NCBI RefSeq assembly: GCF_008728195.1
Contig: NZ_CP031599.1
Span: 62,001 to 126,000, forward strand
Direction: 5' to 3'
Length of the DNA stretch: 64,000 nucleotides
From: Roseovarius indicus
Lineage (GTDB): Bacteria > Pseudomonadota > Alphaproteobacteria > Rhodobacterales > Rhodobacteraceae
The notes under the pieces are model-generated. The model saw only the letters and a list, made by a program, of their open reading frames with translations. It had not been told where the DNA came from and made no database searches. Below, one piece after another: positions 1-64,000 of the stretch; the first letter of the stretch is position 1, and every line of letters begins with the position of its first letter. A program made the translations under genes and the position numbers.

Positions 1-1545
1 GTCCTCTGCGGCAGACACGGAAACACCATCGGCTTCGGCGCGCGAGAGGATGGCGCGTGCCAGCGGGTGTGAAGACCGCGCCTCCAGGCTTGCTGCCAGC
101 GCCATGAGATCGCGTGCGAAAACGCCGACCAGTGGGTGAACCGCCGCCACCTCAGGCTCGCCCATGGTGATCGTCCCGGTCTTGTCCATCGCCAGTGCCG
201 TGGTCCGCCCCGGCGCCTCGACATAGGCGCCGCCCTTGATGAGCACCCCCGCTCGTGCCGACGCGGTCAGCGCCGCCACGATGGAAACCGGCGTAGAAAT
301 GACCAGCGCGCAAGGACATGCGATGACCAGAAGGACCAGAGCATTGTAGAACCAGTAGTCCCAGGCGCCGCCGAGCAGGAGCGGCGGCACCAGCGCGATG
401 GCGATCGCCAGAGCCATCACGATGGGTGTGTAGATGCGCGCGAACTTGGCCACCCACTGTTCGACCGGCGCGCGGCGGGCATGGGCATCGCCCACCATGC
501 GAATGATTTTCGCGAGCACCGTGTCCGAGGCGGCCTTCGTCGCCCGCACCGTCAGTGTGCCATCGCCGTTGATCGTGCCGGCATAGACCTCGTCGCCGGG
601 TTCCTTGGGCACTAGCGCGCTTTCCCCAGTAATTGGGGCCTGATCGACGGCCCCTGCCCCGTCCACGACCTCACCGTCGAGGGGGATCCGGTCGCCGCCG
701 CGCACGATAAACCTTGCATTGACTGCCACGGCCGCGGCCGGAACGTCGGATTCAGAACCGTCGTCGTAAAGAACCCGCGCCGTTGGCGGCGCCAGATCGA
801 GGAGCGCGGAAACCGCATTACGCGCCCGCCCCACGCTCCAGCTCTCAAGATAGAGTGAGAGCGAGAAGAAGAAGGCGACCGTCGCGGCCTCAAAAAACTC
901 GCCGAGGCCGATGGCGCCCGCGACGGCCACCACCATGAGCAGGTTCATGTCGGGGCTAAGCCTCCGCGCCGAAGACCAGGCCTTGGGCGCGACAAGCCAG
1001 ACGCCAAAAAGAATCGCGACGGCGAAGATCCCTGCTTCCGCCATAGGCATAGGCACCTCGCCATGGCCCGCAAAGAGCCCGAGCGCGCCGCCCATGCCGG
1101 TCTCGACAATGTGAAAAAGGAATCCCGCCGCCCAGAAGCCGCCGCTCAACGAGGTAAAGCGCTTCTGACGTGCCAGATGCGCCGCCTGGTCCTCTGCTGC
1201 GTTGTCGGCATCCCATGGCTTCGCGCTCATGCCGGTCGTTGCGACCAACTGCGTGACTTCGTCGTCTGGTATCCTCTCGGCGCTATCGAGGATGGTCATT
1301 CTCCCGTTGATCACGTCGAATGCCAGGTGTTCGGCTCCGCCCACTTTCGGTCCGACAACCCGGTTCAGGATCGCCACCTCTTCGGCGCAATCGAGCCCGG
1401 AGACCCGAAAGCTCCTTCCGCCGGACGGCGCTGGCGCCTTGGACGCGACGTCCTTGCTGGCGTCGCAACAGGATTTGCCTCTTGCGTGAGATTGCTCTTG
1501 ATCACTCGGTTGGCTGTGATCGTTGCGGTTGCCGTCGGTAGACAT
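1..1545 (-). CDS. Heavy-metal P1B-type ATPase (Zn/Cd/Pb class), 3' end outside window
   Basis: This would be an inner-membrane pump that exports divalent soft metals using ATP. The minus strand is open from an ATG at 1545 to the left edge, giving 515 codons. Residues about 40-105 look like a heavy-metal-associated domain with the motif LDCAEEV. Membrane segments follow, then the actuator motif TGES, the transmembrane metal site CPC (about residue 410) and the phosphorylation motif DKTGT (about residue 454). Family members are about 700-800 residues, so the nucleotide-binding end and last helices lie outside. A GAGG ribosome site sits about 8 bases before the ATG. A MerR-type promoter lies just upstream. 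Zn/Cd/Pb specificity is inferred from the CPC class, not proven. Confidence 0.93.
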   Translation of the reverse strand, partial: MSTDGNRNDHSQPSDQEQSHARGKSCCDASKDVASKAPAPSGGRSFRVSGLDCAEEVAILNRVVGPKVGGAEHLAFDVINGRMTILDSAERIPDDEVTQLVATTGMSAKPWDADNAAEDQAAHLARQKRFTSLSGGFWAAGFLFHIVETGMGGALGLFAGHGEVPMPMAEAGIFAVAILFGVWLVAPKAWSSARRLSPDMNLLMVVAVAGAIGLGEFFEAATVAFFFSLSLYLESWSVGRARNAVSALLDLAPPTARVLYDDGSESDVPAAAVAVNARFIVRGGDRIPLDGEVVDGAGAVDQAPITGESALVPKEPGDEVYAGTINGDGTLTVRATKAASDTVLAKIIRMVGDAHARRAPVEQWVAKFARIYTPIVMALAIAIALVPPLLLGGAWDYWFYNALVLLVIACPCALVISTPVSIVAALTASARAGVLIKGGAYVEAPGRTTALAMDKTGTITMGEPEVAAVHPLVGVFARDLMALAASLEARSSHPLARAILSRAEADGVSVSAAED

Positions 1546-1577
1546 CGATTGACCTCGGGATTCATTGATTCCACATT

Positions 1578-1608
1578 GTTGTAGTCCCTACAGCAACTAG
1601 AGCTTCAA
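1578..1608 (-). promoter_or_regulatory. MerR-family-type promoter/operator of the metal ATPase
   Basis: Reading the minus strand, a -35 element TTGAAG and a -10 element TACAAC are separated by 19 bases. That over-long spacer is the hallmark of promoters that MerR-family regulators untwist. The spacer holds the imperfect dyad CTCTAGTTGCTGTAG, close in form to CadR/PbrR/ZntR operators. It ends about 30 bases before the ATPase ATG. The cognate regulator is not adjacent; the only merR-like sequence in the window is the truncated one at 5485. Confidence 0.7.
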
Positions 1609-1702
1609 GGGTAAGAATGGGACGTTGCGCGCAGAAAAATGCGGCGTCCGGAAGTTCGCCGCGCTATTAAGGCGCGATGAAATCAGAAAGAGTGGGTTAG
1701 AA

Positions 1703-1972
1703 ATGCAGAAACGACACGCGCCTATTATTGCAGCAATTCTGGTACTCGCCGGCTGCGCGGTGCCGCCGACAGATGATGGCGCCCAGAACAACGTTGGTAA
1801 TGTTCCCGAGTCTGTCGCGGCCCTTGCTGCACCTGGGCAGGATCTCACTTCGGCTCGTCGCCTTCCGGAGGACGGTTGCTACTGGTATGAGCACAGTGGA
1901 CCAGTGGAGACGACTTTGGTGCCTCTTCGCGCGGCCGGCGGCGGTCCAATCTGCACTTCTCTCCAGTCCTGA
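1703..1972 (+). CDS. Small outer-membrane-type lipoprotein of unknown function
   Basis: The protein is 89 residues. It starts MQKRHAPIIAAILVLAGC, a signal peptide with a clear lipobox (LAGC), so the mature protein should be lipid-anchored at the cysteine. The mature part is short and carries two further cysteines (DGCYWYEHSG and GPICTS) that could form a disulfide. I chose the ATG at 1703 because it places the signal peptide at the start; the frame is open further upstream. It lies divergently from the metal ATPase. I do not recognise a named family. Confidence 0.6.
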   Translation: MQKRHAPIIAAILVLAGCAVPPTDDGAQNNVGNVPESVAALAAPGQDLTSARRLPEDGCYWYEHSGPVETTLVPLRAAGGGPICTSLQS

Positions 1973-2019
1973 TTTGCTTATCCACAGTGTCGCAGATACG
2001 TCGTGTTCGGCGCACGCGT

Positions 2020-2682
2020 TCAACTTTGCGCTGTCACGCTATCCTCGGCCGAGTAAAGAAACGCTGTCGAACCGATCCTGACGTTCGGGTAAAGTTCATT
2101 GATGTGGGCCATGACCATCCGGACGCAGCCAGAACTTGCGCGACCTCCAATACTTTTTGGATAAGGTGTGCCATGGATCCGTAGGTAGCTATCCCGGTTT
2201 CCAACATAAAGATAAAGCGCACGTGACCCAAGTGCGTTGGTCGGGCCGGGTTCCATACCACCTGCGTATTGCTCGTACTCCGGATTGCGTTCAATCATGT
2301 TTTTGGTTGGCGTCCAATGAGGCCATTTCACCTTCCGCTTAATCGCATAAGTTCCCGGCTCATAAAGGTCGCCCTTCGCAATGGCCACGCCATAGCGCAT
2401 TGCCGTTCCACCTTCTTCGATGTGATAGAGGTATCGCGCCACTGCATCCACGTGGATGTCGCCCGGAACGAGGCTGCGCTTCGCAACGACGCGCTGCGGC
2501 AAAAATCGTGGATGCAGACCCCACGGGTTGGTCGTGGCTGAGTCGTAACCAAGCGGTGTGACTTGCTCGTCCCAAGCCGCCTTTTGCGATTCTGTTGGCC
2601 ACGTGTCGGCTAAGAGCGGGCTGGCGATTGAGGCTGAAAAAAGCGCAGTCGTCGTTTGGATGAAGTGACGTCTTGTCAGCAT
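2020..2682 (-). CDS. L,D-transpeptidase (YkuD domain), Tat-exported
   Basis: The enzyme would form 3-3 cross-links in, or attach proteins to, peptidoglycan in the periplasm. The 220-residue protein starts MLTRRHFIQ, a twin-arginine signal. The catalytic region contains the conserved histidine-glycine (RIHGTPYP) followed by SSGCVRM, the SxGC(I/V)RM catalytic cysteine motif. The ATG at 2682 is preferred over an in-frame GTG at 2700 because AAGGAA lies 8 bases before it. A MerR-type promoter lies 130 bases upstream. A paralogue follows at 3110-3691. Confidence 0.93.
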   Translation of the reverse strand: MLTRRHFIQTTTALFSASIASPLLADTWPTESQKAAWDEQVTPLGYDSATTNPWGLHPRFLPQRVVAKRSLVPGDIHVDAVARYLYHIEEGGTAMRYGVAIAKGDLYEPGTYAIKRKVKWPHWTPTKNMIERNPEYEQYAGGMEPGPTNALGSRALYLYVGNRDSYLRIHGTPYPKSIGGRASSGCVRMVMAHINELYPNVRIGSTAFLYSAEDSVTAQS

Positions 2683-2810
2683 CTTTTCTGTTTCCTTCAC
2701 TAAATTTTACGACGGGACAAGCTATATCCCGCACGCGTCGTTAGTCGTTACTAGCCCGAAAAGGAAAGACGCAGCGTTGGCAACCTTCTCGGGGTTTGGT
2801 CATTATTGTC

Positions 2811-2841
2811 GCTCTAACTCCTAAAGCTACTAGAGGTTCAA
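2811..2841 (-). promoter_or_regulatory. MerR-family-type promoter upstream of the L,D-transpeptidase
   Basis: On the minus strand TTGAAC and TAGAGC are separated by 19 bases, and the spacer contains the dyad CTCTAGTAGCTTTAGGAG, resembling metal-responsive MerR operators. It points at the transpeptidase gene ending at 2020. The flanking stretch 2842-3109 shows no convincing gene; the short open frames there have no family resemblance. Confidence 0.55.
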
Positions 2842-3109
2842 GAAAAAGTTTACTTTCAAAAACACGGTTGCCTTTGAACCTATCCAATTCTTCCCAGAGC
2901 TGGAAATGCACCGAACTTCCAGTATGACAACGCACCCACCTAGCCCGTCGACATCGCCAACCCCATCGGGATCATCACGTCGTTCGCACCAGCGACCTGA
3001 AAATTGAGTCCGGATTTGACATGCGGCTAGGAAAAGGTTGCATCGTACTGCTCGTTGTTGAATCCTATGGGTTGCGACTTGCACCGACTTCGAGGTGCAG
3101 GTGGCTATG

Positions 3110-3691
3110 TCAAGGGCCTTTTAGTTTCGGGTAAAGATACACGCGTGCACCTATCGCAACACGATCGTACAGGTCCTTTACATGCTTATTGGTGAGGCGG
3201 GCACATCCGTTTGAAACCGCCGAACCGATGGTTTCCGGTGCGTTGGTTCCATGGATTCGAAGATAGGTGTCTCGGCCGTCATCATCATATAAATAAAGCG
3301 CTCGCGCGCCGAGAGGATTATTCGGTCCTCCCTTCAAACCGTTTCTAAATCGCGCGTACTTATTCGGCTCTCTTTGGATCATGGCGTTGGTCGGCCGCCA
3401 CCACGGCCATTTAGCTTTGCGCGCTACCGTGAACACGCCCGATTCATACAAATCCTTGCGCCCAACCCCAACTCCGTAGCGGATCGCCATGCCTTTCTTG
3501 AGCATGAAATAGAGAAAAAAATCATCCGGTACTACATGCAGGTCACCGGGCAACCAATCCGTCCGACGCGCGTTTACGAGTTGAGGGAGAAACCGTTCTG
3601 GAAATGTGGATTGACTTGCGGCACTACCCGTCGGGGTCAATAAGCTAGCCGCACCGGCAGACACAAACATTCGCCTGCTAAAACTTGTCAT
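3110..3691 (-). CDS. L,D-transpeptidase (YkuD domain), second copy
   Basis: This 193-residue paralogue of the 2020-2682 protein has a signal-like start (MTSFSRRMFVSAGAASL, containing RR). The catalytic region has RIHGTNAP followed by SNGCARL. The cysteine motif is therefore present, with alanine at the usual isoleucine/valine position. The start at 3691 places the signal peptide at the N-terminus and has AGGG upstream; the frame continues 30 codons further up without a signal. Two YkuD genes in tandem with a metal exporter suggest an envelope-stress role, but that is inference. Confidence 0.92.
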   Translation of the reverse strand: MTSFSRRMFVSAGAASLLTPTGSAASQSTFPERFLPQLVNARRTDWLPGDLHVVPDDFFLYFMLKKGMAIRYGVGVGRKDLYESGVFTVARKAKWPWWRPTNAMIQREPNKYARFRNGLKGGPNNPLGARALYLYDDDGRDTYLRIHGTNAPETIGSAVSNGCARLTNKHVKDLYDRVAIGARVYLYPKLKGP

Positions 3692-4220
3692 TATGATGTA
3701 CCCTGCTATTTTGACTTGAGTGAAATTGCGAACACATAGCGTCGTTCTGTAGAACTCACGATCGTGTGATAACAATTGCAAACGGTTTGTTTGTTGCTTC
3801 GAGGGTACGATCCGAGCTCAATCAGAATATTGATTTGCCCAAAGCACTACGAGCGCATAGCCGATACCATTGTTGTCGTACCACTCTCTAGCGTGATCCA
3901 AGCTTGCTTTCTCTGTCGCCGGCGATATCGGCGAGACGCTTACGTATTTCGAGAGAGACTGGTTCGTCGACTTGCCTTTGATTTTCCATTCTACTCAGGA
4001 GTGAGTGCTGCTGGAAAGCCCACGACGTTTGAAAGCTCGTTATTGAAAGCTGACTTGTCGATGGGTGGATTTTGCTTCGGCCTATCGTGTGTCCGGCTTT
4101 ATTGGGTGGTTTCACACCTGAGGCGCACGGAGCTTCAACGCGATAAAATGCTTTACGCTTGATGCGCGATCCCGCCTCGCATATTCCCGCGTAAAGTCTT
4201 TTGAAAGAGGCACGTGTCAT
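3692..4220. other. Intergenic stretch, no gene recognised
   Basis: This 529-base stretch separates divergently transcribed genes (transpeptidase leftward, membrane protein rightward). Short open frames exist on both strands but show no family resemblance and no good ribosome site. It presumably carries both promoters; AGAGG precedes the 4221 start by about 10 bases. Confidence 0.5.
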
Positions 4221-4919
4221 ATGACTCTGTCCGCATTCCTGCGTATCGACAAGATCCTGCTCGGCATTGTCGCCGCCGTGCTCTTCCTTACGCTCGGTAT
4301 CTATTTTTACAGCACCGAATATTTCGCGCTCATCTACGCGCGCGAGGACGGCTTCGTGGAATACGGCACAGCCCTGTTTCTCTTCGTGGCCAGCTTCGTG
4401 CTGATTATGAACGCCCGTTCGCTCAAGGCGCGCGGCGCGCGTCTGGCGCTGGGTTGTACGCTGTTCTACGCGCTCCTCTTTTTCTTCGCTGCGGGCGAGG
4501 AGATTTCCTGGGGCCAGCGTATATTCGGTTGGGAAACCGGCGAGACCTTCCAGGAGATCAACAAGCAGCAGGAGACCAACGTGCACAATCTGATCGTGCC
4601 CACCCCTTGGGGCGATTTCCACCTCGCCAAGACGCTCTTCGGCCCGATCCTGACGTTAATCGTGCTGGTCTACCTCGCCGTGCTGCCGCTGCTCTACCCG
4701 CGCGTCGGCTGGATTAAACTCGCGGCCAATCGCATTGCCGCTCCGGTGCCCAGCAAACGTCACGCGATCCTCGCCGTTGCAGCAAGCCTGTTGATCGCGG
4801 TCATCGACGTTCCTCGCAAATGGGAGGTCTACGAGTTGGTCTTCTCGCTACTGGTAACGTCGATCTTCCTCCTGCCGCAGAACAGAAAACACACGACCTT
4901 CTTGGGGCGTGATATTTGA
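4221..4919 (+). CDS. Polytopic inner-membrane protein of unknown function
   Basis: The protein is 232 residues with about six hydrophobic segments: residues 12-32, 45-65, 75-93, 130-155, 172-192 and 200-220. Between the third and fourth is the acidic/aromatic motif GEEISWGQRIFGWETG, followed by a short hydrophilic stretch (EINKQQETNVHN). I have seen this GEEISWGQR signature in uncharacterised bacterial membrane proteins and know no function for it. The gene stands alone between the L,D-transpeptidases and a mobile-element boundary. AGAGG lies before the ATG. Confidence 0.75.
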   Translation: MTLSAFLRIDKILLGIVAAVLFLTLGIYFYSTEYFALIYAREDGFVEYGTALFLFVASFVLIMNARSLKARGARLALGCTLFYALLFFFAAGEEISWGQRIFGWETGETFQEINKQQETNVHNLIVPTPWGDFHLAKTLFGPILTLIVLVYLAVLPLLYPRVGWIKLAANRIAAPVPSKRHAILAVAASLLIAVIDVPRKWEVYELVFSLLVTSIFLLPQNRKHTTFLGRDI

Positions 4920-5074
4920 TCAATGGTTCGCTTTCCCTTTGCCTCTCATTATTTTGCAACTACGATATCCTTTTAGGCTTCGGACTCGTGATAGCAGGAG
5001 TCCTTCGTCAGGGATTTCGGGGAGAAATGGAGGCCCGGTCTAAGTGAGGGTCTGGCGCATCTGGTTGGTCGAGA

Positions 5075-5484
5075 TTGTAGATAAGCCGTTACTCGCGGGA
5101 CATTTTCTTTAACCTCCCAGGTTTGGGAAGAAGGAGATGTTCATGACCAAGGATCAACGCGAGATCCAACGCAAGTTGCGGATACTGCGACATGCGGAGG
5201 AGATCGGTCACGTCGCGAGGACTTGCCGCTACTTCGGGATAGGTCGATCCAGCTTCTACCGTTGGCGTCAAGCCTATGCGGAGCGTGGCGAAGCTGGCCT
5301 GATCAACGCGCCGCCCATTCCCAAGTGGCATGCCAATCGGACGCCGCCTGAGCGCGAGGACAAGGTACTTTATCTTCGACGCAAGTATCACCTCGGCCCG
5401 ATGCGGATCGTCTGGTACTTGGAGCGCTATCACGACATCAAACTGTCTGACGCCACGGTTTTGCGCATCCTGCGCCACAGATCG
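5075..5484 (+). mobile_element. Truncated IS481-family element (left part)
   Basis: Only the left end and the N-terminal coding part of an IS481-like element remain. The coding sequence gives an HTH transposase N-terminus (FGIGRSSFYRWRQAYAERG, then PEREDKVLYLRRKYHLGPMR). Homology to the family stops at about residue 110, where merR sequence begins. The catalytic DDE core is absent. The left boundary near 5075 is approximate; I could not pair terminal inverted repeats because the right end is missing. Confidence 0.6.
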
Positions 5485-5685
5485 GTGAAGACCCTTAGGC
5501 GCGCAGATCTGGCCAAGCTGACCGGCTGCAACCTCGAGACCATTCGCTACTATGAGAACATCTGCGTCATGCCAGAGCCGCCGCGCTCCAGCAAAAACTA
5601 TCGCGTCTACGATGATAGGCACGTCGCGCGTCTGCGCTTCATCATGCGTGCGCGCGAGCTGGTGTCGCGTTGCCCTTTAATCTGA
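5143..5685 (+). pseudogene. Chimeric ORF: IS481 transposase N-terminus fused in frame to truncated MerR regulator
   Basis: The frame starts at ATG 5143 (AAGGAG six bases upstream). It encodes about 114 residues of IS481 transposase, then runs in frame into a MerR-family N-terminus. What looks like the native merR start is GTG at 5485, giving MKTLRRADLAKLTGCNLE, then TIRYYE and a YRVYDDRHV segment, the winged-HTH of MerR proteins. The MerR part breaks off after MRAREL at the end of the Tni transposon (5663), before the dimerisation helix and metal-binding cysteines. Neither half is complete, so neither original function is expected. A DNA-binding fusion product cannot be excluded. Confidence 0.75.
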
Positions 5686-5687
5686 GA
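5670..5687 (+). repeat. Transposon-end repeat 1 (TniA/TnsB-like binding site)
   Basis: The sequence TTGCCCTTTAATCTGAGA matches 7160-7177 (TTGCCCTTAATTGTGAGA) at 15 of 18 positions in the same orientation. Without the ISKra4 insertion the two would lie about 40 bases apart, directly inside the TGTCG terminus at 5663. Confidence 0.55.
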
Positions 5688-5692
5688 CGCGA
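5684..5692 (+). repeat. Target-site duplication, left of ISKra4 copy A
   Basis: GAGACGCGA occurs here and again at 7133-7141, immediately outside the two inverted-repeat ends. Confidence 0.9.
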
Positions 5693-7132
5693 GGGAGTGG
5701 GCAAAACCTGGGGGTCACGCGGCTCTTTGGTACGCGCCGGTTAGCCGACCGTCGAGAACCGCGGCGCGGACAACGGCCACGCGGTGGGCTCCCTTGGGCG
5801 ACCATCTCATGCGGCGGCGCTTGCCCATGCGGGTGTTCCCGATGTCGTCCACGCAGCCCTCTGCCCGGGACGAAGAAATCGGAAGACCCGCGCGGTACCG
5901 CCGACCATAGTCGGTCAGGCTGTCCATGTTGTTTGCAAGGTATGAGTACAGATCGCGGCACCGGGCTTGCACTCGCCGGGCCGCATCAGTCGCCACGCGG
6001 TCATCTGTAGCCAGCCGCGTGCAATCGACCATCAACCATTGGAGACTGGTCGTGGCCGTTAGAACTTTTCCATGCCAAAGGTACCATCGCAGCGTTTCGG
6101 CGGGACGTTTGAACAGCACTGGAATGCCGGAGAAGCCCCTGCTCTGCAGCAGGCCCTTTACGGCGTTCTCAACGTGCTGAATGCGCATCGAGATATGCCA
6201 CCAGTCGAGAATGTGGCGAACCTTTCCACCGACGGCGACGCGCACGAGGTTCGGCAGGGCGGGTTCCCCGTCCGAAATCACCGTGACGGTTTGTTTGTGA
6301 TCCCAACCGAGAGCCCTCAAGTCCTGGCGAAGCTGGCTGGCAGGTGACAGGACTGCCTGCTGAACAAGGCCGAAGCGGCGGCACTTGTCGTGGCTTTCGA
6401 TCTTGCCAACCACAACATCGAGGTGTCGCTTCTGGTATTCCGGTCGGCATCGGATATGCGCACCGTCCAGGAAAACCGTCAACGCAGACGCCTCTTCGGC
6501 GGCCGAAGGAACTACAGGCTGAGTCTGCTCGCTGTCGCAGATCTCCCGGGAGACTTTGCCCAGACGATTGCGCACCGATGTATTCACCTGCTTCGCGCAA
6601 GGCAGGAAGGTTTCCAGGATTCGTGCCGCTTCCCGGAAGGAATGCCGTGCCCCAAGTTCGGCCTGAAGGCGTTGCAGTTCCGGAGTCGACCGGTCCGGAA
6701 AAAAATGAGCGAGTGGCGAAAGCGGTCCGCCCAGGACGTCGTCGGATTTTGTATCGCAGGCGCAGCGACGAATGCGCGGCGCCTTGACCTGGAACCTGCC
6801 GAAGAGGGTGTCGAGCACCCGAGGCCGATAATCATGTATGGCTCGGACCTCGTCGCAGTCAGGACATATTCTGCTGGCTTCGGAAACTTCCTCGATCTGG
6901 TCGAGCAGGATCGCATTCTGTAATTGCCCCAGGATCGTCTTCGCATCTTCGAGTAACAACCCGAACCCCTCAGGCTGCGTGCGTCGAAACGGGCGGGACA
7001 AACGGCCGAGAGGATGCCTCTTTGTGGTTCCGTTCTCAAAGGTCGTCTCGACTATAATCCGCACGTCCATGGCAGTTCCCCTCTCAATGAACCACCAACA
7101 TACACAGACACCCCCAGGTTTTGCCCACTCCC
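5693..7132 (-). mobile_element. ISKra4-family insertion sequence, copy A (1440 bp)
   Basis: Both ends read GGGAGTGGGCAAAACC inward and continue CTGGGGGT, giving a terminal inverted repeat of about 23 bases. The element is flanked by a perfect 9-bp duplication, GAGACGCGA, at 5684-5692 and 7133-7141. The target duplication shows simple insertion into the Tni transposon end. It is inverted relative to copy B at 9838-11277, has the same length, and its transposase differs at only one or two residues. Confidence 0.92.
5715..7070 (-). CDS. ISKra4-family transposase (copy A)
   Basis: The 451-residue protein matches ISKra4-type transposases in layout. It has an N-terminal region (MDVRIIVETTFENG), a zinc-ribbon-like CPDC plus RRCAC pair, an internal FLDGAHIRCR stretch and an ISDGEPALPNLV segment likely carrying catalytic acidic residues, then HILDWWHISMRI. 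The start at 7070 matches copy B; the frame is open upstream but outside what copy B encodes. It fills nearly the whole element and reads leftward. Confidence 0.9.
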   Translation of the reverse strand: MDVRIIVETTFENGTTKRHPLGRLSRPFRRTQPEGFGLLLEDAKTILGQLQNAILLDQIEEVSEASRICPDCDEVRAIHDYRPRVLDTLFGRFQVKAPRIRRCACDTKSDDVLGGPLSPLAHFFPDRSTPELQRLQAELGARHSFREAARILETFLPCAKQVNTSVRNRLGKVSREICDSEQTQPVVPSAAEEASALTVFLDGAHIRCRPEYQKRHLDVVVGKIESHDKCRRFGLVQQAVLSPASQLRQDLRALGWDHKQTVTVISDGEPALPNLVRVAVGGKVRHILDWWHISMRIQHVENAVKGLLQSRGFSGIPVLFKRPAETLRWYLWHGKVLTATTSLQWLMVDCTRLATDDRVATDAARRVQARCRDLYSYLANNMDSLTDYGRRYRAGLPISSSRAEGCVDDIGNTRMGKRRRMRWSPKGAHRVAVVRAAVLDGRLTGAYQRAA

Positions 7133-7141
7133 GAGACGCGA
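7133..7141 (+). repeat. Target-site duplication, right of ISKra4 copy A
   Basis: Second copy of GAGACGCGA. Removing one copy plus the element restores a continuous Tni transposon end. Confidence 0.9.
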
Positions 7142-7159
7142 CGCGTTTGGCGACAATTT

Positions 7160-7177
7160 TTGCCCTTAATTGTGAGA
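7160..7177 (+). repeat. Transposon-end repeat 2 (TniA/TnsB-like binding site)
   Basis: Partner of the repeat at 5670-5687. It overlaps the tniQ stop codon, so the transposase gene runs right up to the element end, as is usual for compact Tni elements. Confidence 0.5.
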
Positions 7178-7957
7178 TACGGCTGTCATGGGGCCCCTGT
7201 TTCTCGCGCACCTTTGCGCGATGTGATCAACCGCGGCAAGCAATCGAGGCTCCTTCTCGAAGGCGCGCAAGAGAGCAACCCTTGCATAGTCGTCGATGCT
7301 TTTGCTGACGATGGCTGCCTTAGCCAAGGGATGAGATCGAGCGGCGGCGATTGCGGCGAGGCAGAACAGCCTAACTTCCGATCTGGGGTTCTGGACAGCG
7401 AACGACGGATCCCCGCGGAAGGTTTTGAGTGACATGGCAAAGGTGACTGCGCGCATTGCGCGCCGAAGTTGCTTGGGGCCGCGCGAGCGCGCGGCGCACT
7501 CAAGCATCTCTGCCCCGCGGCGCGCTCGGTATATCAGTTTTCCAGATATTTGTTCCTCACGGAGTTTGCCAAGGGTCTGCACAAGTCTCGTCCCGCAAAC
7601 TTGGCAGTCAAATGCCCAGGCCCGCCTCCAATGCCTGAGCGAAAGACCCTCTCTGGCGCATTGCATGCAATGCTGGAATGGCATCTGAGCCGTCAGCGAG
7701 GCTTCTCGTGGCGTCATTGCCGGAAAGGTCAAAGATCGAACAACATCTGGGTTAACCCGTGCGGCGTTGGCAATCTTCGCCGCCGCAGCCGCGTCGACGT
7801 TGAAGTCCAAGGCGGTGCCATGCGCGGTATCGATTCTGAGATGAGCCAGTAGTTCCGCATCATCACAGTAGTTGGCCGCCGCCAGCCGAGACAACCAACC
7901 TGACAACAACTCGTCTGGCAGCGGCGCGACAGTCTTGGGCAGCGGGTGCGGCTTCAC
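7166..7957 (-). CDS. tniQ: TniQ-family transposition protein
   Basis: TniQ/TnsD-type proteins select or license target DNA for Tni transposition. The protein is 263 residues from the preferred GTG at 7957, whose codon overlaps the tniB stop (GTGA), implying translational coupling. Its start KTVAPLPDELLSGWLSRLA is the typical TniQ N-terminus. A zinc ribbon follows (CMQCAREG ... CQVCGTRL). An upstream ATG at 8017 would overlap tniB by 64 bases and add a proline-rich tail. The stop lies inside the second transposon-end repeat. Confidence 0.85.
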   Translation of the reverse strand: MKPHPLPKTVAPLPDELLSGWLSRLAAANYCDDAELLAHLRIDTAHGTALDFNVDAAAAAKIANAARVNPDVVRSLTFPAMTPREASLTAQMPFQHCMQCAREGLSLRHWRRAWAFDCQVCGTRLVQTLGKLREEQISGKLIYRARRGAEMLECAARSRGPKQLRRAMRAVTFAMSLKTFRGDPSFAVQNPRSEVRLFCLAAIAAARSHPLAKAAIVSKSIDDYARVALLRAFEKEPRLLAAVDHIAQRCARNRGPMTAVSHN

Positions 7958-8877
7958 ACCCGGGACTTCTGGAGCCGCCGATGGGGGTTCGCATGGCGCG
8001 ACCAAACCGGCGTCCATTTTGCGATTGCGTCATCGGTGATGCATTCCTCGCCTGTGATAATGGCGTCGATGGAAAGATCCTTGACCAGAGCGAAGATGCG
8101 CGAGGTCACCCCACCGGTCAGTGCCAAGACCTGCTTGAGAGATTTGACCTTCAGGTTGGACTTCTTTTCCAGTGGCATGGCAGCAATAAGGGTCTGGATC
8201 ATGTCCGAGAACTCGGCATCGTCGCGCCAGTTTGGCAGATGATGTTCGTCCAGCCGTCGGGCAAGCTGGATATCACCGCGAATAGCATCGACGGCCTCGC
8301 TGACCCCAAGGCAGACCAGTGACACCTCGAGTTCATTGCTGAGATACCGCAGGACATTGAGAAATCGGCGCTGTTCGCGGTGGGTCCCGGCCAAGAGATT
8401 GTGGACCTCGTCGATCATGATCATCCGCAGGCCAAGGTCGCGTAAGAGCGCGATGACACGGACTTCGAGGGAAGCCACATTTTGAGCGCGGGCGCTAAGA
8501 GCCGTCGCCGGGGCGCCGACGGCGGCCAGGATGTGCAGGTAAAACCGCCGTTCATCAGGTGCGGGCGGCGCTTGCAACAGCAGAAGCGGTGTGCGGGTGA
8601 TGCCCGACGCCGGATCGTATTCTGGTGCGTACTTGCGCGACAGGTTTCGGGCAATCATCGTCTTTCCGATCCCGGAGGCGCCATGCACAAGAAGCCCAGG
8701 CATACGGGTTTGTCGTGGCGCTTCGATCATGCCCTGCAAGCGGTCCAACACCTGTTCCGCCCGAGGAAAGCCGATCCAGATATCCGATTGAATGAGGGCG
8801 ATCCGGCCGTCTTCTTCAGTTGTCCCTGCCCTCAATTCACCATCTCTCCACCTTGAACAATGGGCGCGATGTATCAC
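7954..8877 (-). CDS. tniB: TniB-family AAA+ ATPase of transposition
   Basis: TniB/TnsC-type ATPases bind target DNA and activate the DDE transposase. The frame encodes up to 307 residues with Walker A GASGIGKT, Walker B MIMIDEVHN and a sensor-like VCLGVSEAVDA segment. The gene overlaps the tniA 3' end. The first about 14 codons are uncertain: a TTG start in the tniA-stop region (GAATTGAGG) is as plausible as the ATG at 8877. It looks intact, but tniA beside it is broken, so the element should be immobile on its own. Confidence 0.88.
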   Translation of the reverse strand: MIHRAHCSRWRDGELRAGTTEEDGRIALIQSDIWIGFPRAEQVLDRLQGMIEAPRQTRMPGLLVHGASGIGKTMIARNLSRKYAPEYDPASGITRTPLLLLQAPPAPDERRFYLHILAAVGAPATALSARAQNVASLEVRVIALLRDLGLRMIMIDEVHNLLAGTHREQRRFLNVLRYLSNELEVSLVCLGVSEAVDAIRGDIQLARRLDEHHLPNWRDDAEFSDMIQTLIAAMPLEKKSNLKVKSLKQVLALTGGVTSRIFALVKDLSIDAIITGEECITDDAIAKWTPVWSRHANPHRRLQKSRV

Positions 8878-9837
8878 CCGTATCGATCGGGCGCAGCCCT
8901 TCGGTTGTCGAGACGGCCGAGTTCGTGCCCTTCAATGTCCCTTTTCTTTCACGGGTTCTGCGTTCGGCCTTCGTCAGGCCCCGGCTTTCAGCTTCGATCT
9001 GGCGTTGCTGTCGGATCAGCTCAGCCAGCACCAGCTCATTAGACCCGGACTTGCCAAGGGCACGGGCCTTCCTCATCGCTTCGCGATATTCCCAGAGCGA
9101 GACGGGCGGAATTTCCAGGTTTCTGTACCGCGCCTCAACATACCGGCCATCGTCCAGTTCGACCCAGATCATTGAGATATCGCGAGGATCGTAGCGAACG
9201 ACCACCTTTCCATCCCCGCGCCCAATGTGGCCTGCAAGGGCATCGGACCAGTACCTTATCTGGAACAGATGGATGCCGTCACGCCTGATCTTGCGCAGTT
9301 CACTCGGCAGGAAGCTCACCTGAAAGGCTTCCATCTCGAAGGGGATGTCGCCTGTCATTTGCTCTGAGAGCGCCTCCCATTTGGCAACGGGCGTGCAGCC
9401 AAGACTTGAATGAATGCTGTTGTTGTAACGGCAGATTTCCAGAGCAAACCAGCGATCGAATTCGCTCAACGTCATCGTGGCCTTGCTTTCGGCGTCATAG
9501 TCGCCCTTTGCCGCGATCGAGGATTGCGTTGTTCCCGGCAACAGGTGAACGGCCCCCATCATGGTGCCGATCAACCGTTCGATGTGACCACCGAAGTGAG
9601 GACTTGCTGGCGGTCGATAGACCAGATCGATCCCCCAATCCGCACAGGCCGACCGAAAGGCGCGCGACCGGAAATCGCGACCGTTATCGACGTGGATGCT
9701 GTGCGGTTTGCCCTGTGCCGGCCAAGGAACATCGCACGCCAATTCCGCAAGAAGTTCCTCCTTGAGGGCCACCGCCTGTGTCAGGCAAAGCGCCACTGAC
9801 AGACGCGAAGGTGCCTCGAGAGAGGTGTAATATCCGG
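8837..9837 (-). pseudogene. tniA: TniA transposase, 5'-truncated by ISKra4 copy B
   Basis: Only the C-terminal about 333 residues of this Mu/TnsB-type integrase remain. Visible are the second catalytic aspartate region (HVDNGRDFRSRAF) and the catalytic glutamate (GGHIERLIGTM), then the Mu-type C-terminal beta-barrel (VVVRYDPRDISMIWV). The first catalytic aspartate and the DNA-binding N-terminus are missing upstream of 9837. The open frame continues artificially into the antisense strand of the IS. Confidence 0.88.
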
Positions 9838-11277
9838 GGGAGTGGGCAAAACCTGGGGGTGTCTGTGTATGTTGGTGGTTCATTGAGAGGGGAACTGCCA
9901 TGGACGTGCGGATTATAGTCGAGACGACCTTTGAGAACGGAACCACAAAGAGGCATCCTCTCGGCCGTTTGTCCCGCCCGTTTCGACGCACGCAGCCTGA
10001 GGGGTTCGGGTTGTTACTCGAAGATGCGAAGACGATCCTGGGGCAATTACAGAATGCGATCCTGCTCGACCAGATCGAGGAAGTTTCCGAAGCCAGCAGA
10101 ATATGTCCTGACTGCGACGAGGTCCGAGCCATACATGATTATCGGCCTCGGGTGCTCGACACCCTCTTCGGCAGGTTCCAGGTCAAGGCGCCGCGCATTC
10201 GTCGCTGCGCCTGCGATACAAAATCCGACGACGTCCTGGGCGGACCGCTTTCGCCACTCGCTCATTTTTTTCCGGACCGGTCGACTCCGGAACTGCAACG
10301 CCTTCAGGCCGAACTTGGGGCACGGCATTCCTTCCGGGAAGCGGCACGAATCCTGGAAACCTTCCTGCCTTGCGCGAAGCAGGTGAATACATCGGTGCGC
10401 AATCGTCTGGGCAAAGTCTCCCGGGAGATCTGCGACAGCGAGCAGACTCAGCCTGTAATTCCTTCGGCCGCCGAAGAGGCGTCTGCGTTGACGGTTTTCC
10501 TGGACGGTGCGCATATCCGATGCCGACCGGAATACCAGAAGCGACACCTCGATGTTGTGGTTGGCAAGATCGAAAGCCACGACAAGTGCCGCCGCTTCGG
10601 CCTTGTTCAGCAGGCAGTCCTGTCACCTGCCAGCCAGCTTCGCCAGGACTTGAGGGCTCTCGGTTGGGATCACAAACAAACCGTCACGGTGATTTCGGAC
10701 GGGGAACCCGCCCTGCCGAACCTCGTGCGCGTCGCCGTCGGTGGAAAGGTTCGCCACATTCTCGACTGGTGGCATATCTCGATGCGCATTCAGCACGTTG
10801 AGAACGCCGTAAAGGGCCTGCTGCAGAGCAGGGGCTTCTCCGGCATTCCAGTGCTGTTCAAACGTCCCGCCGAAACGCTGCGATGGTACCTTTGGCATGG
10901 AAAAGTTCTAACGGCCACGACCAGTCTCCAATGGTTGATGGTCGATTGCACGCGGCTGGCTACAGATGACCGCGTGGCGACTGATGCGGCCCGGCGAGTG
11001 CAAGCCCGGTGCCGCGATCTGTACTCATACCTTGCAAACAACATGGACAGCCTGACCGACTATGGTCGGCGGTACCGCGCGGGTCTTCCGATTTCTTCGT
11101 CCCGGGCAGAGGGCTGCGTGGACGACATCGGGAACACCCGCATGGGCAAGCGCCGCCGCATGAGATGGTCGCCCAAGGGAGCCCACCGCGTGGCCGTTGT
11201 CCGCGCCGCGGTTCTCGACGGTCGGCTAACCGGCGCGTACCAAAGAGCCGCGTGACCCCCAGGTTTTGCCCACTCCC
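9838..11277 (+). mobile_element. ISKra4-family insertion sequence, copy B (1440 bp)
   Basis: Same length and ends as copy A but in the opposite orientation. Its flanks (AATATCCGG on the left, CCTCGCCTT on the right) are not duplicated. Both neighbouring genes, tniA and the cyclase-like gene, stop at its edges. The lack of duplication plus two truncated genes indicates a deletion or rearrangement at this element after insertion. Confidence 0.92.
9900..11255 (+). CDS. ISKra4-family transposase (copy B)
   Basis: The 451-residue protein is practically identical to the copy at 5715-7070; the one difference I noticed is isoleucine for valine in QTQPVIPSAAEE. It starts at MDVRII and ends QRAA just inside the right terminal repeat. 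It appears intact, so the element may still move. Confidence 0.9.
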   Translation: MDVRIIVETTFENGTTKRHPLGRLSRPFRRTQPEGFGLLLEDAKTILGQLQNAILLDQIEEVSEASRICPDCDEVRAIHDYRPRVLDTLFGRFQVKAPRIRRCACDTKSDDVLGGPLSPLAHFFPDRSTPELQRLQAELGARHSFREAARILETFLPCAKQVNTSVRNRLGKVSREICDSEQTQPVIPSAAEEASALTVFLDGAHIRCRPEYQKRHLDVVVGKIESHDKCRRFGLVQQAVLSPASQLRQDLRALGWDHKQTVTVISDGEPALPNLVRVAVGGKVRHILDWWHISMRIQHVENAVKGLLQSRGFSGIPVLFKRPAETLRWYLWHGKVLTATTSLQWLMVDCTRLATDDRVATDAARRVQARCRDLYSYLANNMDSLTDYGRRYRAGLPISSSRAEGCVDDIGNTRMGKRRRMRWSPKGAHRVAVVRAAVLDGRLTGAYQRAA

Positions 11278-11710
11278 CCTCGCCTTCTTCCATGAAATAA
11301 GCCTGAACGAGGGCAGGCCCAAACACCGGACCACTGAAATCGATGCCGAGATGCATGGGGCCGATCGTCATCGCGCCGCGCACCAATATGCCATTTGCCA
11401 CGCATTCGATCTGGATGTGCAGCAGATCGATGAGCTCCCAGACCAAGGGGCCGGCCTGGTACTGAGTTTCAAGGGTTCTGGTTTTGACGATCGCATCAGA
11501 CACAATCTCGGCATGGACTTCGCTGATCATCCGCATTTCATCGGAACGGGTCAGTGACGTGGCATCCCCTTCGGAGACCCTGCGAAACATCGAAAGCAGG
11601 TCCCTGATCTCTGCACCGCTTCGCGTGTGCAGTAGGTTCCTGAAACCGAGGACATCAAAAACGGTCACAAGGCATTCTTCGTAGTCGGGGTCGTTCTCGA
11701 AATCAGTCAT
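11278..11710 (-). pseudogene. Nucleotidyl-cyclase-like gene, 3'-truncated by ISKra4 copy B
   Basis: About 144 residues survive. The segment VTVFDVLGFRNLL matches the metal-binding aspartate strand of class III nucleotidyl cyclases (FxDxxGF). AEIVSDAIVKT resembles the second metal-aspartate strand, and ILVRGAMTIGPM the RxGxxxG strand, with GPALVQAY after it. Such cyclase-fold proteins occur in antiphage loci, but this family is mostly uncharacterised. It begins 13 bases after abiEii on the same strand, so it was likely the third gene of that operon. The end, and anything that followed, was lost with the IS. Confidence 0.6.
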
Positions 11711-11723
11711 CTCTGATCAATCT

Positions 11724-12647
11724 TCAGCCGAGGAGCTTCTCCAGCTCTTCCCCTTGGGCGGAATGCTTCTTGGGGTTTTCTGCTTTCAGCTTGTTCACGT
11801 TGATGAGCTTCCATCGGACCGCTGGAAGCTCGGCCGCTTGAGGGCGGTCGATCGCGTCGAAGTCCGGATCGCCGTCATGCAGGGTTGTCAGAAACCTCTT
11901 CGCGCCCTCATCCAAGCGGGATTGGATATCACTGATCAGGCGGTCGCGCGTTGAGACCAATTCCGCAAGGTCGACCGCTCCCTTCGTCATGCCCTCGAAT
12001 TCCCGGGCATAGGGCTGATCCAGATCGATCAGGTTTGGGTTCAGAAGTTCGTGCGGCGGGCGGGGTGAACTCGCGACGTAGATCAGAAAAGTACGGAACA
12101 ACGTGTCGGTAAACCCTTCGTTCTCGTAGAGCAGTTTGACGTCGTAGAGGTCTCGCGGGTGCTGGCGATCGATGGCCGCATGCAGCTTGCCTCCGAATAA
12201 ATCCTCGAAGGAGACGATGTTCATCGTCGCATATCCGAACTCCTCCTCGACGGCTTCGGAAACTTCGCGTTGTTCCGGATCATGCACGACGCCCCGGGTA
12301 ACGGGAGAGGTTTCGATTTTGATTTCGGCTGCGCCGAGGCGTGCGAGCGCGCGCGTGGCGCCACCGCCACCGCCCGCAATGCGCTGCGCTTTGGCACCGG
12401 TGATGCCGCCTTCGATGGCGGCGGCAATCCGGTCCATCGCGTCGCTGATCTCGACAAGGCTTTCGGCGCGGTCTTTGACAGGCAGATAGGTTAGGTCGAT
12501 ATCGACCGACAGGCGTGGCAGGTCGCGATAGAAGAGGTTGATGGCCGTCCCGCCCTTGAGCGCAAATATCTCCTCCTTCGCCACATAGGGAAGTACCCGC
12601 ACGAGCAGGGCCACTTGGGCGGCATAGTCTTCACGCGCCATCACCAC
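11724..12647 (-). CDS. abiEii: AbiEii-type nucleotidyltransferase toxin
   Basis: AbiEii proteins are DUF1814 nucleotidyltransferases, the toxin of the type IV AbiE phage-exclusion system. The 307-residue protein carries the signature LKGGTAINLFYRDLPRLSVD then IDL, combining the GG-T and the R-x-S-x-D-x-D catalytic block. A later FEDLFGGKLHAAIDRQHPRD motif holds the conserved lysine and aspartate. Start ATG 12647 overlaps the end of abiEi by 17 bases, the normal abiE arrangement. It looks complete. Confidence 0.93.
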   Translation of the reverse strand: MVMAREDYAAQVALLVRVLPYVAKEEIFALKGGTAINLFYRDLPRLSVDIDLTYLPVKDRAESLVEISDAMDRIAAAIEGGITGAKAQRIAGGGGGATRALARLGAAEIKIETSPVTRGVVHDPEQREVSEAVEEEFGYATMNIVSFEDLFGGKLHAAIDRQHPRDLYDVKLLYENEGFTDTLFRTFLIYVASSPRPPHELLNPNLIDLDQPYAREFEGMTKGAVDLAELVSTRDRLISDIQSRLDEGAKRFLTTLHDGDPDFDAIDRPQAAELPAVRWKLINVNKLKAENPKKHSAQGEELEKLLG

Positions 12648-13470
12648 GTTCCTTTCTTACAAACTCTTCGGGCACCATGATCCTGTAGCGCGGATGTATC
12701 TTGCCGCCTTTGACCAATGCGCGATCCCCGCTGCCGAGGTCGAACTCTTCCGGATCGAGACGCTTGCGCCAGGCATGGTCGTGGCGGTCGGCAAACACGA
12801 AGAACAGGCGTTTGACCTTGATCTTCTTGCAACTTCTGAGCAGTGCCGAGAGGGTTCTTGGGCGCAACGTCGTCAGGCTTTCGAACACCATGTCGAGGTT
12901 GTGAAAGCTCTCCTGATCCGGCAACTCGTCCAGCGCCTCTAAGATCGCGCGTTCCGGCGAGGACATCACCAGTTTCCAGTCCCATGGCAGGGACGATGCT
13001 GTCTCGTTGAGATTTTTTCGTGCGTCATTGACACCCAACTCTGGATCGGAGAACAGCGATACGCCGCGTGTGCGGAATTCGGCGTTGAGCGGCAGTTTTT
13101 CGAGCCAGTTGGGGATTTTTGAGCCGTAGAGCCAGACCGTGCTCTTGTCGCCGAGTGAGAGATAGTGCGCATAGCCTTGCTGGCCCAATGCCGTCGCCCC
13201 CCCGGTATGGACAGGGTAGTGCATGATGTGCTGGAGCGAGAGCAGGCAGGTCTTCCAGTCGAGCGTGTTTGTGGTGGCGCTGCTTGGTGAGGGGCGGCGG
13301 AACACTCCGCGTCCTAGGCGTTCTAGCCAGCCGCGTTGGACATAGGCGTAGGACGAACGCCGGCCTATCCCGTGGTGCTCAAGCCAGGCGGAGTCCACGA
13401 GGAACCCCGCGGGGACAGCCTCAAGAAGGCTCTTTAGTTTTTCGTGTTCTTGTCCACTCATGGGCGACAT
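12631..13470 (-). CDS. abiEi: AbiEi-type antitoxin / transcriptional autoregulator
   Basis: AbiEi is the cognate antitoxin of AbiEii and represses its own operon. The protein is 279 residues: an N-terminal winged helix (FLVDSAWLEHHGIGRRSSYAY, then VQRGWLERLGRGVFRR) and a longer C-terminal domain. Two in-frame ATGs (13470 and 13461) are possible starts, and neither has a clear ribosome site. The upstream inverted repeat includes the first ATG, so the transcript may be leaderless or start at the second ATG. Confidence 0.9.
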   Translation of the reverse strand: MSPMSGQEHEKLKSLLEAVPAGFLVDSAWLEHHGIGRRSSYAYVQRGWLERLGRGVFRRPSPSSATTNTLDWKTCLLSLQHIMHYPVHTGGATALGQQGYAHYLSLGDKSTVWLYGSKIPNWLEKLPLNAEFRTRGVSLFSDPELGVNDARKNLNETASSLPWDWKLVMSSPERAILEALDELPDQESFHNLDMVFESLTTLRPRTLSALLRSCKKIKVKRLFFVFADRHDHAWRKRLDPEEFDLGSGDRALVKGGKIHPRYRIMVPEEFVRKERGDGA

Positions 13471-13496
13471 AATGATGTATTTTTAAAGATGTCGCC
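13463..13496. promoter_or_regulatory. Inverted repeat at the abiE promoter, candidate AbiEi operator
   Basis: GGCGACAT (13463-13470) and ATGTCGCC (13489-13496) form a perfect 8-bp inverted repeat around an AT-rich 18-base centre that could hold the -10 region (AAAAATACATCATT on the minus strand). AbiEi homologues are known to bind inverted repeats in their promoter. The inner arm overlaps the first possible start codon. Confidence 0.6.
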
Positions 13497-13707
13497 ACTT
13501 GTTTCTGTGATAACCTGTGAGATAGTCCGTCAAGGATCGACAAATTCTGGAATTTTCAAAGAGACTGGTGGTTGTCAGCTCTGAAGCTCACCAGCAAAGC
13601 AGGGCGTGGATGCCCTCGGAGGGCTGAGAAGACATCCGGCCATTCGGATCGAACAGTTGAAGCTATGTGCCCCTGTCGAAGCCGCTGCGCCAAACCAGAG
13701 TCAGGTT

Positions 13708-14310
13708 TCACTTTCGATTGTGGCGTTCTTTTGCCCATACAAACATCGCACCGACGGCAGCATTGGCTTGCTGCACGCTGAACACTTCCGGTTCGAACGC
13801 GCCCGCCCATTGCTTTGTATCGCGATGTTCCGGGTGGTGTTTGTCGGTCAGCGCGTCGAGAAACTCTTCGTAAGAGTAGGGTCCTCCACAGTCCTCTGGC
13901 GGGCAGGCTCGCTCTCCGGCAACACAGGCGGGAAAGTCCAGATCTGGACTTCCGGTCGGTTTGCTAATCTTCTCAACGGTGACGAGATGCCGCCAGCCAT
14001 CTCCAAAATCATAAGTGTATGTGAACTGACTGCCTTTCTTGACCAGCTCTCCAAGAGCAAACTTCTTTTCGTCCTTCCGGCCATCGTTTGGGTCCCAGCT
14101 GTCGTCACGTTCGTCGCGGGCCTCGAACCTGTCTTCGCCAATCTCGAACTCATGCAGATGATAGTCCTGCCAAGGCATAGCGCCCTGGAGAACAGAATGC
14201 AGGATGTCCAAGCTGATGTCATTCGGCACGAGGATACGGCGCCAGATGGGTGGTTTGATGCCAGAAAGTTCGATTTTCAGCTCAATCAAAGTGTGTTCCG
14301 CCTGTCTCAA
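13708..14310 (-). CDS. Plasmid pRiA4b ORF-3 family protein
   Basis: The 200-residue protein matches the PRiA4_ORF3 family throughout: IELSGIKPPIWRRILVP near the start, then LDILHSVLQGAMPWQDYHLH, FTYTYDFGDGWRH and CPPEDCGGPYSYEEFL. The family is widespread on plasmids and in defence islands; its function is unknown. It starts at a TTG (14310) after GGCAGGG and no better start is visible. It stands alone between abiE and the TerB operon. Confidence 0.88.
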   Translation of the reverse strand: MRQAEHTLIELKIELSGIKPPIWRRILVPNDISLDILHSVLQGAMPWQDYHLHEFEIGEDRFEARDERDDSWDPNDGRKDEKKFALGELVKKGSQFTYTYDFGDGWRHLVTVEKISKPTGSPDLDFPACVAGERACPPEDCGGPYSYEEFLDALTDKHHPEHRDTKQWAGAFEPEVFSVQQANAAVGAMFVWAKERHNRK

Positions 14311-14705
14311 TGGCCCTGCCGTTGAAGTAATTTTTGATTCTTAAGCTGAAGCATTCAAGGGGAACATTGGCCCCTCCTGCCCTTTGGTCAGGACCGCGCC
14401 CTACTCGGTCGGCTGCACGCAGCCGCCCTCCCCGAGCTGAAACGCCGCCTCTCCCTGCGACGTGCCGCTGGCAGTGCAGTCTCCTTCGGAGCCAGCCCGA
14501 CCAGCCGTCGCATGGTCGTGGCAACGCTTCATCTTGGCCGTTCCGGTTACGGTCACTGGGGCGAGGGTGTGCCCTCAACGGTGCGAACAGATGTATGTGG
14601 CCATCGGCCCAATCAAGCATAAAGCATGGGAAGTGCTTCAACCATGACGTTAGTCGTTGCAAAGATGGCTGTGCAAAATAGTGTGGTTCGGAGAGGGTTC
14701 CGATA
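14311..14705. other. Intergenic stretch between divergent units, no gene recognised
   Basis: This roughly 395-base region separates the leftward pRiA4b gene from the rightward TerB operon. I see no credible coding frame; it presumably holds the promoter of the five-gene defence operon. Confidence 0.45.
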
Positions 14706-15734
14706 ATGTCTTCAATAATCAAGTTTTTCCGAATTACATTCTTTCTCGTCCTATATTTTTTCTTATGCATGGTCGTGGTGACCACAATGCTTCAGGGTTG
14801 GCCGATTGGCGGCCAGATGTTGTTTGCATTTGGTGTTCCCGTCATTCTGGTCTGGTGGCAAGAAAAACGGAGATCGCGGAAAGTCGCTGCAAAGGCGCAA
14901 GCTGAGGGGAGTTCTGAAAACCTACACCCCCGACCTGAGCCGGTGCCGCGCCCAAGTGCCTACGACAAGCGTATCGAGCGTGAGCGCGAACGAACTCGCG
15001 AAGCCATCGCGTCCAAAGAGCCGGCTGCCGTTCAGGCTTATTCCCCACCAAAGCAGGACTACGCTGAAATCGTTCGGGCTGGAAAGTCTGCGGCGCCGGC
15101 ACTTGCAGCGGCCGCAGAACGAAACCAGCCCTCGCGAGTGGCATCGAGCGCATCGGCCCGATCATCGAAAAGCGGGTGGGTCCGGTCTAACGAAACAGCT
15201 AGCGTCGCCGGCCGCAACATCGGCGGGATGGTCTATGTCGGCACGCCTCCCTTGCTGAACACCTACGGGTATCGTGACAAGTGCCGAGCCTATATCGATC
15301 CATCCCTGTCTGTCGCGCGCTCTGGAGCCGACAAAGCTGGTGAAGGTATGCCCTACTGGCCCGGATACTCGGATATCTCACTTCGGTGCCGGGCGACCTA
15401 CCTCGACTGGTTGGCCAGCGGGCGCAACGACGCCTCCTACAACCCCGGCTACATGTTCCTGTACTTCTACGGGCTGGAGCGTCGCTTCTTCGTCGATCAG
15501 TCCAACGAAGATGCCAAGGATATAGTCCAGGAAGTTCGGCGGCTGCAGTCACTTTACCCTGACAGACCACTCTGTCAGGCGTTATTTGGGGGAGTTCCTC
15601 GACATTGCGATGCTTGCCGAAACCGACCTCGACGCTATCGAGCCGATGTTCGAGAAGCAGGGCTGGGAACTTCCGTTCTCACTCAAATACGCAATCGGAG
15701 CTCGGATCGACAAAGGCGAGAACCTGACAGCTGA
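14706..15734 (+). pseudogene. TerB-domain protein, N-terminal part (TerB_N), before a frameshift
   Basis: This is the first part of a Shango SngA-like protein. It has an N-terminal hydrophobic segment (residues about 5-50, two short membrane spans), a charged linker, then the TerB_N domain: MPYWPGYSDISLRCRATYLD, WLASGR and GYMFLYFYGLERRF, continuing to EVRRLQSLYPD. After YPD (about 15563) the frame leaves homology. The +1 frame continues with HSVRRYLGEFLDIAML, which is the expected next segment. Residues from about 286 on are therefore frameshift junk. Together with 15586-17235 an intact protein would have about 840 residues. Confidence 0.75.
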
Positions 15735-17235
15735 CTGGTTGCTGAGTTGGTTCATCTGCCATCCGGAAACAAATCTGAGAACTCCCGCGACGCGGTGCCG
15801 TGACGAGTTCGTCGCTCTTTTCCGTATGCGGTTTGATCGGCGTTTTCCTGATGGGCTCAAAGTGACCAAACCCCGGAAATCACTCACGGCTTCTTATAGG
15901 GCAGCCTCGAGCGAGTTTCAGGGGTCCGCCAGCCCAACTGTGGACGGGAAGCCGGTCCCGGATATTTCCGGTCTGCGCAAACCGGTCGAGATTGCCCAGG
16001 AGTTGGCTGACGAGGTGATGAACGATCTCGACAAGCTCAGTCGCTTCCTGGGCCGAAATCCTGATGGTCGCGGAAGCGTTGAAGCGCATGCCTTGCTGCC
16101 TTCTGAACTGTGGGATGCCTTCCCATCAGAGGAAATGGACCACTTGAAATCTTGGGCAAGCGATATCGTCGATCGGGGGGGATTGGTGCCGCTTGAGGAG
16201 GTGATCGGACGACTGGAGGGAGAAACGAATGAGAAGATCGGAAAACGGCAAATGACAGGAGCCGCCGACGCGCTCGCGCGCCTCGGTTTCGGTCTGGCGC
16301 CCGACCCTCGGTTTGCGCTCCGGTCGCCCAAGGCGGAGGAGCCCGTTGTGCTGTTTCGTCTGGGTGAACCCATCGAAAGACTGGAGGAAGTTTCCGACAG
16401 CTATAGAAGCGCCTTGATCGAATTGGCACTTGGGTCGTTCGTCGCCCACGCTGATGGTCGCATCGCGGAGCCTGAACGCAGGGCGCTGGAAAATCAAGTT
16501 TCTGCCGCGGCCCTCAGCGATCAGGAACGCCGCAGGCTTCGTGCAAACCTTGAATGGTTCCTGGCCGTGCCACCGGACATGGCACTTCTGCGGCGGAAAC
16601 TGAAGGAGGTGGGCCAAGACAACCAGGCGGCCATGCGGGCAGCGCTGGTTGGTGCAGCACATGCCGATGGCATTATTCACTCCGACGAAGTCGCAAGCAT
16701 TGAGAAGGTCTATAAGGCTTTGGGACTTGATCCCGCGCTTGCCTACTCTGACCTGCATGCTGGTGAAGTTGCGGATGGTCCGCGCACCGTTCGTGCCTCG
16801 CAACCAGGTCGCCCGGGCGAAGCGATACCCGAGCTTGAAAAAGCCAGCGGACCCAAACTCGACGCGTCGCGGATCGCAGCAATCCGTTCGGACACTGAGC
16901 GTGTGTCGTCCGTCCTGGGGCAGATTTTCGACGTCGAAGAGGAAGAACGTGGTGCGTCCGGGCCCGCCAGCCAAAGCCAGCTGGCGGGGCTTGACCCGAA
17001 ACACGGCGCCCTCGTCCTCGAACTGCTGACTCGGGAGCATTGGTCTGAGACCGAGTTCGAGACGATCTGCGCCTCGCAAGGCTTGATGGCGTCCGGAGCT
17101 TTGGAAGTCGTGAATGAATGGGCTTTTGAGACCCACGACGAAGCGCTGCTCGACGAGTATGATGGATATGACGTGTCTCTGGAAATTGCGGAGGCGGTAA
17201 AAGAAAAGATGAGTGCGGAGGGCAGGGATGTCTAA
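15586..17235 (+). CDS. TerB-domain protein, C-terminal part (TerB and TerB_C)
   Basis: The +1 frame is open from 15526; the first usable start is TTG at 15586. It completes TerB_N (RRYLGEFLDIAMLAETD), then carries two TerB-like helical segments with acidic metal-site motifs (SFVAHADGRIAEPERRAL and AAHADGIIHSDEVASIEK). The C-terminal TerB_C-like region is LTREHWSETEFETICASQGL onward. In Shango systems SngA is a TerB protein encoded with the two following genes. Whether this half is made alone from TTG or the gene is dead is not decidable here. Its stop overlaps the next start by 8 bases. Confidence 0.75.
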   Translation: MGEFLDIAMLAETDLDAIEPMFEKQGWELPFSLKYAIGARIDKGENLTADWLLSWFICHPETNLRTPATRCRDEFVALFRMRFDRRFPDGLKVTKPRKSLTASYRAASSEFQGSASPTVDGKPVPDISGLRKPVEIAQELADEVMNDLDKLSRFLGRNPDGRGSVEAHALLPSELWDAFPSEEMDHLKSWASDIVDRGGLVPLEEVIGRLEGETNEKIGKRQMTGAADALARLGFGLAPDPRFALRSPKAEEPVVLFRLGEPIERLEEVSDSYRSALIELALGSFVAHADGRIAEPERRALENQVSAAALSDQERRRLRANLEWFLAVPPDMALLRRKLKEVGQDNQAAMRAALVGAAHADGIIHSDEVASIEKVYKALGLDPALAYSDLHAGEVADGPRTVRASQPGRPGEAIPELEKASGPKLDASRIAAIRSDTERVSSVLGQIFDVEEEERGASGPASQSQLAGLDPKHGALVLELLTREHWSETEFETICASQGLMASGALEVVNEWAFETHDEALLDEYDGYDVSLEIAEAVKEKMSAEGRDV

Positions 17236-18535
17236 GTTGAAACCACGCGAACGCGATGAAATCGTACAAGCGCTTCGGGCCGGGGTCGTGCCCAAGCTTG
17301 GTTTGCGCCATATTCAGGTTGGCCGCGTCCGAGAGATTGAGGAGCTCGTCAAGGACATGGACCGGATATCCGATGGCGGATCGGCGATCCGGTTCATCAT
17401 CGGGGAATACGGATCGGGCAAGACGTTCTTCATGAACCTGATCCGCCTCGTGGCTCTGGAGAAAGGTCTGGTCGTAATGTTCGCGGATCTGGCGCCAGAT
17501 CGGCGCATTCACGCGACCGGCGGACAAGCTCGGGGGCTGTATGCCGAGATGGCCCGAAACCTCTCGACGCGGACAAAGCCCGATGGCGGGGCATTGGCCA
17601 GCGTGGTGGAACGGTTTGTCAGCCAGGCTCACCGAGATGCTGAAGAACGGGATTTGCCCACGGGGACCGTCATTCGTGAACGCCTTGGCCACTTTGAAGA
17701 ACTTACCGGAGGGTTTGAGTTCGCCGAAGTCATCCGTCGATATTGGGAAGGCCATGAGACCGGCGACGACGAGTTGAAATCCGCAGCCCTGAGATGGCTG
17801 CGCGGCGAGTTCGCGACACGCACCGACGCGCGCAAGGCGCTTGGTGTGCGAACGATCATCGACGACGCCAGTGTCTATGAACATCTGAAGCTGATGTCGG
17901 CATTTGTGTGCGAGGCCGGGTATAAAGGATTGCTGGTCGGCCTCGACGAGATGGTGAACCTCTATAAGCTCACTTCGTCGCAGGCCCGCAATGCAAACTA
18001 CGAACAGATCCTCCGGATCCTGAACGATGTGCTGCAGGGTAGCGCCGAGAACCTCGGATTCCTTATGGGTGGAACCCCGGAGTTTCTGATGAACACCCGT
18101 CGAGGGCTCTATAGCTACGAAGCCCTTCAATCGCGTTTGGCCGAGAACACCTTCGCGCGAGACGGATTGGTCGACCTTTCAGGACCGGTTGTCCGGCTGG
18201 CCAGCCTGACCCCTGAAGATCTCTTCGTTCTTCTGGCCAATGTGCGGCGGATCATGCAGGACGATGCCGGAGCTCTGCCGGACGACGCGCTCGAGGCCTT
18301 CATGGCGCATTGTTCGGACCGGATCGGTGAAGCTTACTTCCGCACCCCGCGCAATACGGTGACGGCCTTCGTGAACCTGCTTTCCGTGCTCGAGCAAAAC
18401 CCCGGTGTCGAGTGGAGCGATCTGATCGAAAAAACCGAAGTCTCCGAAGACCTCGGCGAAGACCTGACTGAGGTCGACGAGTCGACTGGCGCCCAAGACC
18501 CCGGTGACGACGATCTGATCAGCTTCAAGCTCTGA
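17228..18535 (+). CDS. BrxD/SngB-like P-loop ATPase (DUF2791 type)
   Basis: The 435-residue ATPase begins MSKLKPRERDEIVQALRAGV; the ATG at 17228 has GGAGG seven bases upstream. Walker A is GEYGSGKTFF (about residue 63), and LLVGLDEMVNLYK serves as Walker B. The layout EIVQALRAGVVPKLGLRHIQVGR is that of DUF2791 ATPases, known as BrxD in type 2 BREX and as the ATPase (SngB) of Shango. It overlaps the TerB gene by 8 bases and lies 5 bases before the helicase gene, so the three are surely co-translated. Confidence 0.85.
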   Translation: MSKLKPRERDEIVQALRAGVVPKLGLRHIQVGRVREIEELVKDMDRISDGGSAIRFIIGEYGSGKTFFMNLIRLVALEKGLVVMFADLAPDRRIHATGGQARGLYAEMARNLSTRTKPDGGALASVVERFVSQAHRDAEERDLPTGTVIRERLGHFEELTGGFEFAEVIRRYWEGHETGDDELKSAALRWLRGEFATRTDARKALGVRTIIDDASVYEHLKLMSAFVCEAGYKGLLVGLDEMVNLYKLTSSQARNANYEQILRILNDVLQGSAENLGFLMGGTPEFLMNTRRGLYSYEALQSRLAENTFARDGLVDLSGPVVRLASLTPEDLFVLLANVRRIMQDDAGALPDDALEAFMAHCSDRIGEAYFRTPRNTVTAFVNLLSVLEQNPGVEWSDLIEKTEVSEDLGEDLTEVDESTGAQDPGDDDLISFKL

Positions 18536-18540
18536 CGCCG

Positions 18541-20718
18541 ATGAGCAGTGCGTTCGACAAACTGGCGAGGCCTGTGCAGAAATGGATACGCCAGAAAGGA
18601 TGGCGCCAACTTCGCGACATCCAGGCGCGATCCATCCGGACGATCTACGAGACCAACGCCGATTTGATCGTTGCGGCGTCCACGGCGGGCGGAAAGACCG
18701 AGGCGGCGTTCCTGCCGTTAATTTCACAGGTGCTTGACGAGGCGTCGGGCGGCACCGGTTTCGACCTGCTCTACATCGGTCCGCTGAAAGCCTTGATCAC
18801 GGACCAGGCCATGCGGCTGGAGGGCATCTGCCAGGAAGCAGAGCTTCCAGTTGTTCCCTGGCACGGGGATGTCTCGCAATCGATCAAGACGCGCGCGTTG
18901 AAATCTCCAAAAGGGATCCTTCTGATAACCCCAGAGTCCCTTGAGGCGCTTTTCATTCGTCGCGGTTTGGAAATTGCACGCCTGTTTGGGGCCACGCGGG
19001 CGGTCGTGATCGACGAGCTGCACACGGTTCTTGATAGCGAACGCGGGGTCCAGCTTCGTTCACTGCTCACGAGGCTCGAGCTCGCGATAAAGCGCCCAAT
19101 ACGTCGGGTAGGTCTGTCAGCTACTCTGGGCGACATGGACCTCGCCAAGGCTTATCTTCGCCCTGACGCCGCAAACGCTGTCCAGCTGATCGAAGCAGAT
19201 GGCGGCGAGGCTGAATTGAAGCTTCAGCTTCGCGGTTACCTTTCCGGCGATGAAGATGAAAACAGCCCATCCGCAACGGACGCGATATCAGCCCATCTGT
19301 TCAAGCATCTTCGAGGCAGCGATAACCTGGTCTTCGCCGGAGCGCGCCAACGGGTCGAGATTTACGCAGATCGGTTGCGGGAGCTTTGCGAACGGGAGCA
19401 CCTGCCACAGGAATTCTATCCCCACCACGCGAGCCTCTCCCGAGAACACCGTGACTTCGTTGAGCGGCGCTTGAAGGACCCTGCGAAACCGACGACAGCC
19501 GTTTGCACGTCGACGCTTGAGCTGGGAATCGACATCGGTGACGTGACCTGTGTGGCTCAAATCGGTGCGCCATTCAGCGTCGCGGCGTTGCGACAACGGC
19601 TTGGCCGATCAGGCCGCCGTGAAGGACAGCCGGCCATTCTCAGGCAGTACGCTGTCGAAGCCAAGTTGACGCCGGAGAGCAGTTTCGTGGATCGTCTTCG
19701 CCTCGGCCTGATCAGGTCCATCGCGATGATAGACCTGCTGCTGGAAGGCTGGTGCGAACCTCCAAAACCCCAAGCGCTTCATCTCTCGACGCTCATTCAT
19801 CAGATACTGTCAGTCATAGCGCAGCGCGGCGGTGCGTCTGCAAGCGTGGTCTACAATGTGCTCTGCCGCGAAGGCCCCTTTCGGAAGGTCACAACCGAAG
19901 TATTCGCAGATGTTTTGCGTGCGATCGGTCATCCTGAAACCGGCTTGATCGAACAGGCCGCAAGTGGGCTGTTACTCTTGGGACCGACAGGCGAAAAGCT
20001 GGTCGAGCATTACAGCTTCTATGCGGTGTTCCAGACGCCTGAGGAATTCCGGTTGGTCGCAGAGGGGCGGGATCTTGGAACCTTGCCAATCGACAATGTT
20101 CTTGCTCCTGGGATGCTATTAATATTCTCCGGGCGACGTTGGGTTGTTCAAGAAATCCATGATCGTGAAAAGGTCATCGTCGTCAAGCCCGCGAAGGCTG
20201 GTGTGCCTCCAGTCTTCGGCGGCGATACAGGGGACATTCATGACAAGGTAATTGACCGACTGTTCGCCGTGCTCGAGGGGGATTCCAGCCCACTTTACAT
20301 GGACACAGTCTCTTTGATGATGCTCGAGGAAGCGCGTGCTCACTATGAACAGCTGGGGTTTAGGGCCAATAACATGCACAGCATTGGCGAGCATACATCA
20401 GTCATTGCGACGCGGGTCGGGACGGTGAAGACATCAACCCTCGCGCTAGCAATGAGAAGCAAGGGGTTTTCGGTCGAACAGCATGACGGGTTTCTGATCG
20501 TAGAGGCCGGGGACGAAACGCCCGATCTTCGATCGGCGCTGGAAGATATTCGATCTGGCGCACCCGTCGATTTGTTCGCAGGCGCAGGCAATCTGATATC
20601 AGAGAAGTTCCATCAATTTCTTACTATCGAACTTTTGGTTCGGGACGCTGAATCCTCAAAGCTTTCGACACAAGCACTTCCCGATTTGGTCAAAACTATT
20701 CTTCAAAAAGGAACTTAA
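18541..20718 (+). CDS. Lhr-type superfamily 2 helicase (BrxHI/SngC-like)
   Basis: The 725-residue protein has motif I ASTAGGKTEAAF, motif II VVIDELHTVLD (DELH box), motif III GLSATLGD and motif VI RQRLGRSGRREGQ. The order and spacing match Lhr-like DEAD/DEAH helicases such as BrxHI of type 2 BREX and the helicase of Shango. A long C-terminal extension follows (about residues 380-725). It should translocate on nucleic acid using ATP. It sits 5 bases after the ATPase gene and 2 bases before the AddB-like gene. Confidence 0.88.
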   Translation: MSSAFDKLARPVQKWIRQKGWRQLRDIQARSIRTIYETNADLIVAASTAGGKTEAAFLPLISQVLDEASGGTGFDLLYIGPLKALITDQAMRLEGICQEAELPVVPWHGDVSQSIKTRALKSPKGILLITPESLEALFIRRGLEIARLFGATRAVVIDELHTVLDSERGVQLRSLLTRLELAIKRPIRRVGLSATLGDMDLAKAYLRPDAANAVQLIEADGGEAELKLQLRGYLSGDEDENSPSATDAISAHLFKHLRGSDNLVFAGARQRVEIYADRLRELCEREHLPQEFYPHHASLSREHRDFVERRLKDPAKPTTAVCTSTLELGIDIGDVTCVAQIGAPFSVAALRQRLGRSGRREGQPAILRQYAVEAKLTPESSFVDRLRLGLIRSIAMIDLLLEGWCEPPKPQALHLSTLIHQILSVIAQRGGASASVVYNVLCREGPFRKVTTEVFADVLRAIGHPETGLIEQAASGLLLLGPTGEKLVEHYSFYAVFQTPEEFRLVAEGRDLGTLPIDNVLAPGMLLIFSGRRWVVQEIHDREKVIVVKPAKAGVPPVFGGDTGDIHDKVIDRLFAVLEGDSSPLYMDTVSLMMLEEARAHYEQLGFRANNMHSIGEHTSVIATRVGTVKTSTLALAMRSKGFSVEQHDGFLIVEAGDETPDLRSALEDIRSGAPVDLFAGAGNLISEKFHQFLTIELLVRDAESSKLSTQALPDLVKTILQKGT

Positions 20719-20720
20719 AG

Positions 20721-23375
20721 ATGTCCACAATGTGCCGGTCCACGCTTATTGTCTATGGACGACACGCAATGCGGGAGGCCCGCCTTGTGGCAGCCCGCAG
20801 CGGTCAACATGGCCTCCAGATCATGTCATTCGAACAAGCCGCGGTGCGGCTCGCGGGCGGTTTCGCCCGCGCAATCGACGAAGAAAGCCTGCGCGCGGCG
20901 ATCCAGACGGTCCTCCCTGAAACACCGATGGGCGAACTGGAAGATATCAAGATGCTGCCGGGCATGATCGGCGCGGCCGCCGACACACTGCACAAGGCGT
21001 GGCGGGCCGGTATCGATCTTGCCTCCCGGTCAGCTGATCATCCAAGACTTGAAGCCATCGCTCGCCTGGAGGCCGCTGTTCTCACCGAACTTCCGGGCGG
21101 AATGATGCGTCCGGTCGATATTGTCGCCGCAGCCATCAGCCGGATCACCCATGCGCCCGCCATATTCGGCTCGATGGAAATCGTCGGACTGACCGAACTG
21201 TCTCCCTGCTGGCGGCCTCTGCTGAAGGCGCTCGCCGAGCACATCCCCATGCAATGGACGTCAGGTCCTCGCCCTGTCCCGGCATGGCTCAAGGAAAGCG
21301 GCGTTGCTGTCGCTCGAGGCGACGCTGAGGAGCCGGCCATTCGATCCGTCAGCGCCGCGACCGCTTACCATGAGGCAGTCGAGACACTGCGTTGGGTTCG
21401 GTCGCTGCTCGCGTCGGGCGTATCGCCCGCCGACATTGCAATCGCCACCGCGTCGCCAGCCGACTACGACGATCACTTTCTCGCGTTGCGCGCCGATGCC
21501 AATATCGATTTGCATTTCGTTCATGGCGTCCCGGCCGTCACCACACGTGACGGACAAGCGGCAGCGGCACTCGCCGACATCGTCGTGCGCGGGCTTTCGC
21601 AGTCGCGCTTGCGCCGTCTCGCCGCCCTGTGCCGCGCTTCTGCACCTCTGGCTTCCCTTCCCGATGGCTGGATGCGCATCCTTCCAAGCGATGCACCCCT
21701 GTCAACGCAGTCCGCCTGGAACCAACTGCTGGCGCGCCTCGCACCGGACGACTGGCCTGACGGCATGGATCACGCCCCAGTGCTGCGTGCTGCGGTCGAT
21801 CTGCTGGCAAAAGGACCGGACGCGGTACAGGAGATCGGCGAAGCCTTCCTTATGGGCCGGGCATTGTCCATCTGGCGCAAAGCCCTTCTGGCAGGGCCCG
21901 CCGGCGCGATCGACAGCACGCTGGAATCACTGAAACAGGATGACGGGCTCGAGGCCTCCGTCTCCGTGGCCTGGATGCCGGCCAGCGCCCTCGCCGCGTC
22001 GCCGCGACGCTTCGCTCGGCTGATCGGTCTCAATTCCTCCCGCTGGCCACGCGGGATCGCCGAAGACCGGCTGATCCCGGACCACATCATTCCAACGGGC
22101 GAGCTCGACCCGCTTCCCGTCAATCTGGCAGATCGCCGTGACTTTGATACAATCCTCGCCACCACGGGCAGCGACGTCGTCCTCTCCCGCGCCCGACGCG
22201 ACAGCGACGGCAGACTGCTGGGTCGCAGCCCCGTCTTCGCCACCTATGACGAGGATGCCTATCTGCGGCGCAACGCCGTTCCCGCCCATGCCTTCAGTGA
22301 AACCGACCGGCTGATGGCGCGGCCGCAGGAATTCGCCGCCGATCCCCAGGCATTGAGTGCGCGTTCCTGCTGGCGCGATTGGCGCATGGCCGATGTGACA
22401 GCTCATGATGGCCTGGTCAGGTCCGATCATCCCTTGGTTCTCGCGATCCTCGAGCGGACCCAATCGGCGAGCTCGCTCAAAACACTGCTGCGCAGTCCCC
22501 TCAATTTCCTCTGGCGCTACGCTCTCGGTTGGAAATCCCCGCAAGGCAGCGTCGAGCCGCTCGTGCTTGACGCCCTGCAAACCGGCGACCTCATCCATCT
22601 GGTGCTCGACTGCGCCCTGCGAAACCTCGAAGCGACGGGCGGCCTGGCGTTGGCAGACGTGGCTGCCATTCAGGCTGCGGTAGACGAAGCCGCTGGTGCC
22701 GTGGCTGCCGAGTGGGAAACCGAGCGGCCCGTTCCGCCCGCTGTTATCTGGGGCCGCACGCTTGGGGACGCGCGCGCTGTTGCCGGACAGGCGCTTGCCT
22801 ATGGCAATGATCATTTGCCGGGCAGCCGATCCTTTGGCGAAGTCCCGTTCGGCGGGTCCGAGCCCAAGTCGGAGGCGGCATTGCCCTGGGACGCCAGTGT
22901 GCCGGTGATCATCCCCGACACCGGATTTCACATTGCCGGCTATATCGACCGGCTCGACATCGCTGATGACGGCAGCCGGGCACTCGTGCGCGACTACAAG
23001 ACCGGCAAGCCGCCCAAAGGCGACATACGAGTGAACGGCGGCCGAGAGCTTCAGCGTTGCCTTTATGCCTTCGCCGTCAAGGCGCTCCTGGGCGACCACA
23101 TCGCGATTAGCGCCTCGCTGCTCTATCCGCGTGAACCGCTTGATCTCCAGCTCGACGAGCCGGACATCGTCCTGGCGGAAATCAAGGCATATCTGCGGGC
23201 GGCGAGAACCGCATTGGCCAGCGGCGCGGCACTGCCCGGGCCGGATACCGGAGGCGACTACGACGATCTCGCCTTTGCCCTGCCGGCAAACGCAGGCGCC
23301 ACCTACTGCAAACGCAAACAAGCCGCCTCGACCGAGCGGCTCAGCGAGGTCGCGCCGATCTGGGAGGCGGAATGA
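20721..23375 (+). CDS. AddB-like protein with C-terminal PD-(D/E)XK nuclease
   Basis: The 884-residue protein resembles the AddB/RexB half of helicase-nucleases. A long helicase-like body (residues 1-600, weakly conserved) lacks a clear Walker A. The C-terminal nuclease has GYIDRLDI, RDYKTGKPPKG (the D...xK core) and ELQRCLYAFAV (the QxxxY motif). AGGA precedes ATG 20721, two bases after the helicase stop. The AddA-like partner overlaps its stop. The pair follows the Shango-like genes without a gap, so it appears to be part of the same defence unit rather than the housekeeping AddAB. Confidence 0.85.
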   Translation: MSTMCRSTLIVYGRHAMREARLVAARSGQHGLQIMSFEQAAVRLAGGFARAIDEESLRAAIQTVLPETPMGELEDIKMLPGMIGAAADTLHKAWRAGIDLASRSADHPRLEAIARLEAAVLTELPGGMMRPVDIVAAAISRITHAPAIFGSMEIVGLTELSPCWRPLLKALAEHIPMQWTSGPRPVPAWLKESGVAVARGDAEEPAIRSVSAATAYHEAVETLRWVRSLLASGVSPADIAIATASPADYDDHFLALRADANIDLHFVHGVPAVTTRDGQAAAALADIVVRGLSQSRLRRLAALCRASAPLASLPDGWMRILPSDAPLSTQSAWNQLLARLAPDDWPDGMDHAPVLRAAVDLLAKGPDAVQEIGEAFLMGRALSIWRKALLAGPAGAIDSTLESLKQDDGLEASVSVAWMPASALAASPRRFARLIGLNSSRWPRGIAEDRLIPDHIIPTGELDPLPVNLADRRDFDTILATTGSDVVLSRARRDSDGRLLGRSPVFATYDEDAYLRRNAVPAHAFSETDRLMARPQEFAADPQALSARSCWRDWRMADVTAHDGLVRSDHPLVLAILERTQSASSLKTLLRSPLNFLWRYALGWKSPQGSVEPLVLDALQTGDLIHLVLDCALRNLEATGGLALADVAAIQAAVDEAAGAVAAEWETERPVPPAVIWGRTLGDARAVAGQALAYGNDHLPGSRSFGEVPFGGSEPKSEAALPWDASVPVIIPDTGFHIAGYIDRLDIADDGSRALVRDYKTGKPPKGDIRVNGGRELQRCLYAFAVKALLGDHIAISASLLYPREPLDLQLDEPDIVLAEIKAYLRAARTALASGAALPGPDTGGDYDDLAFALPANAGATYCKRKQAASTERLSEVAPIWEAE

Positions 23376-26300
23376 TGAGCAGCGTGAAAGTTCTGAATGA
23401 TGATGGCGCCCGGCATGACGCGATCAGCCGTCACGACCGATCCATTCTGGTTGAGGCCGGCGCGGGATCGGGCAAGACCGCCGTGATGGCCGGCAGGATC
23501 GCTGTCACACTGGCGCAGGGTGTCGCGCCAAGTTCCATCGCGGCAGTCACGTTTACCGAACTGGCGGCCAGCGAGCTCCTCCTGCGGGTTCGGGATTTCG
23601 TCGAAGATCTCGCCGCCGGCCATATTGCACCGGAGCTCCGCGCCGGCCTGCCGGAGGGACTGTCTGCGGCACAGCGCGAGAATCTGATGTCGGCCAGCAC
23701 GGCGATCGACGAAATCACTTGCTCGACCATCCACGGCTTCTGCCAGCGATTGATCAAGCCCTACCCGGCGGAAGCGGATATCGATCCGGGCGCAGCGGTT
23801 ATCGACCGCAACCAGGCCGATCTCAACTTCCTCGAAATCGTCGACGGCTGGCTGCGCGAACGATTGTCTGGCGATCAGGGCGGCGTCCTCGCCGAGATGG
23901 TGCTGCATAACCCGGGAGAGACCGTCGCTCTGATGCACAAGATCGCCGAAGCCCTCCGGCGGTCGAGGAAACTGGTCGCACCGCAGGCGATGCCCTTTGC
24001 AGGTCACCTGCAAGCCTTCCAGCAGGCGGCCGACGAACTTTCGGCCTTTGTGCAATGCGCCGGCGTTGATGAGCCGGAAACGGAGGTCTTCGCCGTGCGC
24101 TTTTCTGAAATGGCGGCTGCCCTTCCATCGGTTGCAGATGGTTCCACGCCCGCCGGGCTCGTCAGGTTGCTGGTTGCACGCCCGCATCCCGACCTTACGA
24201 CCGGGACGGGCAGCTTTTACGCCTACCGCAAGAAGGGCAAATGGGCGGCAGCGGCAAAGCAGGCAGGGCTGTCCAAGGCAGACGGCGACAGGCTGAACGA
24301 TACGGCCAGCGGTTTGTACGAAGCGTGCTGTGCCGCATGGGCCGCACTGCTCCAGGCGGTTTCCGGCCAGGTCCTTACGACATTGATCGACGAAGCACGC
24401 ACAATCCTTGCGCGCTATCGTGAGCACAAGCGCGCCAGCGCCCAGCTCGATTTTGACGATCTCATCTACGCCGCGCGCGACCTGTTGCGCGACCATGAAA
24501 CTGTGCGACGGGCGCTCGGCCAGAGGTATTCAAAGGTCTTGGTCGACGAGTTTCAGGACACCGACCCGCTCCAGGCCGAAATCTTCTGGCGTCTATGCGG
24601 TGATCCCGGTGATGATCCACAGGACTGGACGCGTTTCCGGATTCGGCCGGGCGCACTCTTCTTGGTTGGCGACCCCAAGCAGGCAATCTATCGCTTCCGC
24701 GGCGCGGATGTCGGCGCTTACGTCCAGGCCCGCACGGCCTTCTCGACACAGGACGCGGACGGCCTCGTCTCGATCTCGACCAATTTCCGTTCCTGTGCCT
24801 CGATCCTCACCTTCGTCAACGAACGGTTCGAGACTGTCCTGTCGGCTGATGGCCAGCCCGGCTTCACAGCGCTTGATCCCTTCCACGACGATCCGGAAGA
24901 CGGCGTCTGCGTCGCGGCGATCGATATCGCGGTCGCTGACGAGAACGGCAAGGCCAGTGCCGAGCAACGACGCGACGCCGAAGCCGAAGCGGTGGCTGAA
25001 CTTTGCGCACGGTTGATCGGCAGCCATCCGGTCCAGGATCGCAAAGCCGGTGCACAACGCCCCTGCCAGCCGGGCGACATCGCCTTGCTCGCCCCGACCG
25101 GCGCGGAACTCTGGCGCTATGAAGAAGCCCTTGAGCGCCGGGGCATCCCGGTCGCAACCCAGGCCGGCAAAGGTCTGTTTCGCCGGCAGGAAGTGCAGGA
25201 CCTTATCGCGATCACGCGGGTTCTCGCCGATCGTCGTGATACGCTGGCGCTCGGCGCATTGCTGCGCGGCGCGCTTGTCGGGCTCAGCGAAGAGGAACTC
25301 CTGGACATCGTCTGGGCGCTTCCGCGTTCGGAAGATGAACCCGACCGGGTCCCGCGGCTCGACCTCGGCGTCGACCCCGCGGCAATAGTGCATCCGCTGG
25401 CGCGCGATGTGATCGAGCGGCTGCAAGCGCTCCAGAAACGCGCCAACAGCACGACACCACACGATCTTCTTTCGCAGGCCGTCGACGTCCTTCGGGTACG
25501 CCCGGTTCTTCTGGAGCGGCATCGCGGTCAGGCAGAACGAGCGCTTGCCAATGTCGATCTCTATCTCAGCCTCGCCGTCAGCTATGCGGTACGGGGTCTG
25601 CGGGCCTTTTCCGAGGCAATGACGGCGGCATGGGCGGATGAGGCCCGCGCGGTGGAAGGCCGGCCTGATGCTCAGGAAGAAGCCATCGCCCTCTACACGA
25701 TGCATGCCGCGAAAGGACTTGAATGGCCGGTCGTCATCCCCATCAACACCATGACTGGGGTGATGGCGCCTGATAGCGCCGTGACCGATCGCCAGACTGA
25801 TACCTTCTACTGCCCGGTTCTGGGTGTCCCTCCGTCCGGTTACGACGCGGCGCGGCAGGCAGAGAAGGATGAACTGGACCGCGAGCGGGTGCGGCTCTGG
25901 TATGTCGCGGCAACCCGCGCCCGGGAACTCTTGGTCTTTCCGCGGCTCGACGCAACGCCTTCGAAATCAGCCTGGATCGGCCTGGTCGACCTGTCCCTGA
26001 CAGATCTTCCTCACCTCGATGTATCGCATCTGCCGCTCGACCCGATCGCGGTGACAGGCGATGCCGCAAACGATCAGACACGGGAGGGTTTCGCCGCTGA
26101 GGCCGGTGCGATTGCCAAAAGGCAGATGCACCTCACCTGGCTTGCGCCGAGCCGCGACGAGACCGCGACCGGTTCGGTGCTTCAGGAAGAAGAACCGGAC
26201 ATTTGGGCCGGTTCGGCTGATGCTCAGGCGCCAGACGCAGAAACGCCCGCCTCCGTCCGGGGCGGACGCGAGCGTGGACTGATCCTTCACAAGCTCATCG

Positions 26301-26758
26301 AAGAAGTCCTGACAGGGGAATGCGACGAGACCGGCGAGGCGCTCACCGCGCGTGCCACTGACCTCATCCGTGCGCTCGGCGAGGAGCCTTCCTCCGATCC
26401 GGCGAACGGGCTTTCGCCTGAGGAACTGGCCGGTTGCGTGACGCGAACGCTGTCCTTGCCAGAGGTGGCGGCCTTGCGTCCCTCATTGCTCGCTGAATTT
26501 CCGGTCTATACCTTTCAGCAAGAGGATGCCGATCTGGTTGCGACGGCGGGCATCGCGGATGCGCTTACGGTTGGTCCGGAAGGTCAGCCAGCCGTCGTGA
26601 TCGACTGGAAGAGCGACGTGAATCCCACCCAGGAAACACTTGATCACTATCGGGCTCAGGTGCGTGCCTATCTCGACATGACCGGCGCTGAACGGGGCCT
26701 GATCGTTCTGATGACAAACGGGACGGTGATCACCGTCTTTCCCTCACGCTCTCCTTAG
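23372..26758 (+). CDS. AddA/UvrD-like helicase with C-terminal PD-(D/E)XK nuclease
   Basis: The 1128-residue protein is a superfamily 1A helicase: motif I EAGAGSGKTAVMAGR (about residue 30), motif II VLVDEFQDTDPLQ (about residue 390) and GDPKQAIYRFRGAD. Then come YTMHAAKGLEWPVV and WYVAATRARELL. The tail carries a RecB-type nuclease: RGLILHKLIEE and VVIDWKSDVNP, with YRAQVRAYL as the QxxxY-type motif. It overlaps the AddB-like gene (ATGATG over TGA) after a GGAGGCGGA ribosome site. It is the last gene of the five-gene operon. Confidence 0.92.
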   Translation: MMSSVKVLNDDGARHDAISRHDRSILVEAGAGSGKTAVMAGRIAVTLAQGVAPSSIAAVTFTELAASELLLRVRDFVEDLAAGHIAPELRAGLPEGLSAAQRENLMSASTAIDEITCSTIHGFCQRLIKPYPAEADIDPGAAVIDRNQADLNFLEIVDGWLRERLSGDQGGVLAEMVLHNPGETVALMHKIAEALRRSRKLVAPQAMPFAGHLQAFQQAADELSAFVQCAGVDEPETEVFAVRFSEMAAALPSVADGSTPAGLVRLLVARPHPDLTTGTGSFYAYRKKGKWAAAAKQAGLSKADGDRLNDTASGLYEACCAAWAALLQAVSGQVLTTLIDEARTILARYREHKRASAQLDFDDLIYAARDLLRDHETVRRALGQRYSKVLVDEFQDTDPLQAEIFWRLCGDPGDDPQDWTRFRIRPGALFLVGDPKQAIYRFRGADVGAYVQARTAFSTQDADGLVSISTNFRSCASILTFVNERFETVLSADGQPGFTALDPFHDDPEDGVCVAAIDIAVADENGKASAEQRRDAEAEAVAELCARLIGSHPVQDRKAGAQRPCQPGDIALLAPTGAELWRYEEALERRGIPVATQAGKGLFRRQEVQDLIAITRVLADRRDTLALGALLRGALVGLSEEELLDIVWALPRSEDEPDRVPRLDLGVDPAAIVHPLARDVIERLQALQKRANSTTPHDLLSQAVDVLRVRPVLLERHRGQAERALANVDLYLSLAVSYAVRGLRAFSEAMTAAWADEARAVEGRPDAQEEAIALYTMHAAKGLEWPVVIPINTMTGVMAPDSAVTDRQTDTFYCPVLGVPPSGYDAARQAEKDELDRERVRLWYVAATRARELLVFPRLDATPSKSAWIGLVDLSLTDLPHLDVSHLPLDPIAVTGDAANDQTREGFAAEAGAIAKRQMHLTWLAPSRDETATGSVLQEEEPDIWAGSADAQAPDAETPASVRGGRERGLILHKLIEEVLTGECDETGEALTARATDLIRALGEEPSSDPANGLSPEELAGCVTRTLSLPEVAALRPSLLAEFPVYTFQQEDADLVATAGIADALTVGPEGQPAVVIDWKSDVNPTQETLDHYRAQVRAYLDMTGAERGLIVLMTNGTVITVFPSRSP

Positions 26759-26846
26759 GCCCCGTAATTCGGGTAAGGAACATTCCATCTGTTCCAATTC
26801 GTTTCATAGTTGCAACTGGTTCTCGTGTTTGGTCATTTTCAGCAAA

Positions 26847-27593
26847 CTACGCCGCCAGAATGTCCACGGACCCGCTCAAATCTCGGGGGTCGATTAGATT
26901 GTCTTCGTCGCTGCCGGAGCTGTTGAAGGTGTAGAGAGACGAAACTCGTTCACCATCCCATGTGTATCGGAAGTGCTCTCCCTGCACAGCGCGTTCAAGC
27001 ACGTTGCCGTCAAGTACACAGATCCGTGTGCCGCTTGGACGTTCATGGGATCGAAAGAGAACCCCAGAAAGTTCCTCTGATCTTGCTCGATCAAAGAGCC
27101 TCTTGCCTAGCTCGCGACGCTCGTCCTGCGCGAGATCTGTGGATAAACCTTGGGCATCGAGAAACGACCCGCGGACCCGTCTACTGAGCATCCTCATGTC
27201 CAAGCCGATCGGAGCCTCCGTCGTCCGCAAAAGGAAGCGCTCCCTTTTTGCCACAGAGACCGCGAGCGCAGTTTGTTTGTCTTGCGACATCTCCAAACAG
27301 CGTACGAGTGGACCAAAAAACCAGCTACCCTCCGGGTTGGAATACGCGAAAGGCGCATGGTTCCAATTCTGGAAGCGCGGCGATGTATCGTCCACGTCGA
27401 CCCCGGATCGCCCGACCAGCCTCTGTTTCTCCTTCACACGGGGATTGTGGAGTTCGGCAACCGCTGCAATCTCGTCATCGTAACCGCCGGCGATGCGACG
27501 GTAGAGCGGTACCGGTGGGAACCGCGATGGAATTAGGATGTAGAAGACGTCGTTGACCTCTTCGACGTTGAACTCATCCGCCGCGTTGTGCAT
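26847..27593 (-). CDS. RES-domain toxin of a RES/Xre toxin-antitoxin pair
   Basis: RES toxins degrade NAD+. The 248-residue protein has the expected early arginine (PLYRRIAGGYDDEI), a conserved central aromatic/acidic block (FQNWNHAPFAYSNPEGSWFF) and a long variable C-terminal half. That it is a RES toxin rests on this pattern plus its position directly downstream of an Xre/MbcA-type antitoxin, which it overlaps by 20 bases. It is convergent with the AddA-like gene; the 88-base gap holds a weak hairpin (CCTTA ... TAAGG). Confidence 0.75.
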   Translation of the reverse strand: MHNAADEFNVEEVNDVFYILIPSRFPPVPLYRRIAGGYDDEIAAVAELHNPRVKEKQRLVGRSGVDVDDTSPRFQNWNHAPFAYSNPEGSWFFGPLVRCLEMSQDKQTALAVSVAKRERFLLRTTEAPIGLDMRMLSRRVRGSFLDAQGLSTDLAQDERRELGKRLFDRARSEELSGVLFRSHERPSGTRICVLDGNVLERAVQGEHFRYTWDGERVSSLYTFNSSGSDEDNLIDPRDLSGSVDILAA

Positions 27594-27966
27594 CGAGGTA
27601 TTCTCGCACCTTGTAGATATCCACCACGTTCCCTTCGAGCATCACGTCGAGAGCGCTGCGATCGTCGAAGTAGGTATTCGGCTTCTTGACCCAGGCATCG
27701 GCCGCTGCAGGGTCGGGCAGGACGATCTGGAGTGATTTGTAGATACCCAGTAGGTGGGAGATGCGTTCGATCGTGTCGTGCGGGAGATTGCCACCGGATT
27801 TCTTCCATTTGAAAAATGTGGATCGGCCTGGTGAGCCGAGCAGCGTGATCTGCTCATCGGTCGAGAGTTCCCAGTCCTCGGCAAGTTTGGCGAAAGCATC
27901 CATGACAGCTGGAATCCTGAATGCGTCCGCGCCGTGTTCGGGCGCAGAACCTGTGTGTGGTTGCAT
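27574..27966 (-). CDS. MbcA/ParS/Xre-type antitoxin
   Basis: The 130-residue protein starts at ATG 27966 with a strong AGGAGG site seven bases upstream. The N-terminal half is an Xre-like HTH (TDEQITLLGSPGRSTFFKWK). The C-terminal DUF2384-type region (AADAWVKKPNTYFDDRSALD, then VMLEGN and VVDIYKVREYLDAQ) normally plugs the RES toxin's active site. It precedes and overlaps the toxin gene. Its promoter carries repeated GTCCAA half-sites that it likely binds. Confidence 0.85.
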   Translation of the reverse strand: MQPHTGSAPEHGADAFRIPAVMDAFAKLAEDWELSTDEQITLLGSPGRSTFFKWKKSGGNLPHDTIERISHLLGIYKSLQIVLPDPAAADAWVKKPNTYFDDRSALDVMLEGNVVDIYKVREYLDAQRGG

Positions 27967-27979
27967 TGATCCTCCTATT

Positions 27980-28058
27980 GTCCAAGTTTGGACTTGACGG
28001 CCATAGTGGTCCAAATGCAGACAGTCCACATAGGGACTCAGAGCCACTCTTAGTCCAA
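27980..28058. promoter_or_regulatory. Cluster of GTCCAA/TTGGAC half-sites between divergent genes
   Basis: GTCCAA occurs at 27980, 28009 and 28053, with GTCCA at 28024 and GGACT at 28034. The first pairs with TTGGAC (27988-27993) to form the palindrome GTCCAAGTTTGGAC. The cluster lies between the antitoxin start (27966, leftward) and a small gene (28091, rightward). It is a good candidate operator for autoregulation by the antitoxin and may also control the rightward ubiquitin-like cassette. Confidence 0.55.
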
Positions 28059-28090
28059 TTTTGCCGAAATGCAACGAAAAGGAGCACGTT

Positions 28091-28309
28091 ATGGCAGGAA
28101 AAGGTAAAGGAGGCGGCGGCTACCGCAGCGCGAATTCAGGCCGCTACGTGACGAAGGCGTACGGTAAGTCGCATCCGCGAACAACCGTGAAGGAAGCTTC
28201 AGGGAAGAGCGGATCGACCGGGGGAAGCTATCGCAGCGCCATTAGCGGCCGGTTTGTCACCGCGAAGCACGGCAAAGCGAACCCGAAAACCACCGTCCGG
28301 GAGAAGTAG
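28091..28309 (+). CDS. Small basic protein with two internal repeats
   Basis: The 72-residue, glycine/lysine-rich protein starts at ATG 28091 after AAGGAG. It consists of two near-identical halves: GGGYRSANSGRYVTKAYGKS followed by HPRTTVKE, and GGSYRSAISGRFVTAKHGKA followed by NPKTTVRE. Similar RSA-x-(S/T)-GR(F/Y)VT proteins occur in many bacteria without known function. It lies 97 bases before the ubiquitin-like gene on the same strand, and both begin MAGK. A link to that cassette is possible but unproven. Confidence 0.7.
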   Translation: MAGKGKGGGGYRSANSGRYVTKAYGKSHPRTTVKEASGKSGSTGGSYRSAISGRFVTAKHGKANPKTTVREK

Positions 28310-28405
28310 GTGGGCTGAGCAGTGTTAGTCCACTGGCTCGGCAATGACCTCCGTTCGCCACGACGCGAATAGCCACAGTTACAATTTATGAAGAGGAAAG
28401 CTGAC

Positions 28406-28657
28406 ATGGCAGGGAAACCCGAAAAGACAGCCAACATCACGGTCAATCAGGACGACCATGAAGTGGCAAAAGAGAAGATTTCTTATGAGGAAGTGGTCGC
28501 GCTGTACCTCTCAGATGGAGGAAGCGGGTCCAACGAATACCTAATCAAGTACTCGCGCGGAAATTCGGGAAACGTGAGCGGCACGCTCGCGCCTGGCAAC
28601 GAGGTGATGGTGAAAGATGGCATGCGTTTTAGAGTTTCGGGAACTGGCGAATCGTAA
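28406..28657 (+). CDS. Ubiquitin-like (multiubiquitin-type) small modifier protein
   Basis: The 83-residue protein starts at ATG 28406 with AGAGGAAA upstream. It matches the prokaryotic multiubiquitin-type beta-grasp pattern: ITVNQDDHEVAKEKISYEEV, VALYL, then YLIKYSRGN, NVSGTLAPGNEV and VKDGMRFRVSGTGES. Here there is one beta-grasp unit rather than a chain. It ends GTGES, not a bare diglycine. It overlaps the E1-like gene by 41 bases. Confidence 0.8.
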   Translation: MAGKPEKTANITVNQDDHEVAKEKISYEEVVALYLSDGGSGSNEYLIKYSRGNSGNVSGTLAPGNEVMVKDGMRFRVSGTGES

Positions 28658-29822
28658 TCCCTTCATCCAGGACCTGGAAGACGAAGGCTACCTCCTTGAT
28701 TTTGTCGGGGGCTACCTCTTGGTCTATGGTTTGCCCTACCTAGCAGAAGACGGCAAACTCCTGCACGGCGATCTGGCCAGCCCGGTCGATCTTTCAAACG
28801 ACGGGCTCATTGACCCTCCTTCAAATCACCAGGTTTGGTTCCGAGGAAGCCGGCCGCACGACCAGAATCGACGTCAGCTTCGGTTGGGTGGCGGCGCAAG
28901 CAAGGTGAGGGTCGCGGACGGGTTCGAGTCCGACCAATCCTTCTCGTACAAGTTGCTCGACGACAAAGGTCAGATGCGGACTTATCATTCGTTTGAAGAG
29001 AAGTTACGCACCTATGTCGATACGATCACTGCGCCTGCCATGGCGGCCTATTCCGAGGCCACGCCGCTAAAGGCAATCGAGGTCCGGGCAAAAGAGCAAG
29101 GCACCCCGCTAAAGTTCCCAGATACGTTGTCCGCCAGGTATCACATGAACGACTTGTCGAGGCTGCTCGAAGGGAAACGCGTGGCGATCGTTGGACTCGG
29201 AGGCACTGGCTCATACATCCTGGATTTCAGTGCGCGAACCCACCTCGCCGAGATCATTCTTTTTGACGACGACAAGGTACATGTTCATACGATCTTTCGG
29301 TTTCCGGGCTTTATTCCCCGCGCGATCGGAACGCCAAAAGTGGACGCGTTGGCGCAGCAGTATGGAAATTGGCATTCGAGCATCACACCGATTCCGGAAC
29401 GGGTTACGAAGGAAAATATTGAGCAACTTCGCGAATTGGATTTTGTGTTTGTGTCGATCGACAACGGCCCGTCACGTATCACAATAACGGACTGGCTCAG
29501 TGCGAACGGCGTGCCCTTCGTGGACTGCGGAATGGGCTTGAACCGAGTAGCTACAGGCTTGAACGGTGTTGTGAGAGTGACAGGTGTGGATCGCACTGCT
29601 TACGAAGAAACGGCTGGCACTGTCTTCCTTCCAGGTGAGGACCCAAAAGAAGGCGAGTACCGCCGACAAGGTCAGATAGCCGAGTTGAATGCACTTAATG
29701 CAGCTCTGGCCGTCCTTCGCTTCAAGCAGCACTTTGGGATTTACGACCGCGAAGATGCGGCGATGTCATGCGTCTTGGAAACCACGTCGTTGGAGATCGA
29801 TCGGAGGATGCTCGTCGAATGA
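28617..29822 (+). CDS. E1-like ThiF-family adenylyltransferase with N-terminal accessory domain
   Basis: The 401-residue protein would activate the ubiquitin-like protein's C-terminus as an adenylate. Residues about 185-400 form the ThiF/E1 Rossmann domain: VAIVGLGGTGSYILDF, ILFDDDKVHVHT, GTPKVDALAQ and FVSIDNGPSR, with a cysteine at VDCGMGL. The first about 170 residues form a separate domain (LEDEGYLLDFVGGYLLVYGL ... HQVWFRGSRPH) found in front of ThiF in such cassettes (DUF6791 as I recall, or E2-related). No separate E2 gene is present. Start ATG 28617 lies inside the Ubl gene. Confidence 0.83.
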   Translation: MACVLEFRELANRNPFIQDLEDEGYLLDFVGGYLLVYGLPYLAEDGKLLHGDLASPVDLSNDGLIDPPSNHQVWFRGSRPHDQNRRQLRLGGGASKVRVADGFESDQSFSYKLLDDKGQMRTYHSFEEKLRTYVDTITAPAMAAYSEATPLKAIEVRAKEQGTPLKFPDTLSARYHMNDLSRLLEGKRVAIVGLGGTGSYILDFSARTHLAEIILFDDDKVHVHTIFRFPGFIPRAIGTPKVDALAQQYGNWHSSITPIPERVTKENIEQLRELDFVFVSIDNGPSRITITDWLSANGVPFVDCGMGLNRVATGLNGVVRVTGVDRTAYEETAGTVFLPGEDPKEGEYRRQGQIAELNALNAALAVLRFKQHFGIYDREDAAMSCVLETTSLEIDRRMLVE

Positions 29823-30238
29823 GGTTTCGCTATCAGCTTGTGGATCGGATCCCGAAACAGATGGAGGAGGGCGTCGTCTACCACACCGAGGAATTTGAAC
29901 TCGCAGGGCTACTTTGTGCATGCGGATGCAACCACCGCATCACGCTTATCGTTCCAGATAGTCACAGGGTTTGGGATGAAGGTGGATATGCCACCATTCA
30001 ACCGTCAGTCGGCGTCTTTGATGCGCCATGCAAGTCCCACTATGTAATTCGCGCTGGAAACGTTCAGTGGCTCCCGGCATTTTCGGGCGCTCAGGCAACC
30101 AGGATCATGCAGGCGCAGATTGCGCGCCACGCTTCTCAAGATCCAGAACCCGCGTCCTGGCTGCGTCGAACCGCGGCCGTTCTGTCCGGTTTCGTCAAGA
30201 AGTTGCTGGCGGTTTTTCTAGGCGGGCGCTCACATTGA
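29819..30238 (+). CDS. DUF6527-family putative metal-binding protein of the Ubl cassette
   Basis: The 139-residue protein starts at ATG 29819, overlapping the E1 stop (ATGA). It carries the DUF6527 pattern: LLCACGCNHRITL, then TIQPSVGVF and CKSHYVIRAGNVQWL. The C-x-C...H and C-x2-H residues suggest a zinc site. The C-terminus has a hydrophobic stretch (AAVLSGFVKKLLAVFLGG), possibly a membrane tail. DUF6527 genes are regular partners of bacterial Ubl-E1 cassettes; their job is not established. Confidence 0.78.
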   Translation: MRFRYQLVDRIPKQMEEGVVYHTEEFELAGLLCACGCNHRITLIVPDSHRVWDEGGYATIQPSVGVFDAPCKSHYVIRAGNVQWLPAFSGAQATRIMQAQIARHASQDPEPASWLRRTAAVLSGFVKKLLAVFLGGRSH

Positions 30239-30373
30239 TCATCGAGAGGTGGCGATAGGCACTAGCCGTGCTGGCCCATCCGGGAACGACAATGGCCCAC
30301 CATATACACAATGACCCGGAGCGGCTCCGTCTCTACCCGCCGCCACCGCGAAGAAGCCTTGCGCACCTAACTG

Positions 30374-30895
30374 ATGGAAGCAGCCCGCGCCGTGAATCTC
30401 GGCGTGGGCAAGGGCGATATGGCTGCCCGGGTGCAAAGGGTCCTGACGCTGGAAGAAAGTGATCGCAAGGCCTGGAGTAAATGGAAGGACAGCCAGAAGG
30501 CCATCGACAAACTGGACGACGATGCGCTATTAAAGAAGGACGAAATAAAGCGGGCGGAGCTCGAGTTCGAACGGTTGACTTCCTCTTTGCCGCTATCGGA
30601 TCGCTCGGTCGAGGGGGTCCGGACTGCTCTTCCACAGTTGCGGAACCTACTTCGGCTGCACACCGATCATCAGCGTCTCGATGAGCGGATCGTGGCTCTG
30701 CAGCAGGCGATTTCGGCGTTGTCAGACGGGGCCGAACGGCTGGCGAAGATTCTTGGTGCAACCGAGGACCAAGGCGGACGGGAACCCATTCAGACCATCG
30801 ACCAGGCGCGCTTACGTCTGGCAGTGCCAAGTGCGGTATTACGCTTTCATTGTGCAGCTGGTAGTAAAAGGGCGCTTGTCGGATGGAGGAAGCGA
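30374..30895 (+). pseudogene. Fragment of a coiled-coil (YhaN/SMC-like) protein
   Basis: The frame continues into the HIRAN gene, but its first about 150 residues are different in character. They are highly helical and charged (LTLEESDRKAWSKWKDSQKA, LKKDEIKRAELEFERLTSSL, HQRLDERIVALQQAISAL), like an internal piece of a YhaN-type AAA coiled-coil ATPase. There is no start of that family, no ATPase motif and no end. A true GTG start with GGAGGA begins the next gene in the same frame. I read this as a gene remnant; the family assignment is tentative. Confidence 0.4.
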
Positions 30896-32005
30896 GTGAG
30901 TTTTTCGTTCTGGTGGATCATTGGCGGTGTCGTTCTCGTCATTCTCGGAATCGGGGCCTGGAAGCCGAGTAAGACCACCCGACACCGCCGGCATCACGAT
31001 GAGGCCCGGCCTTCAATCAAAGAGGCAAAACCCAAGGGGCCTTCCCGTGCCACGCAACGCCGCTTGCGGGCTCCGGTTTCGATGGGTTGGGAAGTCCATG
31101 AGTTTGGCGACAATGCGCCCGCGGGCGACTGGGTACAGTGGAAGATCGGAAGCGGATGGTTCGATGTCCAAGGTCTCTTCAATCGCAAGGAGGCAGTAAG
31201 AGAGTTTCTTCGGCTGGCAGCCCAAGCCGACGAGCGCGGCGAGCCTTTCGGGGCATTGCTCAAGCCGGAGCCTGACAACAAGCATGACAAGAACGCCATG
31301 CAGGTGATCGGCATCCTCGGTCCGCACGAAGCGCCGACCTCACGGGTCTTCTTGGGCTATGTGCCCGCCGATGCCGTGGCCGAGGTCGCAAGCTTTCCGG
31401 AGGGGATGCCAATTGCCGTGGAACTGAAGAAGTCCCGGATCGGGGAGGTCGACGTCATCTTGAACTGCGCAGGTTTGTGGCCACCGGCCAAGCAGCGACG
31501 GGAGTTGGGATTTGAGAAAGCCCCATCGAAGCCTGTCACCAGAGTGGATGAGAATGCACTCGAGAAGCTCGATCAATTGATCGAGCGCATGAATGCGATG
31601 CCTGCCCTCACAGCGAAGCAGGCGGCCGCGAGGCAGAAAACGAACAGGATCGATTTCATCGAGGACGACGACGCTACGATTCAGCGCAAGTTGGCCGAAC
31701 TGGAGGCCGACAGATCACCTTCGGTTCTCGAGGATCCTGATGGCATCAAGCAATACGACAACGACCTCGCCAAGCAGGTGGAAATCGTCAGCGAGGGACT
31801 CGATGGATGGGAACGCTCCGGCATGACACCCGCGCCGTACTATTCCTACCGGATTGCTGTAATCCTCTCGAAGCAGAAAGAAGTTGAGCGAGAGAAGGCT
31901 TTCCTAGCCGCCTGGTGCAGGCATTTCTCAGAAATTGGTATCGGGCAGCGCTATGCGGACTTGGTCGAGCGGGCGCGTAAGAAGGGTGCCATACCACCGG
32001 CATGA
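30896..32005 (+). CDS. Membrane-anchored HIRAN-domain protein
   Basis: The 369-residue protein starts at GTG 30896, five bases after GGAGGA. Residues 2-22 (SFSFWWIIGGVVLVILGIGA) form one membrane anchor, followed by a basic linker. The middle (residues about 70-160) fits a HIRAN domain: GALLKPEPDNKHDKNAMQVI and VFLGYVPADAVAEVA. HIRAN domains bind DNA ends or stalled-fork structures and are usual in DNA repair and defence loci. The C-terminal third is helical and of unknown role. It follows the Ubl cassette. Confidence 0.7.
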   Translation: MSFSFWWIIGGVVLVILGIGAWKPSKTTRHRRHHDEARPSIKEAKPKGPSRATQRRLRAPVSMGWEVHEFGDNAPAGDWVQWKIGSGWFDVQGLFNRKEAVREFLRLAAQADERGEPFGALLKPEPDNKHDKNAMQVIGILGPHEAPTSRVFLGYVPADAVAEVASFPEGMPIAVELKKSRIGEVDVILNCAGLWPPAKQRRELGFEKAPSKPVTRVDENALEKLDQLIERMNAMPALTAKQAAARQKTNRIDFIEDDDATIQRKLAELEADRSPSVLEDPDGIKQYDNDLAKQVEIVSEGLDGWERSGMTPAPYYSYRIAVILSKQKEVEREKAFLAAWCRHFSEIGIGQRYADLVERARKKGAIPPA

Positions 32006-32530
32006 AAATTGGTAGAGGTGGTTTGGCGAGCCCGTGGTAGCAGAGGTATCTGTCGGTCGGAGCGGAAACGATAATGGCCCCTCTTATCGACGCCTGTTCA
32101 AACAGCTCCTTAGATCCTTCGCTCGGTACATGGCATCAACAAATGGAAGGAACCACAGCCGCTTCCGATACCACGATCGCGATGAAAAAGATGTCTGGCT
32201 GAATGCTGTTTCACCTCCGGGCAGCTCGAGAATCTGAAGGGCCGCCTTCCGCCTTAAACTGGGGTGTCATCGTATTTCCGCTGCCGGAATAACCCGTAGC
32301 ATGCCAAACTCCATGCAACTGACCCACATTTGGAAGAAACTGGATGCTTCTTTTGTTCTACAATCAAGTTGATTGCCCGGGTCCACAGTTACGCAAATGC
32401 GAATTCAATACCGCCAGCGAAAGGGCGATGCGAACCAAAGTAGAACATACTGGAAACGCGGGTGTCTACCTGATATTGTTGTGTTTAGAAATTTACTCGC
32501 AATATATGCGATTACACGGGAGGTTGCTGC
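32006..32530. other. Intergenic stretch, nothing recognised
   Basis: About 525 bases without a convincing reading frame on either strand. AT content rises near 32450-32520, just before the WGR gene, which probably marks its promoter. Confidence 0.4.
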
Positions 32531-32764
32531 ATGACGCAGACCAGCGTTGATCTCAAGCGCATTGATCCGTCTCTGAACATGCGACGCTTCTATCGCATGG
32601 CCTTGCAGCCCGATCTGTTTGGTGGTGTCGACCTCGTGCGCGAATGGGGCCGGATCGGGCGTCGGGGCCAATTGATGATTGAGAGGCACACCGGTGCGGA
32701 TGAAGCGGTAGTCTCGATGCGTAGACTTGAAGCCGTGAAACGAAAGCGCGGGTATGGATCTTGA
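32531..32764 (+). CDS. WGR-domain protein
   Basis: The 77-residue protein is almost entirely a WGR domain: RFYRMALQPDLFGGVDLVRE, WGRIGRRGQLMIER, then RLEAVKRKRGY. WGR domains bind nucleic acids in PARPs, MolR-type regulators and many small bacterial proteins. It starts at ATG 32531 with GGGAGG upstream. Free-standing WGR genes are common on alphaproteobacterial plasmids; the target is unknown. Confidence 0.88.
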   Translation: MTQTSVDLKRIDPSLNMRRFYRMALQPDLFGGVDLVREWGRIGRRGQLMIERHTGADEAVVSMRRLEAVKRKRGYGS

Positions 32765-32795
32765 AAGTGCCGATGGCCACTAGCGTGGTCAGTGC

Positions 32796-33026
32796 TGGTT
32801 TTCTCATCTTTCGGACGGCACAACGGAAGTCGAACGCGTCGATGATAACCCTTTCTGTTTTTCTGAAGATTCCTCTTGGACAGAAACCTATCGGACGTGC
32901 ATGGTCGAAGACATGACGCGTGCGCTTACCGTGCTGTTGAGCTTCCAAGCCTCTCTACAAATTGTGCATGATCTGATGAATGCGCAGCGAGACTTGGAGA
33001 AGATGCGCCAGAGCAACCAACCGTAA
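32796..33026 (+). pseudogene. 5'-truncated paralogue of the 43258-43701 gene
   Basis: Reading from 32796, the plus strand encodes HLSDGTTEVERVDDNPFCFS and VEDMTRALTVLLSFQ, ending VHDLMNAQRDLEKMRQSNQP. This aligns along its whole length with the C-terminal half of the 43258 protein (DGTTEIGRVDDHPFCFSE ... VHDLMRAQRELEKMRQ). An in-frame stop at 32781 ends the open frame, and the N-terminal half is absent. It is a fragment of an uncharacterised family. Confidence 0.75.
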
Positions 33027-33415
33027 ACAGACCTTAAGCGAGGCCGCCGTTCTCTCTTTCTACCAAAGAGTGAGGGCGCCCGTCGCATAGTTTGATCATT
33101 TGGAAGGCGCACTTGAAACCGTGCAGGTTACTTTGCGCCATGAGAGCCTGGCCACGAGCCCGATTTGAGGTTTGCCACAGCGTCTGCTGAGCATGAGGGC
33201 AGGGGACAGCGTGGGTTGATCCCCCGTTCTCGCTTTATGCGGCCGGAGCCTTCAGCCAATTAGCCAATGCGAAAAACCTTGGAACCGGCTTCGGGAAAAA
33301 CATCCTGCGCTCAAGAAAATCGTCCATCGCATTTTGCCGCTCGGCCATTCGATCCGACGTCATTCCCGGGCGCCGAAAAGGTTGTCCCTCAAGAACCCAG
33401 GAAAAGGAAAATTTC
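33027..33415. other. Intergenic stretch, nothing recognised
   Basis: About 390 bases between the truncated paralogue and the next small gene. I see no credible frame or RNA hairpin. AAGGAAAA lies just before the next start. Confidence 0.4.
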
Positions 33416-33781
33416 ATGCAACATTCAACGAAATCCATGAGCACATCCGAGACTGGCTCAAGCCCCTCGCTGTTGGAGATCGTGATGCGAGCGCTCGAAG
33501 CGACCGGACGCATTCCCACCACACAGCCCGAGACAGGTTTTCCGGACGCGTTCACGGCTGATAGGGTCACCGACTTCTATGTCGAGGAACTGAACGGTGG
33601 GTGGGTTTCAACGGTCCGGTTTCGCGACATACCGGACGGACTGCCCAACGCGTTAGGGTCGCCGGATATCATGCCGTACCGTGAGCCCCGGGATGCCTTC
33701 CTGCACGGCGCTGGCATCCTTTGCGAGATTGTCACGGGAAGCCGCGCGTTGCCGTTCACGATGGTGCGCGCACCGGGGTAG
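33416..33781 (+). pseudogene. Small conserved hypothetical protein, 3' end cut by IS21 copy A
   Basis: The 121-residue product is a paralogue of the 41998-42390 protein: both have LEALE/RALEATG-type helices, a GGWV segment and the motif CEIVTGS-x-x-LPFT. After LPFT this copy runs into the IS21 end and stops (MVRAPG), while the paralogue continues 13 residues. The loss is small, so the protein may still work. ATG 33416 has AAGGAAAA upstream. Function unknown. Confidence 0.6.
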
Positions 33782-33937
33782 CGCGGACAAGGATTCCAAT
33801 CTGACGCGGACAAGCATTCCGATTTAGCGCGGACAAGATTCCGGGGTTCGCGGACAAGATCGCGGAGCCCTTTGGCGGGGTGCTGAGCAATCACGTGGCG
33901 GGTAGCCTTTCGCTCTTTTGAGAGCGGGAGGGACCCA

Positions 33938-35467
33938 ATGGCGAGATTGCCGATGAGGAAGATCAGAGAAGCCTTGAGGCTGCGCGCAAGCGGCCTGACG
34001 ACCCGGGAGGTTGGCGACAGCATCGGCGTCGGCCGTACGTCGGTCAGCGAGTATGTCGGCCGGGCGGCGCGGGCGGGTTTGTCCTGGCCGCTGCCGGATG
34101 ATCTGACGGATGCTGCGCTGGAAGCGTTGTTGTTCCCGGTCCCACCGCCAGATGCAGCTACCACCTACCCGAAGCCGGACTGGGCGCATGTGCATAGCGA
34201 GTTGCGCAGGCCCGGAGTGACCCTGTCGCTGCTCTGGGAGGAATACCGGGAGGCGCATCCCAAGGGCTATGGCTACAGCCGTTTTTGCGAGCTTTACCGC
34301 CGCTGGGAGGGCAGGCTGGCCCCGGTGATGCGCCAGCATCATGTGGCGGGCGAAGCGCTTTACGTGGACTACGCCGGGCAAACCTTCGAGATAGTGGACC
34401 CCGAGACTGGTGAGGTGCGCCAGGCCGAGTTCTTTGTCGCAGCCCTCGGCGCGTCGAACCTGACCTATGCCGAAGCCACCTGGACACAAGGCCTGTCCGA
34501 CTGGATCGGCAGTCACACGCGAACCTTCGCATTCTTGGGCGGCGTGCCCACGACGGTGGTCTCGGACAATCTCAAATCCGGGGTCACCAAGGCCTGCTTC
34601 CACGATCCACAAATCAATCGCAGCTACGCCGACATGGCGGCACATTACGACACCGCCATCATCCCGGCCCGCCCGCGCAAGCCTCGCGACAAGGCCACAG
34701 TCGAGGTGGCCGTGCAGCTCGCGCAGAGGTGGATCCATGCGCGGCTGCGGAACCGGCGCTTTTCCTCGTTGGCGGAGTTGAACGCGGCGATCCGGGAGCT
34801 TCTGGAGCGCTTCAACAACCGGCGCACCCGTCATCTCGGGGCCAGCCGCCGGGAGCTGTTCGAACAGATCGAACGCCACGCCCTCCAGCCGCTTCCGCTG
34901 GAGCCATACGAGTTCGCGGAATGGCGCTGCCGCAAGGTGGGGCTCGACTACCACGTCGAGATCGACCGGCATTATTACTCGGTGCCCCACACCCTGCTGA
35001 AGGCCGAGGTCTGGGCGCGCATCACCAGTCGGACTATCGAGATATTCCATAAAGATCAGCGCGTTGCCTCGCATGTCCGGACATCGGGCAACCGCAAGCA
35101 CACTACGGTGATGGATCACATGCCGTCCAATCACCGAGCCTATGCCGATTGGACCCCGGAGCGCCTGTGCCGGTGGGCGTCCAAGGTCGGCCCCAACACG
35201 GCATCCCTCGTCGAGGTCATCATGCGCGAACGCAAACACCCCGTGCAGGGGTTCCGCGCCTGCCTGGGCATCCTGCGGTTGTCCAAGGGATACGCGGCAA
35301 CCGAGTTTGAAGCGGCCGCAAATTACGCGCTCACCATCGGCGCCCATTCCTACGGCTCCCTGCAATCCATCCTGAAGAACAAGAGATATCGCCGGGCCCC
35401 GGATCGGCCCGCAGAGGAACCGGCGATCACCCACCCCAACATTCGCGGCGCCGATTATTTCCACTGA
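33938..35467 (+). CDS. istA: IS21-family transposase IstA (copy A)
   Basis: The 509-residue protein has an N-terminal HTH (RASGLTTREVGDSIGVGRTS) and a DDE integrase core: YVDYAGQTFEIVD, VVSDNLKSGV and KPRDKATVEVAVQ. The C-terminal IstA region includes YYSVPHTLL. It appears intact and is followed 12 bases later by istB. Confidence 0.95.
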   Translation: MARLPMRKIREALRLRASGLTTREVGDSIGVGRTSVSEYVGRAARAGLSWPLPDDLTDAALEALLFPVPPPDAATTYPKPDWAHVHSELRRPGVTLSLLWEEYREAHPKGYGYSRFCELYRRWEGRLAPVMRQHHVAGEALYVDYAGQTFEIVDPETGEVRQAEFFVAALGASNLTYAEATWTQGLSDWIGSHTRTFAFLGGVPTTVVSDNLKSGVTKACFHDPQINRSYADMAAHYDTAIIPARPRKPRDKATVEVAVQLAQRWIHARLRNRRFSSLAELNAAIRELLERFNNRRTRHLGASRRELFEQIERHALQPLPLEPYEFAEWRCRKVGLDYHVEIDRHYYSVPHTLLKAEVWARITSRTIEIFHKDQRVASHVRTSGNRKHTTVMDHMPSNHRAYADWTPERLCRWASKVGPNTASLVEVIMRERKHPVQGFRACLGILRLSKGYAATEFEAAANYALTIGAHSYGSLQSILKNKRYRRAPDRPAEEPAITHPNIRGADYFH

Positions 35468-35479
35468 GAAAGGATACAC

Positions 35480-36250
35480 ATGCTTGATCATCCAACCCAC
35501 GACCTGCTGCGCCAGCTCAAGCTGGACGGCATGGCGGACGCTTTCACCGAACTGCAATCCCAGGACAGCGCCGCCGACATGGGCCATGCCGAATGGCTCG
35601 GCCTCCTGATCGACCGGGAGGTGGCGAACCGCACGACCAAGCGGTTCCAGTCCCGGCTGCGCGCCGCCAAGCTTCGTCACGGTGGCGCTTGCGTCGAAGA
35701 TGTCGATTTCCGCGCCGCGCGCCGCCTCGACAAGGCTTTGTTCCAACAGCTCGCCGCTGGCCGATGGATCAAGGAAAAGCGCAACCTGCTGATCACCGGC
35801 CCCTGTGGGGTCGGCAAAACTTGGTTGGCCTGCGCCTTGGGACAAAGAGCCTGCCGCGACAACGCCACCGTGATCTACAAGCGCCTGCCGAGGCTGTTTT
35901 CGGAACTGCAACTGGCGCATGACGATGGACGCTTCCCACGCATGTTCCGCCAGCTTGTCAAAGCGGACTTGCTCATTCTCGACGACTGGGGGCCGGAACG
36001 CATGACCGCGCCACAGCGCCGGGATATGATGGAAATCATCGAGGATCGATACGGGTCCGGCGCAACGCTGGTCACAAGCCAGCTGCCGGTCGATGCCTGG
36101 CACAACATCATCGACGAACCGACTTTCGCGGACGCTATCCTGGATCGCCTGATCCACAATGCGCACAGATTGCCTCTCGATGGCCCGTCGATGCGCAAGA
36201 CCCGCGATGCCCCCGCGACCAAAACCGTTGACGAACAAACCGACACCTGA
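35480..36250 (+). CDS. istB: IS21-family helper ATPase IstB (copy A)
   Basis: The 256-residue AAA+ protein has Walker A GPCGVGKTWLAC and Walker [11 protein letters not shown], with the characteristic SQLPVDAWH and ADAILDRLIHNAHR near the end. AAAGGA precedes the ATG. It assembles with IstA and target DNA during transposition. Intact. Confidence 0.95.
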   Translation: MLDHPTHDLLRQLKLDGMADAFTELQSQDSAADMGHAEWLGLLIDREVANRTTKRFQSRLRAAKLRHGGACVEDVDFRAARRLDKALFQQLAAGRWIKEKRNLLITGPCGVGKTWLACALGQRACRDNATVIYKRLPRLFSELQLAHDDGRFPRMFRQLVKADLLILDDWGPERMTAPQRRDMMEIIEDRYGSGATLVTSQLPVDAWHNIIDEPTFADAILDRLIHNAHRLPLDGPSMRKTRDAPATKTVDEQTDT

Positions 36251-36356
36251 GATGTCAAATCAAACGCTCAGCATCCCGCGCGAACTTTGTCCGCGCACCC
36301 CGGAATGACTGTCCGCGTGCCGTTGGAATGGCTGTCCGCGAAGCCCGGAATGCGCA

Positions 36357-37008
36357 CACAACGTCGCGGCATTAAGGTTCAACCCTGCCTCCGATAATCA
36401 TGTTTCGTCGACGGAAGAGGGACAGAGTATCTGCACTCGCTGATACGGAACAGTGAACGGCGTTTAGAGGGCCCCATAACTCGCTTAATCCCGGATCATA
36501 CGGCGGGTCGGGGATTTTTTGTGCCGGGACGAACCGACAGACTTGGAGGGTTGGTGCGGACGAGGGCCTGCATATACGGCCACATAAAGGTGACTTTCAA
36601 GTGTATCAATTTCGCAACAAATTGGCGAGACTTGCAAAACCCGTTGTTGTGCGCAGTCGCGCTGGCGAGCGACAAAACCTCGCCTGGCGTTCCATCCCCA
36701 AGCAACGGCAGGCGGTAGGTTCTCCCTGCCTCGCTGGCGTGTTCTTTCTGCCTGTCCGAAAGGATGCGCCAGCGAAACCCCGGATGCCTTTGATGTTGGC
36801 CAGTGCGGCTGGGTGATGACATGACACCCAGCAGCCGGTTTTTACGGGAAAGGCGAAAGTACACATACCCTATGGGTTGCCAAGTCGTCGCGGGGTGATG
36901 CAGCCTGCGCTTGAGGGAATGGTGCCTTCAATTCACAGCGTTGGCGCGCTGGACCCAGACCCTTTGGCGCGGGCCACCATCCAACATCCGATTGGGTGAG
37001 GGCCCGCG
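36357..37008. other. Gene-free stretch between two IS21 elements
   Basis: About 650 bases between IS21 copy A and a small gene. Several short frames exist on both strands; none shows a family pattern or ribosome site. A GC-rich segment followed by a run of T at 36505-36525 (GGGGATTTTTT) could be the residue of a terminator. Probably decayed DNA. Confidence 0.4.
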
Positions 37009-37182
37009 TCAGCTTCTTGGCTGGTGCCGGTCGATCCAATACTGTGCCTTCTGCCTTGAATCGAAGAGCGGACGTTCGCCCGAATGATGTTCCTGGCCGT
37101 CGATGATATCGACTACTTCGAACAGCATGATGAGACGCCCCTCGGGGTCTTTCTTCGCATTGCGCTTAATTTGATAGGCCAT
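37009..37182 (-). CDS. Small hypothetical protein (57 residues)
   Basis: The product MAYQIKRNAKKDPEGRLIML continues FEVVDIIDGQEHHSGERP and ends YWIDRHQPRS. The alternation of charged and hydrophobic residues looks like a real small beta-alpha fold, but I recognise no family. The ATG at 37182 is the likeliest start, though no strong ribosome site precedes it. It lies just left of IS21 copy B. Confidence 0.4.
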   Translation of the reverse strand: MAYQIKRNAKKDPEGRLIMLFEVVDIIDGQEHHSGERPLFDSRQKAQYWIDRHQPRS

Positions 37183-37274
37183 TTGGGAAGCAGTAGCAGG
37201 GCGTACATTTGATGGACAACCGGAAAGCGGGGACATTTTCAAATGCCACCATCCTACTGTCTGGCTCGGGATCA

Positions 37275-37279
37275 GTATC
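37275..37279 (+). repeat. Target-site duplication, left of IS21 copy B
   Basis: GTATC occurs directly outside both ends of the element (here and at 39918-39922). Confidence 0.7.
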
Positions 37280-37379
37280 TGCGGATTTCAGAATTACCGG
37301 ACAGCGATTACGCTAATTCCCGGACAGCCATTTCAGTAATTCCCGGACAGTTCGGGCGCGGCTGATCCTCTGCCTGTGG

Positions 37380-38162
37380 TCATGTTTCGGTTTGCATCGT
37401 TTCTGTGTTTTCGGCGTGGGTCAAGTTTCTGTTTTGATCTGCTCTTCGCATGCTGTCTCCCTTGAGGTCGATGCGGTGTGCGTTGTGGACGATCCGGTCG
37501 AGGATGGCGTCGGCGATTGTTGGTTCGCCGATCATGTCATGCCAGCCCGAGACGGGCAGCTGGGCGGTGATGATGGTGGAGCGCCGCTGATAGCGCTCCT
37601 CGAACAGCTCGAGCAGGTCGAGCCTCTGCTGATCGGTCAGTCCGTGGGCCCCCCAGTCATCGAGAATGAGCAGTTGGACGCGGGCCAGTTTGTCGACCAG
37701 CTTTGGGAACCGCCCGTCGAGGCGGGCCATGGCCATGTCCTCGAAGAGCCGCGGCATGCGGACATAGAGGACGGAGTGATCGAGCCGGGCCGCTTGATGG
37801 CCGAAGGCGCAAGCCAGCCAGGTTTTGCCCGTGCCGGTCTGGCCGGTGAGGATAATCTGCTCCTTTGCCTTGATCCACGCGCCCTGTGCCAATGCGAGAA
37901 CCTGACGGCGGTCGAGGCCGCGGCTTGCGGTGAAGTTGACGTCTTCAATACAGGCGTCCGGGAAGCGCATCTTGGCGTTACGCAGCCGGTTGGCGAAGCG
38001 TTTGTCGGCCCTCGTCGAGGCTTCCCGATCAAGCATGAGCCCGAGCCATTCATTGCGATCGAGGGCTTGGCCCGGATCCTGGTCGGCGAGCGCCTTCCAG
38101 GCGTCGGCCATGCCTGTCAGGCCGAGCGCGGCCATCTGTTCGAGGGTGGGATGTGTCAGCAT
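37380..38162 (-). CDS. istB: IS21-family helper ATPase IstB (copy B)
   Basis: The 260-residue AAA+ protein has Walker [13 protein letters not shown] and Walker [12 protein letters not shown], with [15 protein letters not shown] and [14 protein letters not shown]. It follows istA by 24 bases on the minus strand. Intact. Confidence 0.95.
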
Positions 38163-38186
38163 GTGATGATCCTTCTGTGCTGAGGG

Positions 38187-39740
38187 TTACTGGTAGTAGC
38201 CGGCGCCACGGATGTTGTCGTGGAGGGGTGTCGCGGTGATCGGGTCTGGCGGTTCCGGGGCCCGATCCAGTCCGGTGATCAGGATGGAGCGCACCGAGGT
38301 ATAGTTGACGGTTCCGACCGTCAGGGCGCGTTCGCAGGCGGCCTCCAGCCTGTCCGCCCCGAACTGCCGCTGCAGGCCGAGTACGCCGAGGGCCGATCGA
38401 TACCCCTGTTCGGGATGCGGCCTGTCGCGCATCAGACGTTCAACGAGCACGGCCGTGTGATAGCCGGTGCGGGCGGCCCGGCGGATGAGGCTTTCCGGCG
38501 TCATGCCGCCATGGCGCTGATGAGCCTTTGGCATATGTTCCTTGATGGTGGTGTGGCCGCCCCGGGGGCCGCGGCGGCGATGCACGGCCACCTGCTGGGT
38601 GTTGTGGAAGATCTCGATCATGCGGTGGGTCAGGCGCACATCGACCTGCCGGCCGATCAAGCGGTGCGGCACGGAATAGAAGCTATGGAGCACCTCGATA
38701 TGGTAGTCGGGATGCACCTTGGCCTGCTTCCATTCCGCGTACTCGAACGGCGTGTCGGGCAAGGGTCTCAGTGCGGCGCGTTCGATCTCTTCGAAAAGCT
38801 CCTGCCGCGAACGCCCCACCCGACGCATGGTCCGCGCATTGAGATCCTCGAGCAACTCGGCCATGGCCACGTTGAGCGCCTCGATGGAAAAGAATTGCCG
38901 GTTGCGCAGCCGGGCCAGGATCCAGCGCTCCACGATCAGCACTGCGCCCTCGACCTTGCCCTTGTCGCGGGGTTTGCGCGGCCGCGTGGGCAATACGGTC
39001 GTGTCGTAATGCGCCGCCATGTCGGAGAAGGTCTTGGTCACCGACGGCTCGAACCAGAGCGGCTTGGCCACGGCCGCCTTGAGATTGTCGCACACGATCG
39101 CCTTGGGCACCCCGCCGAAGAACTTCAGCGCGCGGACCTGGGCCTCGATCCAGTCAGGCAGCTTCTGGCTGAGGCTCGCCCATGCGAATGTATAGTTGGA
39201 TGCGCCGAGTACGGCGACGAAGATCTGGGCGCGGTGCTCCTGACCTGTCGCGGGGTCGATCACCGGGATGGTATGGCCCGCATAGTCGGTCTGCATCACC
39301 GCGCCGGCCTCATGGCGGTTGCGATAGCGAGGGCTGATCCGGTTCTCGAATGCCCTGTAGTGCTCGCAGAACCAGGTGTAGCCATAGCCGTCGGGATGCG
39401 CCGCCCGGTATTCCTCCCAGAGCAACGCCAGCGTCACGCCCTTGCGCTTCATCTCCGCGGCCATCTTCGGCCAGTCCGGTTCGGTCAGATCCCGGGGTGG
39501 GCGGCCAACGCGCTGGAACAGGACCTGCTTCAGCGTCACATCGCCATCCCGGCCCGGAGGAAGAGGCCAGCAACTCAGCCCCGCTTCCCGGGCCCGGTTC
39601 AGGTAGGTCGCCACCGTCGTCTTGCTGAGCTTCAGACGCGCGGCAACCTCACGCGCCGAAAGCCCTTGTTCATGCGTCAAACGCAGTATCGTTCGTATGT
39701 CTTGCACGGTCGTGCGCCTCGCTCGCTTCCGTCTCGGCAT
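38187..39740 (-). CDS. istA: IS21-family transposase IstA (copy B)
   Basis: The 517-residue protein has an N-terminal HTH (HEQGLSAREVAARLKLSKTT), DDE core segments MQTDYAGHTIPVID, IVCDNLKAAV and KPRDKGKVEGAV, and the C-terminal YSVPHRLIG segment. It looks intact. Confidence 0.95.
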   Translation of the reverse strand: MPRRKRARRTTVQDIRTILRLTHEQGLSAREVAARLKLSKTTVATYLNRAREAGLSCWPLPPGRDGDVTLKQVLFQRVGRPPRDLTEPDWPKMAAEMKRKGVTLALLWEEYRAAHPDGYGYTWFCEHYRAFENRISPRYRNRHEAGAVMQTDYAGHTIPVIDPATGQEHRAQIFVAVLGASNYTFAWASLSQKLPDWIEAQVRALKFFGGVPKAIVCDNLKAAVAKPLWFEPSVTKTFSDMAAHYDTTVLPTRPRKPRDKGKVEGAVLIVERWILARLRNRQFFSIEALNVAMAELLEDLNARTMRRVGRSRQELFEEIERAALRPLPDTPFEYAEWKQAKVHPDYHIEVLHSFYSVPHRLIGRQVDVRLTHRMIEIFHNTQQVAVHRRRGPRGGHTTIKEHMPKAHQRHGGMTPESLIRRAARTGYHTAVLVERLMRDRPHPEQGYRSALGVLGLQRQFGADRLEAACERALTVGTVNYTSVRSILITGLDRAPEPPDPITATPLHDNIRGAGYYQ

Positions 39741-39917
39741 GATCCCTCCCGGTCCTGTTCAAGACCGGCAGAATGCCGTGACGGCGCAGGCGATGACCAA
39801 CCGTCCCCGAGCCTCCCCGGAGCTGTCCGGGAATTAGCGAAATCCCTGTCCGGGATTTACCGAAACGCTTGTCCGGGAATTACTGAAATCCGTGTCCGGG
39901 AATTTGCGAAACCCGCA

Positions 39918-39922
39918 GTATC
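39918..39922 (+). repeat. Target-site duplication, right of IS21 copy B
   Basis: Second copy of GTATC, directly after the right inverted repeat. Confidence 0.7.
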
Positions 39923-40024
39923 TGCATCTTTCACAACGATCAAATGCCCAGTGAACCAAAAGACCACATCACAGCGTTCATGGAAATCGGTCGGGCCGCA
40001 ATTTCTTTTAAGCATGACTTGGAG

Positions 40025-40168
40025 TTAGGGGCCGGCATTATATTCGTTTTCTTCCCGGAGTTGATAAATTCCCGCGACAGCTTCGGGAATCTGCCTGGCG
40101 TCTGCATCCAGGGTCTCGGCGAGTTCTTCCTCTGGAATACCCGTCGCTGAGTTGCCTTGATCGTCCAT
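40025..40168 (-). CDS. Possible small protein (47 residues)
   Basis: The minus strand encodes MDDQGNSATGIPEEELAETL, then DADARQIPEAVAGIYQLREE and a stop. The acidic amphipathic pattern looks protein-like, and the frame stays open about 10 codons upstream of this ATG. There is no clear ribosome site and no recognised family, so this is a weak call. It might be the tail of a gene disrupted elsewhere. Confidence 0.25.
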   Translation of the reverse strand: MDDQGNSATGIPEEELAETLDADARQIPEAVAGIYQLREENEYNAGP

Positions 40169-40303
40169 CAGCTGATCGGTGATCGGCGCACCCTTTTGCG
40201 AAGCTCACCTACGGCGCAGTGCTGTCCGGCATCAGGCATGCGTGATCATTGAGCGTGTTTTCCGCGATTTTACCGGCTACCCGATGAGAATGGCTCGCTC
40301 TCT

Positions 40304-40870
40304 TTATTGGCCCCAGTTGAATGCGATCTCGACCAGGATCCGCCGGCCCGTACCGTAGGTGTTGACACGGAAATCGACGATCATGTCCTGACCGCGCGTA
40401 TCGAATTCGTCTGCGCCCTTCACTCCCGGAAGGCCGATGGATAGGAGGTCTGGCAGGTACTGCATCAGCCGGTCGGCACTGTAATAGTCCCGAGCGTCGA
40501 GATGCGCCCTGATCCTGTCTTTGAATTGTGTTTCGATACTCTCGGTGTGGCCCGTCTCGATCGCCTCGATGGCCAGGGGTTCAGGGATCCCAAGGTCTTC
40601 GGCCGTTTTAAGGAATATGTCTTGGAAACTGGTTTCCGGTTTGACCCATACCGCCTTCAAAAAACTGTCGAAAGGGTTGGCGGATGTGTCCTCTAATCTT
40701 TCCGAGACAACACCGAAGAATTCGAGGGAAGGGTGATCGAACTCGTTGCGAAACTCCGCCTTGCAAAAGGCTTCGACGGCCTGGATGAGCGTTGCCATAT
40801 CGCAGTCCTGCGGCAGCGCGAAATCCGCTTCGTCCAGTAGCAGGCCCTTGTGCCTGAGGTCGTTTCCCAT
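40304..40870 (-). CDS. Hypothetical protein, 188 residues
   Basis: The start at 40870 (MGNDLRHKGLLLDEADFALP) has AAGGAG six bases upstream. The protein is acidic and mostly helical, ending with a beta-rich segment (VDFRVNTYGTGRRILVEIAF). No domain, signal peptide or membrane segment is recognised. It lies downstream of 40937-41518 on the same strand (66-base gap), so the two are probably co-transcribed. Confidence 0.65.
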   Translation of the reverse strand: MGNDLRHKGLLLDEADFALPQDCDMATLIQAVEAFCKAEFRNEFDHPSLEFFGVVSERLEDTSANPFDSFLKAVWVKPETSFQDIFLKTAEDLGIPEPLAIEAIETGHTESIETQFKDRIRAHLDARDYYSADRLMQYLPDLLSIGLPGVKGADEFDTRGQDMIVDFRVNTYGTGRRILVEIAFNWGQ

Positions 40871-40936
40871 TGTGTGCTCCTTGGGTGGTGTGTGTTGGAG
40901 GTTGAGGGGGCTTGGCGGTTGCCGCGGCCTTTTCGT

Positions 40937-41518
40937 TCAATGTCTGTCTGGCGTGAAGTCGAGGGGTGCGGCCTTTGCGCTGCGCGCAAGATGTTCAACC
41001 CGCGGAAGTTTCAGGCCGTCGCACGGCACGGACTCGGCGTGCAGGTAATCGAGCCAGCGCCGCACTGTTCTGTCGAACGGATCGTTGCGAGCGAGAAAGT
41101 CCTGCGTGCGATGAATGTCACGTGTGACAAGACACATCGTCGCTTCGGCGGTCCCATCGAGCTTTACTCTGAGGCTTTGGTTCAGGATGCCGATCGCGTC
41201 GGGAAAATACACCACCTCTATAGGACCATGGATCTGGCCTGACTGCAGCATGTTCTGGGCGCGAGGCAGGACGACCGTGGGAAGGTAGCGATCGTACGCA
41301 ATCGCGCGGGCGAATGCCCAGCATTTCTCCGCCTCGATGTCTGCCTTCATGATCAGAGGCCCCTTGTGCATGGATCTCCAGGTCTCCGGGTCGAGACGCT
41401 GGCTGGCGATTGCGTCGCTTGCTTGATCGAACGGGCCTCCCCCGATCACGTCTTCGATCACCTCAAGTGTATGATCTTCGTAGACGCGTCGGACGGGATG
41501 GATGGGCAGCAAAGTCAT
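40937..41518 (-). CDS. Hypothetical protein, 193 residues
   Basis: The product starts MTLLPIHPVRRVYEDHTLEV with GAGAGGA upstream. It appears to be a compact cytoplasmic protein with no recognised family, signal or membrane segment. Later segments include VVLPRAQNMLQSGQIHGPIE and RTVRRWLDYLH. It lies in the same leftward run as 40304-40870 and 41998-42390. Confidence 0.65.
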   Translation of the reverse strand: MTLLPIHPVRRVYEDHTLEVIEDVIGGGPFDQASDAIASQRLDPETWRSMHKGPLIMKADIEAEKCWAFARAIAYDRYLPTVVLPRAQNMLQSGQIHGPIEVVYFPDAIGILNQSLRVKLDGTAEATMCLVTRDIHRTQDFLARNDPFDRTVRRWLDYLHAESVPCDGLKLPRVEHLARSAKAAPLDFTPDRH

Positions 41519-41997
41519 TGCACGGTCCTCTCAAAAGGTATCAGTCAGGCTTGTTCATCGCCGAGCGAAGCAGTCGTCCCTGGCGTGTTCCCGGTCGGAT
41601 CCGCAGTTCATGGGTTGAACCGTGGACGTGCCTCCGGTTTCGAAATGGCTCCTCGCGCCCGCTGAACAGGAAATGGTACCGGTCCCGGGCTTTCGGAAAC
41701 CCGCCAAATGATGACGTGAAGCCCGCGGCGGTTGATCTCATTCGCGGTCGCAGCGCGCCCGCGACGGGACGGGGGCAAGAAATAAGGGGCACACCGCGGC
41801 CTGCCTGCCTCCCGTGGGCTGCCGTCGCGACTCGTGCGAATTGACCGCCGGTGGGCCATTGCAGGATGCTGTCCGTGAGACGCAATATCCGTCCGGACAA
41901 ATCTGGCTGACCAGCCGCAAAAAGAAGACGACAGCATTGTTTGGCGCCGAGAGCGGTGCAAAGCCGCTCTCAGTCTCCAATGACATCGGCGGCGCGC
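41519..41997. other. Intergenic stretch within the leftward gene run
   Basis: About 480 bases between two leftward hypothetical genes. Open frames here look like composition artefacts (arginine-rich, no ribosome sites). It may carry the promoter of the 41518 gene. Confidence 0.4.
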
Positions 41998-42390
41998 CTA
42001 TGTCGCATCGCCGTAACTCGCCATCACGAGCATGTTGCCCGCCACTGTGAACGGCAATTCGGAAGACCCCGTCACGATTTCGCAAACCGTGGACGCACCG
42101 AAAACGAGAGCCTCTGCGGCACTCTGGAACGGTTTGAACATGGGAGCAGTCATGCAGTCATTGTCGTAACCGCTACGTGGCTTGAATAGGATGTTCCAGA
42201 CCCAGCCGCCCGGCACTTTCTCGACCGTGAGATGGCTGAGATTTTCTCGTACGTAGGAGTCTCCATAGCCGATATCCGGCGTTTCTTCCGGCACAAGCCC
42301 TTTGTCTTCCAGGGCCTCGAGCAAGAGGTTCAGGAAGCAGTCTTCCAGAGCCGGATTGACGGGAAGTTCGCAAGTCTTGAGATTGAACAT
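41998..42390 (-). CDS. Small conserved hypothetical protein, paralogue of 33416-33781
   Basis: The 130-residue protein (MFNLKTCELPVNPALEDCFL) shares with the 33416 protein an N-terminal helix around LLEALEDKG, a GGWVWNILF strand and CEIVTGSSELPFTVAG. The pair defines a small family, apparently plasmid-associated, with no known function. It is transcribed away from the 42689 gene; a very strong inverted repeat lies between them. Confidence 0.65.
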   Translation of the reverse strand: MFNLKTCELPVNPALEDCFLNLLLEALEDKGLVPEETPDIGYGDSYVRENLSHLTVEKVPGGWVWNILFKPRSGYDNDCMTAPMFKPFQSAAEALVFGASTVCEIVTGSSELPFTVAGNMLVMASYGDAT

Positions 42391-42580
42391 TGGTGTCCTC
42401 TTGTTTCAAAAGCGGGCCTTCATGGCTGCTGAACGAGAGGTGTATCCGACGCCGTGCCGCCGGAAATCCGCCTCCGCATGACGTGGCGTCAACGGCGTTT
42501 GCTGCCAAATTGCTTCGGCGATGACGATCACGCTCCCGGCCAATGTCATGCGATAACTTTCGCATTCCAGCTTTTGGGCC

Positions 42581-42633
42581 TGCGCGGTCCCGGTCTGTGC
42601 GCTTGTTCGTGACGCACAGACCGGGACCGCGCA
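42581..42633. repeat. Perfect 21-bp inverted repeat with 11-base loop
   Basis: Left arm 42581-42601 (begins TGCGCGGTCCCGG) and right arm 42613-42633 (ends CCGGGACCGCGCA) are perfectly complementary over 21 bp, 22 if the next pair is counted. They are separated by CTTGTTCGTGA. It lies between divergent genes (42390 leftward, 42689 rightward), 56 bases before the rightward start, and has no T-run. It could be an operator, a cruciform or recombination site, or a 5'-leader hairpin of the 42689 gene. Confidence 0.85.
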
Positions 42634-42688
42634 GACCAATCGCGTGGGGACTTTCCGGCTTGCGTCTTTCCCAACAAAGGAGGCGTAT

Positions 42689-43261
42689 ATGCCGTTCGAC
42701 AAGTCCCTAAACCCGTCACATCCACGTCCTGCCACCTGGCAAGAGTCGCTGAGACGAGGTGACGTTCTTCAGTATTCATTCCCGCTCCAAAATGCCGATC
42801 AGAGCCGTGCTTCAAAGCCAGCTTCGTATCTTGTGCTGGACGTGTTTGAACGCGGCCGCTTGCGCTATGCAATGATGGCCCGGGGCACGTCTGAAGACGT
42901 GAAGTCCGGGAGAGCCTACGATGTCGATGTTCGTGAACCCGGTGCGCGCAGGACGGCCGGGCTGGATCAGCCGACGCGTTTCAATTGCGCGCGAACGGTC
43001 CTCCTTGGCCTCGATCACCCTGGATTCAAACCGAACACTAACACTGGCTCCCCTGTCATCGGTCAACTCGAAGGAGCTCTCGTGGCGCGGATGAACGCGG
43101 TACGGGCCCGGCTTCAAGCCGAAGCGGACATCGTCGCGGATGCTCGCGAGGAGCGTCGTCGCGAGGAACTGCGTTGGCGGCGCGAGGGAGGCGGTTTCCC
43201 GGAACGGAACCGCTCCCTGCGCGGCGCCATCGCAACTTTGGAAAAAGGATACACACGATGA
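42689..43261 (+). CDS. PemK/MazF-like fold protein (putative)
   Basis: The 190-residue protein starts at ATG 42689 after AAAGGAGG. Residues about 20-110 look like a PemK/MazF-type beta-barrel: LRRGDVLQYSFPL, ASYLVLDVFERGRLRYAMMA and RFNCARTVLLGL. A helical, arginine-rich tail follows. It resembles the 46922 protein in layout. The classic MazF catalytic residues cannot be confirmed by eye, so toxin activity is open. It overlaps the next gene (ATGA), which may be its partner. Confidence 0.55.
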   Translation: MPFDKSLNPSHPRPATWQESLRRGDVLQYSFPLQNADQSRASKPASYLVLDVFERGRLRYAMMARGTSEDVKSGRAYDVDVREPGARRTAGLDQPTRFNCARTVLLGLDHPGFKPNTNTGSPVIGQLEGALVARMNAVRARLQAEADIVADAREERRREELRWRREGGGFPERNRSLRGAIATLEKGYTR

Positions 43262-43701
43262 ACAAACCCCTCCCTATCACGTTCGAGAACATCGAAGGTC
43301 TCGCCGCCGAGGCTTTTGCCGACGCCCGCGTCTCCGCGACTGCGCTGCGCGCAGATGTTATTCCCAATCTTGCGCCCCGAGACAGAACGGGGCCGGAGCG
43401 GCTCTTGAGAGCGATCGAAGGCCGCCGAGTTCTCGACGACGATACGCTCGTCGAACTCGACGTACTCATCGACAAGCTGTCCCGTCTGATCGCCGACGGA
43501 ACGACCGAAATCGGACGCGTTGACGACCATCCCTTCTGTTTCTCCGAAAATCCCTCGTGGACCGACACGCATCGATCGCGCGAGGCGGAAGACATGGCAC
43601 GCGCCCTAACCGTGCTGCTTGTTTTCCAGACGTCCCTTCAAGCTGTGCATGACCTGATGCGCGCACAACGGGAACTGGAGAAGATGCGCCAACGCATCTA
43701 A
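43258..43701 (+). CDS. Hypothetical protein, translationally coupled to the PemK-like gene
   Basis: The 147-residue protein (MNKPLPITFENIEGLAAEAF) starts inside the preceding stop codon (ATGA). It is acidic and helical. Its C-terminal half, DGTTEIGRVDDHPFCFSENP onward, reappears as the fragment at 32796-33026. The ATGA overlap suggests the two proteins are made in fixed ratio and may interact, as in toxin-antitoxin pairs. No family is recognised. Confidence 0.65.
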   Translation: MNKPLPITFENIEGLAAEAFADARVSATALRADVIPNLAPRDRTGPERLLRAIEGRRVLDDDTLVELDVLIDKLSRLIADGTTEIGRVDDHPFCFSENPSWTDTHRSREAEDMARALTVLLVFQTSLQAVHDLMRAQRELEKMRQRI

Positions 43702-43713
43702 CCTTTCATTTGA

Positions 43714-43790
43714 TCGGGCATTTGCCCGAGAAGGCGGGCGCGCCTTCACTACACCACTTCTGCTGCCACTTGGGAGAAGGCGCGCCCGCC
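43714..43790. terminator. Two hairpins between convergent genes, probable bidirectional terminator
   Basis: TCGGGC (43714) pairs with GCCCGA (43724-43729). Then GGCGGGCGCGCCTTC (43733-43747) pairs perfectly with GAAGGCGCGCCCGCC (43776-43790) over a 28-base loop. It lies 13 bases after the 43701 stop and before the leftward gene ending at 44027. There is no clear T-run, so termination is inferred from position. Confidence 0.5.
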
Positions 43791-44026
43791 GAATTCAAGC
43801 TGACAAACCGGTGTCGGTGACACTTCACATCTGAAACTCCAAACCAGCCGAACTCGCGGTTGCGCAGGTGTTTTGGCCACGTTTATGGCAAGCGCGGATC
43901 AGGCGAGGGACCTTGGTCGCCGGTTTCAGGGTGCCGCGCCTTTCATTGCGTTCCGCTGTGAACTGCCGCCTGTAGTGGCGGGTCTGGAGTGAAGTTCGGG
44001 GATTGCGGAGAAAGCGCGCCGCGGTG

Positions 44027-44509
44027 TTATGAAACGCCCGCCATCTTGCGCGCGTCGACCTCGATCTTGACGCGCTCATGCGCCGAGATGTCCGAGGTCA
44101 TGTCCTTCGCCTTGAAATTCGCGCGCAGCTTCTTCGCTGCATAGAGTTCCGCCGCCAGCGTTTGTCTGGCCGTCAGGGACACATCGCAGAGCCTGCGGTC
44201 GCCGGACCGGACGCGAGCTTCCGCCACATTCACCAGGAACCAATCACGCGCGCCACGCTCCAGGATCAACTCCGTGGATTTCGCTGAATAGCCATAAGAA
44301 CTGGCGGGGGGGCCAGCCGGGCGGCACAAGACGCGTGCGCCTTTCCATGCCGCTTTGGGAAGAATTCCCGTGAGTTTGGCCTCGGCGGCCGCGGCGTGGT
44401 CCTTGATCTTCTCGGGGTCGGTCACGGTAAATGACTTGGCCCGTTCGTTCACCTTGTCCAATGCGGCTTGAAGCTTGTCTTTGTTGGTATCAGTCAGTTT
44501 GATGCGCAT
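44027..44509 (-). CDS. Hypothetical protein, 160 residues
   Basis: The product starts MRIKLTDTNKDKLQAALDKV with AAGGA about 10 bases upstream. It is lysine/alanine-rich and mostly helical, with a central more polar segment (PPASSYGYSAKSTELILERG) and QTLAAELYAAKKLRANFKAK. I do not recognise the family; similar proteins seem plausible on alphaproteobacterial conjugative elements. No signal or membrane segment. Confidence 0.6.
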   Translation of the reverse strand: MRIKLTDTNKDKLQAALDKVNERAKSFTVTDPEKIKDHAAAAEAKLTGILPKAAWKGARVLCRPAGPPASSYGYSAKSTELILERGARDWFLVNVAEARVRSGDRRLCDVSLTARQTLAAELYAAKKLRANFKAKDMTSDISAHERVKIEVDARKMAGVS

Positions 44510-44771
44510 CCTTGCGATCCTTTGTATTTGGAGGTGGGGTAAGCCGCCATTTCAGCGGCTGACCACGAAATCGGTGCGCATTCGTTACGGCAGAAATGAA
44601 AACCGCAGAAATGTTCGTTTTGCAGTTCTGACGTTTTCCGTGTGGCGGTGCATAAGAGGAGGCGCCGGACGATCGTCAGGTGTCTCCATGTCTATGACAT
44701 ACCAAGAAAGTTGGATCGTGGAATCCATACGGCGTGGCTGAACGCGTCGCTCAACCAAACACTCGAAGTGA

Positions 44772-45068
44772 TTAGAAACCGGAGAACACCATATCGAGTG
44801 CACCTCGGATTTCGTAATCGGCAACAGAAAGATCGGCGACAGGCTCTCCCTTAAGCAGTATTGACGGGATCGCAGCCATCTCGGCCGTATGCAGAACGTA
44901 ATCCGACCCTTCGATCTTGAAGACCGGTTCAAGGCGCCTGATGGCTGTCGGACCAGAAGCCGCCGGCAAGAGCGGCGCCACCACGCGTGTTCCAGTGTCG
45001 ATCAAATCAGTCTGAAGATCGAGCACAAGCCTGTCGCCGGCCGTGCGAAAAACCTGGAATTGCGCCAT
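44772..45068 (-). CDS. ccdB: CcdB-family toxin (gyrase poison), locus 1
   Basis: CcdB proteins trap DNA gyrase. The 98-residue protein fits end to end: MAQFQVFRTAGDRLVLDLQT DL, then RVVAPLLPA, LHTAEMAAIPSILL and the C-terminal DMVFSGF that ends almost all CcdBs. Its ATG overlaps the antitoxin stop (TGATG). Confidence 0.93.
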   Translation of the reverse strand: MAQFQVFRTAGDRLVLDLQTDLIDTGTRVVAPLLPAASGPTAIRRLEPVFKIEGSDYVLHTAEMAAIPSILLKGEPVADLSVADYEIRGALDMVFSGF

Positions 45069-45313
45069 CAGCCCATTTTCAAGACCTGAAGGTCAGCCAA
45101 CTGTGTCCCATGCGCCTCTATCCATGCCCGGCGCTCTTCAATTGCATTTGCGTTCTCCTTGGCCCAGGCATTTGCTTTCGCTTTACGAACGGCTTCGGCA
45201 ACCGCAGCTTCACTGATAGCCGAAACATTAAGACCCAATTCCCGCGCGGCAGCGAGATTTGCCGCCGTCAGGGTGACGTTTGTGCGTTGTTTTTCAGAAG
45301 TGGGTTTCGGCAT
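45068..45313 (-). CDS. ccdA: CcdA-family antitoxin, locus 1
   Basis: The 81-residue protein starts at ATG 45313 with GGAGG eight bases upstream (MPKPTSEKQRTNVTLTAANL). The N-terminal ribbon-helix-helix is TNVTLTAANLAAARELGLNV. The C-terminal tail AWIEAHGTQLADLQVLKMG would bind CcdB. It overlaps ccdB by one base; the palindrome upstream is the likely operator. Confidence 0.92.
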   Translation of the reverse strand: MPKPTSEKQRTNVTLTAANLAAARELGLNVSAISEAAVAEAVRKAKANAWAKENANAIEERRAWIEAHGTQLADLQVLKMG

Positions 45314-45339
45314 AAAGGCCTCCATGTGCATATTAGAAA

Positions 45340-45358
45340 TACACACTTCAAGTGTGTA
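45340..45358. promoter_or_regulatory. Perfect palindrome, candidate CcdAB operator
   Basis: TACACACTTcAAGTGTGTA is a perfect 9-bp inverted repeat around one base, 26 bases upstream of the ccdA ATG. CcdA ribbon-helix-helix repressors bind such palindromes with CcdB as co-repressor. Confidence 0.7.
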
Positions 45359-45599
45359 ACGCAATAGATGCCCCATGATCCACGACCAAGTGAGACGAGC
45401 GGCAGCAAGCTGTAGGTCGCGGGATTCAGCGACAAGTCCGTGAACGGATACCTCGGAGAAAGAGGAATTCGCTCATGCTGCAACCGGGCACTTGTGCCTG
45501 AAGAACCGACCGACGGGAGCTCGAACACGCCACTCCGCTTGCGCATTCTCGGGAAAAACCAAGCTGTATCTTATTCGCGAGAGGCAAATCTTGCCATGA

Positions 45600-46022
45600 T
45601 TGATTGTTTTCAAGCCGCGCATGAGAGAGGTCGTAGAAACATTTCTGGAGCCTGACTTCGTCCGTTCTGCGCCAGATGGCGCTCGTGCGAAATGCCCGGC
45701 GTGCGGCGAAAGCTTTGTCAAGACACGCCGAAACAAGCTGTATTGCAGCCGTGCCTGTGCAAAAGCTCGCGCGGCACGCATGGTGCTGGAAAACAGGGAC
45801 GAGGATCTCATCGAGCGACGTCGTCGACGTAAGGCTGACGGAAACGCGCGCCTGATCGAGCGGCTCGATCAATTGTCGGTGGAGTATGTCCAGCTGGTGT
45901 CAATCGGCCGAAACCGCGATCATACTCAGCGCTTTCTGGAGTATGTCCTGGTTTCAGCGCGAGAGTGTGGCCCCCTGCGCCAGCCTCTGTCGGTAAATGT
46001 TGACAGGTTTCTCGTCGGCTAA
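45600..46022 (+). CDS. Small zinc-finger-like protein
   Basis: The 140-residue protein contains a clear four-cysteine zinc-binding motif, CPACGESFVKTRRNKLYCSR AC, with CxxC and Cx3C pairs about 17 residues apart, as in zinc-finger domains that recognise nucleic acid. A basic helical region follows (ERRRRRKADGNARLIERLDQ). The start could be ATG 45600 or 45621 (MREVVETFLE); neither has a convincing ribosome site. It is convergent with ccdB locus 2, overlapping it by four bases. Function unknown. Confidence 0.6.
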   Translation: MIVFKPRMREVVETFLEPDFVRSAPDGARAKCPACGESFVKTRRNKLYCSRACAKARAARMVLENRDEDLIERRRRRKADGNARLIERLDQLSVEYVQLVSIGRNRDHTQRFLEYVLVSARECGPLRQPLSVNVDRFLVG

Positions 46023-46318
46023 AAACCAGAAACCAATAGATCAATGGCAGCGACTATCTCGTCGCGCCAGGCCGATGCATCACCGATAACAGAACCGATT
46101 TGTGCGCCCGGAATAGCAACCAACTGCGACATGATTATGATGTGCGGGACGCCGTCCAAGTGAATGGGAATATGAAGTTTTGGAATCAGTGCTCCCCATT
46201 CGGAGCGAAGGAGGACAGGCGCACAAAGAATATAGGGTGTCTCAATGCCGAGATCTTTCTGAACCCGGCACACAATTTCGTTGCCATCGCGCATGCGATG
46301 GATGTTTCCTTGCATCAT
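46019..46318 (-). CDS. ccdB: CcdB-family toxin, locus 2
   Basis: The 99-residue protein (MMQGNIHRMRDGNEIVCRVQ KDL) follows the CcdB pattern: PYILCAPVLL, MSQLVAIPGAQIGSVIGD and the terminal DLLVSGF. It is distant from locus 1. It lies 11 bases after its antitoxin gene on the minus strand. Confidence 0.85.
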   Translation of the reverse strand: MMQGNIHRMRDGNEIVCRVQKDLGIETPYILCAPVLLRSEWGALIPKLHIPIHLDGVPHIIIMSQLVAIPGAQIGSVIGDASAWRDEIVAAIDLLVSGF

Positions 46319-46329
46319 ATCTTTCTTGC

Positions 46330-46575
46330 TTAAACCTGTCTGAACCGAGCGAGACTGGGTCCGTTCTGCTCAAGATGGCAGCTTTCATCGGCGATGCCTT
46401 CTTTAGCAGACGCGATCCAGGCGGCTCGCTCGCGCTCAGCCCTGGACCTTGCGATGCCAGCGTCGATCCAGTCCCGAACAACCTCAGCAATAGAATTGCC
46501 TGTGGCTTTCGCCTCCAATTCGAGGGCCGCCTTGCGATCCTTACCAATGTCACGAATATTCAGTGGTGAAGGCAT
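46330..46575 (-). CDS. ccdA: CcdA/ribbon-helix-helix-type antitoxin, locus 2
   Basis: The 81-residue protein starts at ATG 46575 with GAGG upstream (MPSPLNIRDIGKDRKAALEL). The N-terminal half looks like a ribbon-helix-helix (KDRKAALELEAKATGNSIAE). The C-terminal tail ends SLARFRQV. Its place before ccdB supports the antitoxin role; it is not closely similar to the locus 1 antitoxin. Confidence 0.78.
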   Translation of the reverse strand: MPSPLNIRDIGKDRKAALELEAKATGNSIAEVVRDWIDAGIARSRAERERAAWIASAKEGIADESCHLEQNGPSLARFRQV

Positions 46576-46600
46576 GATAACCTCGCTTTCATGCGGATTA

Positions 46601-46620
46601 ATGTGCAAGTTGATACACAT
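46601..46620. promoter_or_regulatory. Imperfect palindrome, candidate operator of ccdAB locus 2
   Basis: ATGTGcaaGttgataCACAT has 5-bp complementary outer arms and a CAA-G-TTG core, 26 bases upstream of the antitoxin ATG. The distance matches that of the locus 1 palindrome. Confidence 0.45.
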
Positions 46621-46660
46621 AGAGCAATACAACATACAGCACAAGGGCCGTTGCTAATGA

Positions 46661-46690
46661 AAACCTCTCGAAGACATCTTCGAGAGGTTT
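46661..46690. terminator. 13-bp perfect hairpin with tetraloop, terminator-like on the minus strand
   Basis: AAACCTCTCGAAG (46661-46673) and CTTCGAGAGGTTT (46678-46690) pair perfectly around ACAT. On the minus strand the stem is followed by TTTTC, so leftward transcripts could terminate just before the ccdAB promoter. The rest of 46691-46921 has no gene; a GC-rich leader hairpin (CCACCC ... GGGTGG) lies at about 46857-46894 before the 46922 gene. Confidence 0.5.
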
Positions 46691-46921
46691 GCCTGCACTC
46701 TAGCGTCGGAAGAAGTGGGGGCAATCAGATCAACCATCTGATTCTAAAGGCCTATTCATTCCTCCCCATCATGTAATGCATTTTGACCAGTGCGCGGCAC
46801 CGCCGTGCTGAATCTGATAGTTACGCTTTGGCGATCGACCCCGGGTGTGGCCTGTGCCACCCAGGGTTCGCCGCTGCGCATGCCTGTGGGTGGAACGCCC
46901 CAACCCCCACAGGAGAACTTC

Positions 46922-47563
46922 ATGACTCTTTCCTTATCCGCCTCATGTAATCTGCAAACGAAATGGCTTCACACGGCGCGCCGTGTTGCCAGCACCCGGC
47001 GCAGCTATACTTCTTCTCGAGGCAAGACACTCCACTGCCGTATGCCGCCCTGCCAGAACAACCTGGACCGCCATCACTTGACCCCGGGCGACATCGTCTC
47101 GTTCCGCTTCCCGTATCTCGACGAGCCGGAAGAGGGTGTGTCTGATCCTCTTCCGAACGCGCGGCCCTGTCTCGTCGCCGAAGTCGACCCGGAGACGGAG
47201 AGCGCGCTGATCGTCTACGGAACATCGCGCGGGACGCGCGCCAACACGGGCTATGAAATACGGGTCAATCATGATCTTGACGTGTGCGGCTTGAGCCGCC
47301 CCACGCGGTTCGTGTGCTCGCGGCGTGTGAGAGTTTCGCTGTGCGACCGGCGTTTCGAACTGTGTGCGCCCGGAACGCCGGTCAGGGGACATCTGCCGGA
47401 GCTTTTGAGTGCACGGCTGACGCGTTTGCGGAATTTGATTTCCGGCAAATACGACGGGGATGAAGAACTGCGCCATGTGCATGAATGGATCGGAGCCAAT
47501 GGCGTCGAGGATCGGCAAATCGTAGCCACGATCATGCGTGGGAGGTCTCGAATCGCATCCTGA
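46922..47563 (+). CDS. PemK/MazF-like fold protein (putative), second copy
   Basis: The ATG at 46922 has AGGAG eight bases upstream and gives 213 residues. The first about 45 residues look non-conserved. The recognisable part begins LTPGDIVSFRFPYLDEPEEG and continues NARPCLVAEVDPETESALIV, RVNHDLDVCGLSRPTRFVCS and RVRVSLCDRRFELC. This follows the PemK-like barrel and parallels the 42689 protein. A helical tail follows. Toxin activity is not established, and no antitoxin-like gene is adjacent. Confidence 0.55.
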   Translation: MTLSLSASCNLQTKWLHTARRVASTRRSYTSSRGKTLHCRMPPCQNNLDRHHLTPGDIVSFRFPYLDEPEEGVSDPLPNARPCLVAEVDPETESALIVYGTSRGTRANTGYEIRVNHDLDVCGLSRPTRFVCSRRVRVSLCDRRFELCAPGTPVRGHLPELLSARLTRLRNLISGKYDGDEELRHVHEWIGANGVEDRQIVATIMRGRSRIAS

Positions 47564-48177
47564 TCCCTGCAATTAAGGCGAGCGCCCCGGAGATCAGACG
47601 GGTCTTCGGGGTTTTCGCGAAGCGACAAGTCCCTGGCTTTCAGCGAACCCGAGATCGAAGGGATGCGCCGATGGCCACGGACAGACTACCATCCCGTGTC
47701 GCTTGCAGTGGCCGGGAACAGTTTTTAGCACGTCCCTCTCCTCCCGGAACATACTATCCCTTTTTTCTTAAATCCGTGGGTTTCGCGTTCGAGATTAGAC
47801 TGGACGGCTGGTTTCTCAGGGTCGCGCCGGTCTTTCTGAACGCAGTGGCTCCAGGCCGAGAAGCCGGCCCCAAAATCTGTTGTCGCGTGCCTGAGTAGCA
47901 AGCTGTTTGCGAACGTTAAGCGTCTGGCTTCGGAGCGAAATTCTTCACCGAGTAGGGAGGCCAACAGGGTTTTCAATCGCGACACGATACAAAGTCAAGG
48001 GAGCGGCAGTCTCCCACGACAGATCCAAAGTGGTTCGTGGCCCTCACATGAATGCCTCAAACGTGGATCGCTCTTCTGATGGGAAAAAACTGCTCAGGAA
48101 TTGAAAAAAATCTGATCAATCGTTTCCGTGATCATCGAGCAATTCCGAACTCTTGGATATCAACACAGGAGAACTCG
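47564..48177. other. Gene-free stretch
   Basis: About 610 bases with no credible frame on either strand. A palindrome-like TTTTTTCTTAAA segment at 47760 is unremarkable. The last 20 bases hold AGGAG for the next gene. Confidence 0.4.
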
Positions 48178-48603
48178 ATGAAACTTAAGAAAACCACTCA
48201 TCATTCCGACCCCAAAGACCAAGGCGATCCGATCTGGTTCGTAAACGAAGGCCGGTTTCTGAGGTCGACCAATTACTGGAACTCTTCCTTTGCAAGAAGC
48301 GGCATGTGCTACCTGAGCGGCAGCCGCGGTCATTGGCGACTTCTCGTCCCAAGCGGCGCGGAAGAGGTTCTTAAAGAGTTTCGGGCCGTGAAACGGGCGA
48401 CGATCGAACCGTCGATCATCGCCACAGGGCATTTCGATATTGTCGCCCAGGATGGCACGCGCCGCCCTTTCTGCGTCTCCATCAATAAGCAAATGATCGA
48501 TCGTCGGATTGCACGGAAACACTGTCGGCTTTTGGTATATTCGGAACGCGGCCTCGTCACGAACCTGCCCGTCCAGGTCTTTCCCTCATTCCCGGCATCG
48601 TGA
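48178..48603 (+). CDS. Hypothetical protein, 141 residues
   Basis: The product starts MKLKKTTHHSDPKDQGDPIW at ATG 48178 with AGGAG upstream. It looks like a mixed alpha/beta cytoplasmic protein (GHWRLLVPSGAEEVLKEFRA, RRPFCVSINKQMIDRRIARK). No family is recognised, and there is no signal or membrane segment. It stands alone on its strand. Confidence 0.6.
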   Translation: MKLKKTTHHSDPKDQGDPIWFVNEGRFLRSTNYWNSSFARSGMCYLSGSRGHWRLLVPSGAEEVLKEFRAVKRATIEPSIIATGHFDIVAQDGTRRPFCVSINKQMIDRRIARKHCRLLVYSERGLVTNLPVQVFPSFPAS

Positions 48604-49208
48604 CCCCGGGAATGCCCGGATCATTTGTGTAAAAAGGGCGAAACCGCACCTTGGTTTCGTCTGACATCAGCCACCATAGGGGCGGGGCCGCCGATGGGGG
48701 CCCTGCTACCGCTATGTCTCATTGGACTTGCACGAGTCTGGAATACAAGCCTTACCCACGGCGCCCGTTGGGCCTCCGCCCCCGTCCAGAATCTCCGAAG
48801 GGTCAAATCTGACTGATTTCCATTATCAAACGTTTCAAGAGCCCGCACTCCACGGTTGAACAAGATTTCGACGGAACCTTGGCCCGAAGCAGGGCATTGC
48901 GTCGTAACGCTGGATGGCGGACCATCTCGCATCGCGTACCCTGGCGGCAGGCAGCAGTAACATGGGCTGTCTGGTAGCTCTGGTCAGGGCAAACTGCGGG
49001 CGGCTCGTCATTCGAACGACTTGAGTTCATTCGGATTGGACCCATGAAGAACTTCTGCGGATTCTGCCAGTAGTAGCGCGCCGCTCGATATGGGCGAAAC
49101 GGGAAGCACCCGCAATCCAGCCGCCTTTTTTGCGGGAGGTGTTTTGCGCGTGCAATTTGAAACCTCCCTGGCCGGGACCTTTCTCCACGAAAAGACGTGG
49201 AGAAGCCA
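48604..49208. other. Gene-free stretch before the excisionase-like gene
   Basis: About 600 bases with no convincing frame. The segment just before 49209 carries GGAG for the next gene. Confidence 0.4.
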
Positions 49209-49592
49209 ATGTGCTGTTCGAAAAACTCAGGATGTGACGACCTTCGGCTGCTCAGCCGCAAGCAGCTGATCCGGCGATGGCAATGCGGAAGTGATGCGTT
49301 GTTCTGGCGCGCGGAGCGCGATGGCCTGCTGTTGCCACATCGCGACGGGCGTCGGACGGGCTATGCGGAAGGCGACGTGTTCGCGTTCGAAGGCGGGCGG
49401 CCGCCGAAGGGCCTTCTCGAGGCGTATCGTGCGGATCTCATGACACCGGACGACGTCGCGGCGCGCTGTCCGCTGACACGGGGCACGATCCTCGATCGTG
49501 CCCGGAAGGGTGTGTTGCCGGCCCGCCGGATCGGCACGGCCTGGCGATTTGTTCCCGCGGAAGTTGCCCGTTGGCTCAAGACTTGGCCGTGA
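49209..49592 (+). CDS. Excisionase-like helix-turn-helix protein
   Basis: The 127-residue protein starts at ATG 49209 (a GTG at 49197 is also in frame). It contains two DNA-binding-like segments: residues about 12-40 (LRLLSRKQLIRRWQCGSDAL, a degenerate winged helix) and residues about 78-125 (LMTPDDVAARCPLTRGTILD, then GVLPARRIGTAWRFVPAEVA), the HTH_17/excisionase pattern. It precedes the hairpin arrays and two tyrosine recombinases, so a role as directionality factor or regulator fits. That role is inference. Confidence 0.7.
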   Translation: MCCSKNSGCDDLRLLSRKQLIRRWQCGSDALFWRAERDGLLLPHRDGRRTGYAEGDVFAFEGGRPPKGLLEAYRADLMTPDDVAARCPLTRGTILDRARKGVLPARRIGTAWRFVPAEVARWLKTWP

Positions 49593-49681
49593 CTCCCGAG
49601 GACAAAAAAGTAACAATAATAATCAGCAGCTTATCGCGCCTTCTGCGATTTCGGCTTCCGTGTCATCGCGGCTGACCCCCT

Positions 49682-50110
49682 ATCATCAATGTCTGCAGCA
49701 GCGGAGTGACTCGCCAAGGGAAGGCCCGCCGAACCGGCTGTCCAGGCAGGGGGCGCATGACTGGGCCCTTCAGATTTTCCGCCGAACAGGCGGCTTAGAA
49801 AATCGTGGTGGCAAACCGCGGTGACCTTCGAACAACAAGTGTGGCCAGCGGAATGGGGCTCCAGAGCCCTCGCGCCATGAAACATTCGCCGCCGAACAGG
49901 CGGCTTAGCAATCGAATCCGGTCGCGAGACCTTGGTGCCTGACCCGATATTCGGGCTCCCAACGGGCAGGGGCTTCCAGGCCTCAATGCCTCAATCTTTC
50001 TCCGCCGAACAGGCGGCGCCTGATCCTGTCTGCCCTGGTCGAAAGACCCGGTGGCTTTGCGCCGGGATCTCGGAGCGCCCCGCAGGTTTCCTTCCTGCGG
50101 GTCGTTTTTC
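49682..50110 (+). ncRNA. Array 1: three repeated CCGCC-GAACA-GGCGG hairpin modules closed by a terminator
   Basis: A conserved leader (GACCCCCTATCATCA at 49676-49690) is followed by hairpins CCGCCGAACAGGCGG at 49780, 49890 and 50003 (spacings 110 and 113), the first two followed by CTTAG. The last lies 77 bases before an intrinsic terminator at 50080-50110. Between modules are further stems, such as GGGCTC/GAGCCC (49857-49870) and GGTC/GACC (50038-50049). There is no open reading frame on the plus strand. I read this as one structured transcript of about 430 bases. I cannot assign it to a known RNA family. Confidence 0.6.
50080..50110 (+). terminator. Intrinsic terminator of array 1
   Basis: CCCGCAGG (50080-50087) pairs with CCTGCGGG (50095-50102) over TTTCCTT and is followed by TCGTTTTT. 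A textbook Rho-independent terminator for plus-strand transcripts. Confidence 0.85.
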
Positions 50111-50334
50111 GGCGCCCAGGGCCCACAGGCATCGAACGCTCTAGCGATACCGAATACCCGGCGCGTTGGGGCGTGCCCGACCGACGCCAGGCCCCCACCC
50201 TTTGGCGGGACTATTGCCGGATTGCGCATGTCTTGGCTGCAATCGTCAGCGCCATGTTTGCCGCGTTTCTTCCGTTCATTCTCCGGACCTATTTCCCGGG
50301 TTCCAGATTCAATTCGCAACAAGAGGACCAGGAA

Positions 50335-51354
50335 ATGCTGAAACAATCCAACATAAACAGACAATCCGCGCCGACCCTGATCACGACAAACGCCCTGCAT
50401 GTCGGGGCGACATACCGCGTCGCGGCCGACAGGCTCAACGCCGAGGGCTATTTGCCTGACGACGATTTCCGTCTTGCGCGCGATGTGCAGGACGATGGTC
50501 AGCGCCTGCCTGATATCACGCCTGACTATCTTCGCGATTGCCATGCCCGCGTTACAAGCTTTCGGGACGACCTCTCGCGTCCCGGCGATCCCGAGGCGCA
50601 AGCCCTCACATCGTTGCTTGCTGTCCACGGCAAGCTCGTACATGCAGCCAGCCATGGCCCGCGCGATCAATTCGAAAGACTGGGCGGTCTTGCGACAATT
50701 GAGGAAGAAATGGCCCTCTCGTTCAAAAAGACTGGGAGAGCCGATGACGCCGCGCAGGCGCTGATACGCTACGCCGCGAAGTCTTGCGACAAGGCTATCC
50801 TGACACGTCTGCACGAGTATTTCGACGGGCTCGCCGGGCCTGTCGCCGCGACGTCTGGTCAGTCATTCAGCCGGGTTGTCCGCGATCTTTGGCGTAACGG
50901 GAAGATCGAGAGTGATGACTCTCGGCGCAAGCTCAATCCAACTTTTTTTAAAACATGTCCGCTCTTTGCAGTACCCTCGGGGCAATTCCTGAAGGAGACC
51001 TCGGCATGCATTCGGGATATCATGCCCGAGGTGGACGGCGCACGGGACCACCCGCTTTGGGGGCGGACCGCCATCGAGAATGATATCGCGGAGTTCCAGG
51101 CCGCGGCCAGGCAGATACGGAATGCCAGTTCTCCTAGCCAGTCAGCCCGGATGAAAGCGTATGCCGGGATCATGGGCTCCGTCGCATCCATGACCGAGCG
51201 GGCCGGGCTGAACCTGGCGCAGTCGTACCCGACGTCGGAGAAGGTGATGGCGCTGTTTTCGCTCTGTGACAGCGCGGCCGGCCGCAGCCACATCTATCAG
51301 AGGCGTGCGCGTCAACATCAACCGCCATCGACATCTTGCACGGCACGCCACTAA
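50335..51354 (+). CDS. Hypothetical protein encoded between the two hairpin arrays
   Basis: The 339-residue protein starts at ATG 50335 (MLKQSNINRQSAPTLITTNA) with GAGGA eight bases upstream; an open extension upstream lacks a ribosome site. It is predominantly helical and cytoplasmic (DFRLARDVQDDGQRLPDITP, LLAVHGKLVHAASHGPRDQF, LFAVPSGQFLKETSACIRDI). I recognise no family, catalytic motif or membrane segment. Its position between two copies of the same RNA-like array is its main clue. Confidence 0.65.
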   Translation: MLKQSNINRQSAPTLITTNALHVGATYRVAADRLNAEGYLPDDDFRLARDVQDDGQRLPDITPDYLRDCHARVTSFRDDLSRPGDPEAQALTSLLAVHGKLVHAASHGPRDQFERLGGLATIEEEMALSFKKTGRADDAAQALIRYAAKSCDKAILTRLHEYFDGLAGPVAATSGQSFSRVVRDLWRNGKIESDDSRRKLNPTFFKTCPLFAVPSGQFLKETSACIRDIMPEVDGARDHPLWGRTAIENDIAEFQAAARQIRNASSPSQSARMKAYAGIMGSVASMTERAGLNLAQSYPTSEKVMALFSLCDSAAGRSHIYQRRARQHQPPSTSCTARH

Positions 51355-51632
51355 CTCTCGTGGGCTTCATGCAGAGGGATGAAATAACCTCTGCTTTGAG
51401 CTTGCCGGGCCCGCGGACCCGCATCGCCTTGAATCGATGACGCGGAACGAAAGCGCGGAGCGGCGCCGGCCGGCGGGTCGGCGCGGCTTGCCGGTGCGTT
51501 TCCTGAAAATTACGCGATGGCCCGAACCCTGGTCTCGAGGGCAGCAGAAATCGCAAAAAAAGAAACACCAAAAATCAGGGGCTTGCAATGTTTTCCGGGT
51601 TTTTGTCTTCCGAGTCCGTGCCGTCGACCCCC

Positions 51633-51913
51633 TATCATCAGTGTCGGGAGCAGCGACGTGGGGCAAAGGCCCTGCCCGATGCTCCCGGATCCGCCGCCGA
51701 GCAGGCGGCTTAGAAGAAGAACGTGGCGATCACCCGCAATGCCTGGCCTGAACCCCGGCCGGTCCGCGGATTGGAACCTTCGGGTCCGCACGCCATGAAG
51801 CATTCGCCGCCGAACAGGCGGTTCGTGTTCCAAACGTCCGGGTCACACGACCTGGAAAGATGGTCTGCTTTCAACTTCGCGGCCCGCAGGATCCTGTCCT
51901 GCGGGTCTTTTTT
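51633..51913 (+). ncRNA. Array 2: two repeated hairpin modules closed by a terminator
   Basis: The leader matches array 1 (GACCCCCTATCATCA at 51626-51640). Hairpins lie at 51694-51708 (loop GAGCA) and 51807-51821 (loop GAACA), 113 bases apart, and the last is 76 bases before the terminator. The module stem GGAACC/GGGTCC (51773-51787) corresponds to GGGCTC/GAGCCC of array 1, with two compensating base-pair changes and the same 19-base distance to the next CCGCC hairpin. GGTC/GACC recurs at 51841-51852. This conserved layout points to a structured RNA, about 280 bases long. Confidence 0.6.
51883..51913 (+). terminator. Intrinsic terminator of array 2
   Basis: CCCGCAGGA (51883-51891) pairs with TCCTGCGGG (51897-51905) and is followed by TCTTTTTT. 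The stem is the same as in array 1. Confidence 0.85.
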
Positions 51914-51996
51914 CGTTTTGCGATGAACCAATTTGAAACCGCCCCTTCGTGGAGCTTTCTCCGTCTCATGCCTGTCCGACACGCGTGAGATCACCG

Positions 51997-52212
51997 ATGA
52001 AACAAGCCTTCGAAACCCCATCCGATGCCCTCGAGCGAGGGCCTGCCGCAGACCCGCCGTCTGAACGGAAAACCCCAGGTTTGAACGGCCTTGAAACGCA
52101 TCTGAACGAAACGCCTATCCAGATTTACGGCCCTTATCTGCACCCCCGTTCCGTTCAGCTCGGCGTGACTGAACGGACGGCGCTGCCGATGAACACTCCA
52201 CCTTCCCGATGA
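51997..52212 (+). CDS. Possible small protein before the recombinase genes
   Basis: A 71-codon frame from ATG 51997 (MKQAFETPSDALERGPAADP) ends 15 bases before the recombinase start. It is proline-rich with no family resemblance and only a weak ribosome site. The same DNA holds repeated CTGAACGG motifs, so this frame may be fortuitous. Confidence 0.3.
   Translation: MKQAFETPSDALERGPAADPPSERKTPGLNGLETHLNETPIQIYGPYLHPRSVQLGVTERTALPMNTPPSR
52061..52176. repeat. Cluster of CTGAACGG repeats upstream of the recombinase operon
   Basis: CTGAACGG at 52061, TTGAACGG at 52081, CTGAACGA at 52102, inverted CCGTTCAG at 52151 and CTGAACGG at 52169. The first three are 20-21 bases apart, about two helical turns. 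This looks like a cluster of protein-binding sites (recombinase arm sites or an operator) 50-170 bases before the recombinase start. Confidence 0.5.
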
Positions 52213-52227
52213 AAGAAAGGAAAATCG

Positions 52228-54081
52228 ATGCAAATCGAAACTCTCCAACATGTTTATCAACTCCTTCCGGATCTCTATTCGGAAACCTCGCGGGACGCGT
52301 ATCGCGCCGCGTTCCGGCGCGCGGAGCGGTTGACGAACAAGAAGCTGTGGCAGCTCGCGGCCGACGAGCGGGCCTGGGAGCAGGAGCTCTCGAAAATCGT
52401 CTGGGCCGGCGAATTCCGCGCAAAGACTCCGGAAGCTGCCGAGCGCGCGTTCGAGACCTGGGGCGGCAAGATCCCTGCGGCGATCCGACGCGCGCGCAAG
52501 CATGTCGGATCGGGTCCGGCAACTAACCGGGACGCCAAGCAAGCATGGGACCGGATCGCGGATTATGTGTCCGACGTTGAAAACTGCGTCGATGAGACGG
52601 GCCAGAGGATTCTGCCGAACATGTCCGGCCTGTCGATCGCAAATCTGCGCGCGCGCCTCGGGCACATGCGTCCGCAAACGGTGGATACCGAAGGTGCAAT
52701 CGAGGCACTGAGGAAGCTCCCCGCGGACAAGACGGAGAGTTATCGGAATGCTGTGCGTTTCTTCAATCGCCTGATCCGCGAGCAGAACCGCCACGCGCCC
52801 ATCGCGGACCTGCTGCCCGATCGGCAAGTGGGGGAGTTGCCCACGCGGCGCGATGCGCCGCTCGACTGGTCGCGCTTCTCGCAGGAGTTCCTCGACGCTC
52901 GTGACACCGCCCTGGACCAGGCGGTGCAGGTCGAGGCAAACAAGAAAAGCTCTCGCGCCGCCCGGATTGCCGCACGGCGCCAGAACAAACGCCTGCGCCG
53001 TCGGCGCGTCTTCAATCCGGACGCGACACGGAAGAACTATGTCCGCTCGCTGTCCTGGCTTGCACGCCATGCCGAAGAAGATCGCGGTAACGTCTACGAT
53101 GTCAAAACGCTCGATGACCTCGTCACGGAAGATCGCGTCGAGGCGGCGGTCAAGCGCTACATTGCCCGCGGCCAGTCCGACGAGGAGCTCCGCGATACGA
53201 CACAGACGAGTTCGGTGAAGAGCTACTTGTCGGCTCTCTTGTCGCTTGCCCGGCGCAACGGAATGCCGGAAGACTTGGTCTTCGCGCTCGAAGATATCGC
53301 CGACGATCCGGACTATGTCTCGGATCGCGATGGAGAGATGTCCGCGACGCGCGAAGAGTTCATCCGTCTTGTCGATCGCGACCCGGCGATCGTGCGAGCG
53401 ATTGTCACCGGTCCGGAGACGCTCCTGCGGGAAGCCCGGCGGGGTTTCGATCGCTGGGAGCGGTTGAGTGACGCTCAAAAAGCCGAAACACTCCACCTGT
53501 CGATCGCGGCCGCCGCGATGGCCGTGCAGCTGGCGCGGCCGCTTCGGACGCGCAACGTCAACGAGTTCGACGCGGGCGGGCAGGGTACTGATCTCGTCGC
53601 ACCGCGCCGCGCGGGCGCGAAGGCGTGGATCGAGATCGATCGAAGCAAAGTGAAGAACCGCCGCGCAATCGAAGGCCCGGTGCCGGACTGGCTGTGGGCA
53701 GTTTTCGAAGCTTGGCAGGAAGAGGGGCGATCGCGGTGGATCGCGCGGCACAAGAAGACCGGCTGTCGCGACACCGACGCGCTCTTTCCCGGAACTCGGG
53801 GGGGCTATCTCACGCGCTCGACATTCAACAAGTGCTGGAACCGTGGCATGTCGCGTCTGGGGCTTACCGGCCTTACGCCGCACACGATGCGCCACGTCGC
53901 GGCGACGCTCTATCTCGCGGTGCATCCCGGCGACTATCATGTCGTGGCAGCACTGCTCTGCGACGAGTTGAAGACCGTCGAGCACTTCTATGCCCGCGGT
54001 GAGGGACGGGCGGCCGCCGAGCTCTTCGCACAGGTGCTGGAAGACCTGCATCCAACCCTGGGCCTGCGGGGGAACGCGTGA
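52228..54081 (+). CDS. Large tyrosine recombinase 1
   Basis: The 617-residue protein starts at ATG 52228 with GAAAGGA upstream. The C-terminal catalytic domain has the first arginine region (LARPLRTRNVNEFD), HTMRHVAATL (H-x-x-R), and the terminal DELKTVEHFYARG with the tyrosine nucleophile. A SAM-like core-binding segment precedes it (SLSWLARHAEEDRGNVYDVK). It is longer than the usual 300-400 residues because of an N-terminal domain of about 250 residues. The gene overlaps recombinase 2 by one base. Confidence 0.85.
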   Translation: MQIETLQHVYQLLPDLYSETSRDAYRAAFRRAERLTNKKLWQLAADERAWEQELSKIVWAGEFRAKTPEAAERAFETWGGKIPAAIRRARKHVGSGPATNRDAKQAWDRIADYVSDVENCVDETGQRILPNMSGLSIANLRARLGHMRPQTVDTEGAIEALRKLPADKTESYRNAVRFFNRLIREQNRHAPIADLLPDRQVGELPTRRDAPLDWSRFSQEFLDARDTALDQAVQVEANKKSSRAARIAARRQNKRLRRRRVFNPDATRKNYVRSLSWLARHAEEDRGNVYDVKTLDDLVTEDRVEAAVKRYIARGQSDEELRDTTQTSSVKSYLSALLSLARRNGMPEDLVFALEDIADDPDYVSDRDGEMSATREEFIRLVDRDPAIVRAIVTGPETLLREARRGFDRWERLSDAQKAETLHLSIAAAAMAVQLARPLRTRNVNEFDAGGQGTDLVAPRRAGAKAWIEIDRSKVKNRRAIEGPVPDWLWAVFEAWQEEGRSRWIARHKKTGCRDTDALFPGTRGGYLTRSTFNKCWNRGMSRLGLTGLTPHTMRHVAATLYLAVHPGDYHVVAALLCDELKTVEHFYARGEGRAAAELFAQVLEDLHPTLGLRGNA

Positions 54082-55556
54082 TGCCCCCGAAACCCCAAAG
54101 CCGTGCCGTCCGGGCCGAGGCTCTGGTGGCAACAATGCCCAATGTCCCGTGCGACGTGGCCGATCGTCTGCGCCAGGCCGCGCTCGTCAAAGACCTTGCG
54201 CCGCGGGGCATGCCCGCGGCGCTGGAGCGCTTCTTTTCCCGCCTGGCGGCGGAGGGTCGCGCTCCGGAGTTCGCACAGGCGGAGGACTTTGCCGCCTCGA
54301 CGCAGAGCCGGACGGCGTTCCGCACACTCTTGGCGGCGCTGTCGCGGTTCGCGCCGGATGTGCCGACCGCGGCGGCCGTGCCGGTCAAGCGCGACTGGGA
54401 CGCCTGGCTCAACGGGCGGTACAACACCCGCGCCCCGCGTCCGCGCCGTTCGCGTCGCGAAGCCTTGAGGCCCGAGGAATGGCCCGAGGCCTGGCGTGCC
54501 GCCTTGCCGTGTCTCGCCCGGCGTGCTCGGCGTGACGGACGGCGGTATCGTCCTCTCGGATCGAAGAGCAGGGGCTCGGTGGTCCAGGCGGTCGGGCTCC
54601 TGGCGCTTGCGCGGGAGAACGCGATCGCCGAAGGCAGCGAGTTCGGAGACGGGTTCACGCCGGAACTCGCGGAGGCGTTTCTCGGCTTCCTCGTCGAGCG
54701 TGTAAACCCGCGGAGCGGGGAGCCCATCCGGTTCGGGACAATCGCCGATTATTTTGAGCGCGTGATGTGCCTTGCCGCCCGTGCCGAACTCTACGCGCCG
54801 GACGGTGAAGCCTCCTTCGGAGAGATACTCGCGGCCTGCCGCGCGGAGGCGGCCGAGGAGACGCCGATGAAACGGGCCAGGATGCGGGAGTTCCGCGAAA
54901 AGCACGGGCTCGATGGCGTCCTTCTTGCGGCCGTCGCGGCAAGCGAGGAGGCGCGCGATCTGCCCGGGCATTCGGACAGGGCGGCCCGCCTGCGGCGCAA
55001 GGCGGTCGTCTTCGCGCTGCTTGTCAACGGTGTAGACCGGCAGGGAGACCTGTCCGAGTTTCGGATCGGACGCGACATCGTTCGCCGGGCGGACGGAACC
55101 TGGGAACCGGCGTTCCGGCAATCGAAGACGGCTCGCTGGAAGGAGAACGGTCCGCTCTGGGGGCTGACCGGTTTGCTCATCGATGCCCATGTGCTCGAGG
55201 GCCGACCGGCCTGGTGCATCGAGACACGCATTGCCGAGCTCGATGGGTGCAATCTCCTGAGCCTGCAGGCGGAAGGCTTCGACACGTATCACGCGTCCAA
55301 GCTGCTTCGCGAGGCGTTCGGGATATCCGGGCATCTCATCCGCACGGCCGTCACCGACTTGCTGCGCCGCCACCGCCCCGATGCTGCCTGGGCCGTCCAG
55401 AGACTGCTGGGACATTCCGTCGAATGGATGCAGGAGAACTACCGAAGTGAGTTCGCGGAGGTCGCGAGCGTGGAGAAATACCACGCCGCCTTGGAGATGC
55501 TTGTTCGGGGAGAAACCTCCCCGGCTTCGGCGCCAAGGCGACGAAAGCGCGGTTGA
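54081..55556 (+). CDS. Tyrosine recombinase 2, coupled to recombinase 1
   Basis: The 491-residue protein starts at ATG 54081, overlapping the previous stop (TGATG); a GTG one codon earlier is also possible. The catalytic part shows VFALLVNGVDRQGDLSEFRI, then HLIRTAVTDLLRRH (H-x-x-R) and LLGHSVEWMQENYRSEF (G-H and tyrosine nucleophile). Two overlapping, divergent recombinases suggest a heteromeric machine like those of paired or trio-recombinase elements; no third recombinase gene follows. Confidence 0.85.
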   Translation: MPPKPQSRAVRAEALVATMPNVPCDVADRLRQAALVKDLAPRGMPAALERFFSRLAAEGRAPEFAQAEDFAASTQSRTAFRTLLAALSRFAPDVPTAAAVPVKRDWDAWLNGRYNTRAPRPRRSRREALRPEEWPEAWRAALPCLARRARRDGRRYRPLGSKSRGSVVQAVGLLALARENAIAEGSEFGDGFTPELAEAFLGFLVERVNPRSGEPIRFGTIADYFERVMCLAARAELYAPDGEASFGEILAACRAEAAEETPMKRARMREFREKHGLDGVLLAAVAASEEARDLPGHSDRAARLRRKAVVFALLVNGVDRQGDLSEFRIGRDIVRRADGTWEPAFRQSKTARWKENGPLWGLTGLLIDAHVLEGRPAWCIETRIAELDGCNLLSLQAEGFDTYHASKLLREAFGISGHLIRTAVTDLLRRHRPDAAWAVQRLLGHSVEWMQENYRSEFAEVASVEKYHAALEMLVRGETSPASAPRRRKRG

Positions 55557-55563
55557 GGCAACG

Positions 55564-55603
55564 ACGGGTCGCCGCTGTTCTCAGCAAGGCAGTGGCGACC
55601 CGT
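55564..55603. repeat. 10-bp perfect inverted repeat directly after the recombinase operon
   Basis: ACGGGTCGCC (55564-55573) and GGCGACCCGT (55594-55603) are perfect complements 20 bases apart, starting 8 bases after the recombinase 2 stop. There is no T-run. It may be a terminator, or a recombination core site with the symmetry expected for a tyrosine recombinase. The rest of 55604-55882 has no recognised gene. Confidence 0.5.
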
Positions 55604-55882
55604 TGGACGTGCGGTCGCGGATCTTGGGATCATCCGGATAGGTGCCAGGGACGCATTGCTGCGTTGGGGGAAAAACTGCGACGCTGGGTGGGGCGCCGGT
55701 CTCATGGAGGATCGACGCGCCGGCGTCGTTGGGTCCGGCCAGAAGGTGTAGATTGGTGTTTATCCGGCAGTGCCATCCCTGGCGCAGACAAAGCCACCAT
55801 CGGCATCGAACCCAATCCGCTGGCCAAGCGCACGTTTCGCAGGGCAGGGGCAGCATCGGTTCAAGCGACTAAACGCCGTCAC

Positions 55883-56590
55883 TCAGAACACACGGTCGCG
55901 ATATGCGAGGACGACCTGGTCTTCGTGGCCGAGGAATGCGTACTGGTAAGACATGTGAACGGTATATCCGTGCACACTGCGATTATCGAACCACTTCTTT
56001 GCCTGCTCCCGTTCGGCGCGCATGGCCGCGTCGTTGTCCTCTGCGAAGGCTTCATACGCCGCCAGTCGTTTCAGGCGGGCATGCGCGCTTTCCTCGTCAC
56101 GGGCTTGCAACTCGAGAGCGGCCACGGCGCGCAGAAGCAGCAGCGACATCACTTCCTCGCGGGTGATATACCGGCAGACGTTGTCCAGCGACTCCCACAG
56201 ATGCTCCAGAGCGCTATCGGAGAGGCGCGCGAGTTCACAATTGCCGCAAGCCGCGCGGGCTTCCGCCTCGGCTTCCGAAATATGCTCGATCAGCGGGCCA
56301 AGTTTACCTCGGACCGAGCGTGATCCGAGGACGTCGAGATCGCATGTGAAAGCCGGCGGACTGGTCCTTGGCCGGGGCTTTACGTTTGAAACGAGCCTCA
56401 ACTTGCGCACGCGCATGTTCTTGTAGAACGCGACGTGTCCGAGACACGGCACGCAGTAGTGAAACGGCGCAAGTCGCTTTCGGGCTTCGCGGACCTGCAT
56501 CCCGTCGTACTCCCGGTAAATGGGGGCGGCGGCCTTCTGCAGTTTCGATTCAAGCCGGTCGCGCGTGTTGACCGGAGGGCATATCAGCAT
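55883..56590 (-). CDS. Hypothetical protein with CxxC-type motifs
   Basis: The 235-residue protein starts at ATG 56590 (MLICPPVNTRDRLESKLQKA) with AAAGGA upstream; the frame is open further up but unconserved-looking. Cysteine pairs at HYCVPCLGH and ACGNCELAR could bind metal. The rest is helical (EEVMSLLLLRAVAALELQAR, HARLKRLAAYEAFAEDNDAA). No family is recognised. It is convergent with the recombinase operon. Confidence 0.6.
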   Translation of the reverse strand: MLICPPVNTRDRLESKLQKAAAPIYREYDGMQVREARKRLAPFHYCVPCLGHVAFYKNMRVRKLRLVSNVKPRPRTSPPAFTCDLDVLGSRSVRGKLGPLIEHISEAEAEARAACGNCELARLSDSALEHLWESLDNVCRYITREEVMSLLLLRAVAALELQARDEESAHARLKRLAAYEAFAEDNDAAMRAEREQAKKWFDNRSVHGYTVHMSYQYAFLGHEDQVVLAYRDRVF

Positions 56591-57093
56591 GTCGAGGTCC
56601 TTTCCTGGGCGGTGATGCACGGGATGTTGGCCTGTTTCGTGTTTCCCGAAATCGAAAACCAGAAAGTGCCGCAACGTCAGCGGGGCGCCTGGACTTGGGT
56701 CCAGGGCTCGCGGGCGCGCATGTCTCGGCGTTGCTTGGTTCAGAGCGATTGACGCGGAAATGAAATCCGGCAGGTCAGGAGGCACACAGGGCGACTTTGG
56801 TGTCATGCGGGTCATGGAAATGAATTACCGGCGTGACACCAGTTTGATCGGGCGGGGGCTGTCGCTCAGAGCCGGGGAAACCGGTTTCTTCGGTGCAACC
56901 TGCTGGCAACACCGTATGGCCGACGGGCAAGAACGCCGAGCTCCCGCCCGGGTGGGACGGACGACTACCGTAAGAATGCGGGATTGACCCCGCCGCTGGT
57001 AAGGAAGTCTCCGGGGCGCCGAAACTCGAGACCCTTGCTCAGGGTAGAGCGGATCGCCGCCGGAAGGGCAGAACGGAATATTTTTATGTACCG
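56591..57093. other. Gene-free stretch
   Basis: About 500 bases between two leftward hypothetical genes. No credible frame, hairpin or repeat noted. Confidence 0.4.
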
Positions 57094-57614
57094 CTATGTC
57101 TTATTCAGGCAGCGCGCGGCCTCCTCGGTTGAATGCGCGCCCTCCAGTATCATCATGAGGGGGCGGGACGATGCATGACTGGCCTGAGACCTCCATGCGC
57201 CGTGCAGCCAGTCCGGATGCACATAGAGGATGGCATCGGCGAACTGAACCAGGTGGATCTGATACGTTTGTCCCTCTTCGACCATCTTCGATTGCCGGGC
57301 GATCCGGTGCTGATTCGGGCCACCGAACTGAACGGCCGTGATCTCTTTGAAAACGGCGCCCTCCGCGCCGGACATCTCGTCGATGAAGAAGTTTTCCGGC
57401 TCGAGAACGCCTGTCTTTAATACGACTTTCATGACTGTTTCAGGTGCAAATCCGAGGTCGGGGCGGTTGACGATACCTCCGAACTCGCCGATGAAGTCCC
57501 CGAGGCTGGCGTACTCGGGGGCAACGAGGAGCGGTGCCCGCGGTACCGGGCCTGCACGCGGCAGGGCGGACAGGCGGGCCGTGGCGGCGAAGTCTTTTGC
57601 AGTGAGATGGTCAT
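57094..57614 (-). pseudogene. Hypothetical protein with an apparent frameshift near its start
   Basis: A good start (ATG 57614 with GAGGA upstream) begins MTIS in one frame, but the protein-like sequence continues in another: LTAKDFAATARLSALPRAGP, LLVAPEYASLGDFIGEFGGI, VNRPDLGFAPE, then MKVVLKTGVLEPENFFIDEM to the stop at 57094. One missing base about 9-10 bases after the ATG restores a protein of about 173 residues. Otherwise translation would begin at ATG 57432 (112 residues), which lacks a ribosome site. Family unknown. Confidence 0.55.
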
Positions 57615-58376
57615 CGAGTGGTCCTCTTCGTTTGGCTCATAAAGAAGAGGTTGGATCGTTGAATTCAGCTGGAAGAAATTATCGGAAAATTCGGCTGATT
57701 TTTTTCGCGAGGTCTGGCGAGAGGAGCGCCCACACCCCTGCGGCGATGGGCAAGTTCTTTGGTGTGACAGTTCGTGATCGAGCAAGCCATGCGCGACCAA
57801 ACCGACCTTGAGCGTCGAGGAGGAGGTCGGGATTACAGTGAATGCCATCCTTACTTGATGGGGAAGGTTGCTTCGTCAGGGAGCAAAGCGGTGTTCACGC
57901 GGATGTGCAGCACGAGGCGTTGTAGAGACGCGGGATTTTTACACGTCGCGGCCATTGCCCGTCGGCCGGCGGCCATGGCCAAATCCACGTTTATGTTTTC
58001 GCTTTCGGAAGAGATCCGTGCATATTCTCCGAGATTGAGTAAATCGCAAAACGTTGAGAACGGCGGCGGACGGCCCTTTGCGGCCTCTCGCCGGAACCAC
58101 TTGATGCCGCGCTGCGGCCCGTCAGACCAGCCATTCGCTGCAAGCGCAAACTCTGGGACTTCAGAGGTCAACAGAGCGGGACTGAGCGGGCATTGACTGC
58201 CGTAGCTCGGGCTACCGCTTCGGCAGCCAACGTCGAGGGCGAGTTCGAATGAGCTTACTTCAGTCCTCAACCTGCAGCGTTCAAGTCTGCCAAATCTGGA
58301 CGTAGCCGCCTTTTCGGTCTTAGGCTTTTTGGACAACAGGAAAATCGACTGTGCCTTTGTATTGAAGGGATTTGGG
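57615..58376. other. Long stretch with only doubtful frames
   Basis: A leftward frame at 57851-58336 (161 codons) and an overlapping rightward one both lack family resemblance and ribosome sites. Segments such as PEFALAANGWSDGPQRG resemble non-coding repeats often mis-called as genes in Rhodobacteraceae. I leave it unannotated as coding. The right end should hold the LysR promoter. Confidence 0.45.
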
Positions 58377-59300
58377 TTGAGGAAATATTCGCTGCCAGCT
58401 TTGTCGCAGCTTCACACATTTGAGGCGGTGTCCCGACGGCTGAGTTTCACTGCCGCCGCCGACGAGTTGTGCCTGACGCAAAGCGCCGTGAGCCGACAGA
58501 TCAAGTCTCTGGAAGCAGATCTGGGCCGCCCGCTCTTTCTGCGCAAGCACAGGGCCATCGAACTGACACCAGAAGGGCGACAACTGTTCGAAGCGGTTGC
58601 CCGCGGTCTGGATGAGATCGCCGGATGCGTCGCCGATCTGCGCACAGACGCCGGAACGCCGCAGATCACCGTAGCGGCCTCAGTGGCCTTTTCCTACTAT
58701 TGGCTGATGCCCCGGCTGGAGCGCTTTTCGGAGCGATGCCCGGGCGTTGACCTCCGGGTTCTGGCAACCGATCAGAAGATTGATCTAAGCAAGGGTGATG
58801 CCGATGTCGCCGTGCTTTACGGCGATGGCACGTGGGACGGGGTCCAGGCCCGGCACCTGTTTGGCGAGCGGGTCTATCCGGTATGCAGTCCTGGTTATCT
58901 GCGCGACCACCCGGAGTTGCGTCGACCCAGTGATTTGCTGGATCAGGCGCTTTTGCATCTGGAAGGCGGCGGCACGATCTGGGGGACTGTCGACTGGCAG
59001 GTTTGGCTGGCACAGAAGGGTGTGACCGGGCAGCCGGTGCGCAGGGGCATCCGCCTGAACAGCTATCCGATGGTTCTGCAAGGGGCCGCGGCCGGGCGGG
59101 GCGTGGCCCTGGGGTGGAGCTATATTACCGATGCCATGCTGGCGGACGGGCAATTGGTCTGCCTGTTCGAGAACCCGCTCGAGACCTGCTTCAGCTATTA
59201 CATCGGCACATCCGCCGACGCGATGTCCAAACCGGTCGTATCAGAGTTCGTGCAATGGATATTGGAGGAATGCGAGGCCGAGGCATCGGGCGTCGCATGA
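58377..59300 (+). CDS. LysR-family transcriptional regulator (GcvA-like)
   Basis: The protein has about 307 residues from TTG 58377 (MRKYSLPALSQLHTFEAVSR); a TTG at 58329 would add 16 residues. The N-terminal winged HTH is SFTAAADELCLTQSAVSRQI KSLE. The effector domain shows the GcvA-type pattern ITVAASVAFSYYWLMPRLER ... GDADVAVLYGDG. It directly precedes two catabolic genes on the same strand, so it probably regulates them, and its ligand may be their substrate. Confidence 0.9.
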   Translation: MRKYSLPALSQLHTFEAVSRRLSFTAAADELCLTQSAVSRQIKSLEADLGRPLFLRKHRAIELTPEGRQLFEAVARGLDEIAGCVADLRTDAGTPQITVAASVAFSYYWLMPRLERFSERCPGVDLRVLATDQKIDLSKGDADVAVLYGDGTWDGVQARHLFGERVYPVCSPGYLRDHPELRRPSDLLDQALLHLEGGGTIWGTVDWQVWLAQKGVTGQPVRRGIRLNSYPMVLQGAAAGRGVALGWSYITDAMLADGQLVCLFENPLETCFSYYIGTSADAMSKPVVSEFVQWILEECEAEASGVA

Positions 59301-59391
59301 CCTGACAGCATGCGATCCATGCAAAATGATCGTTTGAGCGGTGTGCGGATTCGCCGCTTAGTGGGCGTCGGGAAACGCCACGAGGCCGCTC

Positions 59392-60945
59392 ATGCCAGCC
59401 ACCGCCATTCGAAAGCCGAACCGCCGGAGTCGCAACAAATCGACCCTCCCGCCGGCCGCGCCGCCCATCAGGCCGGGCATGATCGGCGGGCGGTATCAGC
59501 CGCTCAGCCAGGCGGAGATGGAACGCATCCATGAATTGGTGCTGCGGCTGCTGGCCGATCTTGGCCTGTCGCAGATCACGCCCAGCCTGGAAGCGCGCGC
59601 GGTCGCGGCGGGCTGCGAGGTGGATGATACCGGCCGGCTGCGTTTTCCACGAGCCATGGTCGAGGACGTGATCGGCCGCACAAGGCGCAAATTCACCCTG
59701 CACGGCATCGACCCGGCGCATGACATCGAGATCGGCGGCCGGCGCGTGCATACGGGCACCGGAGGCGCGGCCCCCACGATCATGGATTTCCATAGTGGCA
59801 AATACCGGGAAAGCACTGTGGCCGACCTTTACGACATCGCCCGGCTGGTGGACCGGATGGACAATATCCACTGGTATCACCGCTCGGTCGTGGCCCGCGA
59901 CACCGAAACCGTGCTCGACCTGGATATCAACACCACCTATGCCTGCCTCTCCGGCACCTCCAAGTCCATCGCGGTCAGCTATACCGACAGCGCCAGCGTG
60001 CGCGCGGTAATCCCGATGCTGGATGCGGTGGCCGGCGGCGAAGGCAGGTTCCGGCAGCGCCCCTTCTGCACGGCGGTCTGCTGTCACGTGGTGCCGCCGA
60101 TGCGTTTTGCCACCGAGAGCTGCGACGCGCTGGAGGCGGCGGTCGAGGCGGGGATGCCGATCCTGCTGGTGGCCGCGGGCCAGGCCGGGGCGACCGCCCC
60201 CGCCGCCCTGGCCGGGGCCGTGGCGCAAGCCTGTGCCGAGGTGCTGGCCGGGCTGATCCTGTGCAACCTCATCGACCCGCAATGCCGGGCGATCTTCGCC
60301 ACCTGGCCCTTCGTCAGCGACCTGCGCACCGGGGCCATGTCGGGCGGCTCGGGCGAGCAGGCGCTGCTCTCTGCCGCCTGCGCGCAGATGGCCGGCTTCT
60401 ATGACCTGCCCAATTCGGTCCCCGCGGGCATGACCGACAGCAAGCTGCCCGACATGCAGGCGGGCGGCGAGAAGGGATATACCATCTCGCTGGCCGCCCA
60501 TGCCGGGGCGTCGATGATCCACGAAAGCGCCGGCATGCATGGCAGCCTGATGGGCACCGGTTTCGAAAGCTACGTTCTGGACAATGACCTGCTGGGGGCG
60601 ATCCTGCGCACGGTCAAGGGGGTCGAGGTGAACGAGGACACCGCGAATTTCGATGTCATCCGCGACGTGGTGATGGGCGAAGGCCATTACCTGGGCCACC
60701 CGCAGACCTTTGCTCGGATGAAGACCGATTACCTCTATCCCCAGATCGCCTGCCGCCGCAGCATCAGCGATTGGGAGGATGCAGGCGCCCGTGACGCGCG
60801 CGACGTGGCCCGTGACACGGTTCGCACGATCCTTGCGGACCACTATCCCGGCCATATCCCCGAGGAGGTGGACCGCCGCCTGCGCGACAATTTCAACATC
60901 GTTCTGCCAAGGGCCCGGATGGGTGCCAGCAACGGCATTTGGTAA
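59392..60945 (+). CDS. MttB-family (trimethylamine methyltransferase-like), non-pyrrolysine
   Basis: The 517-residue protein matches the MttB superfamily along its length (RPGMIGGRYQPLSQAEMERI near residue 30, then LGLSQITPSLEARAV). GAGG lies seven bases before ATG 59392. The gene reads through without an in-frame amber codon, so it is a non-pyrrolysine member. Such members demethylate quaternary amines such as glycine betaine, passing the methyl to a corrinoid protein in known cases. No corrinoid-protein gene is in the window. Its partner is the FAD/GcvT gene 23 bases downstream. Confidence 0.88.
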   Translation: MPATAIRKPNRRSRNKSTLPPAAPPIRPGMIGGRYQPLSQAEMERIHELVLRLLADLGLSQITPSLEARAVAAGCEVDDTGRLRFPRAMVEDVIGRTRRKFTLHGIDPAHDIEIGGRRVHTGTGGAAPTIMDFHSGKYRESTVADLYDIARLVDRMDNIHWYHRSVVARDTETVLDLDINTTYACLSGTSKSIAVSYTDSASVRAVIPMLDAVAGGEGRFRQRPFCTAVCCHVVPPMRFATESCDALEAAVEAGMPILLVAAGQAGATAPAALAGAVAQACAEVLAGLILCNLIDPQCRAIFATWPFVSDLRTGAMSGGSGEQALLSAACAQMAGFYDLPNSVPAGMTDSKLPDMQAGGEKGYTISLAAHAGASMIHESAGMHGSLMGTGFESYVLDNDLLGAILRTVKGVEVNEDTANFDVIRDVVMGEGHYLGHPQTFARMKTDYLYPQIACRRSISDWEDAGARDARDVARDTVRTILADHYPGHIPEEVDRRLRDNFNIVLPRARMGASNGIW

Positions 60946-60968
60946 CTCCGACAAGAAAGGTATTGGAC

Positions 60969-63377
60969 ATGCAATCTCATGCGAAAGCGGTCATCGTCGG
61001 CGGCGGCATGATGGGGGTGGGCCTGGCCTATCACCTGGCCGAAGAGGGCTGGAGCGACGTGGTGCTGATCGAGAAGGGCGAGCTGACCAGCGGGTCAACC
61101 TGGCACGCAGCGGGACAATGCCCAAGCTTCATCGGCAATTACAACATGGCCAAGATCCACCATTATTCCAACACGCTCTACCCCCGGCTGGAAGAGATCA
61201 CCGGCCAGCCCGCCGGATGGCACGGCTGTGGCGGTATCCGGCTGGCCACGACGCAGGAAGAGGTGGACTGGTTCAACTACGTTGCGGGCTTTGCGCCCAA
61301 TGTGGGCTTTCACATGGAGGTGATCGGCCCCGACCGCATCAAGGAGCTGAACCCCTGGCTGCAGACCGATGGCGTCCTGGCCGGGGCCTGGACCACCATG
61401 GACGGCCATGTGGACCCGTCGAGCGCCTGCAACGCCATGGCCGTCGGCGCCCGCCAGAAGGGCGCCACGATCATCCGGCGCAACCGGGTGACGGATATCA
61501 ACCGGCTGCCCTCGGGCGAATGGGAGGTGGTGACCGAACAGGGCAACATCACCTGCGAACACGTGGTCAATGCCGGCGGCTGCTATGCGCGCGAGGTCGG
61601 GCTCTGGGTCGGGCTGGACACGCCGATCACCAACATGGAGCATCACTATCTCGTCACTGAGGCGCTGGACGCGTTCAAGGACTGGGACGGCGAGTTGCCG
61701 GTGATGCGCGACCCGGCCACCGCCGGGTATTACCGGCAGGAGCAGAAAGCGGGCCTTGTCGGCATTTACGAGCATTACGGCGCGCAGGAAGCCTGGGAAG
61801 CGCGCGGCGGCTTTCCGGAATGGGACAGCGAGAACGAGCTTTTCGAAGGTGATATCGACCGCATCGCGCCCTGGCTGGAACAGGCGTTCGAGCGGATGCC
61901 GATTTTCGCCGATGCGGGCATCAAGCGCGTCATCAACGGGGCCATCCCGCATACGCCCGACGGCAACCCGCTGGCCGGACCCGCGCCTGGGCTGCGCAAT
62001 TTCTGGCAATGCTGCGGCGCCTCCATCGGCATCGCGCAGGGCGGGGGCGTCGGCAAATACCTGGCGCAATGGATGGTCTATGGCGACAGCGAGATCAACA
62101 TGGCCTGCTGCGATCCGCGCCGCTTTGGCGGCTTCGCCGATCAAAACTACACCCGTGCCAAGTCTTTCGAGGATTATCACGAGATGTTCGTGACCCCCTT
62201 GCCAGGGCGTGAATCCGCCGCCGGGCGCGAGGTGCTCACTACCCCGCTCCATGAGCCATTGAAAGCAAAGGGCGCGGCCTATACCCAGGTCTTCGGCTGG
62301 GAACGACCCATGTATTTCGCCCCCGAAGGTTTCGTCGAAGACCTGCAATTCCGCCGCAACAACACCTTCGACATCGTGGCCGAAGAATGCCGCGCGGTGC
62401 GCGAGAGGGTGGGCATCTGCGACCTGTCGAGCTTTGCCAAATTCGACGTCACCGGGCCGGATGCCGGGGCGCTCCTGGACCGGCTGACCGCCAACCGGCT
62501 ACCCAAGAACAAGGGCGGCATCTGCCTAACCCATGTTCTGTCCGAAAATGGCAGGATCATCGGTGAATGGACCATCACAAGGTTGGCCGACGACCGGTTC
62601 TACGTGTTGACCGGGGCAGGGGCAGAGCTTCAGGCGCTGGATTGCCTCAGCGAGGCAGGCGATGGTGTAACGGTGACCAACGTCACCTACGATTACGGCA
62701 TGCTTGTTGTGGCCGGCCCCAAGGCGCGCGACGTCCTGCAACCCCTTACCGATGCCGATCTTAGCACCCCGTCCTTTCGCTGGCTGTCCGGGCAGGAGAT
62801 CACCATTGCCGGAGTTCCGCTGCGGGCGCTGCGCGTGAATTACGTCGGCGAGTTGGGATGGGAGTTGCATGCGCCGATGGCGGAATTGGCCAAGCTATAT
62901 GATGCGATCTGGGCCGAAGGCACCGCCCACGGCATCGCAGATTTCGGCGTGCATGCGGTGAACAGCCTGCGGATGGAAAAGGCCTATCACGGCATGAATG
63001 CGGAACTGACCAACGAGATCACGCTGATCGAGGCCAATAGCGCACGCTTCTATGCCCCCGACAAGGGCGACTTCCGGGGCCGTGCCGGGACCGAGAATGT
63101 GCGCCAGCAAGGCATCGCCACTAAACTTGTCTATGGCGAGGTCGCCGCCACTGATTGTGACATCCATGGGGGCGAGGCGGTCATGCAGGGCGACAAGGTC
63201 GTTGGCGTCTGCACTTCGGGCGGCTACGGCCATGCGACAGGAAAGAGCCTGGGGTTTGCCTATGTTGACCCGGAAGTGAGCGACGGGCTGGAGGTTGTCA
63301 TCCTGGGGGAACGCCGGGCGTTGAAGTTGCTTGGTTCTCCGGTCTGGGATCCCTCCAACGCGCGGCAAAAGGCTTAG
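60969..63377 (+). CDS. FAD-dependent oxidoreductase with GcvT domain (dimethylglycine/sarcosine dehydrogenase-like)
   Basis: The 802-residue protein starts at ATG 60969 after AAAGG. Residues 1-380 form a DAO-type FAD domain (VGGGMMGVGLAYHLAEEG). The STWHAAGQ motif contains the histidine that carries covalent FAD in dimethylglycine and sarcosine dehydrogenases. An FAO_M bridge and GcvT plus GcvT_C folate-binding domains follow (residues about 430-800; KFDVTGPDAGALLDRL ... GELGWELH). It should oxidise an N-methyl group and hand the carbon to tetrahydrofolate. The exact substrate is not determinable here. Confidence 0.9.
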   Translation: MQSHAKAVIVGGGMMGVGLAYHLAEEGWSDVVLIEKGELTSGSTWHAAGQCPSFIGNYNMAKIHHYSNTLYPRLEEITGQPAGWHGCGGIRLATTQEEVDWFNYVAGFAPNVGFHMEVIGPDRIKELNPWLQTDGVLAGAWTTMDGHVDPSSACNAMAVGARQKGATIIRRNRVTDINRLPSGEWEVVTEQGNITCEHVVNAGGCYAREVGLWVGLDTPITNMEHHYLVTEALDAFKDWDGELPVMRDPATAGYYRQEQKAGLVGIYEHYGAQEAWEARGGFPEWDSENELFEGDIDRIAPWLEQAFERMPIFADAGIKRVINGAIPHTPDGNPLAGPAPGLRNFWQCCGASIGIAQGGGVGKYLAQWMVYGDSEINMACCDPRRFGGFADQNYTRAKSFEDYHEMFVTPLPGRESAAGREVLTTPLHEPLKAKGAAYTQVFGWERPMYFAPEGFVEDLQFRRNNTFDIVAEECRAVRERVGICDLSSFAKFDVTGPDAGALLDRLTANRLPKNKGGICLTHVLSENGRIIGEWTITRLADDRFYVLTGAGAELQALDCLSEAGDGVTVTNVTYDYGMLVVAGPKARDVLQPLTDADLSTPSFRWLSGQEITIAGVPLRALRVNYVGELGWELHAPMAELAKLYDAIWAEGTAHGIADFGVHAVNSLRMEKAYHGMNAELTNEITLIEANSARFYAPDKGDFRGRAGTENVRQQGIATKLVYGEVAATDCDIHGGEAVMQGDKVVGVCTSGGYGHATGKSLGFAYVDPEVSDGLEVVILGERRALKLLGSPVWDPSNARQKA

Positions 63378-63532
63378 CAGATTGCCAGGCTTGTCCCGTT
63401 CGTTTCATCCGCGGCAACCAGCACAATGGGCTCCTACCAGACCTTCTCTTCGGGCGCACCTTTCGGTGATATGCTCTATTGCCAACGTCGGGTTGGCGTT
63501 GAGGCAGGGAGTGGCGGATCGGAGTAACCGCC

Positions 63533-64000
63533 ATGACAATTGCGAACTTACCTGCCATTCGAGCCTGCCGGCCCGCTTGGAACAAAGGCCGTGTTATCGG
63601 CCAGAAGCGACCATTGATGCCCAAGCACGTCTGGGCCATTCGCGTTCGTCTTGAGATTGCCGAGAACCACCGGGACCTGGCTCTCTTCAACCTCGCCATC
63701 GACAGTAAACTGCGAGGGTGTGATCTGGTAAAGCTCAAGGTGGCCGACGTCTACGCCTCCGGCCAAGTCAAGGAGCGAGCTTCGGTCATCCAAAGCAAGA
63801 CACAGGGGCCAGTGCGTTTCGAGATTACGGAGGGCACAAGCAAGTCGCTTGCGCGATGGATGGATGAACCGCTGATGGTTGGCTCAGAATTTCTTTGGCC
63901 CGGCCGGTTTCATGAGCGCCTGCACATATCGACGCGGCAGTACGCCCGGCTCGTGCGGGAATGGGTGAGTTTCATTGGGTTGGATGCCACGTCCTACGGC
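63533..64000 (+). CDS. Tyrosine recombinase/integrase, 3' end outside window
   Basis: From ATG 63533 (GGAG upstream) the frame is open to the right edge, 156 codons: MTIANLPAIRACRPAWNKGR, VWAIRVRLEIAENHRDLALF, then NLAIDSKLRGCDLVKLKVAD, where the catalytic arginine (KLRGCDL) lies. TRQYARLVREWV follows. It belongs to a short-integrase type common on rhizobial and roseobacter plasmids. The H-x-x-R and tyrosine motifs lie beyond the edge. It is a different subfamily from the two recombinases at 52-55 kb. Confidence 0.88.
   Translation, partial: MTIANLPAIRACRPAWNKGRVIGQKRPLMPKHVWAIRVRLEIAENHRDLALFNLAIDSKLRGCDLVKLKVADVYASGQVKERASVIQSKTQGPVRFEITEGTSKSLARWMDEPLMVGSEFLWPGRFHERLHISTRQYARLVREWVSFIGLDATSYG

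Follow-up and report, generated by a model that had tools for sequence, protein, structure and literature searches.

Tandem type I-F CRISPR repeat mimics in an integrase-bearing element of Roseovarius indicus: a candidate multi-unit RNA anti-CRISPR

The stretch of DNA analysed here (the window; 64,000 nucleotides of Roseovarius indicus, contig NZ_CP031599.1, positions 62,001 to 126,000) carries two plus-strand hairpin arrays, one with three hairpins (array 1) and one with two (array 2), and each of them is probably a small-RNA gene of tandem type I-F repeat mimics, i.e. a multi-unit RNA anti-CRISPR (Racr) residing in an integrase-bearing element. This reading rests on the identity of the repeat, the layout of the arrays, their conservation in a relative, the recurrence of the layout in viral contigs and the acrIF8 neighbours of two viral arrays; from these we infer that the arrays would be transcribed, cut by Cas6f, loaded with Cas7f and inhibitory. 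The arrays are accordingly filed as a variant of the RNA anti-CRISPR kind and not as a proven Racr.

The contig of the arrays is a plasmid-like replicon of 450,820 bp, separate from the 5.4-Mb contig. The repeat mimics sit outside a cas locus, beside an excisionase-like HTH gene and a recombinase of a putative mobile element, whose features are as follows (all on the plus strand):

49197..49592, +, HTH_17 excisionase-like protein (Pfam 9.9e-9; PHROG excisionase 3.2e-8)
49674..49688, +, array 1 leader GACCCCCTATCATCA, common to both arrays (sequence comparison)
49779..49801, +, array 1 I-F repeat hairpin 1 with handle CTTAGAAA (RF01317 match 49774-49801)
49802..49888, +, array 1 interval a, including the 5 nt preceding the next stem
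49889..49911, +, array 1 hairpin 2 with handle CTTAGCAA (RF01317 match 49884-49911)
49912..50001, +, array 1 interval b (counterpart present in the related genome G909)
50002..50016, +, array 1 hairpin 3, no handle
50037..50048, +, array 1 tail hairpin GGTC-GAAA-GACC
50079..50111, +, array 1 intrinsic terminator
50335..51354, +, 339-aa reading frame between the arrays, no known family (63% homologue adjoins the G909 array)
51626..51640, +, array 2 leader, common to both arrays
51694..51716, +, array 2 hairpin 1 with handle CTTAGAAG (RF01317 match 51689-51716)
51717..51806, +, array 2 interval a
51807..51821, +, array 2 hairpin 2, no handle
51841..51852, +, array 2 tail hairpin GGTC-ACAC-GACC
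51881..51913, +, array 2 intrinsic terminator
52228..54081, +, tyrosine recombinase 1 (Phage_integrase 1.7e-6; PHROG integrase 9e-12)
54078..55556, +, recombinase-like partner 2 (no family match; HxxR...Y by eye; conserved beside recombinase 1)

The hairpin CCGCCGARCAGGCGG starts at 49779, 49889 and 50002 in array 1 and at 51694 and 51807 in array 2, resulting in hairpin-to-hairpin spacings of 110 and 113 nt in the former and 113 nt in the latter. A preliminary description of this DNA had recognised both arrays, placing the hairpins of array 2 exactly and those of array 1 one base too high (49780, 49890, 50003), and was right about the spacing of 110-113, the leader common to the arrays (49674-49688 and 51626-51640), the terminator after each array and the GGTC/GACC stem of both tails, which forms a GGTC-4nt-GACC hairpin at 50037-50048 and at 51841-51852. 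Each array has the common leader block, the tail hairpin and a strong terminator, and the final hairpin of either array is without a handle while the earlier hairpins carry one. Of the two compensating changes described for an inner stem, both are seen when the window arrays are compared (columns 68-77 and 70-75), and both are broken in G909; since other pairs of that stem are broken in array 2 as well, this detail carries little weight. The predicted array transcripts fold strongly (z -4.15 and -2.07). Search with a sigma-70 consensus promoter gave no match on the arrays, while terminators were located at 50079-50101 and 51881-51907 and the leader is conserved; TATCAT in the array 1 leader may be a -10 box. 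The exact 15-mer pattern occurs in six copies in the 6.17-Mb genome, five of which lie within the window arrays, and the reversed pattern, taken as a control, in one copy.

Judged by the covariance-model match, the hairpin and its downstream bases together make up the type I-F CRISPR repeat, an RNA element already on record (Rfam RF01317, CRISPR-DR4), for which a repeat of 28 nt with a 5-bp stem, a 5-nt loop and the handle CTTAGAAA is required, as scored by the covariance model. Infernal matched RF01317 to three of the five window copies at E 0.0096 or better, namely at 49774-49801 (35.0 bits, E 1.4e-5, the best copy), 49884-49911 (30.8 bits, E 2.6e-4) and 51689-51716 (25.7 bits, E 0.0096); for the handle-less last copy of each array no match was reported. 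A scan of the whole window against Rfam at the gathering score listed nothing, because the best copy with its 35.0 bits sits at the cut-off of 35. Weak Rfam matches to DUF3800-XI, sX13 and BASRCI414 (E 0.6-2.7) were taken as chance. The RF01317 match rules out an RNA family outside Rfam and leaves the earlier suggestion of an unfamiliar modular RNA partly right. What stands of that suggestion is a predicted transcript that is modular and apparently non-coding, has three modules in one array and two in the other, shares its leader and terminators and belongs to an element with recombinases, although its hairpin had already been described; the Rfam match that had been named as a refutation thus applies to the hairpin and not to the tandem off-length layout. 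Likewise, the CTTAG noted after the hairpins is present, but it had not been recognised as the handle of a known repeat nor as absent from the last hairpins.

Scanning of species genomes with a core motif, i.e. a pattern drawn from the window hairpin copies, gave 54 stretches, of which 44 list matches about 60 nt apart, so that most genomic occurrences of the motif belong to true I-F arrays, e.g. in Marinomonas, Halomonas and Selenomonas. In 70 hairpins the search pattern had left the second stem pair free; it was T-A in 64 and C-G in 6 of them, with no mismatch. The basal C-G pair, of which the search pattern prescribed the 3' G alone, was present in 70/70 hairpins and corresponds to the C6-G20 pair of RacrIF1, which according to the available text of PMC10651486 is required for Cas6f binding and inhibition.

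Despite this repeat, the window arrays are not CRISPR arrays: the spacing is wrong, the intervals are related and neither Cas6f nor Cas7f was found in the genome. Type I-F arrays have a repeat spacing of 60 nt (spacers of about 32 nt) as against 110-113 nt here, and the window intervals are similar among themselves and to their G909 counterparts, in contrast to the unrelated, invader-derived spacers of such arrays. Profile searches of the own genome detected neither Cas6f (PF09618) nor Cas7f (PF09615), and each of the two was found in 0/390 genomes of the order; Cas6f was found in 1/289 genomes of the class, and among 36 plasmid records with a Cas7f match none came from Rhodobacterales. In the published Racr survey 83% of the units in CRISPR-bearing hosts match the host subtype, as far as the available text of PMC10651486 goes. 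The element may encounter its I-F hosts elsewhere, I-F systems may be distributed patchily below the species level, or the RNA may be used otherwise. Separately, Salipiger mucosus, a Rhodobacterales genome without a PF09618 match, carries an I-F-type array (L129, 1559-1817, minus strand), whose six repeats follow one another at about 60 nt except at the last step (48).

A CRISPR mini-array or guide RNA, by which a host I-F system would target other elements or repress a gene in a CreA-like manner, is an improbable account of the arrays. Repeats with handles and crRNA-like internal pieces would suit it, and extended spacers still permit interference given a matching target (PMC7296934, available text). 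The intervals, however, measure 82-85 nt instead of 32 and are mutually similar, and such a target did not emerge: array 1 gave no phage match better than E 2, the whole 2.4-kb stretch gave no match to plasmids at E 0.001, and the first 11 nt after each handle have no second exact match within the window.

The excisionase-like HTH gene and the two recombinases form a module that was also found in Thioclava plasmids and in a further genome (G262), where only about 170-180 bp separate the HTH gene from recombinase 1; in the window this slot comprises 2.6 kb and is filled with array 1, the 339-aa gene and array 2. The 339-aa frame has no match in Pfam, PHROG, plasmids or phages and no homologue in the viral contigs, is present in 3/156 relatives (own genome included), and its single-sequence fold was unusable (mean pLDDT 45.6). 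Its residues 124-192 resemble the type III associated Csx21 of PADLOC at E 0.0033, which is probably chance. None of the window frames matched an acr family in Pfam, PHROG or PADLOC. Elsewhere in the window two CcdAB-type toxin-antitoxin pairs lie close together on the minus strand (44772-45376 and 46019-46644; CcdB E 8e-21 and 1.5e-7, CcdA E 6e-18), the frame in the second antitoxin place being without a Pfam match.

The position of array 2 just upstream of recombinase 1 could indicate DNA-level sites for the recombinases. Such a role is extremely unlikely and was rejected, as homologous recombinases (46-53% identical) lack the hairpins in their fetched flanks (L008, L009, L037-L039); moreover, the stem keeps its RNA pairing, matches an RNA family and is followed by terminators. 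The tie to recombinases proposed in the preliminary description is hence not general: homologues in three Thioclava plasmids (8-kb flanks), G262 and G047 (1.5-kb flanks) are without the hairpin, and scanning of these flanks revealed one 16/21 look-alike only, on the opposite strand of L038.

In the same slot, a genome of the same genus (G909) carries a homologue of the 339-aa protein (63%) and a single array of three hairpins (spacings 107 and 113). In tail and terminator this array closely matches array 2, and array 1 is absent. Between window and G909 the hairpins are 87-100% identical and the recombinases 88-90%, as compared with 50-61% for handle plus interval; at the level of sequence the hairpins are therefore held while the intervals change. 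The terminator and the handle pattern are retained in both. Alignment of window 51767-56810 with L436 5570-10618 (G909) gives 88% identity downstream of 51767, while the HTH gene and the 339-aa gene reach about 74-75%, the change falling inside array 2. This step in identity looks as if the cargo had been exchanged by recombination. The 339-aa protein has a further homologue (36%) in L437 (G914:C44, about 8480-9460), which is broken by two stops and adjoins distant recombinases (25-26%), with only weak hairpin look-alikes there.

A more distant case was found in Pseudotabrizicola formosa of the same family, in which an orphan array with an RF01317 match contains four hairpins at steps of 88, 88 and 90 nt. 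A promoter-like TTGACT...TATATC closely precedes this array (by eye) and a terminator follows it; the array resembles array 1 only in short stretches at and around the hairpins. Among 159 genomes of the family, only the own genome and P. formosa matched RF01317 under stricter filters. In the P. formosa locus (L070, reverse strand, 9774-10060) intervals 1 and 2 hardly differ, and they contain 12 nt whose reverse complement lies in interval 3 (by eye).

These relatives bear on two further explanations. Vestigial repeats that were captured with the element and have no present function would agree with the lack of cognate Cas proteins in the hosts examined, but are decidedly improbable, considering that the hairpins are kept while the surrounding intervals diverge and that both genomes have preserved the terminator and the handle pattern. 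Possible, although unlikely, is an RNA derived from I-F repeats with another role, in which the structured intervals would be the active part and the hairpin a processing or protein-binding site for some partner, perhaps the 339-aa protein. That protein travels with the array in G909, no I-F system was found in the 390 genomes of the order, and intervals a and b retain similar folds across 50-61% identity, with double changes in 6/27 and 2/23 pairs, respectively. The covariation terms, however, are poor (+1.34 for a, unfavourable; -1.75 for b, small) and derive from three and two sequences, which are too few, so that an interval structure is unproven; in addition, P. formosa matches array 1 only at and around the hairpins, and a homologue of the 339-aa protein was not found in the viral contigs.

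The preferred reading, a multi-unit RNA anti-CRISPR, leads to the following proposal. Where a cell has a type I-F system, every hairpin would be recognised by Cas6f (Csy4) and cleaved at the 3' base, releasing a leader-plus-hairpin piece, pieces composed of handle, interval and hairpin, and a handle-less tail that extends to the terminator. The internal pieces would mimic crRNAs with a pseudo-spacer of 82-85 nt and hold Cas6f, Cas5f and Cas8f; about 14 Cas7f rather than 6 would assemble on each of them, whereby host crRNAs would be starved of Cas proteins and the element would be protected. Strong folding of the intervals may hinder the loading of Cas7f. RacrIF1 itself, as the available text of PMC10651486 describes it, is a solitary I-F repeat cut by Cas6f, whose piece upstream of the cut holds Cas6f and 8-9 Cas7f, the competition starving the host Cascade; tandem arrays would yield the crRNA-like pieces in addition to one of this type. 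RacrIF1 with an altered handle still inhibits substantially (PMC10651486, available text), and for this reason its mechanism fails to explain the handle pattern of the arrays. As to interval length, the available text of PMC7296934 reports that the I-F1 Cascade assembles on spacer lengths between about 14 and 176 nt, that each 6 nt accommodates one Cas7f (length 6N-4), and that spacers shortened by at least 6 nt cannot trigger Cas2/3.

Off-length tandem I-F repeats also occur in viral contigs (IMG/VR contigs, as predicted there). Four scans for two I-F hairpins, all of which required CTTAG at the first hairpin, gave 18 stretches at a spacing of 86-116 (some of them two short steps and not one long interval), 23 at 38-58, 68 at 59-85 (most being the ordinary 60-61) and 20 at 18-48. 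Two scans without a required handle gave at least 120 stretches each, partly loci already in the set; de-duplication left 27 clusters off the 60-nt period, 10 already known and 17 new, of which 10 were kept by eye and L267, L277, L315, L377, L390, L394 and L414 were dropped as coding or non-I-F repeats. The final, hand-picked set comprises 43 arrays (38 viral, two from the window and one each from G909, P. formosa and a Veillonellaceae contig) with 2 to 5 repeats each, at spacings mostly of 42-50, the others being 51-66, 76, 86-93, 107-115 and one of 23. Near-copies and mixed cases are excluded from the set scored for handles (e.g. L134, L137, L139, L141, L142 and L144-L147, furthermore L157, L077, L201 and L140), and clusters without any handle score of at least 5 were skipped, L293 excepted. 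The Veillonellaceae contig (L104) also carries a real I-F array (29 repeats, period 60), roughly 4 kb away from its tandem pair, which is spaced by 47 nt.

A handle score of at least 6 of 8 was obtained for the first repeat in 42/43 arrays, for the middle repeats in 13/15 and for the last repeat in 8/43, a contrast between first and last that is partly built in because the scans required CTTAG at the first hairpin. For the 10 arrays from the scans without this requirement the corresponding values are 9/10 (first) and 2/10 (last). Most off-length tandem arrays, like those of the window, lose the handle only at the last repeat. The last handle is kept in 85/115 arrays of period 60 versus 6/39 tandem arrays, the control including arrays cut by locus ends; the contrast is weakened by a smaller control of uncut period-60 arrays, which keep the last handle in only 3/7. 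A simple terminator finder was positive for 16/39 tandem and 14/115 period-60 arrays. AcrF8 genes adjoin 2 of the 37 viral tandem arrays (E 1.7e-16 and 6.5e-25), a count with no matched control set, and one of these two arrays also has Aca2 beside it (E 2.2e-19). The scan for acr neighbours covered 121 of 173 frames, the smaller ones, from 35/37 viral loci, and NCBIfam named no acr gene among these 121; the PHROG search of the neighbours relates to the best 25 of 61 families. BLAST of three viral array regions for hosts gave no match.

In the short viral arrays the pseudo-spacers measure 14-22 nt in 26 of 27 intervals and 8 nt in one, several intervals coming from one array and the scans covering spacings of 18-58; this is the range which, according to the available text of PMC7296934, assembles Cascade but is dead. 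One viral tandem pair (L438, about 1978-2026, minus strand) has an interval of 8 nt, also on the 6N-4 grid. Tentatively, we suggest that tandem I-F mimics could be an overlooked, widespread second form of RNA anti-CRISPR which acts via length-altered crRNAs: pseudo-spacers of 14-22 nt would yield a stable Cascade unable to engage Cas2/3, whereas long intervals would serve as Cas7f sponges. In that case retention of the handle would be explained by the product, a full but dead Cascade, in contrast to RacrIF1.

CreTA is a Cascade-repressed toxin with a CreA guide. It resembles the window arrays in being a repeat-like RNA outside an array, and differs in that its seed matches the toxin promoter, no exact 11-nt seed match being found elsewhere in the window. 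With a type I-F CRISPR array (RF01317) the arrays have the repeat hairpin and the handle in common, yet their spacing is 110-113 instead of 60, their intervals are related and no cas genes were found. Virus-borne CRISPR mini-arrays likewise have few repeats, lack cas genes and reside on mobile elements; their spacers mostly target related viruses, while no target was found for the window arrays (PMC11656645, available text). Solitary repeats and mini-arrays are described in the available text of PMC10651486 and of PMC11656645, a review of CRISPR in mobile elements, and no description of off-length tandem I-F arrays was found in the literature searched, which covered few subscription papers and preprints. 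SRUFinder, as far as its description in PMC10651486 is available, groups full matches that lie no more than 100 bp apart and discards such groups, so that arrays with the layout described here would be missed. The arrays point to a class of multi-repeat RNA anti-CRISPRs removed by the design of a published search procedure. What seemed an unknown RNA can be put to the test as a counter-defence element, and a simple prediction about the mechanism follows from interval length: short intervals would give dead Cascades and long ones Cas7 sponges. The closest known systems are RacrIF1 and the other solitary RNA anti-CRISPRs in the available text of PMC10651486, with which the arrays share an I-F mimic outside a cas locus, a mobile element, the layout of a small-RNA unit and predicted binding and cutting by Cas6f; from these solitary units the window arrays differ in their 2-3 tandem repeats, the structured intervals of 82-85 nt and the retention of the internal handles.
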